Shown here in pieces: positions 1-42,096 of a DNA stretch of 42,096 bases. Source of the stretch: Sulfurospirillum sp. UBA12182 (lineage in GTDB: Bacteria; Campylobacterota; Campylobacteria; Campylobacterales; Sulfurospirillaceae); assembly GCA_002742765.1 (NCBI GenBank), contig DLUF01000093.1:1-42096 (forward strand), read 5' to 3'. The position numbers and the translations under genes were made by a program. Each line of letters opens with the position of its first letter. Within the stretch, counting starts at the first letter, position 1. The notes below the pieces were generated by a model. The model had not been told where the DNA came from, ran no database searches, and saw only the letters and a list, made by a program, of their open reading frames with translations.

Positions 1-1092
1 TATAATAGGTCTTTAAAATCTTTTTTAGAAATCGACTATTATCCAGAAAATTCTCTCAAAAAATATTTGGATCTCTATCTTTTTGAGATTTTTGATACTC
101 TTAATAAATCAGACTACTTGCAATATCTACATAATGGAAATTTTACACAAAATGATATAGAACGTTATACAAAACACAATCTACGAGCCATAATCAATGC
201 TTTAACTTTCGATGATAAACAATTTTTATTAGATGCTTTTGAATTTGTATATAGAGTTTATCGTAGTAGAAAAATTGATTTAGAACTAATGCTCAAAATT
301 TACTCTGCTTCAATAAATAGTGCTTATAGAATTTTTTCTATCGCTGATGCTAAAGCAATGGAAAAAATTTTTATATTTTTAGAAAAAATGCATTCTCAGC
401 TAATTTTAGATTCAGAAAAACCAAAAACTTCTCTTAATCCAGAAGATTTTTTCTATAATGAACAAAAAAAGCTTTATGAATTAGTCTTAGAATCAAAGGT
501 AGAAGAAGCAACACAATTTTCTTTTGATTTTCTTCAAAAGCATGGTTTAGATATATATACTTACCAAATCATGCGAACTGTTATGTCTCAGATTGGATAT
601 GATTGGGAAGAAAATAAGATTACTTATGCTAAAGAGCATTTAGTGTCATCTCTTTTTGAAAATATACTAGAAAAATTTTTACTACCTAAAAATCAAGAAG
701 AGAGTAAAAAATCCTCTATCTTGATACTTACACCACCTAGTGAACACCATGGCTCAGGAGCTAAAGCTCTTGCAAAAATTTTGAATGCAAATGGAATGTA
801 TACTACTTTACTTGAGTCTCAAAGAGATATTCAAAGTATCATTTCTCAAATAACTCTTGATAATCCAAAAATCTTAGCAATTTCTGTAACTTTGCCTAAT
901 AATCTTTATGAAGTAAATGAATTGATATTTGAAATCAAAAATCATCTTTCAAATATCAATTTAAAAATTGCCGTTGGAGGACAGGCTCTTGAGTACCTAA
1001 AAGAACCCTCTTTTTCAATAGGAGCAGATGCTTGTTTACACTCCCCTAATGAAGCCTTAGAGATTTTTAGCAAATGGCTAGGACGTTCCTAA
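1..1092 (+). CDS. B12-binding protein with CarH-type cap domain (5' partial)
   Basis: The frame is open back to base 1, so the start lies outside the window; a TTG at 67 is only an internal candidate. From that TTG, residues about 1-125 are helical and unrecognised. Residues about 130-210 form a helical cap domain of the B12-binding_2 type with W-x9-EH (codons 604-639), the signature that lines the adenosyl face in CarH photoreceptors. Residues about 215-340 are a Rossmann-like cobalamin-binding domain with the E-x-H-x-x-G motif at 742-759, which supplies the lower His ligand. No DNA-binding domain is visible in this part. It converges on hypA with only three bases between them. B12 binding is well supported; light sensing is an inference from the motif. 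Confidence 0.8.
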   Translation, partial: YNRSLKSFLEIDYYPENSLKKYLDLYLFEIFDTLNKSDYLQYLHNGNFTQNDIERYTKHNLRAIINALTFDDKQFLLDAFEFVYRVYRSRKIDLELMLKIYSASINSAYRIFSIADAKAMEKIFIFLEKMHSQLILDSEKPKTSLNPEDFFYNEQKKLYELVLESKVEEATQFSFDFLQKHGLDIYTYQIMRTVMSQIGYDWEENKITYAKEHLVSSLFENILEKFLLPKNQEESKKSSILILTPPSEHHGSGAKALAKILNANGMYTTLLESQRDIQSIISQITLDNPKILAISVTLPNNLYEVNELIFEIKNHLSNINLKIAVGGQALEYLKEPSFSIGADACLHSPNEALEIFSKWLGRS

Positions 1093-1095
1093 TGG

Positions 1096-1434
1096 CTACT
1101 CCATCTCAAGTCTCATTAAGTACATCTCTTCACCATCTATAACTTCAAGATTCCCTTGACAAGTAGGACAGATAAAAACATTTTCTTTAAGAGTGAATTG
1201 TTTATTGCAGTCTTGACATTTGACTATCAAATCTTGCATATTCATAACAAACAAAGCCCCATCACACATAGTCTTTTCTTTAAAAGTGTTAAATGCTGTT
1301 TCTAAAAGATGGGGCTCAATCCCACTTAATTTTCCTATCTTTACCTCTACTTTAGTGATTTTTGTAGCATTGTTTTTTCTAGCATTTGCTTCACATAAAT
1401 CTAACAATGAATTAACAATCGAAAACTCGTGCAT
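1096..1434 (-). CDS. hypA: HypA, hydrogenase nickel incorporation protein
   Basis: HypA is the nickel metallochaperone that works with HypB to load Ni into the hydrogenase large subunit. The protein begins M-H-E, the conserved N-terminal nickel site, and carries a zinc site built from two CxxC pairs (CQDC and CPTC) near residues 72-93. An upstream in-frame start would add two residues before M-H-E and displace the nickel-binding N-terminus, so the ATG at 1434 is chosen. That ATG shares one base with the hypE stop (TAATG), which implies translational coupling. It is the last gene of hypBCDEA and ends with an ordinary TAG. Confidence 0.95.
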   Translation of the reverse strand: MHEFSIVNSLLDLCEANARKNNATKITKVEVKIGKLSGIEPHLLETAFNTFKEKTMCDGALFVMNMQDLIVKCQDCNKQFTLKENVFICPTCQGNLEVIDGEEMYLMRLEME

Positions 1435-2438
1435 TAACAAATCCTTGGCAATAACTCACCTTTTGGTGGTTCTAAAAAGCGACTACTTCCCCAAGCAGAA
1501 TGAAGAATAACTCTGTTTTTATACTTATCAGTAACTTTTCCTATCAAAGAAGCTTTTTTTGTCTCTTCAAATTTATGTAAAATGTTCAAAACTTTCTCTT
1601 CTTCACCTTCTTGAACACAGATTACCATTGTTCCTTCATTAGCAAACTCATATGGTTCAAAACCAAGCATTTCGCAAACACCTTTTACTTCATTGGCAAC
1701 AGGAATTTTTTCTTCTTCTATCTCTAAACAAACATTTGAAGCTTCTGCCCATTCGTTTAAAACAGCACTCAAGCCACCTCTTGTTGCATCTCTGTATGCA
1801 GCTACTTTAACACCCGCTTTTATAAGAGCTTCAACAGGTTTCCATAAAGATGCACAATCTGTCTTTAGCTCAGTTTCAAGTTCGATATCTTCACGTCTAG
1901 CCAAGATACAAGCACCGTGATTTCCTACTTCATTAGAAACGATTAGGGATTGATTTGGTTTGAGATTATGCGCAGATATCCCCTCTACAACGATTTCACC
2001 GACCCCTGAAGTATTGATAAAAAGTCCATCAACACCACCTTTTGGAACAACTTTAGTATCTCCTGCAACGATTTTGACACCACTTTTACTCATCTCTTCT
2101 TTCATGCTTATAACGATACTTTCTAAATCATCAAAACTAAAGCCCTCTTCTATCATAAAAGAACAAGTAAGATATTTTGGTTGAGCACCCATCATAACAA
2201 GGTCGTTTACAGTTCCAGCAATAGCAAGTTTTCCTATGTTCCCACCGTTAAAAAACAAAGGGCTTACAGTAAAAGAATCTGTTGTAAAAGCTATTTTTGT
2301 TGTATTCATCTCAAGGGCAGCTGCATCTTCCATTTTTAGAAGTATTTCATTTTCAAAATGTTTAAAAAACAGCTCTTTTATGAGTGAGCTTGTCTCTTCC
2401 CCACCGCCACCATGGGATAAAAGTATCTTTTTACTCAT
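1434..2438 (-). CDS. hypE: HypE, carbamoyl dehydratase of hydrogenase maturation
   Basis: HypE belongs to the PurM-like ATP-binding family. It dehydrates the carbamoyl group that HypF places on its C-terminal cysteine, giving the thiocyanate that supplies the CN ligands of the Ni-Fe centre. The protein ends in the diagnostic P-R-I-C, and its length (334 residues) is normal. A glycine-rich start (HGGGGEETS) and the ATRGG segment fit the family. The gene overlaps hypD upstream and hypA downstream by one base each (TAATG), inside the hypBCDEA operon. Confidence 0.97.
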   Translation of the reverse strand: MSKKILLSHGGGGEETSSLIKELFFKHFENEILLKMEDAAALEMNTTKIAFTTDSFTVSPLFFNGGNIGKLAIAGTVNDLVMMGAQPKYLTCSFMIEEGFSFDDLESIVISMKEEMSKSGVKIVAGDTKVVPKGGVDGLFINTSGVGEIVVEGISAHNLKPNQSLIVSNEVGNHGACILARREDIELETELKTDCASLWKPVEALIKAGVKVAAYRDATRGGLSAVLNEWAEASNVCLEIEEEKIPVANEVKGVCEMLGFEPYEFANEGTMVICVQEGEEEKVLNILHKFEETKKASLIGKVTDKYKNRVILHSAWGSSRFLEPPKGELLPRIC

Positions 2439-3562
2439 TATGCACCTTTCTTTGACAATTTACCGTATTTGAAGTAAGCAGAACATGCTCCTTCACTTGA
2501 AACCATACATGAACCCATAGGATTACTTGGTGTACAAGCTTTTCCGAAAACTTTACAATCATATGGCTTTGCTAATCCTTTTAAGATGCTACCGCAAATA
2601 CATAATTTATGGTCATCTAACTCTTGTGTTGGAAGAAACTCTTTAAACACAACTTCTGCGTCCATATGAGCAAATTGGTCTTTTAGTTTTAAAGCACTCT
2701 TTGGAATATCACCGATACCTCTCCATCTAAAATGTTCTCTTTGTTCCATAAATCTTGCTATAAGTTCTTGTGCTTTGAGATTACCCTCACGACTTACAGC
2801 TCTTGTGTATTGATTATCTACAAATCTCTCAGTACCAGCGTTAAACTGTCTTATAATTCTAAGAATAGACTCCATAACATCTGTCGGTTCAAATCCTGCA
2901 ACAGATATAGGAGTACCATACTTTTGCACGATAGGCTCGTATATCTTATAACCTGTAATAACACTTACATGTGAAGGTCCTAAAAAAGCATCTATCTTTG
3001 CATCGCCTCCACTCATGATAGCATCAACAGGCTCTGGTACTGTCACATGGTTTATATGAAAAAATACATTTTTTATATCTTCTTTGAGAACTATCTCAAC
3101 CAAAGCAGCACTCATAGGAGTCGTTGTTTCAAAACCTATCGCAAAAAAGACAACATTTTTCTCAGGATTTTCTTTTGCTATCTTTATAACATCTAAGGGA
3201 GAGTACAAAGAACGGATATCTTTTCCTTCTGCTCGAAGTTTTTGTAAACTTGTTTGACTTCCAGGTACTCTTATCATATCTCCTAAAGTAGCTAAGATTG
3301 TATTTGGCATACTTGCCAATGCGATAGCATGGTCAATCCTCTCTTTTGGCATTATACATACAGGACAACCAGGTCCATGAACAAAGTTTATCTCTTCGGG
3401 TAAAATTTGTGGTAATCCAAACTTCATTATGGTATGAGTATGTCCCCCACAAACTTCCATGATGTTTATAGGACGACTTACCTCTTTTTTTATCACCGCT
3501 GCTAAAGCTTTTATATGTTCTGGATTACGAAATGAGGTTATTAGATCTATTTCAGGTTGCAT
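2438..3562 (-). CDS. hypD: HypD, Fe-S scaffold for Fe(CN)2CO assembly
   Basis: HypD, together with HypC, carries the iron to which the CN and CO ligands are attached. The family cysteines are visible: CGGH near residue 40, PGCPVC near 65-70, and a cysteine-rich C-terminus (CICG, then DCKVFGKAC, then GSC and GAC) that holds the 4Fe-4S cluster. The 374-residue length is typical. It overlaps the end of hypC by 11 bases and the start of hypE by one base, so the operon is tightly coupled. Confidence 0.97.
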   Translation of the reverse strand: MQPEIDLITSFRNPEHIKALAAVIKKEVSRPINIMEVCGGHTHTIMKFGLPQILPEEINFVHGPGCPVCIMPKERIDHAIALASMPNTILATLGDMIRVPGSQTSLQKLRAEGKDIRSLYSPLDVIKIAKENPEKNVVFFAIGFETTTPMSAALVEIVLKEDIKNVFFHINHVTVPEPVDAIMSGGDAKIDAFLGPSHVSVITGYKIYEPIVQKYGTPISVAGFEPTDVMESILRIIRQFNAGTERFVDNQYTRAVSREGNLKAQELIARFMEQREHFRWRGIGDIPKSALKLKDQFAHMDAEVVFKEFLPTQELDDHKLCICGSILKGLAKPYDCKVFGKACTPSNPMGSCMVSSEGACSAYFKYGKLSKKGA

Positions 3563-3824
3563 AATTTACATTTCCCTCATCTTCGTCAATCTCTCCTTCT
3601 CTCATCTGCTTTGCAATTTCATCGTATATTCGTAAACTCTCCTCAGCCTCTTCTTTGCTTATTTTGTTCATAGCAAATCCAACATGAATAAGTACATAAT
3701 CACCAACATAAACAGGTTCAGGGATAAGATCTAAAGTAACTTGTCTTTTCACACCTAAAGTATCTACTGTCGCATAATTATTTTCGTCAATCTCTACGAC
3801 TTTTGATGGTATTGAAAGGCACAT
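3552..3824 (-). CDS. hypC: HypC, hydrogenase maturation chaperone
   Basis: This small HypC/HupF-family protein (90 residues) starts M-C-L-S-I-P. The N-terminal Cys2 is the essential residue that binds the iron carried by HypD and later contacts the large subunit precursor. The acidic tail is variable in the family. It sits between hypB and hypD, 10 bases after hypB, and overlaps the hypD start by 11 bases. With HypD it should deliver Fe(CN)2CO to the HydB and HupL-like precursors; there is no second hypC in the window. Confidence 0.96.
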   Translation of the reverse strand: MCLSIPSKVVEIDENNYATVDTLGVKRQVTLDLIPEPVYVGDYVLIHVGFAMNKISKEEAEESLRIYDEIAKQMREGEIDEDEGNVNYAT

Positions 3825-3834
3825 ATATCCCTCC

Positions 3835-4587
3835 TTATCTTAGAGATTTTTTCATTTTGAGATAATTAACCCACTGATCAATTCCCTTGCCACTTTTACT
3901 GTCAATCTCAATTACATCAACTTTAGGGTTTAATTTTCTTGCTTCTTTTATAGCTTTTTGTATATCAAAGTCAAAATGAGGTAATAAGTCACATTTAGTT
4001 ATGAGCAACAAATCAGCCGCTCTAAACATCACTGGATATTTTGCAGGTTTATCATCACCTTCAGGGACTGAGAGTAAAACTACATTAAAATGTGTCCCAA
4101 CATCGTAACTTGCTGGACAAACTAGATTTCCAACATTTTCAACAAAAACAACATCTAATCCATCAATTGGCAAATGATGTAGCCCATCATGTACCATGTG
4201 AGCATCCAAATGACAAGCCTGTCCTGTTGCGATTTGATGTGCTGGTGCTCCTTTGGCGATAATTCTATCTGCATCTTGATTTGTCTCTAAATCACCCTCT
4301 ATCACCCCTAGTTTAATCCCTCCATGATCGATTGTTGCCTCTAGCAGTGTTGTTTTTCCACTTCCTGGAGAGCTCATAAGGTTTACTGCTAAAACACCAT
4401 GTGATTCAAAGTGTTCTCTATTATGTAAGGCTTGTGTATCGTTTACATCCAATATCTTTGTTATAACCTCTATCGTTTTTGGGTCATTTAGTTGAGGATT
4501 TGGATGATGGTGATGATGGTGTTCATCTCCGTGATGATGATGGTCATGGTTGTGTGGTGTTATACTGCATCCGCAATCTTTACACAT
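3835..4587 (-). CDS. hypB: HypB, GTPase for nickel insertion
   Basis: HypB is a SIMIBI-class GTPase that, with HypA, inserts nickel into the hydrogenase large subunit. The N-terminus has a C-x-x-C-G-C metal site (residues 2-7) followed by a histidine-rich stretch (residues about 12-28) that can store nickel. The P-loop is SSPGSGKTTL at about residues 72-81, and a TKCDLL guanine-specificity motif lies near residue 198. It is the first gene of hypBCDEA, with a good GAGGAG ribosome site just upstream. Its promoter region (4588-4687) is shared with a divergent transposase-like gene. Confidence 0.97.
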   Translation of the reverse strand: MCKDCGCSITPHNHDHHHHGDEHHHHHHPNPQLNDPKTIEVITKILDVNDTQALHNREHFESHGVLAVNLMSSPGSGKTTLLEATIDHGGIKLGVIEGDLETNQDADRIIAKGAPAHQIATGQACHLDAHMVHDGLHHLPIDGLDVVFVENVGNLVCPASYDVGTHFNVVLLSVPEGDDKPAKYPVMFRAADLLLITKCDLLPHFDFDIQKAIKEARKLNPKVDVIEIDSKSGKGIDQWVNYLKMKKSLR

Positions 4588-4610
4588 AATTCTCTCCTCA
4601 AAATTTAAAT

Positions 4611-4641
4611 TGTTTTAATTATAGTTATTTTGTTTAAAACA
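4611..4641 (-). promoter_or_regulatory. hyp operon promoter with flanking inverted repeat
   Basis: On the minus strand a TATAAT -10 box lies at 4618-4623, followed by a leader with a GAGGAG site before hypB. Inverted repeat arms TGTTTTAA (4611-4618) and TTAAAACA (4634-4641), 15 bases apart, flank the -10 box, one overlapping its edge and one in the -35 area. This geometry suits a repressor or other operator. The protein that binds is not known from sequence. Confidence 0.5.
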
Positions 4642-4687
4642 GATATAAAAAAAGCTTTTTCTTAGGTATTTTTAGGAAAAATAAATC

Positions 4688-5374
4688 ATGAAAAACAAAA
4701 ACTTTAAAACATGCATAAAATGTCACTCTTCTGCCCTTTATAAGGTTTCTAGTACACAAGTAAAATGTAAAAAATGTGGTAAAAAATTTAGCCTAAAAAA
4801 ACTAGAATTGGATTATACGATTGTTGAGTATTTTTGCAATGATTATAATGCAAATGTAACGAGTGAGCTTTTACATGTAAACTACAAAACAGTTTATGAA
4901 AGATACACTGATTTAAGAAAACTTGCTTTTGAACATCTTGAACAAAAATATTCTTCAAATGCCCATAAATTTGTCGAGTACGATGAATACTACTATCTTC
5001 CAAAAACAAAACGAGGAAAAGTTAAGTATCTTTTTGATTCCATTGGAATTTTAGGAATGGTTTCTGATGACTTTGTATATACGCTCATTTTACCCGATCA
5101 ATTTGCTCACCTTAAAGAAAATTGTGACATAAACTTAGCACATCTCAAAGAGTACTCAAGATTTTTAAATCGTTATAAAATTGTTCATTTTCAAAAATTT
5201 GATAATCTTCTTATTCGGTTTTGGGTTTTTTTAGAAAATTTTACAGACAAATATAAAGGTATAGACAAAAAAAATTTCATCTATTATCTCAAAGAGTGTG
5301 AATTTAGATTTAACTATGAAAAACAAAAAAGAGAAGAGATACTTTGGGATTTATGGAAAAGAAGTTTATCGTGA
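4688..5374 (+). CDS. Degenerate IS1595/ISXO2-type transposase-like protein, probably domesticated
   Basis: The protein has 228 residues. An N-terminal zinc ribbon (C9, C12, C27, C30) is followed by a likely helix-turn-helix (about 40-85). Then come pieces matching the ISXO2 transposase core: EYDE around D99 followed by K-x-K-R-G-K, a segment DNLLIRFW (172-179) like the family's TN-x-x-E-x-F-W, and a C-terminal FRFN (207-210). The acidic residue expected three before W179 is Ile, and the Lys after it is Glu, so catalysis looks lost. The length is short of the usual 300 or so residues, and no terminal inverted repeats were seen. It is divergent from hypB and overlaps the end of the PAS-GGDEF gene by 9 bases. 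A role as DNA-binding regulator is a guess. Confidence 0.6.
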   Translation: MKNKNFKTCIKCHSSALYKVSSTQVKCKKCGKKFSLKKLELDYTIVEYFCNDYNANVTSELLHVNYKTVYERYTDLRKLAFEHLEQKYSSNAHKFVEYDEYYYLPKTKRGKVKYLFDSIGILGMVSDDFVYTLILPDQFAHLKENCDINLAHLKEYSRFLNRYKIVHFQKFDNLLIRFWVFLENFTDKYKGIDKKNFIYYLKECEFRFNYEKQKREEILWDLWKRSLS

Positions 5375-7345
5375 GATAACTACCCTATTCTTTCCACTTC
5401 TTTTTGCTTCATATAGTGCCTTATCTGCTTCTTCTACTAATTTTTGTTCACTTTGAGTCTTTTTTTTCAGTGTTGAAACTCCAAAAGAGCAAGTTTGATA
5501 TCCAACTGCTAAAAAATCATGTTTTTGCACTATATTTTTAAGTTTTTCTGCCAGAGCAGCAGCTTGAAGCATATCTGTTTTAGGTAAAATAATTAAAAAC
5601 TCTTCACCACCCCACCTTCCAAAAGTATCTGTTTGTCTACAATTTGATTTAATGAGAGAAGAAATCTCTTTAAGTACACTATCACCTGTTTGATGTCCAA
5701 AATTGTCATTAACACTTTTAAAATCATCAACATCTAAGATAATTAAAGACAATTCTTGTTGATATCTTTTTGATTGATTTAACTCATAAGTTAAAACACT
5801 ATCAAGTTTTAATCTATTATGTACTCCTGTCAACTTATCAGTTATAGAGAGTTCTTCAACTTTTTTTCTATGTGTGATATCATGACTTATAGCTGTATAG
5901 CCTATTTTTTGATTTTCTTCATCATAAATTGTGGATATAGTTTCATAAACCCAGAATGAAGAACCATCTTTAGCTAAATTCTTCACTTCTCCAGTCTATG
6001 ATTGACCAGATTCAATTTTCTTCCACATTGCAGAAAAAAAAGTTTTTGGCATGTCTGAATGTCTTATAATATTGTGATTTTGTCCGATAAGTTCTACTTT
6101 CTTATATTTTGAAATTTTGCAAAAAGCTTCTGAAACATCTGTGATAACTCCCGTTAGATTAGTTGTTGAAGTGATGATGTTTTCATTTATTAAATTGATA
6201 TAGTTTTGCATCTGTTTTTGTGTTTTTTTCGAAGTAGTTATATCTTTTGTTGCTGCTAAAATTCTTTGTTTGTCAGGCATTAAACTAAGAGACATACTGA
6301 TATTAACTATTTTATTATTTTTGACAATACAAGTTTTTTCAAAATTTTCTACGAAACCTTTTTCTAAAAGTTCTTGAACTATGTTTTTTGCTCTTTGAAC
6401 ATCTTCAGGGATACTCATGCTAATGCAACTTTTCTTTTTTAGCTCTTCCGCAGTAAAACCTGTCATATCCAGATAAGCACTATTAAAGTGTAAAAAATTT
6501 GTTTCTAAATCTAAGATTGCTATACCATCTTTTGTTGTTTCAAAAATAGTTTCAAAATCATTTTCTAAAATTTTTTGTTTATTTATATCACGATGTGTTC
6601 CTATCAATCTAATCGGTTTACCTATCTCATCTTTCTTGATAGCAACACCCCTATCTAAAATCCATTTATAAGTTCCATCTTTGCATTTTAATCGATGTAT
6701 ATTTTCGTAAAATTCCGTTTTACCTTCAAAATAGTTTTTTATATCTTCAAAAACCATTTGTATATCATCAGGATGAATAAGCTTTTTCCATTCATCAACA
6801 TTATTTTTGATTTCATACTCTTCATAACCAAGCATGTTTTTCCATTGTTTTGAAAAATATACCTCAGACGTTAAAACATTCCAATCCCAAAGCCCATCAC
6901 CATTTCCTTCAATTGCAAAACTCCATCTTAAGTTTACATCTTCTAATTCTTGTTGAAGTGCTTTTTGTGCAGTGATATCTAATAGATATCCGATTAAATG
7001 AGTTACTTTTGAGTCAGTTTTTAGCTTTAATGTAGAATCATGAACCCAAAGATATGAGCCATCTTTTTTTCTAATACGGTAGGGTTTATGTTCAAAAAAT
7101 TCTTCTTTTTTTTCTAATGCAATTGCAACGTCCGAAAAAATTCTTTCAAAATCTTCAGGATGAATAAGCGAATCATAACTTATCTTACCACTCAAAAAAT
7201 CACTTTCACTATATCCTAAGATTCTTTGTATATTTTTAGAAACACTTTGCACTGGCCAATTGTTTTGATTTTTCCAAATAAAAACTACAACAGGACCTTT
7301 GGTAAAAAGTTCTGAATGAATAAGACGTGTATAGTGTTCTAACAT
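5366..7345 (-). pseudogene. PAS-PAS-PAS-PAS-GGDEF diguanylate cyclase, interrupted by an in-frame TAG
   Basis: The intact protein would make cyclic di-GMP in response to signals sensed by about four tandem PAS domains (residues about 20-140, 141-265, 265-380, 380-495). The GGDEF domain follows, with GGEEF in GRWGGEEFLI and DVDDFK for metal binding. The reading frame is interrupted only by TAG at 5996-5998. It reads GQS-stop-TGEVKNL, where relatives have W (TGG) at the start of the W-x-GE motif of the fourth PAS domain. The cyclase part continues in the same frame, with a possible GTG restart at 5986. The upstream part alone (5996-7345) lacks a cyclase. An ATG at 7345 is preferred over a TTG at 7360 that lies in the nikR terminator. 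TAG serves as a normal stop elsewhere (hypA). Confidence 0.85.
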
Positions 7346-7348
7346 AAT

Positions 7349-7380
7349 AAAAAAGTTCAAAGGCCTTTTGATGGCCTTTG
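7349..7380 (-). terminator. Rho-independent terminator after nikR
   Basis: On the minus strand, AAAGGCC and GGCCTTT pair across a 7-base loop (7359-7379), followed after four bases by a run of six T (7349-7354). It lies just after the nikR stop and immediately before the ATG of the PAS-GGDEF gene. Confidence 0.75.
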
Positions 7381-7382
7381 TA

Positions 7383-7802
7383 TTATGATGCAGGAACGGC
7401 AGCTTCTACAAGCTTAGAAAACTTTACGCCTTTTAAACCACCAATTTTTTGTGCAAAATCTTTGATTTGTCCTACTTTACCTTGAACCATAACCGTTTCA
7501 AGGCAATTTTCATGATCAACATGAACATGAGTATTACACATGATATTGATTTTAGCGTCATGCTGAATAGTAAGAATTTTTTCTACTAAATCATTTTGAT
7601 GATGAGTATAAATCATAGTTAAAACGCCTATAACTTCTGTATCTTCATTATCCCAATTATCTTTTACGATTTTTTCTCTGATTAAATCACGGGTAAATTC
7701 ACTTCTAGAAGCATAACCTTGTTCATTTACCTTTTTATCTAATTCATTTAGAAGTTTTTCAGGCAATGAAACACTAAATCTGATAACATTATTATCTTTC
7801 AT
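7383..7802 (-). CDS. nikR: NikR, nickel-responsive ribbon-helix-helix regulator
   Basis: NikR represses or activates nickel-dependent genes when nickel is bound. Residues 5-45 form the ribbon-helix-helix DNA-binding domain ([12 protein letters not shown]). Residues 56-135 form the ACT-like nickel domain. The nickel ligands expected from E. coli NikR (His76, His87, His89, Cys95) are present at H81, H92, H94 and C100. An AAGGAT ribosome site precedes the ATG. The gene lies 74 bases after hypF in the same direction, so it may be read with the hydrogenase operon or from its own promoter. Its place inside a hydrogenase cluster fits control of nickel enzyme synthesis. Confidence 0.95.
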
Positions 7803-7876
7803 GGTAAATCCTTTTTCACTTATTCCACCTTAGTAGTTTATTATTAAAACACTTAAGAAATCATAATATTTCACTT

Positions 7877-10117
7877 TTACTCATTATTCAAAAAAACTTT
7901 TTTGTCTGAGTTTAATGCTAGATAATTCGTCAACTGTCCCAAAGCTATACCACCATCGTTGATTGGTGTTTTATTTTGAAAATAAAGCTTGGGAATACTT
8001 AAAATAAGTTTTTCTAAAAGAGTTCTGTTTTGAAAAACTCCTCCACTAACAAGAACTTTTAATCTATACATAGTAGAGACTTCTTCAATGATTTTTACAA
8101 GAGTATTTATAAATTTACTTGCTATAACTCTTGGTTCTTTATCTTCAATCATATCTTTTATTGTATGTTTATATCGTATCAAATCTTCTTTTATGAAGAA
8201 ATTATAAGTTTCTTTAATATTTTTATCATACAAATTTTCCAACAACAATCCACTTTCGCCATCATATGTAACTTTATCACAAATACCACAAATCACAGCA
8301 ACAGCATCAAATAACCTTCCAACTGCTGAGCACTTTGGAGAATTGATCTGTTTTGTATGAATCTGCTTTAAGAGATTTAGCTCTGTATGCGTAAAAAGAG
8401 AAAATATAAAATCATGATTTGACGGCTCTTTTATATCTAAAATCATCGATAAAGGAATTCTTCTTATATCTTTGATACTTGCATCACCACCTAAAAGAGA
8501 AAATGGCTCAAAACTCAAAACTCTTTTATATGTCGTTTTGTTGGCTACAAAAAATTCTCCACCCCAAATACTCCCATCATCACCATAACCAGTGCCATCC
8601 CAAGCGATACCTAAAACGTCTTCATCTAGTTTATGCTCAAACATCGTAGCAGCTATGTGAGCAAAATGATGTTGGACTTGAAAAAATGGTTTTCCTTGTT
8701 TTTTTGCCCAATGTGTTGTCTCATATAAAGGATGTTTATCTCCAACTATAACATCTGGCTCAAAATCATAAAATCTTTTAAAATTTTCAAGTGTTTTTTT
8801 GAAAAAATCAACAGTAGAAATGTTGTCTAAATCTCCTATATAAGGGCTTAGAATAATTTGATTGTTTATATAAAGGGCTATTGCATTTTTTTGATGAGCA
8901 CCTATGGCTAGAATTTTTTGGTTTGTTGCTGTTTCATAACGATAACTTATAGGTGTAACACCTCTAGAAGCTCTCATAATGAGTTCTTTTCCCCCTAGTA
9001 CCTGCATAACACTGTCATCACTTGCATTAAGTATTTGACGGTTGTAATCAAGATAAAATTCTACGATATGACCTAATTTATCCTTCAAATCTTTTTCATT
9101 GGTGATAATAGGCTCTCCAGAATGATTTGCACTAGTAGCAATAATAGGCATTTGTAATTTTTCAAGTAAAAGTACATGTAAAGGTGTATAAGCTAAAAAA
9201 ACTCCCAACCTATCGATATTTGGTGCTATTAGTAATGATAAATTAAATTGTTTATTATCCTTTTTTACTAAAACGATAGGTCTTTGATTTGAGCAGATTT
9301 TCTCCCTCTCTTCTACGCTTAATTGACAAATTTCTTCAATAGCTTGTATATCTTTAAACATTATAGCAAAAGGTTTTGTTGGTCTTTTTTTCTTTTCTCG
9401 TAAAGTACTAATAGTCTTTTCATTTTTTGCATCACAAATAAGATGAAAACCTCCCATTCCTTTAAGGCATACTATGTGTCCTTGTTTGATTAAAGTTGCC
9501 AACAAATCTATGGCTTCATTGTTCGTAGCTAAAACTTCTCCATTCATTTTTTTTAAAAAAAGTTGTGGTCCGCATTTAGGGCAGCTAATTGGTTGAGCAT
9601 GATATCTTCTATCGTCTGGATTTTCATACTCAGCCAAACACTCTTCACACATGTTAAATTCATTCATAGAAGTATTTGGTCTATCATAAGGAACTGTATT
9701 GACGATAGAATACCTAGGTCCACAGTTGGTACAATTTGTAAAAAAATATTGATATCTTCTATTGTTTTTATCAAACATTTCTTTGTAACACTCTGGACAC
9801 ATAGCAAAATCTGGAGAAATTAAAGAGTATTTTGTATCTTTATGTTCGCTCTTTATAATCTTAAAGTCTTGAAAGTTTTCAAGGGCTTTATCTTTTTTGT
9901 TTAAAAAATCTATCCTAGCTAAAGGAGGAAGTTTAAGTTTTAAATCATTCTCAAATGCTTTGATATGCTCCTTTGTCCCTTCAATTGAGATTTCTACCCC
10001 AGTAGAATTGTTTAAAACAAAACCTTTTAAGTTATGTTTTTTTGCTATTTGATAGATAAAGGGTCGGAATCCGACCCCTTGAACAATGCCTTCAATCTGA
10101 TAATTTCGATGAAGCAT
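7877..10117 (-). CDS. hypF: HypF, carbamoyltransferase of hydrogenase maturation
   Basis: HypF makes a carbamoyl group from carbamoyl phosphate and ATP and transfers it to the HypE C-terminal cysteine. An acylphosphatase domain at residues 1-90 has GIVQGVGFRPF. Zinc-finger cysteine pairs lie in about 105-190 (CPEC, CTNC, CEEC, CPKC). A YrdC-like domain covers about 200-380, and a Kae1-like domain about 400-735 has HHFAH and the nucleotide segment WDGTGYGDDGS. The length of 746 is normal. Its ATG shares one base with the hydE stop (TAATG). It is therefore probably co-transcribed with hydABCDE rather than with the other hyp genes. Confidence 0.97.
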   Translation of the reverse strand: MLHRNYQIEGIVQGVGFRPFIYQIAKKHNLKGFVLNNSTGVEISIEGTKEHIKAFENDLKLKLPPLARIDFLNKKDKALENFQDFKIIKSEHKDTKYSLISPDFAMCPECYKEMFDKNNRRYQYFFTNCTNCGPRYSIVNTVPYDRPNTSMNEFNMCEECLAEYENPDDRRYHAQPISCPKCGPQLFLKKMNGEVLATNNEAIDLLATLIKQGHIVCLKGMGGFHLICDAKNEKTISTLREKKKRPTKPFAIMFKDIQAIEEICQLSVEEREKICSNQRPIVLVKKDNKQFNLSLLIAPNIDRLGVFLAYTPLHVLLLEKLQMPIIATSANHSGEPIITNEKDLKDKLGHIVEFYLDYNRQILNASDDSVMQVLGGKELIMRASRGVTPISYRYETATNQKILAIGAHQKNAIALYINNQIILSPYIGDLDNISTVDFFKKTLENFKRFYDFEPDVIVGDKHPLYETTHWAKKQGKPFFQVQHHFAHIAATMFEHKLDEDVLGIAWDGTGYGDDGSIWGGEFFVANKTTYKRVLSFEPFSLLGGDASIKDIRRIPLSMILDIKEPSNHDFIFSLFTHTELNLLKQIHTKQINSPKCSAVGRLFDAVAVICGICDKVTYDGESGLLLENLYDKNIKETYNFFIKEDLIRYKHTIKDMIEDKEPRVIASKFINTLVKIIEEVSTMYRLKVLVSGGVFQNRTLLEKLILSIPKLYFQNKTPINDGGIALGQLTNYLALNSDKKVFLNNE

Positions 10118-11793
10118 TAATTGTCTATTGGTAGCTCTCGATTAAAAGAGAGTTTACTAGAGGCTAAAATATTGCGACTTGACAATTCACTTAACCTCCT
10201 AATCCCAAAAAGCGACCCACAAAGAATGATTCTTTGAGATGATAAGTTTTCTTTATAAAAATCAGCACTATCACTTAAAAAGTAAGATAAAGATTCTAAA
10301 AAACCAAAACTAAGAGTGTTATCATCGGTTCCAGCTAGTTTAAAACTCATAGCACTTCTTATCATCTTAATAAAATTAAAATTCGATACTAAAGCTTCAG
10401 AATCAAAAAGTGGATAATCCACTCTTGGACCTTTTTGTCCGCCATAATCTTCAGCATTTTCAATTAATTTTTCAGCAGCATTTTCATATGTTTGTGAAAA
10501 TCCTAATAAGACTGAACAAATACCCCACATCGTATAGATACTATTTGGAGCATCTTGTGGAATTTTTATTTTTAAAGCATTATCCACAAGTTCTGGAAAC
10601 TTTTGAGTATAGTTTTCAAGGAGTTTTTCTCCTGTGCTTGATTCTTTAATTTTTTCAAAGATTTTTTCAAAATCTTTTTCAACTGGGAAACTAACTAGAT
10701 CAAGCATTCCTGTTTGCTTAGAAAGATGCATAAATTTATCTTCATGCGTCTTGCTCAAATAAAAACAACTTGACTGCTCAGCGAATAGGTCTCTTTCTTG
10801 TATAACAGAGGTAAACTGAGCATGTGCTGGATTTTCAAACTTTTTCAAGTTCTCTTTAACTAGTGGAGCGCTATATCCATCACCACTTACGATAAGAATT
10901 TCTCCATTTTCAAGTACACACACTTCTATTTGTGGTGTTTGTGATAAAGTAGCATCGGTTTTTAAAACAAAATCAAAATCTTCATTTTGTTCTATTCTCG
11001 ATAAAAACTCTATACCTTCTTTAAAACAAAAATCACAAATGAATTTTATAAGCAAATCATCTGCAAGCTTAAGTTTTACTCTACTTTGCGACAAAATTCC
11101 TTTTGTCGCATAAAGTGAATTAACTTTAAGTCTGATAGCTGGTTTTTCTAAAGAAGCAATTGCTTTTATCTCGTTTTCTTTGATAACAACCATTTTTTCT
11201 ACTACTGATAAATCAGTAGCAATTACTATCGAGTCTTTTGTAGCTTTATTTTGACTTGCAACTTGAGAGTAAATATAAGAACCACTTGAAGAGTGAATTA
11301 AAACTTTTTTACCTTCTTTTAAAAGCTTTGCTACACCTTCATATAGTTCTTGAAACTTATCATTTGCAAGAAGCAAGGTATTTTCAAGATTATCACAAAG
11401 CTCTATTTTTGAACCATTTGAAAAAGGAACATTACCTATTTCATTAGCAACAAAAGGTGTCATAAAAAATTGACTTTTTTCATCTGTCACTAAAGCTAAT
11501 GTTTTTGGTGTAAAAGGTAAGGTAAGTTTACAATCTTCTAAAACAGTATTTTCCTCTTTTTTTTCAACAACGCTTACACTTGATGATTTAAAAAAAATGG
11601 AAAGTGGTAATCTATTTGATAAAAAATCAGAAAAAGCTCCCAACTGTTCCTCATTTGCGTTTACAAACAGTGAAACAATGGAAGAATTTTTTGTAATTGA
11701 GTAATCTATTTCAAAGTCTTCACAAATGGATTTTAATAAGTTTTCTAAAACTCCATTTTGTGAAACATAATGAAATTCAAAGGATAAGATCAT
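10117..11793 (-). CDS. hydE: HydE, accessory protein of the Wolinella/Helicobacter-type hydrogenase
   Basis: The fifth gene of a hydABCDE operon corresponds to HydE of Wolinella and Helicobacter, where it is needed for full hydrogenase activity by a mechanism not established. The 558-residue protein has no clear catalytic motif that I recognise and no signal peptide. The assignment rests mainly on position, length and general character. The ATG at 11793 is chosen because AGAAGAGA lies just upstream and it follows the hydD stop by one base; a longer start at 11820 would overlap hydD. The end is coupled to hypF by TAATG. Confidence 0.75.
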   Translation of the reverse strand: MILSFEFHYVSQNGVLENLLKSICEDFEIDYSITKNSSIVSLFVNANEEQLGAFSDFLSNRLPLSIFFKSSSVSVVEKKEENTVLEDCKLTLPFTPKTLALVTDEKSQFFMTPFVANEIGNVPFSNGSKIELCDNLENTLLLANDKFQELYEGVAKLLKEGKKVLIHSSSGSYIYSQVASQNKATKDSIVIATDLSVVEKMVVIKENEIKAIASLEKPAIRLKVNSLYATKGILSQSRVKLKLADDLLIKFICDFCFKEGIEFLSRIEQNEDFDFVLKTDATLSQTPQIEVCVLENGEILIVSGDGYSAPLVKENLKKFENPAHAQFTSVIQERDLFAEQSSCFYLSKTHEDKFMHLSKQTGMLDLVSFPVEKDFEKIFEKIKESSTGEKLLENYTQKFPELVDNALKIKIPQDAPNSIYTMWGICSVLLGFSQTYENAAEKLIENAEDYGGQKGPRVDYPLFDSEALVSNFNFIKMIRSAMSFKLAGTDDNTLSFGFLESLSYFLSDSADFYKENLSSQRIILCGSLFGIRRLSELSSRNILASSKLSFNRELPIDN

Positions 11794-11794
11794 T

Positions 11795-12334
11795 TTATCT
11801 CTCTTCTTTACATGAATCATTGGCTACTGTTTGGATATCAACTTCTTCTATTAGTTCATATTTAAAGCCAAGTTCATTCATATGATTTAAAAATGTTTTT
11901 TCCATAAGTTTACTACCTTCTATAACTGGTTGAGTCATTTCAAGCGTAGTAATCTCAATAACTTCAGGAACAATTCCTACTATTTTTGTTGGAGGTCTAT
12001 CACCTACCATATCCATCATAGATAAGGTATGTAGCATCTCAACTTCATGTACACTTCCTTGAAATTTTATACTATTTGGGATATTTTCAAAATCAAAAAA
12101 ATAGACATCACCTATCTTTCCACCATCAGTGTCAACAGTATCAAAAATGATACAATAATCATATGATGCAATAATAGGGATAAGTGCTTGAGCGAGTGTG
12201 CCACCATCTACAAAAGTGACAGAGTGTTCTTTTGAAGTAAACTTGTATTTTCTTTCCATTAAGCGGCATAGATGTACTCCGACACCTTCGTCGGAGAACA
12301 TCACATTGCCTATTCCTAAGACTAAAACCTTCAC
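11795..12334 (-). CDS. hydD: HydD, hydrogenase large-subunit maturation endopeptidase
   Basis: This is a HyaD/HybD-family protease that removes the C-terminal tail of the HydB precursor after nickel insertion. The N-terminus VLVLGIGNVMFSDEGVG is the family signature. The nickel-contacting residues of HybD (E16, D62, H93) correspond to E16, D64 and H94 here. It starts with GTG, four bases after the present stop of hydC. Its substrate is most likely HydB, which keeps a 21-residue tail; the second large subunit in this window has no tail and should not need it. Confidence 0.93.
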   Translation of the reverse strand: MKVLVLGIGNVMFSDEGVGVHLCRLMERKYKFTSKEHSVTFVDGGTLAQALIPIIASYDYCIIFDTVDTDGGKIGDVYFFDFENIPNSIKFQGSVHEVEMLHTLSMMDMVGDRPPTKIVGIVPEVIEITTLEMTQPVIEGSKLMEKTFLNHMNELGFKYELIEEVDIQTVANDSCKEER

Positions 12335-12337
12335 TTT

Positions 12338-13018
12338 TTAGTTCTTAGTGATCTTGTTTTTCAAACTTATAACCACTGATGATTGAATCAATTGATCCTT
12401 CTTTACCCATAATAGAGTTAAAGATAGCCATATATATATATGAACAGGAACAAAAATTAAGATTCCCCACATAGCGATATGATGTATTTCTCTTACATTC
12501 GCAAGACCACCCATCATAACTTCTAGTGGACGCATATAATCATACAGTGCACCTCCTAGACCTTCATGGTAAACATGTACATAAAGGACTAATCCAGTTA
12601 TACATACCACAAACACCATAGCATACAAACCAATATACGCTACGAATTGTAATGGATTATAAACACCTCTTAAATGAGGATGTTCACCCATAAACAAGTA
12701 GTATTTGATTTGTGCAAACCAAGTTTTTGGACTTAAAAAATCAACTATTGCAATTCTTTCTCTCATACTTTGTTTATCTACTAAGAAAAGATAAGTTTTG
12801 TAAATAGTTACGGCGATTAATAAAAATCCAGCAATTTGGTGCCACATTCTAAATTTTGCATTCAAAAACAATATTGGCTCGTCAGATGCTTCTGGTGCAA
12901 TAAATACATATGCTAGATAAAAACCTGTCACTGTAAGCACTGCAATAGCAATAGCTCTTAACCAGTGAGTCCAGCGTAAACCAGCAGAAAATTCGAATTC
13001 AATCTTTCTTCTTGGCAT
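12338..13018 (-). CDS. hydC: HydC, di-haem cytochrome b anchor of hydrogenase, 3' end out of frame
   Basis: HydC anchors HydAB in the membrane and passes electrons to menaquinone. The four haem ligands known in Wolinella HydC (His25, 67, 186, 200) fall at H18, H60, H179 and H193, a constant offset of seven. Four membrane helices are visible (about 18-38, 58-80, 122-148, 178-200). After Y195 the encoded tail is abnormal (I-W-L-S-L). Removing one AT unit from the (AT)6 tract at 12430-12441 instead restores M-A-I-F-N-S-I-M-G-K-E-G and a family-like end, stopping at 12345-12347. The restored protein would be 223 residues. The present form may be a switched-off phase variant, a mutation, or a sequence error. 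Confidence 0.92.
   Translation of the reverse strand: MPRRKIEFEFSAGLRWTHWLRAIAIAVLTVTGFYLAYVFIAPEASDEPILFLNAKFRMWHQIAGFLLIAVTIYKTYLFLVDKQSMRERIAIVDFLSPKTWFAQIKYYLFMGEHPHLRGVYNPLQFVAYIGLYAMVFVVCITGLVLYVHVYHEGLGGALYDYMRPLEVMMGGLANVREIHHIAMWGILIFVPVHIYIWLSLTLLWVKKDQLIQSSVVISLKNKITKN
12430..12441. repeat. (AT)6 dinucleotide tract inside hydC
   Basis: Six AT units lie in the coding part of hydC just after the fourth haem ligand codon. With five units the downstream frame gives a normal HydC C-terminus; with six it does not. Such tracts change length by slipped-strand mispairing. Confidence 0.9.
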
Positions 13019-13042
13019 TATTGACTCCCTTCTAGTCTATAT

Positions 13043-14791
13043 TTAGCAAGATGCACCGTTTGGATCAACTTTATAACTACTTAATTCATTACCTTTTGTA
13101 TCCATTACATGTACTGCACAAGCAAGGCATGGGTCAAATGAGTGAATAACTCTTACAATCTCAAGTGGTTGAGATAAATCAGCGATTGGTAAACCAATCA
13201 AAGACTCTTCGTAAGGTCCTCTTACCCCATTTGCATCTTTTGGACTTGCATTCCAAGTAGTTGGAACAACAGCTTGATAGTTCTCTATAACACCGTTTTT
13301 GATAACAACCCAGTGACTAAGAACACCTCTTGGAACATTACCTATATAACGTCCTTTGTAAACTTTATTTTTATCAATTTTATAACTTGTGTATGTTGAA
13401 TCATCAACTTTAAGATTTTGAACTAAGTTATTAAATGCTTCCAAAGCATTATCAGCAATAATCTTAGTTTCTAACATACGGCAAGCTGTTCTACCTAAAG
13501 TTGAAGCAACTGCTGTGATAGGTAGACCTGTTTTTGCTAAAAATTCATTAACAACTTTTTGTACTTTTTGATTTCCTTTAGCATAGTTAACAACGATATT
13601 GGCAAGTGGTCCAACTTGTAAAGGTTTTCCATCATAACGAGGAGACTTAACCCAAGAGTATTTTCCATCTTCATGGATAACTTTTGTTGGAGCCATTTCA
13701 CCTTTACCGTTAACTGTTTGCTCTTCTTTGAAACCAGTATACTTAGGATTTGTTTTTCCATCATATGGATGAAGTGCTTCATCATCTTGATACCAAGAGT
13801 GAGTTGCTTCTTCTGTAATTTTTGATTCATCTAAATCGTGAACTTTATAAGGTTTACCTGTCACGAGATTGATTACATCTTCTGCAAACATAACACCACT
13901 ATCGAACAAGAAACTGTCATTTCCTACTTCAAATTCTTTGTATGTCCAAAGGTTAGCAGTTCCTAAACCAGCATTAACACTAGGCTCACCTGCGTAAGCA
14001 AGTCCTGCCATAACAACGTCAGCATAGTAAGCACGGTTAACGAAATCTGCCATTTCTTGGAATTTTGTCAAATACTCACCAAGACGTGCAGGAGATTGTA
14101 AATCCATGATACAAGTCACACCACCAACAGTTAAGCTTTGTGGATGTGGTTGTTTTGAACCAAAAATTGCCATCATCTGAGCAGCAGTTCTTTGCATCTC
14201 AAGAGCTTTAAGATAGTGAGATACTGCGATGAGATTTTGTTCTGGAGTTAGTTTGTAAGTTGGATGTCCCCAGTAAGCATTAGCAAATGGTCCAAGGTGT
14301 CCTTTTTTAACAAACTCAGCAACTCTTCTTTGAACATTTTTTAATTCATCTTCACCTGTTGCAATCGGGTTATCAGTATATTTAAATGCTTCTTTACTAG
14401 CTTTTGCTGGATCTGCACTAAGTGCTGATACAACATCTACCCAGTCAAGACCATGTAAATGATAAAAATGTACAGGGTGATCATGTAAGAACAACGCTGC
14501 ATTCATCAAAGTTCTTGTTAATCTTGCATTAAGCGGTGGTTTAATGCCTAATGCATTTTCAACAGCTTGGATACCTGCTTTGTAGTGTGAATATGTACAA
14601 ACACCACAAATTCTTTGTGTAAAGAAGCCAGCATCTCTTGGATCTCTTCCTTTAAGGATTGTTTCAATACCTCTCCAAAGAGTTGAAGATGAATAAGCTT
14701 CTGTAACTTTGTTGTTGTCATCAACGATAACTTCAACTCTTAAGTGTCCTTCAATTCTAGTGATAGGATCGACTACTATTCTTTTACTCAT
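13043..14791 (-). CDS. hydB: HydB, [NiFe] uptake hydrogenase large subunit
   Basis: This is the catalytic subunit of the periplasmic, membrane-bound group 1 hydrogenase. The four Ni-Fe cysteines are visible: RICGVC with C62 and C65, and DPCLAC with C555 and C558, followed by A-V-H561. The 21 residues after H561 form the tail that HydD should remove. Length (582) is typical. The gene follows hydA by 17 bases, with an AGGAAGGA ribosome site before the ATG. It has no signal peptide and would be exported with HydA by the Tat system. Confidence 0.97.
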   Translation of the reverse strand: MSKRIVVDPITRIEGHLRVEVIVDDNNKVTEAYSSSTLWRGIETILKGRDPRDAGFFTQRICGVCTYSHYKAGIQAVENALGIKPPLNARLTRTLMNAALFLHDHPVHFYHLHGLDWVDVVSALSADPAKASKEAFKYTDNPIATGEDELKNVQRRVAEFVKKGHLGPFANAYWGHPTYKLTPEQNLIAVSHYLKALEMQRTAAQMMAIFGSKQPHPQSLTVGGVTCIMDLQSPARLGEYLTKFQEMADFVNRAYYADVVMAGLAYAGEPSVNAGLGTANLWTYKEFEVGNDSFLFDSGVMFAEDVINLVTGKPYKVHDLDESKITEEATHSWYQDDEALHPYDGKTNPKYTGFKEEQTVNGKGEMAPTKVIHEDGKYSWVKSPRYDGKPLQVGPLANIVVNYAKGNQKVQKVVNEFLAKTGLPITAVASTLGRTACRMLETKIIADNALEAFNNLVQNLKVDDSTYTSYKIDKNKVYKGRYIGNVPRGVLSHWVVIKNGVIENYQAVVPTTWNASPKDANGVRGPYEESLIGLPIADLSQPLEIVRVIHSFDPCLACAVHVMDTKGNELSSYKVDPNGASC

Positions 14792-14808
14792 TAACTTATC
14801 CTTCCTAC

Positions 14809-15969
14809 TTATTCTTCACTCTTAGAACCACTGCCCTTAACAGCAGCGATTGCTGCATGAGCCGCGATACCTACTGCAGTAGCAGTTAACAGTGCGATAC
14901 CAACTTTATCAGCTGTTTTATCCGCACCCTCTCCATAAACTGTTTGATACAATCTATCACCAAGAGGTTCTTCAAATGGTCCCATAGCATCCCAGAAATC
15001 TGGTTCACTACATCCGATACAACCGTGTCCTGCTTGTACAGGCCATGAAGTATGTTGATTAAATCTTTCTCTTGAACAGTTGTTGAAAGTATAAGGTCCT
15101 TTACAGCCTACTTTATATAGACAGTAACCTTTTTTTGCACCTTCATCACCAAATTCTTGTACAAATTCACCAGCATCAAAACGGCCACGTCTTTCACACA
15201 AATCGTGGATTCTGATACCATATGCCCATTTTGGACGATTAAATGCATCAAGAGCTGGAAGTGTACCAAATAAAATATAGTGTAAAACATTTCCTACTAT
15301 ATTTTTCTCACTTGGAGGACATCCTGGAACATTGATAACAGGTTTATCTGTAACTTTACTAAGTGGTTGTGCATTAGTTGGGTTTGGATATGCAGCTTGT
15401 ACACCACCAAAACTTGAACAAGAACCGATTGCAAAGATTGCAGCAGCATTTGCAGCAGCATGTTTAGCATGAGCTTGTCCTGTTTTTCCATGTGGTCCAA
15501 CTGTTAAGTAAAATTCACTACTTCCAGCAGGGATACCACCTTCTACCATTAAAATATATTTGCCCTTGTATTTCTCAATAGCATGTTCTAAGTTATGCTC
15601 TGCTTGCCATCCACAAGCTACCATAAGTGTTTCATGATACTCTAATGAGATGTGATCAAAAATTAACGAGTCAATAGTTGGAGCATCAGTTCTTAATAAG
15701 CTCTCACTACAACCAGTACACTCTGCCATATGTAGCCATACTACTGGCAATCTGTCAGTTAGCTCAGCTGCTTGTGCCATAAGTGGCGTAAACGTTGAAG
15801 GCAATGATAACATTGCAGTCATTCCAGCAGCCCATTTCATAAAATCACGACGACTAATGCCATGATCTTCTATCAGCTGAGTAATTGACTTGTTCTCCTT
15901 CAATTGGGGGAACTTCGCAAGACTTTCTAATCTCTCAGAAATCTTTTGGTACAGTTCAGCGTGTTCCAT
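14809..15969 (-). CDS. hydA: HydA, [NiFe] uptake hydrogenase small subunit with Tat signal
   Basis: The small subunit carries three Fe-S clusters from the active site to HydC. A long N-region leads to a twin-arginine motif SRRDFMK (R40, R41) and a hydrophobic stretch ending near AQA at residue 67. The proximal cluster starts with CTGC (C84, C87), then GSCSSFGG and PGCPPSE. Medial and distal cluster cysteines follow in the C-terminal half (GCIGC). A C-terminal membrane helix lies at about 352-372. A clear AGGAG site precedes the ATG. It is the first gene of hydABCDE-hypF. Confidence 0.97.
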   Translation of the reverse strand: MEHAELYQKISERLESLAKFPQLKENKSITQLIEDHGISRRDFMKWAAGMTAMLSLPSTFTPLMAQAAELTDRLPVVWLHMAECTGCSESLLRTDAPTIDSLIFDHISLEYHETLMVACGWQAEHNLEHAIEKYKGKYILMVEGGIPAGSSEFYLTVGPHGKTGQAHAKHAAANAAAIFAIGSCSSFGGVQAAYPNPTNAQPLSKVTDKPVINVPGCPPSEKNIVGNVLHYILFGTLPALDAFNRPKWAYGIRIHDLCERRGRFDAGEFVQEFGDEGAKKGYCLYKVGCKGPYTFNNCSRERFNQHTSWPVQAGHGCIGCSEPDFWDAMGPFEEPLGDRLYQTVYGEGADKTADKVGIALLTATAVGIAAHAAIAAVKGSGSKSEE

Positions 15970-16024
15970 CAGTTTCTCCTATGTGGTTTTTTATCTCTCA
16001 TCAAACATACAGACATAAATCAAC

Positions 16025-16067
16025 TGAATGATTATTCATTTATTATTTAAACAAAATTATAATTATA
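16025..16067 (-). promoter_or_regulatory. Putative hydA promoter with downstream palindrome
   Basis: Two overlapping-register TATAAT -10 candidates on the minus strand lie at 16056-16061 and 16062-16067, about 90 bases before the hydA ATG. A palindrome TGAATGATTATTCA (arms TGAAT/ATTCA) lies at 16025-16038, just after the predicted start of transcription, where a repressor would act. It resembles operators of several TetR-family proteins. A TetR gene lies 3 kb upstream. The link is inferred. Confidence 0.45.
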
Positions 16068-16175
16068 ATAAAGTCACTCTATACAGTTTTCAGTAAAAAT
16101 TAATTAAAATGAGAAAATAGGTAACATAATAATCGGATAAAAAGAGTTTTTTTTTAAATTAAAATTAAAATTATT

Positions 16176-16217
16176 AAATTTATCATTTAAGATTAGTTCT
16201 ATTTAAGTGATAAATTT
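16176..16217 (-). terminator. Large AT-rich stem-loop after the cytosolic hydrogenase operon
   Basis: AAATTTATCATTTAA (16176-16190) and TTAAGTGATAAATTT (16203-16217) pair over 15 positions with one mismatch around a 12-base loop. On the minus strand it follows the large-subunit stop by about 20 bases, and T-rich sequence comes after it. It may be a weak terminator separating this operon from hydA, or an operator. The rest of the 267-base gap (15970-16236) holds only the hydA promoter region. Confidence 0.5.
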
Positions 16218-16236
16218 ATATTTGATTTAGAATAGT

Positions 16237-17568
16237 TTATTGGGTAGTGCAAACAGAACAAATATCAAAGCTTTTAAATACAAAATCAGCTTTTTTTATC
16301 TCATCTAAACCGATAATAGCTTTTTGTGCAATCGCAGGGTTTTTTACTGTCCCATTCCCTAAATTCCAAACAGTAGGAGTTATAATATCATAAGATTTAA
16401 TAAGTCCTTTTTTAATCTCCATAGAGTGCATGAGAGAGCCTCTTGCTGCTTCAACGATACCTACCCCTTCACTTGTAATATCTTGATAGTTTAATTTTGG
16501 AGAGTTACAAGATGCTTCTTTTAGATTTAAATTTTCTAAAAGTGTTTTAGTTCTTTGTAACAAATGAGCTATTTCACTTACTCTTGCTACAACCCTCGTA
16601 AGTGTTGAATCTTTTGTTCTTCTATGAAAATCTCTTATCAAAGGATCTTTTGCTATCATAAGCCTAGCGATAGGTCCTGTTTCAAAATATCTCTCTTTAT
16701 AAATTGCACTTTTTGAGTAAGTATAGCCATTTTGAGAAAAGAAAGAGTTTTCTAAACTCTCACTTACAAACCGATAATCAGCATTTGCGATAATCGTTCC
16801 ATTGCATTTTTGTCCTTGATTGTACATGTAACTTTCACCAAGCGATATAAATCTGTCATAACTTTTACCATAAAGATTAAATCCAAAATCATTCAAAAGT
16901 TGTACAACTCTACTTAGTATACAACTATTACCCATGATTTGTATAGCTAAATTATAAGAGAGATACTCCTCTAAAGTTGTCCCAAAAATCTCATTTTCAC
17001 AAAAAGTTATCACTTCATCAAGATAGACAAGTGCATCATTTATATCATTTTGTATAGGGTCACAAGTCACACCTCCAACCATACAAAAGGAGGCATGAGG
17101 CCATTGTCCACAAAAAATCGCAGCTACTTTTAAAACTTGGATGATTGCTTTTTGTGCTTTTTTCCACTCTTGGTCATCAAAAGCATATTTGTTGTTATCT
17201 TTAAATTTCATAATTTCAGGATATATGTTGAAATAAAACCATTTTATATGATTTTGAATTTTTTCTACATTTAAAACAATTTCTCTTATATCCTTTGCTT
17301 TTTGAGGAATTGATAAGTTATACCCAAAATTTTCATATGCATTTTCAATAGCATTTATAGAAGCAATTACATGAGAAGTAGAACATATCCCACAAACTCT
17401 TGGTGTAATGGCTAAAGCATCTAAAAACGGTCTTCCCTCTAAGATATTTTCTATACCTCGATAATTTAAAAATTTTATCTTTGCAAAAGAGATTTTATCA
17501 TCTTGCCACTCTACTTCTAGTGAAGCTTCACCTTCTATTTTTTCTATTATCTCTTTAGTTATTTTCAT
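16237..17568 (-). CDS. Cytoplasmic [NiFe] hydrogenase large subunit, no C-terminal tail (sensor/group 2-like)
   Basis: The N-terminal Ni-Fe motif is TPRVCGIC (cysteines 59 and 62 when counted from the ATG at 17568). The C-terminal motif is D-I-C-S-V-C-T-T-Q at the very end. The protein stops exactly at the position where other large subunits have His before the cleaved tail; here that residue is Gln, and Pro of DPC is Ile. Lack of a tail is typical of regulatory hydrogenases and means no protease processing. The length (443) is short compared with HydB. The ATG at 17568 is preferred over a TTG one codon earlier. It overlaps the small-subunit gene by 14 bases. Function as H2 sensor or cytosolic uptake enzyme is inferred. 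Confidence 0.88.
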   Translation of the reverse strand: MKITKEIIEKIEGEASLEVEWQDDKISFAKIKFLNYRGIENILEGRPFLDALAITPRVCGICSTSHVIASINAIENAYENFGYNLSIPQKAKDIREIVLNVEKIQNHIKWFYFNIYPEIMKFKDNNKYAFDDQEWKKAQKAIIQVLKVAAIFCGQWPHASFCMVGGVTCDPIQNDINDALVYLDEVITFCENEIFGTTLEEYLSYNLAIQIMGNSCILSRVVQLLNDFGFNLYGKSYDRFISLGESYMYNQGQKCNGTIIANADYRFVSESLENSFFSQNGYTYSKSAIYKERYFETGPIARLMIAKDPLIRDFHRRTKDSTLTRVVARVSEIAHLLQRTKTLLENLNLKEASCNSPKLNYQDITSEGVGIVEAARGSLMHSMEIKKGLIKSYDIITPTVWNLGNGTVKNPAIAQKAIIGLDEIKKADFVFKSFDICSVCTTQ

Positions 17569-18454
17569 CAATCAATCTCTTTTCTAAACGTTCAATTTTA
17601 AAGCTTTTTGCGATTCCAGCAAGTGAATAATAAGCTCTTTTACTAATCCCAAAAGGTGTCGCTGGCAAAGACATATTTTTGTGAGTTTCATACAAAGCAT
17701 GTTTTGGAAAGTCAAATTCTGTACAACCAAGACATGCAGAACCCACTCTTGTTTTAGAGCTTGTTTTATTCCATAAAATTTTATTGCAATTAGCGTGAGT
17801 CATCGGGCCTTGACATCCATGTTCATAAAAAAGACAACCCTCTTTTAAACCAAAATCCTTGCAATCAACTTTCCACTCAAAATACTCATTTCTTAAGCAA
17901 CCATGATGCACAAAATAGGAAAAGATTTCTTTGGGTCTTTTGTATTCATCAAGTAAGATGTTAGAGCTATTTCTTAGAGTAAAAAGGGTTTGAACAAACC
18001 ACTCAGGATGCATAGGACAACCTGAGATATTGATAACATTTTTCTTCTGCTCACTCCAGTAGCCGCCTTGTTTTTTCCCATTAAAAACAGCTCCTGTAAT
18101 CTCTTCTGGATTATTTAGTCTAAAGATTCCTCCAAAACTAGCGCAACTACCAGCACAAATGATATATCTAGCTCTTTTTTCTAAGTTATCAACTATCTTA
18201 GTAAAAGGTATTTCAAAACGAGAGAGGATAGAAGGATTTTTACTCAATGCTCCTTCTATAACTAAAAAATCAAAAGAAAAATCACTTTCTAAAACATCAT
18301 GAAGTGAATATTGCGTATTTATTTGTGGATGGTGTAAAATATGGAAATTTTTAGAAAATACTTCTAATTTTTCATAGTTAAAAAAAGAATGCGAATTACC
18401 ATTACATGTAAGACCTTGCAGCCAAACAATTGTAGATGGATTTTGTTTAGTCAT
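17555..18454 (-). CDS. Cytoplasmic [NiFe] hydrogenase small subunit with Cys-to-Asn change in proximal cluster
   Basis: There is no signal peptide: the protein begins directly with VWLQGLTCNGN, so the enzyme is cytoplasmic. The proximal cluster ligands are C17, C104 (GSCASFGG) and C146 (GCPMHPEW). The usual second cysteine of C-x-G-C is N20 (codon 18395-18397). The later clusters look complete: H183/C186, C198, C207, C214, C223, C241, C244. The GCPMHPEW form resembles group 2 (HupU/HupS-like) small subunits. There is no C-terminal membrane helix. It overlaps the TetR gene by 8 bases and the large-subunit gene by 14. Confidence 0.88.
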   Translation of the reverse strand: MTKQNPSTIVWLQGLTCNGNSHSFFNYEKLEVFSKNFHILHHPQINTQYSLHDVLESDFSFDFLVIEGALSKNPSILSRFEIPFTKIVDNLEKRARYIICAGSCASFGGIFRLNNPEEITGAVFNGKKQGGYWSEQKKNVINISGCPMHPEWFVQTLFTLRNSSNILLDEYKRPKEIFSYFVHHGCLRNEYFEWKVDCKDFGLKEGCLFYEHGCQGPMTHANCNKILWNKTSSKTRVGSACLGCTEFDFPKHALYETHKNMSLPATPFGISKRAYYSLAGIAKSFKIERLEKRLIDENN

Positions 18455-19094
18455 AATTTTTTAAAGCATGATAGATATTATATGAAATGTCATCGATATA
18501 CTCTAATATATCTTTTTCCAAAATTCCCTCTCCATTTAAAAAAGCAAAGCCCCCAAGATATCCCATAAAAAGACCAAAAGCTGTAAAAAAATCTTGATTT
18601 CTTAGTTTCCCACAAGCAACACCTTCTTCAAAAAAAATCATCATTTCAGTCACAAAAGAGGAGACACATAGCATTCCTTCACAGCCATCTTTAAACACCT
18701 CTTTATTGGAGAGATAAACACGCAAAAAATAGTCTATGTGTTGTGGTTTATACTTTGCAATTTTAAAGTATAAAGAAACAATTTTTTTAATTTTTTCTTC
18801 AACAGGAATTGATTGTTCGTTTACTTTTTTTATCTCAGAGCCTAAAATGTTAGAAGAGTACTTTATAAGCTCCTTTGCTAAAAGTTCTTTTGATGAAAAG
18901 TAGTTATAAAAATTTCCTACGCTCATATTCATATCTTTAGCGATATCAGGGATAGTAGTCGAAAAAAATCCTTTTTGTGAAAACAGAAGAAGCGATGTTT
19001 CTAAAATCTGTTCCATTTTTTGGTATTTTTTATTTGAAACAACTTCTTGACAAGAGTCTATCATTATTTTTTCACTTTTTTTTTGCCCAGCCAT
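18447..19094 (-). CDS. TetR/AcrR-family regulator heading the cytosolic hydrogenase operon
   Basis: The N-terminal helix-turn-helix (about 25-75) reads ILETSLLLFSQKGFFSTTIPDIA, then MSVGNFYNYFSSKELL, the standard TetR pattern. The C-terminal ligand domain is unassigned. Start at the ATG 19094; an alternative ATG is at 19064. The stop overlaps the hydrogenase small-subunit start by 8 bases, so the regulator and the enzyme are translated together. It could control its own operon, hydA, or both. A perfect palindrome TAATCGATTA lies 27 bases upstream of its ATG. What it senses is unknown. Confidence 0.88.
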   Translation of the reverse strand: MAGQKKSEKIMIDSCQEVVSNKKYQKMEQILETSLLLFSQKGFFSTTIPDIAKDMNMSVGNFYNYFSSKELLAKELIKYSSNILGSEIKKVNEQSIPVEEKIKKIVSLYFKIAKYKPQHIDYFLRVYLSNKEVFKDGCEGMLCVSSFVTEMMIFFEEGVACGKLRNQDFFTAFGLFMGYLGGFAFLNGEGILEKDILEYIDDISYNIYHALKNYD

Positions 19095-19120
19095 TTTTTA
19101 CTTTCATTGTAAAATATTTA

Positions 19121-19130
19121 TAATCGATTA
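19121..19130. promoter_or_regulatory. Palindrome TAATCGATTA upstream of the TetR gene
   Basis: A perfect 10-base palindrome sits in the 198-base gap between the TetR gene and the divergent TerB-like gene (19095-19292). The sequence TAAAATATTT occurs twice around it (at about 19110 and 19141). Autoregulation by the TetR protein is plausible. The rest of the gap is AT-rich with no other feature I can support. Confidence 0.3.
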
Positions 19131-19292
19131 ATTTTAACATTAAAATATTTTATTTTACTTAATTTTTAGCATACTACTTGTCATATTTTATTTACCTTTT
19201 CTAATTTTTAAAAGATAATAGACAAAAATATTTATGATTTATTAATTCTAACTTTATATAATCAAAAAATTTTTAAGCAAAAAGGATTTTAA

Positions 19293-19685
19293 TTGTTATT
19301 GATTAAACTAGATACAAGAGAAAAATTTGCCTTTTTAAGACTTGCACAATTCTTGGCAAAAATAGACGGTTTATATAGTGAAAAAGAAAAAGATTTGATA
19401 GATGAATACTGTTTTGAAATGGGAATTGATAACTTAGAATTTGAAAATGACAATTTAGAAGAAATTTTACAAGAGTTCAAGTCAAACCAAAGCAAAAAAA
19501 TCGTTCTCCTTGAGCTGATGATTTTGGCGCATGTTGATGATGCTTTCAATGAGGAAGAATACCAAATCATAAAGAAGATAAAAGAAATATTTAAAATTTC
19601 GAAAAAAGAGTTTAGCCACTATTCCTCTTGGGGAAAAGCAGTGGCAGCACTTAGAGAACAAGCGATTTCTATGAGCTTAGATTAA
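19293..19685 (+). CDS. TerB-like protein
   Basis: This small acidic helical protein (130 residues) has a pattern like the TerB/tellurite-resistance fold: FLRLAQFLAKIDGLYSEKEKDLIDEYC, then a second similar stretch AHVDDAFNEEEYQIIKKIKEIF, each with acidic residues that could hold a metal. It starts with TTG, preceded by AAGGA at suitable spacing; no ATG is available nearby. It is monocistronic and its end overlaps the convergent gene by 9 bases. Its role is unknown. Confidence 0.65.
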   Translation: MLLIKLDTREKFAFLRLAQFLAKIDGLYSEKEKDLIDEYCFEMGIDNLEFENDNLEEILQEFKSNQSKKIVLLELMILAHVDDAFNEEEYQIIKKIKEIFKISKKEFSHYSSWGKAVAALREQAISMSLD

Positions 19686-20273
19686 TCCTTTTTGAGAAAA
19701 AAACTTTTCTATCGCTTTATTTGAAAAATACTTATCATACATATGTAACTCTTGCCAACTTAGTCCATCAAGTAAATCTGTTTTTGATGGACTAATTTTT
19801 TCTTCGATTTTATCTATAAACTCTATAACATCTTGGATAAAAAGACCGTATTGAAAAGCAGTAAAAGAATCTAGGATATCAAACGTTCGATGATAATTTG
19901 ATATCTGCCTTTGCGTTCCATCTTGGATACTAACTGACCAAATTTTCTTTGCAAAGTCATGTTTATACTCTACACTACTACGATTCATGTAAGCAAATTC
20001 TCGAAGCCCTTTTTTTAAGATATTGACATCGATATAATTGATATTCTTATTAAAGAAAAGATAAACAGAAATCAAAAAGATATCTTCTATGTTGAGAGGT
20101 TTAGACTTTATCTCAGCTTTTGTGAGATTTTCAAGTTCTATCTGATGCCTCAAATACTCAAGATGCTTTACTCTCCAGTTTTTTTTATCAGCTTTTGCTC
20201 TTTTTTGCCACTCTATAAGAGTTGGTCTAGGAATAGCAAATCTCTCAACTAATAGTTTATAAGAAAATCTCAC
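19677..20273 (-). CDS. Unknown protein with N-terminal helix-turn-helix-like segment
   Basis: I do not recognise the family. The first 25 residues (SYKLLVERFAIPRPTLIEWQKR) look like a helix-turn-helix of the kind found in small DNA-binding proteins. The remaining 170 residues are mostly helical with several aromatic residues and no signal peptide or membrane segment. Its ATG overlaps the end of the CNNM-family gene by 4 bases, so the two are co-transcribed. It converges on the TerB-like gene with a 9-base overlap. Confidence 0.6.
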   Translation of the reverse strand: MRFSYKLLVERFAIPRPTLIEWQKRAKADKKNWRVKHLEYLRHQIELENLTKAEIKSKPLNIEDIFLISVYLFFNKNINYIDVNILKKGLREFAYMNRSSVEYKHDFAKKIWSVSIQDGTQRQISNYHRTFDILDSFTAFQYGLFIQDVIEFIDKIEEKISPSKTDLLDGLSWQELHMYDKYFSNKAIEKFFSQKGLI

Positions 20274-21343
20274 ATTTGCTCCATTTTTTTCTTTTTCTCA
20301 AGATTTTGAACTCTCTCTTTATGCTTCTTTTTCTCTTTCATTTTTGACTTTGCAAATTGTCTCATATCATCTATCGTATCAAGTTCATCCATAATCTCTA
20401 ATCCTAAAAGAGTCTCTATACAATCTTCTAATGTTACGATTCCTTCTGTTTGTTCATAGCTATCTGTAACGATAAACATATGCTCTTTTTTCTTAATGAA
20501 AAGATCAAGTGCAAACGATACAGGGATATTTTCATTGATGAAGTATATAGACGACATCAAATCTTCCATCTTTTTTGTTTGATCACTTACGGCTACTTGA
20601 AAGATTTTTTTACTTAAGACAACACCTACAATATTATCGATACTCTCTTCATATATAGGAATTCTTGAAAATTTTGAGATACCTTCTAAGTCCAAAACCT
20701 CTGCGATAGTTTTATTTTTTTCGAGAGCAAAGACAACGCTTCTTGGAGTCAATATATCTCTTACTTTATTGTTATCTAAAGTAAGAAGGTTCTCAATCAC
20801 CTCTGATTCCATCTCGTCTATAACGCCTTCATCTTCACTCAAATATGTTGTTTCTAAAAGTTCTTCTCTTGTAAAAGTATGAACATTTTTTCCTTTTGAG
20901 ATTTTTTTTGTGATAAAAAGCGTTACTAGGATAAGTGGATAGGTGATAAATACAAAAAAGTTTATCAAATAACCAGCATAAGGAGCTAACTGTTTATAGT
21001 ACACTGCACCTATGGTTTTAGGGATAATCTCAGATAAAAAAAGAATTGCCAAAGTTAACCCAGCAGAGATATAAAAAGTATACTCCATACCAAAAAGCTT
21101 CACAGCCTCAGCACCGATGCCAGCAGCACCTAAAGTGTGAGCAATAGTGTTTAAAACTAAAATTGAAGCGATAGATACATCTATATCTTTTTTGAGTTTT
21201 TCTAAGAGGAGACCAGCTGCTTCTTTCTCTTTTTTCAGGACATTAATATTTGACATACTAATAGATAAAAGAACAGACTCAGCAACAGAACATAAAAATG
21301 AAACACCGATAGCTAAAGCTAAATAGACAAACAATAGTGTCAT
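20270..21343 (-). CDS. CNNM/CorC-family membrane protein with CBS pair
   Basis: This is a UPF0053/HlyC-CorC-family protein, often linked to magnesium or other cation export. Residues 1-150 form the DUF21/CNNM membrane domain with about four hydrophobic segments (LALAIGVSFLCSVAESVLLS and later ones). A linker and two CBS motifs follow at about 185-310 (DILTPRSVVFAL; IVTDSYEQTEGIVTLEDCIETLLG). The C-terminus is short and lysine-rich, without the usual CorC_HlyC domain. It sits 81 bases after the UbiD-type gene in the same direction. Confidence 0.85.
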   Translation of the reverse strand: MTLLFVYLALAIGVSFLCSVAESVLLSISMSNINVLKKEKEAAGLLLEKLKKDIDVSIASILVLNTIAHTLGAAGIGAEAVKLFGMEYTFYISAGLTLAILFLSEIIPKTIGAVYYKQLAPYAGYLINFFVFITYPLILVTLFITKKISKGKNVHTFTREELLETTYLSEDEGVIDEMESEVIENLLTLDNNKVRDILTPRSVVFALEKNKTIAEVLDLEGISKFSRIPIYEESIDNIVGVVLSKKIFQVAVSDQTKKMEDLMSSIYFINENIPVSFALDLFIKKKEHMFIVTDSYEQTEGIVTLEDCIETLLGLEIMDELDTIDDMRQFAKSKMKEKKKHKERVQNLEKKKKMEQM

Positions 21344-21356
21344 TTCAGACCTACTG

Positions 21357-21424
21357 TTTGGAGATTGAAATTACGCGGCAATCCTAAGCAAAAATGCAAA
21401 GAACTCCGCTGTGTCGACGAAGAA
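21357..21424. other. G+C-richer intergenic element after the UbiD-type gene
   Basis: The 81-base gap 21344-21424 contains a stretch (about 21372-21419) that is close to half G+C, against about one third around it. Read on the minus strand in frame with the gene before it, it would encode FFVDTAEFFAFLLRIAA and stop. GCGG and CCGC arms and an inner GCA/TGC pair could fold. No second copy lies in this window. It could be a dispersed repeat, a leftover gene end or a structured RNA. Confidence 0.35.
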
Positions 21425-23233
21425 TCAGACATGATATTTTTTTAATAACTCCTTATTTTGTGTAATCAACCCTCTTTCTTGAAGGCTTTTAATAATCTCT
21501 TGGTCACAATCAGTATCCTCTGGCCACTCTCTTGTATAACCATCAATTACCGATTTATTTGTTGCATCAATTCCTATATACTCATCTTCTAAGAAGATAT
21601 CTCTTTTTGCATCAATATTGTTAACAACACGCCAAATAAGCATATAAGGGTTTGTAACATCATTGGAGTTTTCATCTACAAAGACTAAAACTTTCATATG
21701 TTCTTTTAAAGCCCTTAATGTCTCATATAGCTCTCTAACTGGTCGTTGTTTATCGATACCTAAGACGGTTATAGGTGTTTTTGTATCAACTTTATACTGT
21801 TTGATACTTTTGACATCATTAATCAATAGCGTAATTCTATCATAAAGTTTATCATCTTGTAGTATATTTTTTCTTACACACTCAATTTCACCATTGGTAC
21901 AATCAACTCCTAGTTTCCCACCGTAACAAGCATTTGGACTTGCATGGTCAAGTGCATCGCAAACACCTTCGCTAATAAGGAGATTTTGAACATTTATTCG
22001 GTTACAAATATAATCACTCAATGCCTCATAATCTGTAAGTTTAGGTGCATCTTCAGGAACAAAAAAAGCATGTTTGACAAAACTCATTTGCCCTACTCCC
22101 CAAAATGCATGCATAAACTGTTTTGCATGTCCTGGGTATAAAGTTTTCATCTTTGCGAGTATTAAGTTATGAAATACACCATTTTCTGGCATGTTATAAT
22201 CAAGTAAATCAGGTGCTGTTGTTTTTAAAAGTGGTAAAAATATCCTCTCTGTCCCCCATCCCATATACTTATCTTCCAATGGAGGCTTTCCTACTACTGT
22301 TGCTTGATAGATAGGATTGGTTTTAGAAGTTATACATGTAACATCCATAACAGGGTATGGGTCTTTCAATGTATAATAACCAGTATGATCTCCAAAAGGT
22401 CCTTCAATCTCGATTTTTTCTGGGTCAACCCAGCCCTCAATCACAAAATCAACATCTTCAGGGATATAAATTGGATTTGTAAGAGATTTGACCAATCTGG
22501 CATTTTGTTTACGAACTAATCCATAAAGCATCAACTCAAACATACCATTTGGCATAGGAGCTTGTCCACACCAGATATAAAGAGGATCACCACCAATTCC
22601 CACAGAAACTGGCATTTTCTTTCCAGCTTTTTTATACTCATGAAAAAAGTGTGCACTATCTTTATGGATTTGCCAGTGCATTCCTAAACGTTTATTGTCA
22701 TACACTTGCAATCTATACATACCAAGGTTTTGTTTTTGCCCATCTAAGCTTTGTGTATAAACTTGCCCCATAGTGATAAAAGGACCACCATCTTTTGACC
22801 ATGTAGTAAGTACTGGGATTTCATAAAGATTAGGTTCTTCATAGATTTTTTCTTGGCATTGCCCTTTATGATTTAATCGTTTTGGAAAAACATTTTTCAA
22901 AGCAAACAGTTCCCCTAGCATACTCAACTTTCCTAAAAAACCAGTTGGTGGTTTCATATGCAAAAGCTTTTCGATTTCAGCTGCTATCTCATCTGGTTCT
23001 CTTTCAAATATCATTTTAGTAGCTTCAAATGAACCAAAAACATTCATCAAGATAGGCGTAGTAAACTTCTTATTTAAACGCTTAGAAATAGGATGCGTAA
23101 ATAAAATAGCTTTAGAATCAGCTTGTTTTACTTCAACATAAGCGATATGAGGAATTTCTAAATCTATATCAACCTCTTCTTCTATCACTTTTAGTAAATT
23201 ATTTTCTTTAAGCTTCTTTACAATACGTTCCAT
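21425..23233 (-). CDS. mqnL: UbiD-family decarboxylase, menaquinone (futalosine pathway) type
   Basis: This is a prenylated-FMN-dependent decarboxylase of the UbiD superfamily. The 602-residue length and the N-terminal pattern match the form annotated in Campylobacterota and Streptomyces for menaquinone made through futalosine, rather than E. coli UbiD (about 497 residues). Recognisable core segments are GPFGDHTGYYT near residue 282 and TSKTNPIYQATVVGKPPLED after it, a well-conserved UbiD block. It follows hemC by 9 bases. The symbol mqnL is by family and pathway reasoning; ubiD is the older name. Confidence 0.85.
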   Translation of the reverse strand: MERIVKKLKENNLLKVIEEEVDIDLEIPHIAYVEVKQADSKAILFTHPISKRLNKKFTTPILMNVFGSFEATKMIFEREPDEIAAEIEKLLHMKPPTGFLGKLSMLGELFALKNVFPKRLNHKGQCQEKIYEEPNLYEIPVLTTWSKDGGPFITMGQVYTQSLDGQKQNLGMYRLQVYDNKRLGMHWQIHKDSAHFFHEYKKAGKKMPVSVGIGGDPLYIWCGQAPMPNGMFELMLYGLVRKQNARLVKSLTNPIYIPEDVDFVIEGWVDPEKIEIEGPFGDHTGYYTLKDPYPVMDVTCITSKTNPIYQATVVGKPPLEDKYMGWGTERIFLPLLKTTAPDLLDYNMPENGVFHNLILAKMKTLYPGHAKQFMHAFWGVGQMSFVKHAFFVPEDAPKLTDYEALSDYICNRINVQNLLISEGVCDALDHASPNACYGGKLGVDCTNGEIECVRKNILQDDKLYDRITLLINDVKSIKQYKVDTKTPITVLGIDKQRPVRELYETLRALKEHMKVLVFVDENSNDVTNPYMLIWRVVNNIDAKRDIFLEDEYIGIDATNKSVIDGYTREWPEDTDCDQEIIKSLQERGLITQNKELLKKYHV

Positions 23234-23242
23234 ACCATTCCT

Positions 23243-24187
23243 TTAAAAAACTTCGTTTAATGCAACTTGTTCAGCTCTTTGAAGCAACTCTTTTGCTCCT
23301 TGGTTTATAACATCTTGTGCTAGGAGCGAACCTACTTGTTTATACTCTTCTTTTTTACATGTAAAAGTTTTTGAGATAATTTCATCTCCATTTGGCATCC
23401 CAATGATGCAATTTACATCTATACTCGCACCTACTAATTGAGCATTTATCCCTATTGGAACTTGACATCCACCCTCTAACACTCTCACAAAATCTCTCTC
23501 GATTGTTGTTTCTATCGTAGCAGACTCATCTTGCAAGGCTAAGACAATTTTCTCAATCTCAGGGTTATCAACTATCTCTATACCTAGAGCTGCTTGCCCC
23601 ATCGCTGGTATCATGATTTGTGTACTAATTGGGGTAAAAAAGTTCACTTCTTCTTCTAAACCTAACCTTTTTATCCCAGCACTTGCTAGGATAATAGCAT
23701 CATACTCTCCATCTTTTAGCTTTCTAATTCTAGTGTTGACATTTCCCCTTAGGTTTTTGATTTGCAAGTCAGGTCTGTATCTTAAAATCTGCATACGTCT
23801 TCTCAGGCTTGTCGTTCCTACTACGGCATTTTGGGGTAAAGCATCTATGTCTTTGTACTTTTGAGAAAGCATAGCATCTCTAACATCTTCACGTTTTGTA
23901 ACTGCACAAAGCTTTAATCCTTTTGGAAATTCCATCGGAACATCCTTAAGACTATGTACTGCTATATGTGACTCACCTTTTAGCATAGAGTCTTCTAATT
24001 CTTTCGTAAACAATCCTTTTCCACCAATCTTTGCCAAAGGAGTATCTATAATCTGATCTCCTTTTGAAGTCATAGGGTTTAAAATCACTTCTAACCCTGG
24101 ATGGATTCTCTCAAGTTCAGCCTTGATAAACTCTGATTGCCAAAGGGCAAGTTTACTCTCTCTTGTTGCAATTACTAATCTTTTCAT
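23243..24187 (-). CDS. hemC: HemC, porphobilinogen deaminase
   Basis: HemC joins four porphobilinogen molecules into hydroxymethylbilane for haem synthesis. The dipyrromethane cofactor cysteine is C241 in EGGCQVPIG. The N-terminal IATRESKLALWQ and the substrate segment AVHSLKDVP (about 77-85) are diagnostic, as is GTTSLRRRMQ. Length 314 is normal. It starts one base after the Dsb-like gene ends, inside a long minus-strand string that also encodes hemA. Confidence 0.97.
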   Translation of the reverse strand: MKRLVIATRESKLALWQSEFIKAELERIHPGLEVILNPMTSKGDQIIDTPLAKIGGKGLFTKELEDSMLKGESHIAVHSLKDVPMEFPKGLKLCAVTKREDVRDAMLSQKYKDIDALPQNAVVGTTSLRRRMQILRYRPDLQIKNLRGNVNTRIRKLKDGEYDAIILASAGIKRLGLEEEVNFFTPISTQIMIPAMGQAALGIEIVDNPEIEKIVLALQDESATIETTIERDFVRVLEGGCQVPIGINAQLVGASIDVNCIIGMPNGDEIISKTFTCKKEEYKQVGSLLAQDVINQGAKELLQRAEQVALNEVF

Positions 24188-25021
24188 CTATTTCACCATG
24201 TCTTTGTATGCTTTTTTACTCATATCTCTCTTTCCATTTATAAAAAGTGTAGGAGTTCCTTTGACTAAAATATCTTTTGCTTTTTGAATATCTTGTTCTA
24301 AAATAGCTCTAATCTCTTTTGTATCAATTTGAACTAAAGTATATTTTGTTCCCATTGCTTTGTTAAAAGTATCTAAAACACTCTGTTCATCAGTTTTTTC
24401 AAGTTCAAAAACTTCTTCATAAACTTTTAGTGTGATATCTTTTAATCCATCTTGCTTTGCTTTGATCATAGCTTTTACCAAAGTATCTGCTCCTTTATGG
24501 ATAGAGAGTGGAAAGTTGTAATAATAAAGGGCAAAGTCTTTGCTGTTTTCTTTAGTAAAATGGATAAGTTCAGGAATCACTTCCATGCAAGATGGACAAA
24601 GTGGGTCTGAAAACACAAGCAATTTGTTTTTTGCTTCTATACTACCCTCAATCAGATGAGCTTTATCATAAAAACTTGCATCAACATCGAGTGTAAGAGA
24701 ATTTTTCATACTTTTTTTTGTCTCTAAATATAAAAAATCTTTCGTTAAAACTTCTCCATTTGTAAAAACGATATCGCTGATGGAGATATCTTTTTTCTTA
24801 GCTTTAAGTGTCAAATCAATCTTTACAAAATAAGCATGAAACCCTTTTGCCTCTTCTAAAGGCTCTTTTTTCAAAATCTCAATCTTTTTCAACTCGTAAT
24901 CAGCCGATGCTGCAATTGCATTTTTAAAAAAGCTTAAAACTTTCTCTTCTTCAGGATTTGCCCATAAACTAATATTTAAGGCGACTAGAATCGTCAATAA
25001 TTTCAACGTCAATGATTTCAT
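24188..25021 (-). CDS. Exported DsbA/DsbC-like thiol-disulfide protein
   Basis: A signal peptide (MKSLTLKLLTILVALNISLWA) precedes about 110 residues that may form a dimerisation-like domain. A thioredoxin-fold domain follows with the active site C-P-S-C (C142, C145) in FSDPLCPSC and a cis-Pro loop GTPTLFINGK. It is probably periplasmic. The ATG at 25021 is chosen because AGGA lies five bases before it and the signal peptide then starts directly. The gene overlaps fxsA by 53 bases, which is unusual. It may be an isomerase or oxidase of the DsbG/DsbC kind. Confidence 0.82.
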   Translation of the reverse strand: MKSLTLKLLTILVALNISLWANPEEEKVLSFFKNAIAASADYELKKIEILKKEPLEEAKGFHAYFVKIDLTLKAKKKDISISDIVFTNGEVLTKDFLYLETKKSMKNSLTLDVDASFYDKAHLIEGSIEAKNKLLVFSDPLCPSCMEVIPELIHFTKENSKDFALYYYNFPLSIHKGADTLVKAMIKAKQDGLKDITLKVYEEVFELEKTDEQSVLDTFNKAMGTKYTLVQIDTKEIRAILEQDIQKAKDILVKGTPTLFINGKRDMSKKAYKDMVK

Positions 25022-25403
25022 CATCTTCCTTTCTTGTTCTTTTAAATTCAAAATCTTCACGAAAATCTTCTTTTACATGTAAAACCTTTTTTGCAAAGAG
25101 TGTCGCAAAAAAACCAAACTGTAACAATAATCCTATAATATCTGTTAAAAAACCAGGAATAATCAGTAAAATCGCACCTAAGAGCGTAAAAGCGTTTAGC
25201 TTTTGAAACTCTGCCATTGAGATGCTTCTTTGTTGTAAAGCCTTTAAACTCTCAAGAAGTGTTACACGAAAATTAGCAAGGAGAATAAACCCCACAATCG
25301 CAGAAAAAATTATCTCTAAAAAAGTTGCAAGTGAGCCTATACGTGAAGAGATATTTACGCTCACAAAAACTTCAAGAAGCAGATAGATTAAAAAGTACTT
25401 CAA
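24969..25403 (-). CDS. fxsA: FxsA-family membrane protein
   Basis: This is a small membrane protein of the FxsA family, known from E. coli as a suppressor of phage exclusion; its normal role is unclear. Hydrophobic segments are visible at about 1-20, 25-47 and 70-100 with the family feature LLGAILLIIPGFLTDIIGLLL. The charged C-terminus (DFEFKRTRKEDDEIIDVE) is cytoplasmic in the family. The ATG overlaps the proS stop, and its end overlaps the Dsb-like gene start by 53 bases. Confidence 0.85.
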   Translation of the reverse strand: MKYFLIYLLLEVFVSVNISSRIGSLATFLEIIFSAIVGFILLANFRVTLLESLKALQQRSISMAEFQKLNAFTLLGAILLIIPGFLTDIIGLLLQFGFFATLFAKKVLHVKEDFREDFEFKRTRKEDDEIIDVEIIDDSSRLKY

Positions 25404-27106
25404 GATAGAAGTTCCTCTAAATACTTTTCTACTGCATCCACTTTCAAAGACACTTTTTCTAAAGTTTTTCTATCTACAACTTCTACGCTACCTTCTTGAA
25501 GACCTTTTCCAACGATGAGAGCATAAGGGAACCCTATAAGTTCAAAATCTTTCATTTTAAAGCCAAATCGCTCATTTCTATCATCCAATAAAACATTTAA
25601 ACCTTTAGCTTTTAGACTTTGATAGATATCCTCTGCAACAACTCGTTCTTCTTCATTTTTTACATTTGAGATGATGATATCAAGTAAGAAAGGTGCTGTT
25701 TGCTTGTTCCAGATACAACCAAGCTCATCATGGCTTGCTTCTATCATAACCGCTACCAAACGACTCACACCGATACCATAACACCCCATATAAAAAGCTT
25801 GTGATTTGCCGTTTTCATCTAGGAAAGTTGCATTCATAGCACTTGCATACTTTTGACCAAGTTGGAAAATATGCCCAACTTCAATGCCCTTTGTTATACC
25901 CAACTTACTTCCACAGCAAGAACAGATATCTCCTGCGTTTACTTGGATTAGGTCTTTGTATCTACTCTCTTTAAAGTTAAGCATTTTAAACCCAACCCAG
26001 TGATAATCTTTTTCATTTGCCCCACAACAGAGGTTTTTCTCTTCTTTAAGCTCATTGTCAATATAAAAATTGATATCTTCAGGGAGATTTACTGGCCCAC
26101 AAAATCCAGCGATAAGACCCGCTTCTTCTACCTCTTGAGCACTGGCATCTACAAGGTCTAAAGCACCACAAGCATTGAGTGCTTTTGTCTCTTGAAGAAC
26201 ATCATTGCCTCTTATAAAAAAGACTACAATCTCCTCTTTTTCCTCATAAATTGCTTTTTTAATCACCGCTTTAATGCTATAAAAAGGATCCACTCTTAGA
26301 TAGTTACATACATCCTCAATCGTTTTTTGCTCAGGTGTAAAAAACTTTGCTGTTTCAGCGATTGGAGCTTCTACATCTGTTGTTTTTTTAGCTCTAGTAG
26401 CAGCTTCGATGTTAGCAGCATAGGAGCAATTTTCACAAACGATTATGTCATCTTCACCATTTTGAGCTAAAACCATAAACTCTTTACTTCCACTTCCACC
26501 TATAGCCCCACTATCGGCATCTACTGCTCTAAAATCGAGTCCTAAGCGAGTAAAAATCTTTGTATAAGTCTCTTCCATATGGTCAAACTCTTTTTTCATA
26601 CAAGCTTCGTCTTTATGGAAACTATAACCATCTTTCATCGTAAATTCACGACCTCTTAAAAGTCCAAATCGTGGTCTTGCCTCATCTCTAAATTTTGTAG
26701 TGATTTGATAAAGGTGTAAAGGTAGTTGCTTGTAACTTGTGATTCTATTTTTAACGATATCCACAACAACCTCTTCATGTGTTGGACCTAAAACAAAATC
26801 ATTATCTTTTCTATCACGAAAACGAAGAAGTTCTTTCCCAAAAACACTATATCTGCCACTTTCTCTCCAAAGCTCAGCTGGGGTAACAACACCCATTTGG
26901 ATCTCATTTGCGCCTGCTTTATCCATCTCTTCTTTTACGATATCTTTTATCTTGTCAAAAACTATTTTCCCTAAAGGTAAAAAGTTATAAAGTCCACTTC
27001 CATACTGTGAAACAAACCCTGCACGGATAAGGTACTTGTGGCTTGGAAGTGTTGCATCTTTTGGTGCTTCTTTTACGGTTGGTGCAAAAAGATTACTAAA
27101 TCTCAT
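25400..27106 (-). CDS. proS: ProS, prolyl-tRNA synthetase
   Basis: This is a class II aminoacyl-tRNA synthetase of the bacterial type (568 residues). Motif 2 is in the FRDEARPRFGLLRGREF region, and motif 3 is in GCYGIGVSRL. An editing (YbaK-like) insertion lies between about 230 and 390, and an anticodon-binding domain is at the C-terminus. It overlaps hemA by 11 bases and fxsA by 4. The order hemC-proS-hemA-prenyltransferase is the one known from Helicobacter. Confidence 0.97.
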   Translation of the reverse strand: MRFSNLFAPTVKEAPKDATLPSHKYLIRAGFVSQYGSGLYNFLPLGKIVFDKIKDIVKEEMDKAGANEIQMGVVTPAELWRESGRYSVFGKELLRFRDRKDNDFVLGPTHEEVVVDIVKNRITSYKQLPLHLYQITTKFRDEARPRFGLLRGREFTMKDGYSFHKDEACMKKEFDHMEETYTKIFTRLGLDFRAVDADSGAIGGSGSKEFMVLAQNGEDDIIVCENCSYAANIEAATRAKKTTDVEAPIAETAKFFTPEQKTIEDVCNYLRVDPFYSIKAVIKKAIYEEKEEIVVFFIRGNDVLQETKALNACGALDLVDASAQEVEEAGLIAGFCGPVNLPEDINFYIDNELKEEKNLCCGANEKDYHWVGFKMLNFKESRYKDLIQVNAGDICSCCGSKLGITKGIEVGHIFQLGQKYASAMNATFLDENGKSQAFYMGCYGIGVSRLVAVMIEASHDELGCIWNKQTAPFLLDIIISNVKNEEERVVAEDIYQSLKAKGLNVLLDDRNERFGFKMKDFELIGFPYALIVGKGLQEGSVEVVDRKTLEKVSLKVDAVEKYLEELLS

Positions 27107-28415
27107 TATTTTTCTCCATCATTCCCATTTGGTATTCGCATTTATACATATTTATCCTCTTTGTAACGTCTTCATTTATATCAAAAACTTCTTGTATTGA
27201 TTGTACTATGGTATCTGCTTCTGGTTTCTCAGCTACTTCTTTGAGTGTCTTTGTTGGATGATGTAAAAAAGAGTTAAAGGCATAATGCAAAATCTTTTCA
27301 ACATTTTCTTTATATTCGAGTGGGAGATTGCCTTTTTTGATAGCTCTTTCAATCTCTTTTAAAGAACACTCTTTTGCTTTATCTCTTAATTGCTTTATAA
27401 TCGGATCAACACTTAAAGTTTGAAGCCATTTAAAAAACTCTACTGTTGAGTTTCCAACTATCGAGTATGCTATCTTGGCTTGTTGCTCTCTTAATGCTAA
27501 ATTCGCGGTCACAATCTCTTCTAAATCATCAACAGCATATACACTGATTTTATCGTTCTCATCAATCTCTATGTCTCTTGGTACGGCAATATCAAAAAAA
27601 TATCTTTTAAAAGAGACATCTTCAATCATATCGTTAGTGATGACGCTATGAGGTGCACCTGTTGCAGAAAAAATAACTTGATATTTGTTGATAAAATCAC
27701 TCAATTTTGAATAAGGAGCAACACTTACACAAGAGTTAATCTCATCAGCTAATTTTTGAGCATTTTCTAAATTTCTATTGACGATAGTGACTTTAGCACC
27801 ACTTGTTAAAGCGTGTTGCACAGCTAGTCTACTCATCTCTCCAGCACCCACAACTACAACTTCAATGTTTTCTAAACTTCCTAACAACTCCTTAGCCTTG
27901 CTCACTGCAACACTTGAAACAGAGATAGGATTTTTGGAGATGTCTGTACTTGCTCTTACATTTGCTGCGCATCTAAAGGTATGGTGCATAGCACGCCCTA
28001 ATTTTTGTCCACAAAAGCCATTGTCAACAGAAAATTTAAAAGCATCTTTTAGCTGCCCCACAATTTGCGTTTCACCGATAACTAAACTATCTAATGAAGA
28101 AGCTACTGAAAAGAGATGGTGAATGGCACCATTGTCCTCATAAACATCAGCCCTCTCTTCTAAATCCTCTTTTGGAAAATGAGAAAGCTCACTAAGCTTT
28201 GTAAAGATATACTCTATGGATTCACTACATTCACTTACGCTACAAATTATCTCTACCCGATTACAAGTTGAGAGGATAATCGTCTCATTGATAAAAGGAG
28301 ACTTTTGTAAAGTACACATAAAGTTTGTTTTTTTTGTTTCATCTGCAAAAGAGAGTTTTTCTCTTATCTTTATATCAGTGTTTTTATGTGTAAAGCTGAT
28401 AGTTAAATAATGCAT
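27096..28415 (-). CDS. hemA: HemA, glutamyl-tRNA reductase
   Basis: HemA reduces glutamyl-tRNA to glutamate semialdehyde, the first step of haem synthesis in the C5 pathway. The catalytic cysteine is C51 in LSTCNRVEI. The NADPH-binding fold shows VVGAGEMSRL, and the SLVIGETQIVGQLK stretch is diagnostic. The C-terminal helices form the dimer domain. The ATG at 28415 shares bases with the stop of the gene before it (TGATG); a TTG one codon earlier is not needed. Confidence 0.97.
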   Translation of the reverse strand: MHYLTISFTHKNTDIKIREKLSFADETKKTNFMCTLQKSPFINETIILSTCNRVEIICSVSECSESIEYIFTKLSELSHFPKEDLEERADVYEDNGAIHHLFSVASSLDSLVIGETQIVGQLKDAFKFSVDNGFCGQKLGRAMHHTFRCAANVRASTDISKNPISVSSVAVSKAKELLGSLENIEVVVVGAGEMSRLAVQHALTSGAKVTIVNRNLENAQKLADEINSCVSVAPYSKLSDFINKYQVIFSATGAPHSVITNDMIEDVSFKRYFFDIAVPRDIEIDENDKISVYAVDDLEEIVTANLALREQQAKIAYSIVGNSTVEFFKWLQTLSVDPIIKQLRDKAKECSLKEIERAIKKGNLPLEYKENVEKILHYAFNSFLHHPTKTLKEVAEKPEADTIVQSIQEVFDINEDVTKRINMYKCEYQMGMMEKNNEI

Positions 28416-29311
28416 CAAAATTCCCTTACTATCATCTCTTTGATTATCTTTTCAAGTTCTGGGGAATTTTCCTCTTTTATCATCTCTAAAGCCTCAAATC
28501 CTAACTTTTTAGCATACTCAATCGAGCGGTTTATAGCATTGGTTTGAGCCATTTTCTTTTTAATCCACATGGACTCTTCTTCACTCAACTCTTTTTTAAA
28601 GTATGAACGCAATTGCTCTTTTTCTTTATCATTTAAATCATTGTACATGTAAAGATATGGTAAGGTCGTTTTTCCCTCTTTAAAGTCATTTAGAGCAGGC
28701 TTTCCTAGAACTTCTTGGCTTTGTGTAATATCTAAGATATCATCTATAATCTGAAATGCCAAACCTAAGTTTTTCCCATAGATTCCATATCTCTTAGCAT
28801 CTTTTTTTGCCAAAAGCGCTGCGCTAAAAGCAGAAGCTTCTATGAGTGAGGCAGTTTTTTTGTAAATCATATCAAAATATGCATCTAAATCTTCATTGAA
28901 AGTGCTAGAGAGTTCGACATCTAAAAGCTCACCGATAGAGAGTTGTGTAACAGCACTAGAGATAGAGTATGCAACATCTTGTGGCAGTGAAGTTAGTTCA
29001 CTAAAACCTTTTGAGTACAAGATATCACCTAGCATAATAGCTGTTTTGTTGCCAAAAGTAGAGTTAATCGAAGCAACACCTCGTCTTGTGAGTGCATCGT
29101 CGATAACATCATCGTGTAAGAGGCTTGCTGCGTGTATAAGCTCAACGATAGAAGCTAGTTTTATCGCTTCATCACTACTTGAAGCAATCTTAAGTATGAG
29201 TTTTGCTCGAAGTCGCTTGCCTGAAGGAACTTTACCAAAAAGCTCCAAACTCTTAGAATCTTTGAGAGATTCTATATGTTTTACCATTAACTCTTCAACT
29301 TTTTCTAACAC
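28415..29311 (-). CDS. ispB: Long-chain polyprenyl diphosphate synthase (menaquinone side chain)
   Basis: This trans-prenyltransferase has the first aspartate-rich motif D67-D68-x-x-D71 in LLHDDVIDD and the second D190-D191-x-x-D194 in FQIIDDILD. The small residues before the first motif and the single respiratory quinone route in these bacteria fit a long-chain (octaprenyl-type) enzyme rather than farnesyl synthase, but chain length is not readable with certainty. A GKRLRAKLIL segment binds isopentenyl diphosphate. It is coupled to hemA by TGATG. Confidence 0.88.
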   Translation of the reverse strand: MLEKVEELMVKHIESLKDSKSLELFGKVPSGKRLRAKLILKIASSSDEAIKLASIVELIHAASLLHDDVIDDALTRRGVASINSTFGNKTAIMLGDILYSKGFSELTSLPQDVAYSISSAVTQLSIGELLDVELSSTFNEDLDAYFDMIYKKTASLIEASAFSAALLAKKDAKRYGIYGKNLGLAFQIIDDILDITQSQEVLGKPALNDFKEGKTTLPYLYMYNDLNDKEKEQLRSYFKKELSEEESMWIKKKMAQTNAINRSIEYAKKLGFEALEMIKEENSPELEKIIKEMIVREF

Positions 29312-29319
29312 TTACTACC

Positions 29320-29751
29320 CTATTTCTCTTCTGGTACATGAAAATCTACCAGAATTCGTTTTTTATTGTCTTGTATAAATATATCAAAATCAATCTCTTT
29401 TTTAGATTGATCTATGTCTGATAATACTAATAAAAGATTTGTTTTATCGTTAAATTCACTCTCTCCATTTGGTAAGAGTTGAAAATCTACCCTATCTAAA
29501 GACCTTTTCTTATATAAGATGTATTGATGTGGATAACCCTGAGCATTAACTAGAAGCGTAACTCTATCTCCCACAAGTAATGTCCATCTGAAAAAAAACT
29601 CACTTTTATCTAAACCTTTAGACTCAGTTGTTGCTATGGTTATATGTGCTATTTCATCTTTTTTCAGAGTGTATCTATGCTGATGATCCCATGAAATATC
29701 TGCGCAAAAGAGCATAGAAAAACTAAAAAAAAGTAGAAAAATTTTACTCAT
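29320..29751 (-). CDS. Small exported protein of unknown function
   Basis: A signal peptide (MSKIFLLFFSFSMLFCA) is followed by about 125 residues rich in beta-strand patterns, with no catalytic motif that I recognise. The cysteine near residue 16 lies at the cleavage site but the lipobox is poor. Its place between the prenyltransferase and the DUF2018 gene matches the position of the unknown gene HP0241 in Helicobacter pylori, from memory. It overlaps the DUF2018 gene by 8 bases. Confidence 0.7.
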   Translation of the reverse strand: MSKIFLLFFSFSMLFCADISWDHQHRYTLKKDEIAHITIATTESKGLDKSEFFFRWTLLVGDRVTLLVNAQGYPHQYILYKKRSLDRVDFQLLPNGESEFNDKTNLLLVLSDIDQSKKEIDFDIFIQDNKKRILVDFHVPEEK

Positions 29752-30028
29752 TTTTTGTTAAAACATCACCAACAGTTGATATAAAAAAGTCCATCTTTCT
29801 ATGGTGCATTTCATCTTGCTTTTCATACTTAAAATTCATAATCTCTTGTTCTAAATCAATGTCGTATTTTGAAGCCAACTCTTCTAAGATAGACTCCATA
29901 GCAACATGCCTTTCAACGCAATTCAAAAGAGCATCTTCTACAATCGTTCTGTTTGCATGAAACATAACATCAAAGAATTTACTTTGAGGAGTTCCCACTA
30001 AGAAATCATCTTCATCCATGTGTAGCAT
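29744..30028 (-). CDS. DUF2018-family protein
   Basis: This is a short helical protein like Helicobacter HP0242 (DUF2018), restricted to Campylobacterota; the role is unknown. The conserved core is FFDVMFHANRTIVEDALL and the helical stretch after it. The ATG at 30028 has TAGGAG five bases upstream. Longer starts at 30046 and 30082 are unlikely because a -10 box at 30057-30062 places the transcript start near 30050. It heads the minus-strand string running to the UbiD-type gene. Confidence 0.8.
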   Translation of the reverse strand: MLHMDEDDFLVGTPQSKFFDVMFHANRTIVEDALLNCVERHVAMESILEELASKYDIDLEQEIMNFKYEKQDEMHHRKMDFFISTVGDVLTKNE

Positions 30029-30056
30029 ATCGTCTCCTAATCTCATAGAACCTGAG

Positions 30057-30062
30057 ATTATA
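30057..30062 (-). promoter_or_regulatory. Promoter -10 box for the DUF2018-ispB-hemA-proS string
   Basis: TATAAT on the minus strand, preceded by TATGC (extended -10 character), lies 28 bases before the ATG at 30028. The rest of the gap 30063-30346 is AT-rich, with purine-rich runs and no gene that I can support. Confidence 0.55.
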
Positions 30063-30346
30063 GCATAAGGATTCAAAAACAAATCTTTTGTACTATAAAA
30101 ACTTTTCTAATTTGTTAGAAGAAGCGTATCAGAAAAAAATAAACAAAATTCCAATGATAAATCAAATTAAAAGCTCAAAAAAAGATTTTATTTTCTATTT
30201 TGTTACAAGAGGAGTATAGAAAAGATATATAGAGGAAAAAAGAAAAGAAAAAATTGCTTTTTATCGTTTTTTTTCTTAAAATAAATTAGACTTTCTTTTT
30301 TTAAGGTGCATTTTTGCTTACTCTTCAACCTATATAGGAGAATTTG

Positions 30347-30937
30347 ATGAGAACTATCGATTGTCGAGATATGCCCGTTCCAAAACCTGTCGTTCTAGCA
30401 AAATCCACACTAGAAGAACTCCCTCAAAACAGTGCTGTTATCTTTATCGTTAACTGTGACATGTCTGAAGAAAATATCCTTACTTATGCTCAAAGCAAAG
30501 GTTACTTCGTAAGAAAAGAACAAAAAAATGCAGGTACTTTTATAACAATAGCCAAGTCATTTTTTTGTGAGATTGATGAAGAAAAAGCTGAAAAAAAATA
30601 CATACAAGATAGAGCTTTACTCATCACAAATGATTGTATAGGCAGAGGTTTACATGGTGATGAACTCATGCAAGAGTTTTTAGAGTCACTCCTTCTTCAA
30701 AAAACTCTTCCATCTAAAATCATTTTTTTAAACCAAGGTGTGAAGCTTACATGTACGCTTCAAAACAATCAAATCATACAAACTATACGTCAGATAGAAG
30801 AAAAAGGGGTGAAGATATATGTGAGTTTAAAATCTCTTAGTGACTATCAATTTTTTGAAAAAAACTGTATCGGAGAGTCTATAAGTATGTTTGAATTGGC
30901 AGAAATTTTAATAAACTGCAACACTTCAACTATCTAA
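30347..30937 (+). CDS. yedF: YedF-like protein (TusA-like plus DsrE-like domains) without the usual cysteines
   Basis: The N-terminal TusA-like domain (about 1-70) reads IDCRDMPVPKP, where the family has D-x-x-G-x-x-C-P-x-P; the catalytic Cys position is Val. The C-terminal DsrE-like domain (about 85-195) keeps NDCIGRGLHGDELMQEFL and FLNQGVKL, but the CGTC-type motif after GVKI is replaced by VSLKSL. YedF proteins are linked to sulfur or selenium transfer. This copy probably cannot do classical persulfide transfer. The ATG at 30347 has AGGAG six bases upstream. It lies before a cysteine and homocysteine synthesis operon. Confidence 0.75.
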   Translation: MRTIDCRDMPVPKPVVLAKSTLEELPQNSAVIFIVNCDMSEENILTYAQSKGYFVRKEQKNAGTFITIAKSFFCEIDEEKAEKKYIQDRALLITNDCIGRGLHGDELMQEFLESLLLQKTLPSKIIFLNQGVKLTCTLQNNQIIQTIRQIEEKGVKIYVSLKSLSDYQFFEKNCIGESISMFELAEILINCNTSTI

Positions 30938-31017
30938 TCTTTACTTTTTTGATAAAGTATAAAACTCCTATTTTATAGTATTTTTATAGCTTATTTTTCT
31001 ATTTCTTATAAATTTAC

Positions 31018-31046
31018 TTGACAAAAAAAATCATATATTTTAGAAT
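31018..31046 (+). promoter_or_regulatory. Sigma70-type promoter of metY-rrf2-cysK
   Basis: TTGACA (31018-31023) and TAGAAT (31041-31046) are separated by exactly 17 bases, with AAGGA before the metY ATG at 31077. The Rrf2 regulator encoded in this operon may act here; no operator was identified. Confidence 0.75.
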
Positions 31047-31076
31047 TTCACTATCAATTTTAAAAAAGGAACAAAA

Positions 31077-32339
31077 ATGACACAAGAAACTTTAGCTTTA
31101 CACTTTGGATACGAAAAGAATGATTTTGGGACAATGGCTGTGCCACTTTATCAAACAACAGCTTACGATTTTGGAAATGCTGAGAGAGCAGCGAATCTTT
31201 TTGCACTCAAAGAGTTAGGACCTATCTATACAAGATTAAACAATCCTACAACAGAAGTTTTAGAAGCAAGAATCGCAGCGGTAGAAGGTGGAGAAGCAAC
31301 TCTAGCTACGGCAAGTGGACAAGCTGCTATATTTTTTGCTGTTGTAAACTTGGCTGAGGCTGGAGATAATATCTTAGTCGCTAGAAAAATCTATGGTGGG
31401 TCAACAACACTTTTAACACATACACTCAAAAGATTTGGAATCACAGCAAAATGCTTCGATAGTGATGATGCACATGATTTGGAAAGTCTGATTGATGAGA
31501 AAACAAAAGCTATCTATTTTGAGTCTCTTTCAAATCCTCAGATAGCTATCCCAAATGTAGAAAAGATAGTTGAAATCGCAAACAAATACAACATCGTAAC
31601 TATATGTGATAACACCGTTGCCACACCTATACTTTTTCAACCTTTAAAAAAGGGAGTTGATGTGGTTGTACATAGTGCTAGTAAGTACATCACAGGACAA
31701 GGTCTTGCCATCGGTGGTCTTATCATCAGTAGAGTTGGGCTAAACGACAAACTTATAGGAAATGCAAAATATCCTCAGTTTAATGAGCCAGATGAGAGTT
31801 ACCATGGACTTGTATATGCAGATTTACCATTTCCACTCTTTACACTAAGAGCGAGACTCTCTCTTCTACGAGATATCGGGGCAGTTCCTTCGCCATTTAA
31901 CTCATGGCTTTTTATCCAAGGGTTAGAGACGTTAAGTATCAGGATGGAAAAACACTCTTCAAATGCCTATAAAGTGGCAAAGTACCTTAAAGCACATCCA
32001 AAGGTTTTAAGTGTTTCTTATCCTGGACTTGAAGATGACTTACAGCATGATAAAGCAAAACAGTACTTTAAAGATGCAAAAACTTCAGGTTTGTTGAGTT
32101 TTGTTGTTTCAGATTTTGAAAGTGCGAAAAATATCTTGAACAACACAAAACTTTTTAGCGTTGTTGTAAATATAGGTGATTCAAAATCTATCATCACACA
32201 TCCAGCAAGCACAACACACCAACAGTTATCTACACAAGAACTAGAGGCAGCTGGTATCCCTCAGGGTCTTATAAGACTTAGCATAGGTCTTGAGGATGCA
32301 GATGATTTAATCAAAGATTTAGCGCAGGCGATTGGATAG
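31077..32339 (+). CDS. metY: O-acetylhomoserine sulfhydrylase
   Basis: This is a PLP enzyme of the Cys/Met metabolism family that makes homocysteine from O-acetylhomoserine and sulfide (O-acetylserine may also be used). The PLP lysine is K203 in HSASKYITGQG, with D178 upstream, and TRLNNPTTEVLEARIAALE-like sequence near residue 52. The 420-residue length fits MetY rather than the shorter MetB/MetC. It is followed three bases later by an Rrf2 regulator, then cysK. Confidence 0.93.
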   Translation: MTQETLALHFGYEKNDFGTMAVPLYQTTAYDFGNAERAANLFALKELGPIYTRLNNPTTEVLEARIAAVEGGEATLATASGQAAIFFAVVNLAEAGDNILVARKIYGGSTTLLTHTLKRFGITAKCFDSDDAHDLESLIDEKTKAIYFESLSNPQIAIPNVEKIVEIANKYNIVTICDNTVATPILFQPLKKGVDVVVHSASKYITGQGLAIGGLIISRVGLNDKLIGNAKYPQFNEPDESYHGLVYADLPFPLFTLRARLSLLRDIGAVPSPFNSWLFIQGLETLSIRMEKHSSNAYKVAKYLKAHPKVLSVSYPGLEDDLQHDKAKQYFKDAKTSGLLSFVVSDFESAKNILNNTKLFSVVVNIGDSKSIITHPASTTHQQLSTQELEAAGIPQGLIRLSIGLEDADDLIKDLAQAIG

Positions 32340-32342
32340 AAG

Positions 32343-32762
32343 ATGGCTCTTGTTTCAACAAAAGGGATGTATGGTCTGAGTGCTTTGTATGAGATTTATC
32401 TAAGCAATTCACTCAAACCCATACAATCTAGGGATATAGCGCAAAAAGCAAATATCCCCCAAACTTATCTTGAACAGATTTTACTGATTTTGAAAAAGGA
32501 AAAATTCGTAAAAAGTACACGAGGTGTACATGGTGGCTATATGCTAAACATCGATGCTAATAGTATAAAAATCAAAGATGTATTTTTGGCACTTGAAAAA
32601 AATCTAAATATCGTTGAAACAAAAACAGGAAATTCTGTTTTGGACAAGTTTTATGACGAGTATACAAAACAGCTTCATCAGCTTTTAGATCTGTCTTTGA
32701 GTGAATTACACCATAAATACAAACAAAAAAGAACTATTAGTTATACAACATTTGGATTATAG
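32343..32762 (+). CDS. Rrf2-family regulator (CymR-like)
   Basis: This winged-helix Rrf2 protein has 139 residues, with ALYEIYLSNSLKPIQSRDIAQKANIPQTYLEQIL as the helix-turn-helix area and RGVHGGYML as the wing. It has no cysteines, so it does not hold an Fe-S cluster as IscR does. The cluster-free type with cysK next to it resembles CymR, which in Bacillus acts with CysK to control cysteine synthesis. That analogy is an inference. It lies between metY and cysK in one operon. Confidence 0.88.
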   Translation: MALVSTKGMYGLSALYEIYLSNSLKPIQSRDIAQKANIPQTYLEQILLILKKEKFVKSTRGVHGGYMLNIDANSIKIKDVFLALEKNLNIVETKTGNSVLDKFYDEYTKQLHQLLDLSLSELHHKYKQKRTISYTTFGL

Positions 32763-32771
32763 GGGAAAAAG

Positions 32772-33704
32772 ATGAAATACGCTCAAAATGTTACACAGTT
32801 GATAGGAAATACTCCTTTAGTTAAGTTAAGCAGTGCTTCAGAAGAGAGTGGAGCTTTGATTTTGGGAAAATGTGAATTTTTAAATCCTACACATTCGGTC
32901 AAGGATAGGATTGCTTTAAATATGATTCAAGATGCGCTAAAAAGTGGAAAGATAACCAAAGATAGCATTATCATCGAGCCAACAAGTGGAAACACAGGAA
33001 TTGGACTTGCTAGTGTATGTGCATCTTTAGGCTTAAAAATCATCCTCACCATGCCAACGTCTATGAGCTTAGAGAGAAGAAAACTCCTAAGTGCTTTTGG
33101 TGCAAAACTTGTTTTAACAGATGCAAAACTAGGCATGAAAGGCGCGGTAGAAAAAGCATATGAACTTTCAAAAGAGATTCCTAACTCATTTGTTCCTATG
33201 CAGTTTTCAAACCCAGCAAACCCAGCTGTACATGTACAAACAACAGCAAATGAGATATGGGATGACACGCAAGGAAAAATCGATGTTTTTGTTGCTGCTG
33301 TTGGAACTGGGGGAACAGTAAGCGGTGTTGGTAAATTTCTCAAAGAAAAAAACAGCTCTATAAAAGTATATGCAGCAGAACCAAACCTCTCACCAGTTCT
33401 CTCAGGTGGTTCTCCAGGACCACATAAGATACAAGGTATCGGTGCTGGATTTATCCCAGAAGTTTTAGACACAAACATATATGATGAAGTTATCCAAGTG
33501 AGTTACGAAGATGCTGTCGCTACGACTAGAGAACTGGCTGAAGAAGAAGGTATCTTAGTAGGGATTTCAGCGGGTGCGAATGTCTTTGTAGCAAAAGAAT
33601 TGGCAAAAAGAGATAATCTCAAAGGGAAAACGATAGTCACAATTCTTTGTGATACAGGAGAGAGATACCTTAGTGGTGATCTGTTTGAGTATAGCGAGGA
33701 GTAA
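32772..33704 (+). CDS. cysK: Cysteine synthase
   Basis: This is the O-acetylserine sulfhydrylase that makes cysteine. The PLP lysine is K44 in PTHSVKDR. The substrate loop PTSGNTGIGLA (about 70-80) and the phosphate-binding GTGGTVSG are present. Length 310 is typical. An AGGGG site precedes the ATG. The stop codon lies in the loop of a strong terminator. Possible partner of the Rrf2 regulator just upstream. Confidence 0.96.
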   Translation: MKYAQNVTQLIGNTPLVKLSSASEESGALILGKCEFLNPTHSVKDRIALNMIQDALKSGKITKDSIIIEPTSGNTGIGLASVCASLGLKIILTMPTSMSLERRKLLSAFGAKLVLTDAKLGMKGAVEKAYELSKEIPNSFVPMQFSNPANPAVHVQTTANEIWDDTQGKIDVFVAAVGTGGTVSGVGKFLKEKNSSIKVYAAEPNLSPVLSGGSPGPHKIQGIGAGFIPEVLDTNIYDEVIQVSYEDAVATTRELAEEEGILVGISAGANVFVAKELAKRDNLKGKTIVTILCDTGERYLSGDLFEYSEE

Positions 33705-33716
33705 TCCTCGCTTTTT
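33693..33716 (+). terminator. Strong rho-independent terminator after cysK
   Basis: AGCGAGGA and TCCTCGCT form a perfect 8-base stem with a GTAA loop (33693-33712), followed by TTTTT. The cysK stop TAA is the loop. It also borders the stop of the convergent antiporter gene. Confidence 0.9.
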
Positions 33717-35316
33717 AACCTAAAGCCTCTTTTATCAAAGCTTTAGCAACTTCTCTTCCTTCATTGACTATGTGTTTGATTTTCAAATCAGAAAGAAGCT
33801 TTTTCTCTTCATAATCTGCGACACGAACTATCATATTGATAGGTTTTTTAAATGATGATAAAATCTCACAAATAAGTCTTGATTTTTTTTCATTGTTGAT
33901 TGCAACGATAATTGCCTTTGCATTTTCTACATTAGCTTGTGTAAGTATGCTTTTTCTTGCGGCATTTCCAAAAAAAACAGGTTCATTTCGGCTCTCACCT
34001 AACTTTACAAGGTTAATGTCATGTTCAATCACAAGATACGTTACATTCATCTTTTTAAGGCGATATACTATCTCTTGCCCTAGTTTTCCATAACCACAAA
34101 CGATGATGTGGTCGTTAAAACCAGAAGAACAGATGATATGTTCATTATCACACTCTTCGCTTATAAAAATATCTGCTATATTTTTGATATTTTTTAGAAT
34201 AAAAGGTGTCAAAATCATAGAAAAAACAACTGTGACTATGAGAATTTGGTTGATAGTTTCATCTATAAGGGAACTAGAGTTTGCTAGAGCGAAAACAGCT
34301 AAAGAAAACTCTCCAACTTGACAGATAGACAAAGCTGTTTTAAATGCAGCTCTCTTGTTGACGTAAGTGACAAGCAAAACAAAAATTACAATAGCTTTTA
34401 TAAGCATTACCCCTATAAGTAGGGCTAAGATTTGGAAAAAATACTCTTGAACGATAGATATGTCGATTTGCATCCCGATGGTTACAAAGAAAAGACCTAA
34501 GAGTAGATCCCTAAAAGGAACCAAATCTGCTTCGATTTGGTGTTTGTATTTTGTTTCAGATATCATCATCCCAGCTATAAAAGCTCCTAAGGAGTAAGTA
34601 AATCCAAAAACATGGGCAAGATATGAAGCTGCAATCACAATCAATAAGATAGAAGCTATAAATATCTCCTCAGAATCCGCCGAAACTACCTTTGCTAAAA
34701 AATGATTTAAAAGATACTTTCCGATGATATACAAAAGAGATAAAACGATAAAAGCACTGATAAAAGTTTCATACAACAAAGAGCTTATCGAACTACTTTT
34801 TGCTGCAAAGATATTTATCATCAACAAAAGAGGGATAACTGCGATATCTTGAAAGAGTAAAATTCCAAGAGCTTTTCTTCCATATATTGAGTGGATATTT
34901 CCGTTGTCATTTAGAATTTTTAAAACGATAGCAGTAGAAGAGAGAGCAAGGGCAAAACCTATAACAATAGCACTTTTTTGCTCCACCCCAAAAAAATACT
35001 GCGCAGAGAGTGAAAATATACCACCTGTGAGCATAACTTGAACAAGTCCGTTAAAAAAAACCTCTTTTTTCATGCTCATTAAATGCTCTATCGAAAACTC
35101 TAAGCCTATGGTAAACATCAAGAAAACTATCCCAAACTCAGCTACATGATGGAGCGTTTCATCGCTGCTTGCACTGTTGAGTCCAAACATATATGCGATA
35201 ATCGTACCAGTAAAGATATAACCTATGATAGTCGGGATATGATACTTTTTAAGAAAAAGATTTAATAAAGTAGCGATGAAAGTCGCACTCAGAAGGATGA
35301 TGAGTAGATTATCCAA
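33715..35316 (-). CDS. CPA2-family cation:proton antiporter with TrkA-N domain
   Basis: This is a KefB/KefC-like membrane protein. About 12 hydrophobic segments occupy residues 1-375, including GAFIAGMMISET and the LGILLFQDIAVIPLL segment typical of this family. A C-terminal NAD-binding TrkA-N domain (about 395-520) has HIIVCGYGKLGQEI. It probably exchanges K+ or Na+ for protons. It converges on cysK and follows hspR by two bases, so it may be read with the hspR-cbpA operon. Confidence 0.9.
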   Translation of the reverse strand: MDNLLIILLSATFIATLLNLFLKKYHIPTIIGYIFTGTIIAYMFGLNSASSDETLHHVAEFGIVFLMFTIGLEFSIEHLMSMKKEVFFNGLVQVMLTGGIFSLSAQYFFGVEQKSAIVIGFALALSSTAIVLKILNDNGNIHSIYGRKALGILLFQDIAVIPLLLMINIFAAKSSSISSLLYETFISAFIVLSLLYIIGKYLLNHFLAKVVSADSEEIFIASILLIVIAASYLAHVFGFTYSLGAFIAGMMISETKYKHQIEADLVPFRDLLLGLFFVTIGMQIDISIVQEYFFQILALLIGVMLIKAIVIFVLLVTYVNKRAAFKTALSICQVGEFSLAVFALANSSSLIDETINQILIVTVVFSMILTPFILKNIKNIADIFISEECDNEHIICSSGFNDHIIVCGYGKLGQEIVYRLKKMNVTYLVIEHDINLVKLGESRNEPVFFGNAARKSILTQANVENAKAIIVAINNEKKSRLICEILSSFKKPINMIVRVADYEEKKLLSDLKIKHIVNEGREVAKALIKEALG

Positions 35317-35318
35317 AA

Positions 35319-35687
35319 CTACTCACCAAAAAGTATAATTTCATAGCTATTTTTTCTCTTGACTAGTGGATTTTTGCTTCGATGACCACCTTTTAACTCT
35401 TCGATTTGAATTCTTAATTCTTCAATAGTGTTTTCATATTCGTCAAGTTTTTCTTTAAGCTGCATTACGACATCAACACCAGCAAGATTTACACCTAAAT
35501 CTCTTGTAAGTCTGAGTATCATTTTGATTCTATCTATATCTCTTTGAGAGTATAATCTCATTTTTCCATCTGTTCTTGATGGAGTTACAAGCCCTTCTCT
35601 CTCATACTGTCTTAAAGTTTGAGGATGTATGGTTAAAACTTTAGCTACAACACTAATCAGGTATACTGGTTCATCATATCCATGCAT
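35319..35687 (-). CDS. hspR: HspR, MerR-family heat-shock repressor
   Basis: An N-terminal MerR-type DNA-binding domain (about 8-75) reads YLISVVAKVLTIHPQTLRQYEREGLV and is followed by a coiled-coil (about 80-105). No metal-binding cysteines are seen. HspR represses chaperone genes in Helicobacter and Campylobacter and is typically encoded next to cbpA, as here. It starts 18 bases after cbpA ends. No clear HAIR operator was found upstream of cbpA. Confidence 0.92.
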   Translation of the reverse strand: MHGYDEPVYLISVVAKVLTIHPQTLRQYEREGLVTPSRTDGKMRLYSQRDIDRIKMILRLTRDLGVNLAGVDVVMQLKEKLDEYENTIEELRIQIEELKGGHRSKNPLVKRKNSYEIILFGE

Positions 35688-35705
35688 CTGAAATACTCCT
35701 TATCT

Positions 35706-36569
35706 TTATGGTAATTTTGTTTCCATGAGTTGTTTTAACTCACTATCAAGCTCTTCTAATTGTGGCAATATGATATTTACTTTTAGATATAAATCTCCTT
35801 TAACTTGAGTTTTTCTATCCATGACACCATACTCTTTTACTCTAAATTTTTGATTATTTTTTGTATTCTCTTTTACTTTTAGAGTAATCTCTTTGTAGAG
35901 TGTATCCACAACAACTTTACCGCCAAATAAAGCAGTCTTAAGAGGAATATCAATCGTTTTGATAAGATCATTTCCATCTCTTTCGTAATCTGGACTTGAA
36001 GCAACTTCAACACTCAAGAGTAAATCACCACTTTGACCTTGAAAACTCTTTCCTTTACCTCTTATGCGTAGTTTTTCACCATTTTTGATACCTGCTGGAA
36101 TCTTTACATCAAAATTTTGATTGTTATAATTTACGGAGTGTTTTCCACCAAGAACGGCAACATTAAAAGGAACGGTAATTCTAGCATTAACATCTAAATC
36201 AGGCATACCAAAACCACCAAATCCATTACTAAAACCACCAAACCCTCCACCCATGCTAGCACCGCCAAATCCACCACCAAAGATACTTCTTAAAATCTCA
36301 TCTAAATTTGCACCACCTTGGGAGCTTGCAAAATCATGAAAATTTTGACCACCAAACATACTATCACCATATTGGTCGTACTGTCTTCTTTTTTGTTCAT
36401 CACTTAAAATCTCATAAGCAGCGTTAATCTCTTTAAATTTATCTTCGGCACCTGCTTCTTTGTTTATGTCTGGATGGTACTTTCTAGCTAATCTTCTGTA
36501 CGCTTTTTTAATCTCTTCACTGGATGCTTCTTTAGAGACACCAAGTGTTTCATATAAACTGTCACTCAT
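35706..36569 (-). CDS. cbpA: CbpA/DnaJ-family co-chaperone
   Basis: A J-domain (residues 1-70) has the HPD motif in [11 protein letters not shown] Gly/Phe-rich region (about 72-130) is built of GGGFGG-type repeats. A C-terminal substrate-binding domain follows, without the zinc-finger CxxCxGxG repeats of DnaJ. It would stimulate DnaK. It heads cbpA-hspR, divergent from htrA across a 153-base gap. Confidence 0.93.
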
Positions 36570-36722
36570 CCTTCTAACCTCTTTTGTCTATTTTTTATTT
36601 TTATTTTACCACAAACCTTTAGTCTATGTCAATCAACTTTTTGTTAAAAATTTATTTAAAAATATTTACCTTATGTTTACTAGAGTTATTTATAATTTTA
36701 AAAATATTTAAGGAGATTTCAA

Positions 36723-38129
36723 ATGAAAAAAATTATTATCTCTACTCTTTTAGCTAGTTCTTTGCTTTTTAGTGCTTCAATTGACATTTTAGAAGCTCCT
36801 AAAAATCCACAAAGAGAGGATGCAACAAGTCAAAATATAGTTTTATCTTATCATGGCTCTATAAAAGAGGCAAAAAAAAGTGTTGTAAATATCTCAACTA
36901 CAACAGAGATAAAACAGCAAGGATATGTAAATCCATTTTTCAATGACCCATTTTTTAGAGAGTTTTTTGGTGATAGATTTGGTAACCAACCAATGCAAAA
37001 GCGAAAAGCAAGTTCACTAGGAAGTGGTGTTATCATCTCAGAAGATGGTTATATCATCACAAATAACCACGTCGTTGAAAATGCAGATGAAATCGTCGTG
37101 ACTCTTTTAGATAATGAGACAGAATACAAAGCAAAGGTTATAGGTTTAGACCCTAAAACTGACTTAGCTATCATCAAAATCGACGCTAAAGATTTAAAAG
37201 CAATCAATTTTGCTGATTCTGATAATCTTATGGAAGGAGATATAGTTTTTGCTATCGGTAATCCTTTTGGTGTAGGTGGTTCTATCACACAAGGTATCGT
37301 TTCTGCACTTAACAAAAGTGGCATTGGATTAAACCAATACGAAAACTTTATCCAAACAGACGCTTCCATAAATCCTGGAAATTCTGGTGGAGCTTTGGTA
37401 GATAGTAGAGGAGCTTTAGTAGGTATAAACAGCGCTATACTCTCAAGAAGTGGTGGAAACAACGGCATAGGCTTTGCTATACCATCAAATATGGCAAAAA
37501 AAGTAGCTTCTGCTCTTATAGAAGATGGAAAGATTGACAGAGGTTACATCGGAGTTTCAATTTCTAATCTCACAAAAGATTTTAAAGAGATTTATAAGAG
37601 TGAACATGGTGCTTTCATCATGGGAGTAGAAGATGGCAGCCCTGCGGATAAAGCTGGTTTAAAAAGAGGTGATGTAATCGTTGAGATAGATGGTGATAAG
37701 GTTAAAGATGCCAATGACTTAAAAAACATCATAGGAAACAAAAAACCAGGTACAAGTGTTAAAGTTAAATATGAAACAAGTAACAACAAATTTGAAACAG
37801 TAACTATAAAATTAGCAAATATAGATAAAGTCTCAGAGAAGGGCTCAAATGAGTTTTTAGATGGTTTGATTTTAGAAGAGTTAGATTATAAAACGAGATA
37901 CAAATACCAGATACCTAACTCTATAAATGGTGTTTTAGTCGTCGAAGTACAGCCAAACTCAAAAGCTGAGTCTTATGGCTTCCAAAGAGGAGACATAATC
38001 ACTCAAATCCACAAAACACTCATAAACTCTTTTGAAGATGTCCAAAAAGCTCTCAAAAACAGTAAAAAGAGCAAACAACTAGTCTTTGTAAAGAGAAATG
38101 GGAGAGATTTTGCAATCGTTATCAAATAG
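36723..38129 (+). CDS. htrA: HtrA/DegP-family periplasmic serine protease and chaperone
   Basis: A signal peptide (about 1-19) is followed by a trypsin-like domain with H116 (TNNHVV), D147 (TDLAI) and S221 (GNSGGAL). Two PDZ domains follow at about 270-350 and 375-465. Length 468 is standard. An AAGGAG site precedes the ATG. It degrades or refolds damaged exported proteins. It stands just before the cprRS two-component genes, as in Campylobacter. Confidence 0.96.
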   Translation: MKKIIISTLLASSLLFSASIDILEAPKNPQREDATSQNIVLSYHGSIKEAKKSVVNISTTTEIKQQGYVNPFFNDPFFREFFGDRFGNQPMQKRKASSLGSGVIISEDGYIITNNHVVENADEIVVTLLDNETEYKAKVIGLDPKTDLAIIKIDAKDLKAINFADSDNLMEGDIVFAIGNPFGVGGSITQGIVSALNKSGIGLNQYENFIQTDASINPGNSGGALVDSRGALVGINSAILSRSGGNNGIGFAIPSNMAKKVASALIEDGKIDRGYIGVSISNLTKDFKEIYKSEHGAFIMGVEDGSPADKAGLKRGDVIVEIDGDKVKDANDLKNIIGNKKPGTSVKVKYETSNNKFETVTIKLANIDKVSEKGSNEFLDGLILEELDYKTRYKYQIPNSINGVLVVEVQPNSKAESYGFQRGDIITQIHKTLINSFEDVQKALKNSKKSKQLVFVKRNGRDFAIVIK

Positions 38130-38150
38130 CCTAAAGTTTAGGCTATTTTT
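38124..38150 (+). terminator. Rho-independent terminator after htrA
   Basis: AAATAGCCTAAA and TTTAGGCTATTT are complementary around a tiny loop, followed by further T. It is directly upstream of a TATAAT box that probably starts the next operon. Confidence 0.85.
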
Positions 38151-38152
38151 GT

Positions 38153-38158
38153 TATAAT
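38153..38158 (+). promoter_or_regulatory. Promoter -10 box of the cprRS operon
   Basis: TATAAT lies three bases after the htrA terminator and 24 bases before the cprR ATG, with GAAGAGAG in between. The -35 area falls in the terminator stem and has no clear match. Confidence 0.5.
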
Positions 38159-38182
38159 CTTTAAAAAATACGAAGAGAGTTT

Positions 38183-38875
38183 ATGATTAAGATTTTGATG
38201 ATAGAGGATGATACTGAATTAGCGGAGATACTAAGCGAGTATTTGGAGCAGTTTGATATGCAAGTAGAAACTGCTGAAGACCCTTTTATAGGTCTTTCAA
38301 CTTTGGCTACTTCAAAGTTTGATTTAGTTATATTAGATTTAACTCTTCCAGGACTTGATGGTCTTGATGTTTGTAAAGAGATTAGAAAAAAATATGACAT
38401 CCCTATCATCATCTCTTCTGCTAGACATGATATAACAGATAAGGTCAACGCACTTGATAATGGTGCTGATGATTATCTTCCAAAGCCTTACAATCCACTT
38501 GAACTTGAAGCAAGGATAAAAAGTCTTTTAAGAAGGCATAATCATGATTTTGAAGTAAAAGAGTTAGCTACAATAAATAACCCTAAAAAGAGTGATTTTG
38601 AACTTCATGAAGATAAAATGACTATCCTTTTTAAAGGAGAAGCACTTAACCTCACAGCTGCTGAATATGGTATATTAAGCTACCTAATCAAAAAAGATGG
38701 TGGGGTGGTTTCAAGAGAAGAGTTGATATATAGCATAGATGTTATCAGCGAAGATACTACAAATAAAAGTATAGATGTTATCATCGGTAGGATACGACAT
38801 AAACTAGGAGAAAACTCAAAAGAACCAAGATATATCCACTCTGTAAGAGGCATTGGATACAAATACACAAAATGA
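38183..38875 (+). CDS. cprR: OmpR-family response regulator, CprR-like
   Basis: The receiver domain (about 1-118) has acidic residues D9, D10 and phosphorylation site D52 (VILDLTLPG), and a K in LPKPYNP. A winged-helix DNA-binding domain (about 135-228) ends IHSVRGIGYKYTK. Its place between htrA and the kinase gene matches CprR of Campylobacter jejuni. The stop overlaps the kinase start by 4 bases. The symbol is by context and could as well be an ArsR-type regulator. Confidence 0.88.
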   Translation: MIKILMIEDDTELAEILSEYLEQFDMQVETAEDPFIGLSTLATSKFDLVILDLTLPGLDGLDVCKEIRKKYDIPIIISSARHDITDKVNALDNGADDYLPKPYNPLELEARIKSLLRRHNHDFEVKELATINNPKKSDFELHEDKMTILFKGEALNLTAAEYGILSYLIKKDGGVVSREELIYSIDVISEDTTNKSIDVIIGRIRHKLGENSKEPRYIHSVRGIGYKYTK

Positions 38876-40113
38876 TAAAAATCTCTAAATCTTCTATCTT
38901 TTATAGTATAACTTTTATTTTTTTAATTGCTTTGACTGGTATCTTTTTAGCCTTTTTGTTTTTGATGGAATATGATAAAAAAGAGTACACCGATAAATTA
39001 AATCAAAAATACTCTATCATTGCAAGAGCAACACTCTTTCACCTAAACAACTTCATCACAGAAAGCGAATTAAAAGAGCAAATCGAGGATTATCAACTTA
39101 GTAAAATTGAAGATAAAAAGCTAATGGATTTTATCATTTCACAATCTGTTGTTATCCAAAAAATTAATAGTAAGATAGGTGCAAGTGCTATCTTAAAATA
39201 CCAAAAATACCACTACCTGCTTATCCAACATGAAGATTCGATTTTACTTTTCAAAGATGAAGATTTTCAACCTCATAGATATGATGTTATCAGGGGGATT
39301 TTTGGGCTTATTTTGCTTATTATTATTGTCGCTTATATCATGACTATACGCAAAATCAAACCTTTAAGAAAATTAAAAAGACAGATGGATAAGTTTGCCA
39401 AGGGAAGCTTAGATATCAACTGCAAATCAGATGGAGAAGATGAGATATCTGAGGTTGCAAACTCTTTTCACAATGCTGTTGAGCAAATCCAAAAACTCAA
39501 CAATTCAAGACAACTTTTCTTAAGAAACATCATGCATGAGCTTAAAACTCCTATCACAAAAGGTCGCATTAGTGTCGAAATGATTCAAGATGAAAAACAG
39601 AAAAAAAGACTTATAGGAGTTTTTGAAAAACTTGAACTTCTCATTAACGAATTTGCTTCGATTGAACAAATCACCTCAGGTGCTGGCTTACAAAATGTTA
39701 AACCTGCTCGTCTTTTAGATATCATTGATGAGTCTATCGACTTAGCAATGGTTTCAACTGATAAAATTAAAATCGAAGTTGATGAAGATTTGATTTTACA
39801 TGTAGACTTTAGACTCTTTACAACTGCTATCAAGAATCTTATCGATAATGCTATCAAATACTCCATCGACCACTTTGTTATCATCTCTACTTCAAAAGAT
39901 AGGCTCTCTTTTATCTCCAAAGGTTCTGCACTCCAACAAAGCTTAGAGCATTATGTTCAGCCTTTCACCCAAGAAAAAAGTACAAATCATGGCTTTGGAC
40001 TAGGGCTTTATATCGTTGACAACATAGCTAAAGCACATCATCTAAAATTTACCTATAAACACAACAATGGATATAATTATTTTAACTTTGAAAAAATAGA
40101 TAGTTTATTGTAG
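38872..40113 (+). CDS. cprS: Sensor histidine kinase, CprS-like
   Basis: Two membrane segments (about 11-33 and 141-159) enclose a sensor region of about 105 residues outside the membrane. A HAMP-like linker follows (160-212), then the HisKA phospho-acceptor H222 in IMHELKTP, and an ATPase domain with N-box NLIDNAIKYS and G-box GFGLGLYIVDNI. Translationally coupled to the regulator gene. It most likely responds to envelope conditions, given htrA next door. Confidence 0.9.
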   Translation: MIKISKSSIFYSITFIFLIALTGIFLAFLFLMEYDKKEYTDKLNQKYSIIARATLFHLNNFITESELKEQIEDYQLSKIEDKKLMDFIISQSVVIQKINSKIGASAILKYQKYHYLLIQHEDSILLFKDEDFQPHRYDVIRGIFGLILLIIIVAYIMTIRKIKPLRKLKRQMDKFAKGSLDINCKSDGEDEISEVANSFHNAVEQIQKLNNSRQLFLRNIMHELKTPITKGRISVEMIQDEKQKKRLIGVFEKLELLINEFASIEQITSGAGLQNVKPARLLDIIDESIDLAMVSTDKIKIEVDEDLILHVDFRLFTTAIKNLIDNAIKYSIDHFVIISTSKDRLSFISKGSALQQSLEHYVQPFTQEKSTNHGFGLGLYIVDNIAKAHHLKFTYKHNNGYNYFNFEKIDSLL

Positions 40114-40148
40114 AATTATCTAAAATTAGCACTTCAAGGAGATTAGCA

Positions 40149-40550
40149 ATGTCAAGTATCGCTTTTTCAAAATCGGATTTAAGTTCTCTAATCGATCATC
40201 ATATAGCTCTTTTGGAAAGATTTGGTATCAAAGATGAAGCTCCATTTTCTGTGATTTTTTTCTCGCTAGAAGATAAAAAAGAACTTGATAGCATAGAGAT
40301 ATTTCAAAGAATCCTTAGACAAACAGATGCTCTTTTTGAAGTAGATAACCATTTTGTTGTTATGCTACCTGGAACTGATTGGAATGGTGCAACTGAAGTT
40401 CTCTCAGGAATCCAAGAATTTTTAGGTCAAAAACCACAAGATAACATCGTAACATTTCCAGAAGATGGAGAAAATGCTACTGAAATGCTAAGAAAACTAG
40501 AAAACCTCATTGAAGACAATAGTGATTTGATAGTCACTTTTAACAAGTAG
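40149..40550 (+). CDS. Small degenerate GGDEF-like protein
   Basis: This 133-residue protein has a good AAGGAG site and no signal peptide. The pattern FSVIFFSLEDKKELD, then QTDALFEVDNHFVVMLPGTDWNGATEV, follows the shape of a GGDEF domain core, in which VDNHF takes the place of GGDEF. Metal and substrate residues are missing, so it is not expected to make cyclic di-GMP. It may be a regulatory relic. The similarity is by eye and moderate. It lies 35 bases after the kinase gene. Confidence 0.65.
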   Translation: MSSIAFSKSDLSSLIDHHIALLERFGIKDEAPFSVIFFSLEDKKELDSIEIFQRILRQTDALFEVDNHFVVMLPGTDWNGATEVLSGIQEFLGQKPQDNIVTFPEDGENATEMLRKLENLIEDNSDLIVTFNK

Positions 40551-40566
40551 GATTATAGATAATTTT

Positions 40567-40587
40567 ATAGTATCTTAAAGATACTAT
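40567..40587. repeat. Short inverted repeat after the GGDEF-like gene
   Basis: ATAGTATC and GATACTAT pair around TTAAA. No T-run follows on either strand, so it is at best a weak terminator. Confidence 0.5.
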
Positions 40588-40601
40588 CTCAACAAATTTT
40601 A

Positions 40602-40635
40602 ACATGTAAAACAAAATTGTTTTTGTTTTACATGT
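40602..40635. repeat. 15-base perfect inverted repeat with ACATGT ends
   Basis: ACATGTAAAACAAAA (40602-40616) and its exact complement (40621-40635) flank a 4-base loop. The ends are ACATGT. Two further copies of the palindrome TTTACATGTAA follow at about 40718 and 40761. The 240-base gap 40551-40790 has no gene that I support; the one minus-strand open frame there looks random. Confidence 0.75.
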
Positions 40636-40790
40636 ATATTCAATTTTTCTAAAGCTTCGTACTGTTTTTACCCTTATTTGCCAATAAAAAAAACAAAATA
40701 GACTCTTCTGATTTTTACATGTAAGTCTAAATATAGCATCATTTCCTTTTTTTACATGTAAAGCCATTTTGGCTATATTTTGTGTTGTTT

Positions 40791-41309
40791 TCATAAAATC
40801 TTATCCAATTTTGTCCAAAAAATATTTTCCGTATTAAACCCCTCTTCTCTTAAAAAATATAAAATCTCTTTTCTATCTTTTGAAGTTAGTTCTTTGCTTC
40901 GTGACAAAATCCAAAGATATTTTTTACGTGGTTCACTTACAATACTATAACGATAATCTTCAGCTAGTTTTATAATCCAATAATCTCCATAAAAAGGCCA
41001 AAAAAATGAAACTTTTAATTTTGTATTTGTAGTATCAACACTATATGCTTCTCCCATTGCACTCGCTATCTCTTGTCCATTTTCATCATAACAACGATTA
41101 AGAACTTTCAAGCTTTTATCTTTGGCTAAAGTATATGTTGCACTAGCTCCTATGCAGCCTTTTTCAAAGCTATTTTCATATCTTCCTACCTCATACCAAG
41201 TTCCCAAATACCTTTGGATATCTACTGTTTTAACAGTAGAAAGATTTTGGTATTTTGAAGAGCAACCAGTAAATATAATCATAAAAATTAAAAAATAGAT
41301 GTATTTCAT
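40791..41309 (-). CDS. blc: Lipocalin (Blc-like) outer-membrane lipoprotein
   Basis: A lipoprotein signal with lipobox F-T-G-C (C16) is followed by the lipocalin signature GTWYEVGRYENSFEKGC at about 36-52. Later strand motifs include ATYTLAKDKSLKVLNRC, YWIIKL and YLWILSR, the three conserved regions of bacterial lipocalins. Length 172 is typical. It overlaps the EAL gene by 4 bases. Blc proteins bind lipids at the outer membrane. Confidence 0.92.
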   Translation of the reverse strand: MKYIYFLIFMIIFTGCSSKYQNLSTVKTVDIQRYLGTWYEVGRYENSFEKGCIGASATYTLAKDKSLKVLNRCYDENGQEIASAMGEAYSVDTTNTKLKVSFFWPFYGDYWIIKLAEDYRYSIVSEPRKKYLWILSRSKELTSKDRKEILYFLREEGFNTENIFWTKLDKIL

Positions 41310-42096
41310 AACTTATCCTCATCTAATTCACGAATAGGCTCTGCTTGTGGCTTGGCAATATAATATCCTTGTACATAATCTACTCCTATACTTTTTATAC
41401 ACTCTAACTCATATGGGGTTTCAACACCTTCTGCTAAAACTTTGATATTGTTTTCTTTCGCTAAATTATATAAAGCTTTATAAACAGATTGTTTAAGTTC
41501 ATCTGCATAGATATTTGAAACAATTTTTCTATCGACTTTGATAATATCTGGCTTTAAGTCTATAATCATATTTAAACTAGAATATCCCTCTCCAACATCA
41601 TCAAGTGCAACTTTGAAGCCTTGCTCACGATAATACTTTAAAATACCCTTTAAATGTTCAATATCTTTTACTTGTTCTGTCTCTACTACTTCAAAGATGA
41701 TATTTTTTGGATCAAATTCTAGCTGATTTGCCCATTTTACAGTTGAAGCAAGACAAAAATGAGGATCATAAATAGCTGTTGGCAAAAAGTTGATAAATAC
41801 CTTATGTTTTATTTTTTTGACAGCAGAAGTTTTCAAGGCTGATTCCCGACATAATCTATCGAGTCTAAAATTCATATCATTTCTCTTTGACTTTGAAAAG
41901 AGTTCATCAGGATAGATTAGTTCTCCTTTTTTATTTACACCTCTTATGAGTGCCTCATATCCATAGATACCTTTTGTTTTCATATCGACTATGGGTTGAA
42001 AATGAGAAGTAACACTCTGATTATTTATAATGTCAAAAAATTCTTGGTCTCTTACTAAATTTATATAGATTTGAAGGGACTTGGCACTTAAAATAG
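41306..42096 (-). CDS. EAL-domain cyclic di-GMP phosphodiesterase (5' partial)
   Basis: The frame remains open to the window end; upstream codons read HFQPIVD before the internal ATG at 41983, which is part of the EAL domain itself, so the start is outside. The domain has YGYEALIRG (EAL), INFLPTA, FEVVETEQ, ALDDVGEGYSSL (in place of DDFGTGYSS), DIIKVDR, LAEGVET and VQGYYIAKP. The metal and catalytic residues look kept, so activity is likely. Any N-terminal sensor is not visible. It overlaps the lipocalin gene by 4 bases. Confidence 0.92.
   Translation of the reverse strand, partial: ILSAKSLQIYINLVRDQEFFDIINNQSVTSHFQPIVDMKTKGIYGYEALIRGVNKKGELIYPDELFSKSKRNDMNFRLDRLCRESALKTSAVKKIKHKVFINFLPTAIYDPHFCLASTVKWANQLEFDPKNIIFEVVETEQVKDIEHLKGILKYYREQGFKVALDDVGEGYSSLNMIIDLKPDIIKVDRKIVSNIYADELKQSVYKALYNLAKENNIKVLAEGVETPYELECIKSIGVDYVQGYYIAKPQAEPIRELDEDKL

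Follow-up and report, generated by a model that had tools for sequence, protein, structure and literature searches.

The closest described counterparts of the locus considered here are the HydABC hydrogenases of Wolinella succinogenes and Sulfurospirillum multivorans, in which the operon order is the same and the cytochrome b subunit HydC (TIGR02125, PF01292) likewise has four conserved histidines. The membrane-bound hydrogenase of S. multivorans contains cytochrome b and reduces a menaquinone analogue with H2 (PMC5357620). The DNA analysed here (the window, 42,096 nucleotides) is contig C78 of a Sulfurospirillaceae assembly of 2.25 Mb in 120 contigs that is 98.8% complete. Its HydC differs from that of W. 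succinogenes and S. multivorans in that residues 196-226 lie off the family frame.

Two further systems bear on the comparison. Dinucleotide phase variation at SSR loci of Campylobacter and Helicobacter likewise involves a six-unit tract within a reading frame, where one unit shifts the frame. Candidate phase-variable dinucleotide tracts in Campylobacter are counted from six units upwards, and some mutate at less than 1e-5 (PMC6321876); for Helicobacter canadensis, repeats have been described that switch C-termini (PMC2823697). Unlike these loci, the hydC tract is not conserved, sits in a genome nearly without such tracts, and affects a respiratory enzyme. The other system consists of non-functional, frameshifted genes known from Sulfurospirillum, two of which are tabulated as such in one study (PMC7755780). 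They resemble hydC in that one frameshift interrupts a gene that is intact elsewhere, and in coming from the same bacterial family, whereas the hydC change lies in a dinucleotide run and affects just the last seventh of the protein.

The hydC gene and its operon

The gene is part of an operon of hydABCD type for a membrane-bound [NiFe] hydrogenase, on the minus strand (11795-15969; Table 1). HydA, HydB and the adjoining hyp genes look intact, so that there is no sign of wider hydrogenase decay, a point that tells against the reading preferred below, and hydC is single, no second copy having been found in the genome. Upstream of hydABC lies a second [NiFe] hydrogenase pair, consisting of small and large subunit ORFs (16237-18454) with no adjoining cytochrome b gene; a TetR-like regulator ORF is found beside it at 18447-19094.

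Table 1. Features of the hydC region of the window
Feature	Position	Strand	Basis or remark
hydC as assembled, cytochrome b subunit of membrane-bound [NiFe] hydrogenase	12338..13018	(-)	ORF, 226 aa
hydC, residues 1-195 standard, 196-226 outside family frame	12338..13018	(-)	translation, relatives, profile matches
C(AT)6G tract inside hydC	12430..12441	(-)	five units in nearest relative
H193 codon, by position the last haem ligand, intact in six-unit frame	12440..12442	(-)	invariant, 48 aligned sequences
Out-of-frame tail, hydC residues 196-226, IWLSLTLLWVKKDQLIQSSVVISLKNKITKN	12341..12433	(-)	pLDDT <50 over 206-226
Five-unit-frame DNA for the conserved HydC tail MAIFNSIMGKEGSIDSIISGYKFEKQDH; stop 12345-12347	12348..12439	(-)	translation, relatives
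hydB, large subunit, intact	13043..14791	(-)	directly upstream of hydC
hydA, small subunit, Tat-type signal, intact	14809..15969	(-)	upstream of hydC with hydB
hydD-like maturation protease ORF	11795..12334	(-)	begins 4 bases past six-unit hydC stop

A preliminary description of this DNA had stated that an (AT)6 tract puts the C-terminus of hydC out of frame, and translation bears this out. The tract ATATATATATAT at 12430-12441 is the sole occurrence of this sequence in the whole 2.25 Mb assembly. With six units, H-I-Y-I-W stands at residues 193-197, and the tail that follows is foreign to the family. With one AT unit fewer the protein continues H-I-Y-M-A-I-F-N-S-I-M-G-K from residue 193 and ends as ...HIYMAIFNSIMGKEGSIDSIISGYKFEKQDH, for a total of 223 amino acids. 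This five-unit end, which the preliminary description had called family-like, agrees with relatives through the final residue. The insertion, which shifts the frame after Y195, thus alters the last 31 residues, approximately the last seventh of HydC. Because the hydD-like ORF starts so soon after the six-unit stop, both hydC frames terminate just before hydD.

Profile scores rise with the same correction. The match to Pfam PF01292 goes from 95.2 bits over residues 10-198 with six units to 114.2 bits over residues 10-215 with five, and that to TIGR02125 from 226.6 to 262.8 bits. The latter is an equivalog model whose curated cut-off of 121.5 bits is exceeded even as assembled; the matches to both models reach the profile end only in the five-unit reading. 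The HydC sequence also matches E. coli HyaC (4gd3), with E = 1.8e-17.

Conservation and predicted structure of the C-terminal cap

HydC is present in 41 of 44 genomes of the bacterial family, and a match is found in 213 of the 399 genomes sampled across the order. Among the family matches listed, every one except that of the window reaches residue 219-223 in the five-unit frame; the window match stops at 201 and picks up again in another frame. The order-wide matches listed, the window aside, show no break at the tract position. When the DNA is read at the tract, the standard tail is encoded in 62 of 62 homologues, with a length of 29 to 34 residues counted from H193. None of these 62 shares the tail now encoded in the window; the preliminary description would have taken a shared tail as evidence against its reading, which thus survives its own test. 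A conserved alternative C-terminus was considered as well and rejected: adding AT to the genes of relatives yields tails of 4 to 77 residues without pattern.

The residues retained and the residues lost are both conserved. The four histidines H18, H60, H179 and H193 are invariant in an alignment of 48 sequences that includes the window HydC; from knowledge of Wolinella HydC we take them to be the haem ligands, and the earlier statement that all four are kept stands. H193 and Y195 are also invariant in the 62 homologues. Within the lost tail, D210 and G215 show no variation among 47 homologues, in which N200, G207, I212 and S214 are at least 90% conserved; these six residues of the cytoplasmic C-terminal tail are missing from the protein as assembled and are all present in the five-unit reading. 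The preliminary description had instead stressed residue 196, which it equated with Met203 of Wolinella HydC, reportedly shown by mutagenesis to be needed for menaquinone reduction. Residue 196 is indeed mostly Met (53/62), but it is not invariant, and since Leu occurs there naturally (9/62) the argument is weak; a better one is that the conserved tail is lost in its entirety.

Structure prediction agrees in placing the lost part on the quinone, or cytoplasmic, side, as had been proposed. The AlphaFold model of the nearest relative's HydC has four long membrane helices, a helix at 208-214 and strands at 5-8 and 216-219, the cap region of this standard protein being modelled with moderate confidence (pLDDT blocks 46 to 63). 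When the six-unit protein is modelled, both strands are absent, pLDDT falls below 50 over residues 206-226, and the helix bearing H193 runs on through residue 206, so that the haems may still bind. The cytoplasmic cap is therefore predicted to be lost from six-unit HydC, a firmer loss than that of Met196. By analogy with the S. multivorans enzyme, and judging from these models, HydAB could continue to oxidise H2 with quinone reduction impaired. We know of no mutant with exactly the six-unit tail.

Origin of the six-unit allele

In the nearest relative, 95% identical, the tract reads C(AT)5G, an uninterrupted run of 10 bases, and in every other one of the 62 homologues alternating A/T stretches at the tract position span 7 bases at most. 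The sequence C(AT)5G results from encoding the conserved peptide H-I-Y-M in AT-rich codons (CAT ATA TAT ATG). On comparison of the sequences, then, the hydC repeat is a by-product of codon choice common to two sister species and no conserved repeat. Its occurrence is also unexceptional in number: one alternating A/T 12-mer is observed against 0.7 to 4.1 expected for this genome size under Markov models (orders 1 to 4), and the idea that the tract is commoner than chance was rejected. The broken frame does exceed chance, no other frameshift having turned up among 171 conserved genes set against a relative.

The DNA beyond the tract retains the imprint of its former frame. Over codons 197-223, read in the five-unit frame, there are 10 nucleotide differences from the nearest relative, of which nine are at third positions; eight of the nine changed codons are synonymous and one is not. 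The hydC codons upstream of the tract show the same substitution pattern. The predominance of third-position differences implies that the shift is recent. By this measure the five-unit frame is one that was selected until recently, although the count is small and silent on the fixation of the present allele.

It is probable, if by no means assured, that hydC has undergone a recent, non-programmed +AT slippage that impairs electron transfer from H2 to menaquinone. According to this proposal the common ancestor of the genome and its nearest relative would have encoded H-I-Y-M as CAT ATA TAT ATG, giving C(AT)5G, and one AT would have been gained in the present lineage or in the sequenced cells, giving C(AT)6G and a frame shift past Y195. 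The resulting HydC would keep its four membrane spans and all four haem ligands, but would lose the cap next to the expected menaquinone site, made up of the C-terminal helix and a strand paired in the AlphaFold model with the N-terminal one. HydAB may still be made and exported, with transfer from H2 to menaquinone impaired or lost. Of this scheme, sequence comparison shows that the AT is an insertion with respect to every relative, that the ancestral frame was the standard one and that this frame was recently under selection. Should the six-unit allele be real, it would provide a natural HydC with haems and without the cap, on which the role of the cap in quinone reduction could be tested; on present evidence an important gene carries an ordinary frameshift allele.

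The main competitor is a misleading consensus, arising from faulty sequencing or assembly or from the choice of a minority allele, such that the cells carry five AT units and a normal HydC. The assembly is fragmented (120 contigs); hydC, its neighbours and the downstream frame all appear to be under selection; and the run whose length changed is the genome's longest dinucleotide repeat, the likeliest place for slippage in amplification or assembly. Against an error stands the fact that short-read chemistry normally reads dinucleotide runs of 12 bases correctly. The error rate of the assembly was assessed by comparing 492 kb of the genome (~22%) with 1.2 Mb of the relative G038. Among 171 conserved genes so matched (167 kb), hydC has the sole frameshift, which makes gross indel error unlikely, and in conserved genes all 185 homopolymers of A or T that are 7 or 8 bases long are in frame (182 matched reading frames, a related count). 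The notion of an indel-prone assembly thus finds no support, and an error confined to the AT tract is regarded as rather unlikely, though the strongest of the alternatives. If it should prove correct, it would counsel caution in inferring lost functions from one fragmented assembly.

Other irregularities were flagged in the same comparison. An apparent second frameshift traces to the reference genome, where nadD and rsfS are fused, with no break here: the two form one reading frame in G038 (L147:4717-5601) and two adjacent genes in the present genome (L079:1-706). A stop near residue 10 in one match is ascribed to start-site choice. The sole internal stop upheld among the 171 matched genes is in mutS7, considered below.

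Tract switching and mismatch repair

The preliminary description interpreted the tract as a reversible phase-variable switch; on this view frequent changes of length would turn quinone coupling on and off in a subpopulation. The arithmetic of the tract is suitable: five units give an intact hydC and six a broken one by translation, so that a change of one unit toggles the frame; six units is exactly the cut-off applied to Campylobacter dinucleotides (PMC6321876); and since both frames end before hydD, a switch would leave the next gene undisturbed. The wider comparison speaks against it. No hydC repeat maintained at varying lengths is seen among the 62 homologues; the uninterrupted run is common only to the genome and its nearest relative and is broken up in the others, and hence has not been preserved as a contingency repeat. 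A count over the 2.25 Mb assembly, restricted to (AT)6 and poly-G among repeat types, finds a single (AT)6, that of hydC, and a single poly-G of at least 8 bases, with no further tract in a gene. The poly-G is an intergenic G9 by an apparent tRNA (G000:C75:4293-4301, L190). The tract before the insertion presumably had five units, under the six-unit cut-off, and even tracts at the cut-off may mutate below 1e-5 according to the source of that cut-off (PMC6321876). Moreover, the product is a metabolic enzyme and no surface structure. In view of the unmaintained repeat, the near absence of other variable-length repeats and the presumed five-unit ancestor, the proposal of a switch is not upheld, and we consider it improbable. 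Were the tract truly to switch, a respiratory enzyme of a free-living bacterium would be phase-variable, which is rarely the case.

Mismatch repair is an aspect of the genome that might favour slippage. No MutL scores over the cut-off in the genome, and a mutS gene encoding MutS with a C-terminal HNH has an in-frame TAG near residue 314 (G000:C61, about 11746-11748; loci L056 and L118), so that slippage is possibly less well repaired. MutS with a C-terminal HNH is the MutS7 architecture (PMC3166940). The gene is intact in most of the relatives that possess it, and in G017, G020, G032 and G034 it is split into at least two pieces or shortened. To judge from these gene structures, the mutS7 break, which recurs in the family, might make for a mutator genotype; as a lead only, loss of the gene could raise slippage. 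That a strain with broken mutS7 toggles the hydC tract so often that clonal populations always mix menaquinone-coupled and uncoupled HydAB is slightly more doubtful again than switching itself. Arcobacter butzleri, Sulfurimonas denitrificans and apparently Wolinella-like genomes are described, in a mismatch-repair context, as devoid of the G:C tracts that Campylobacter and Helicobacter have (PMC2147049).

Least credible of all is that the new tail is functional, or that slippage along the AT run, in translation or transcription, brings back the frame: the H193-bearing helix is predicted to extend through residue 206, and Ile196 by itself would not necessarily be fatal given the natural Leu at this position, but the tail resembles that of none of the homologues, is without the residues invariant across those of the Campylobacterota, is modelled with very low pLDDT beyond that helix, and no typical slippery sequence is recognised.

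Elsewhere in the window another gene is interrupted by an in-frame stop that is absent at the matching position from its paralogues and from relatives (~50% identical). This is a PAS/GGDEF gene on the minus strand (5366-7360), with a TAG at 5996-5998 (...WKKIESGQS*TGEVKNLAKDGSSFWVYE...).
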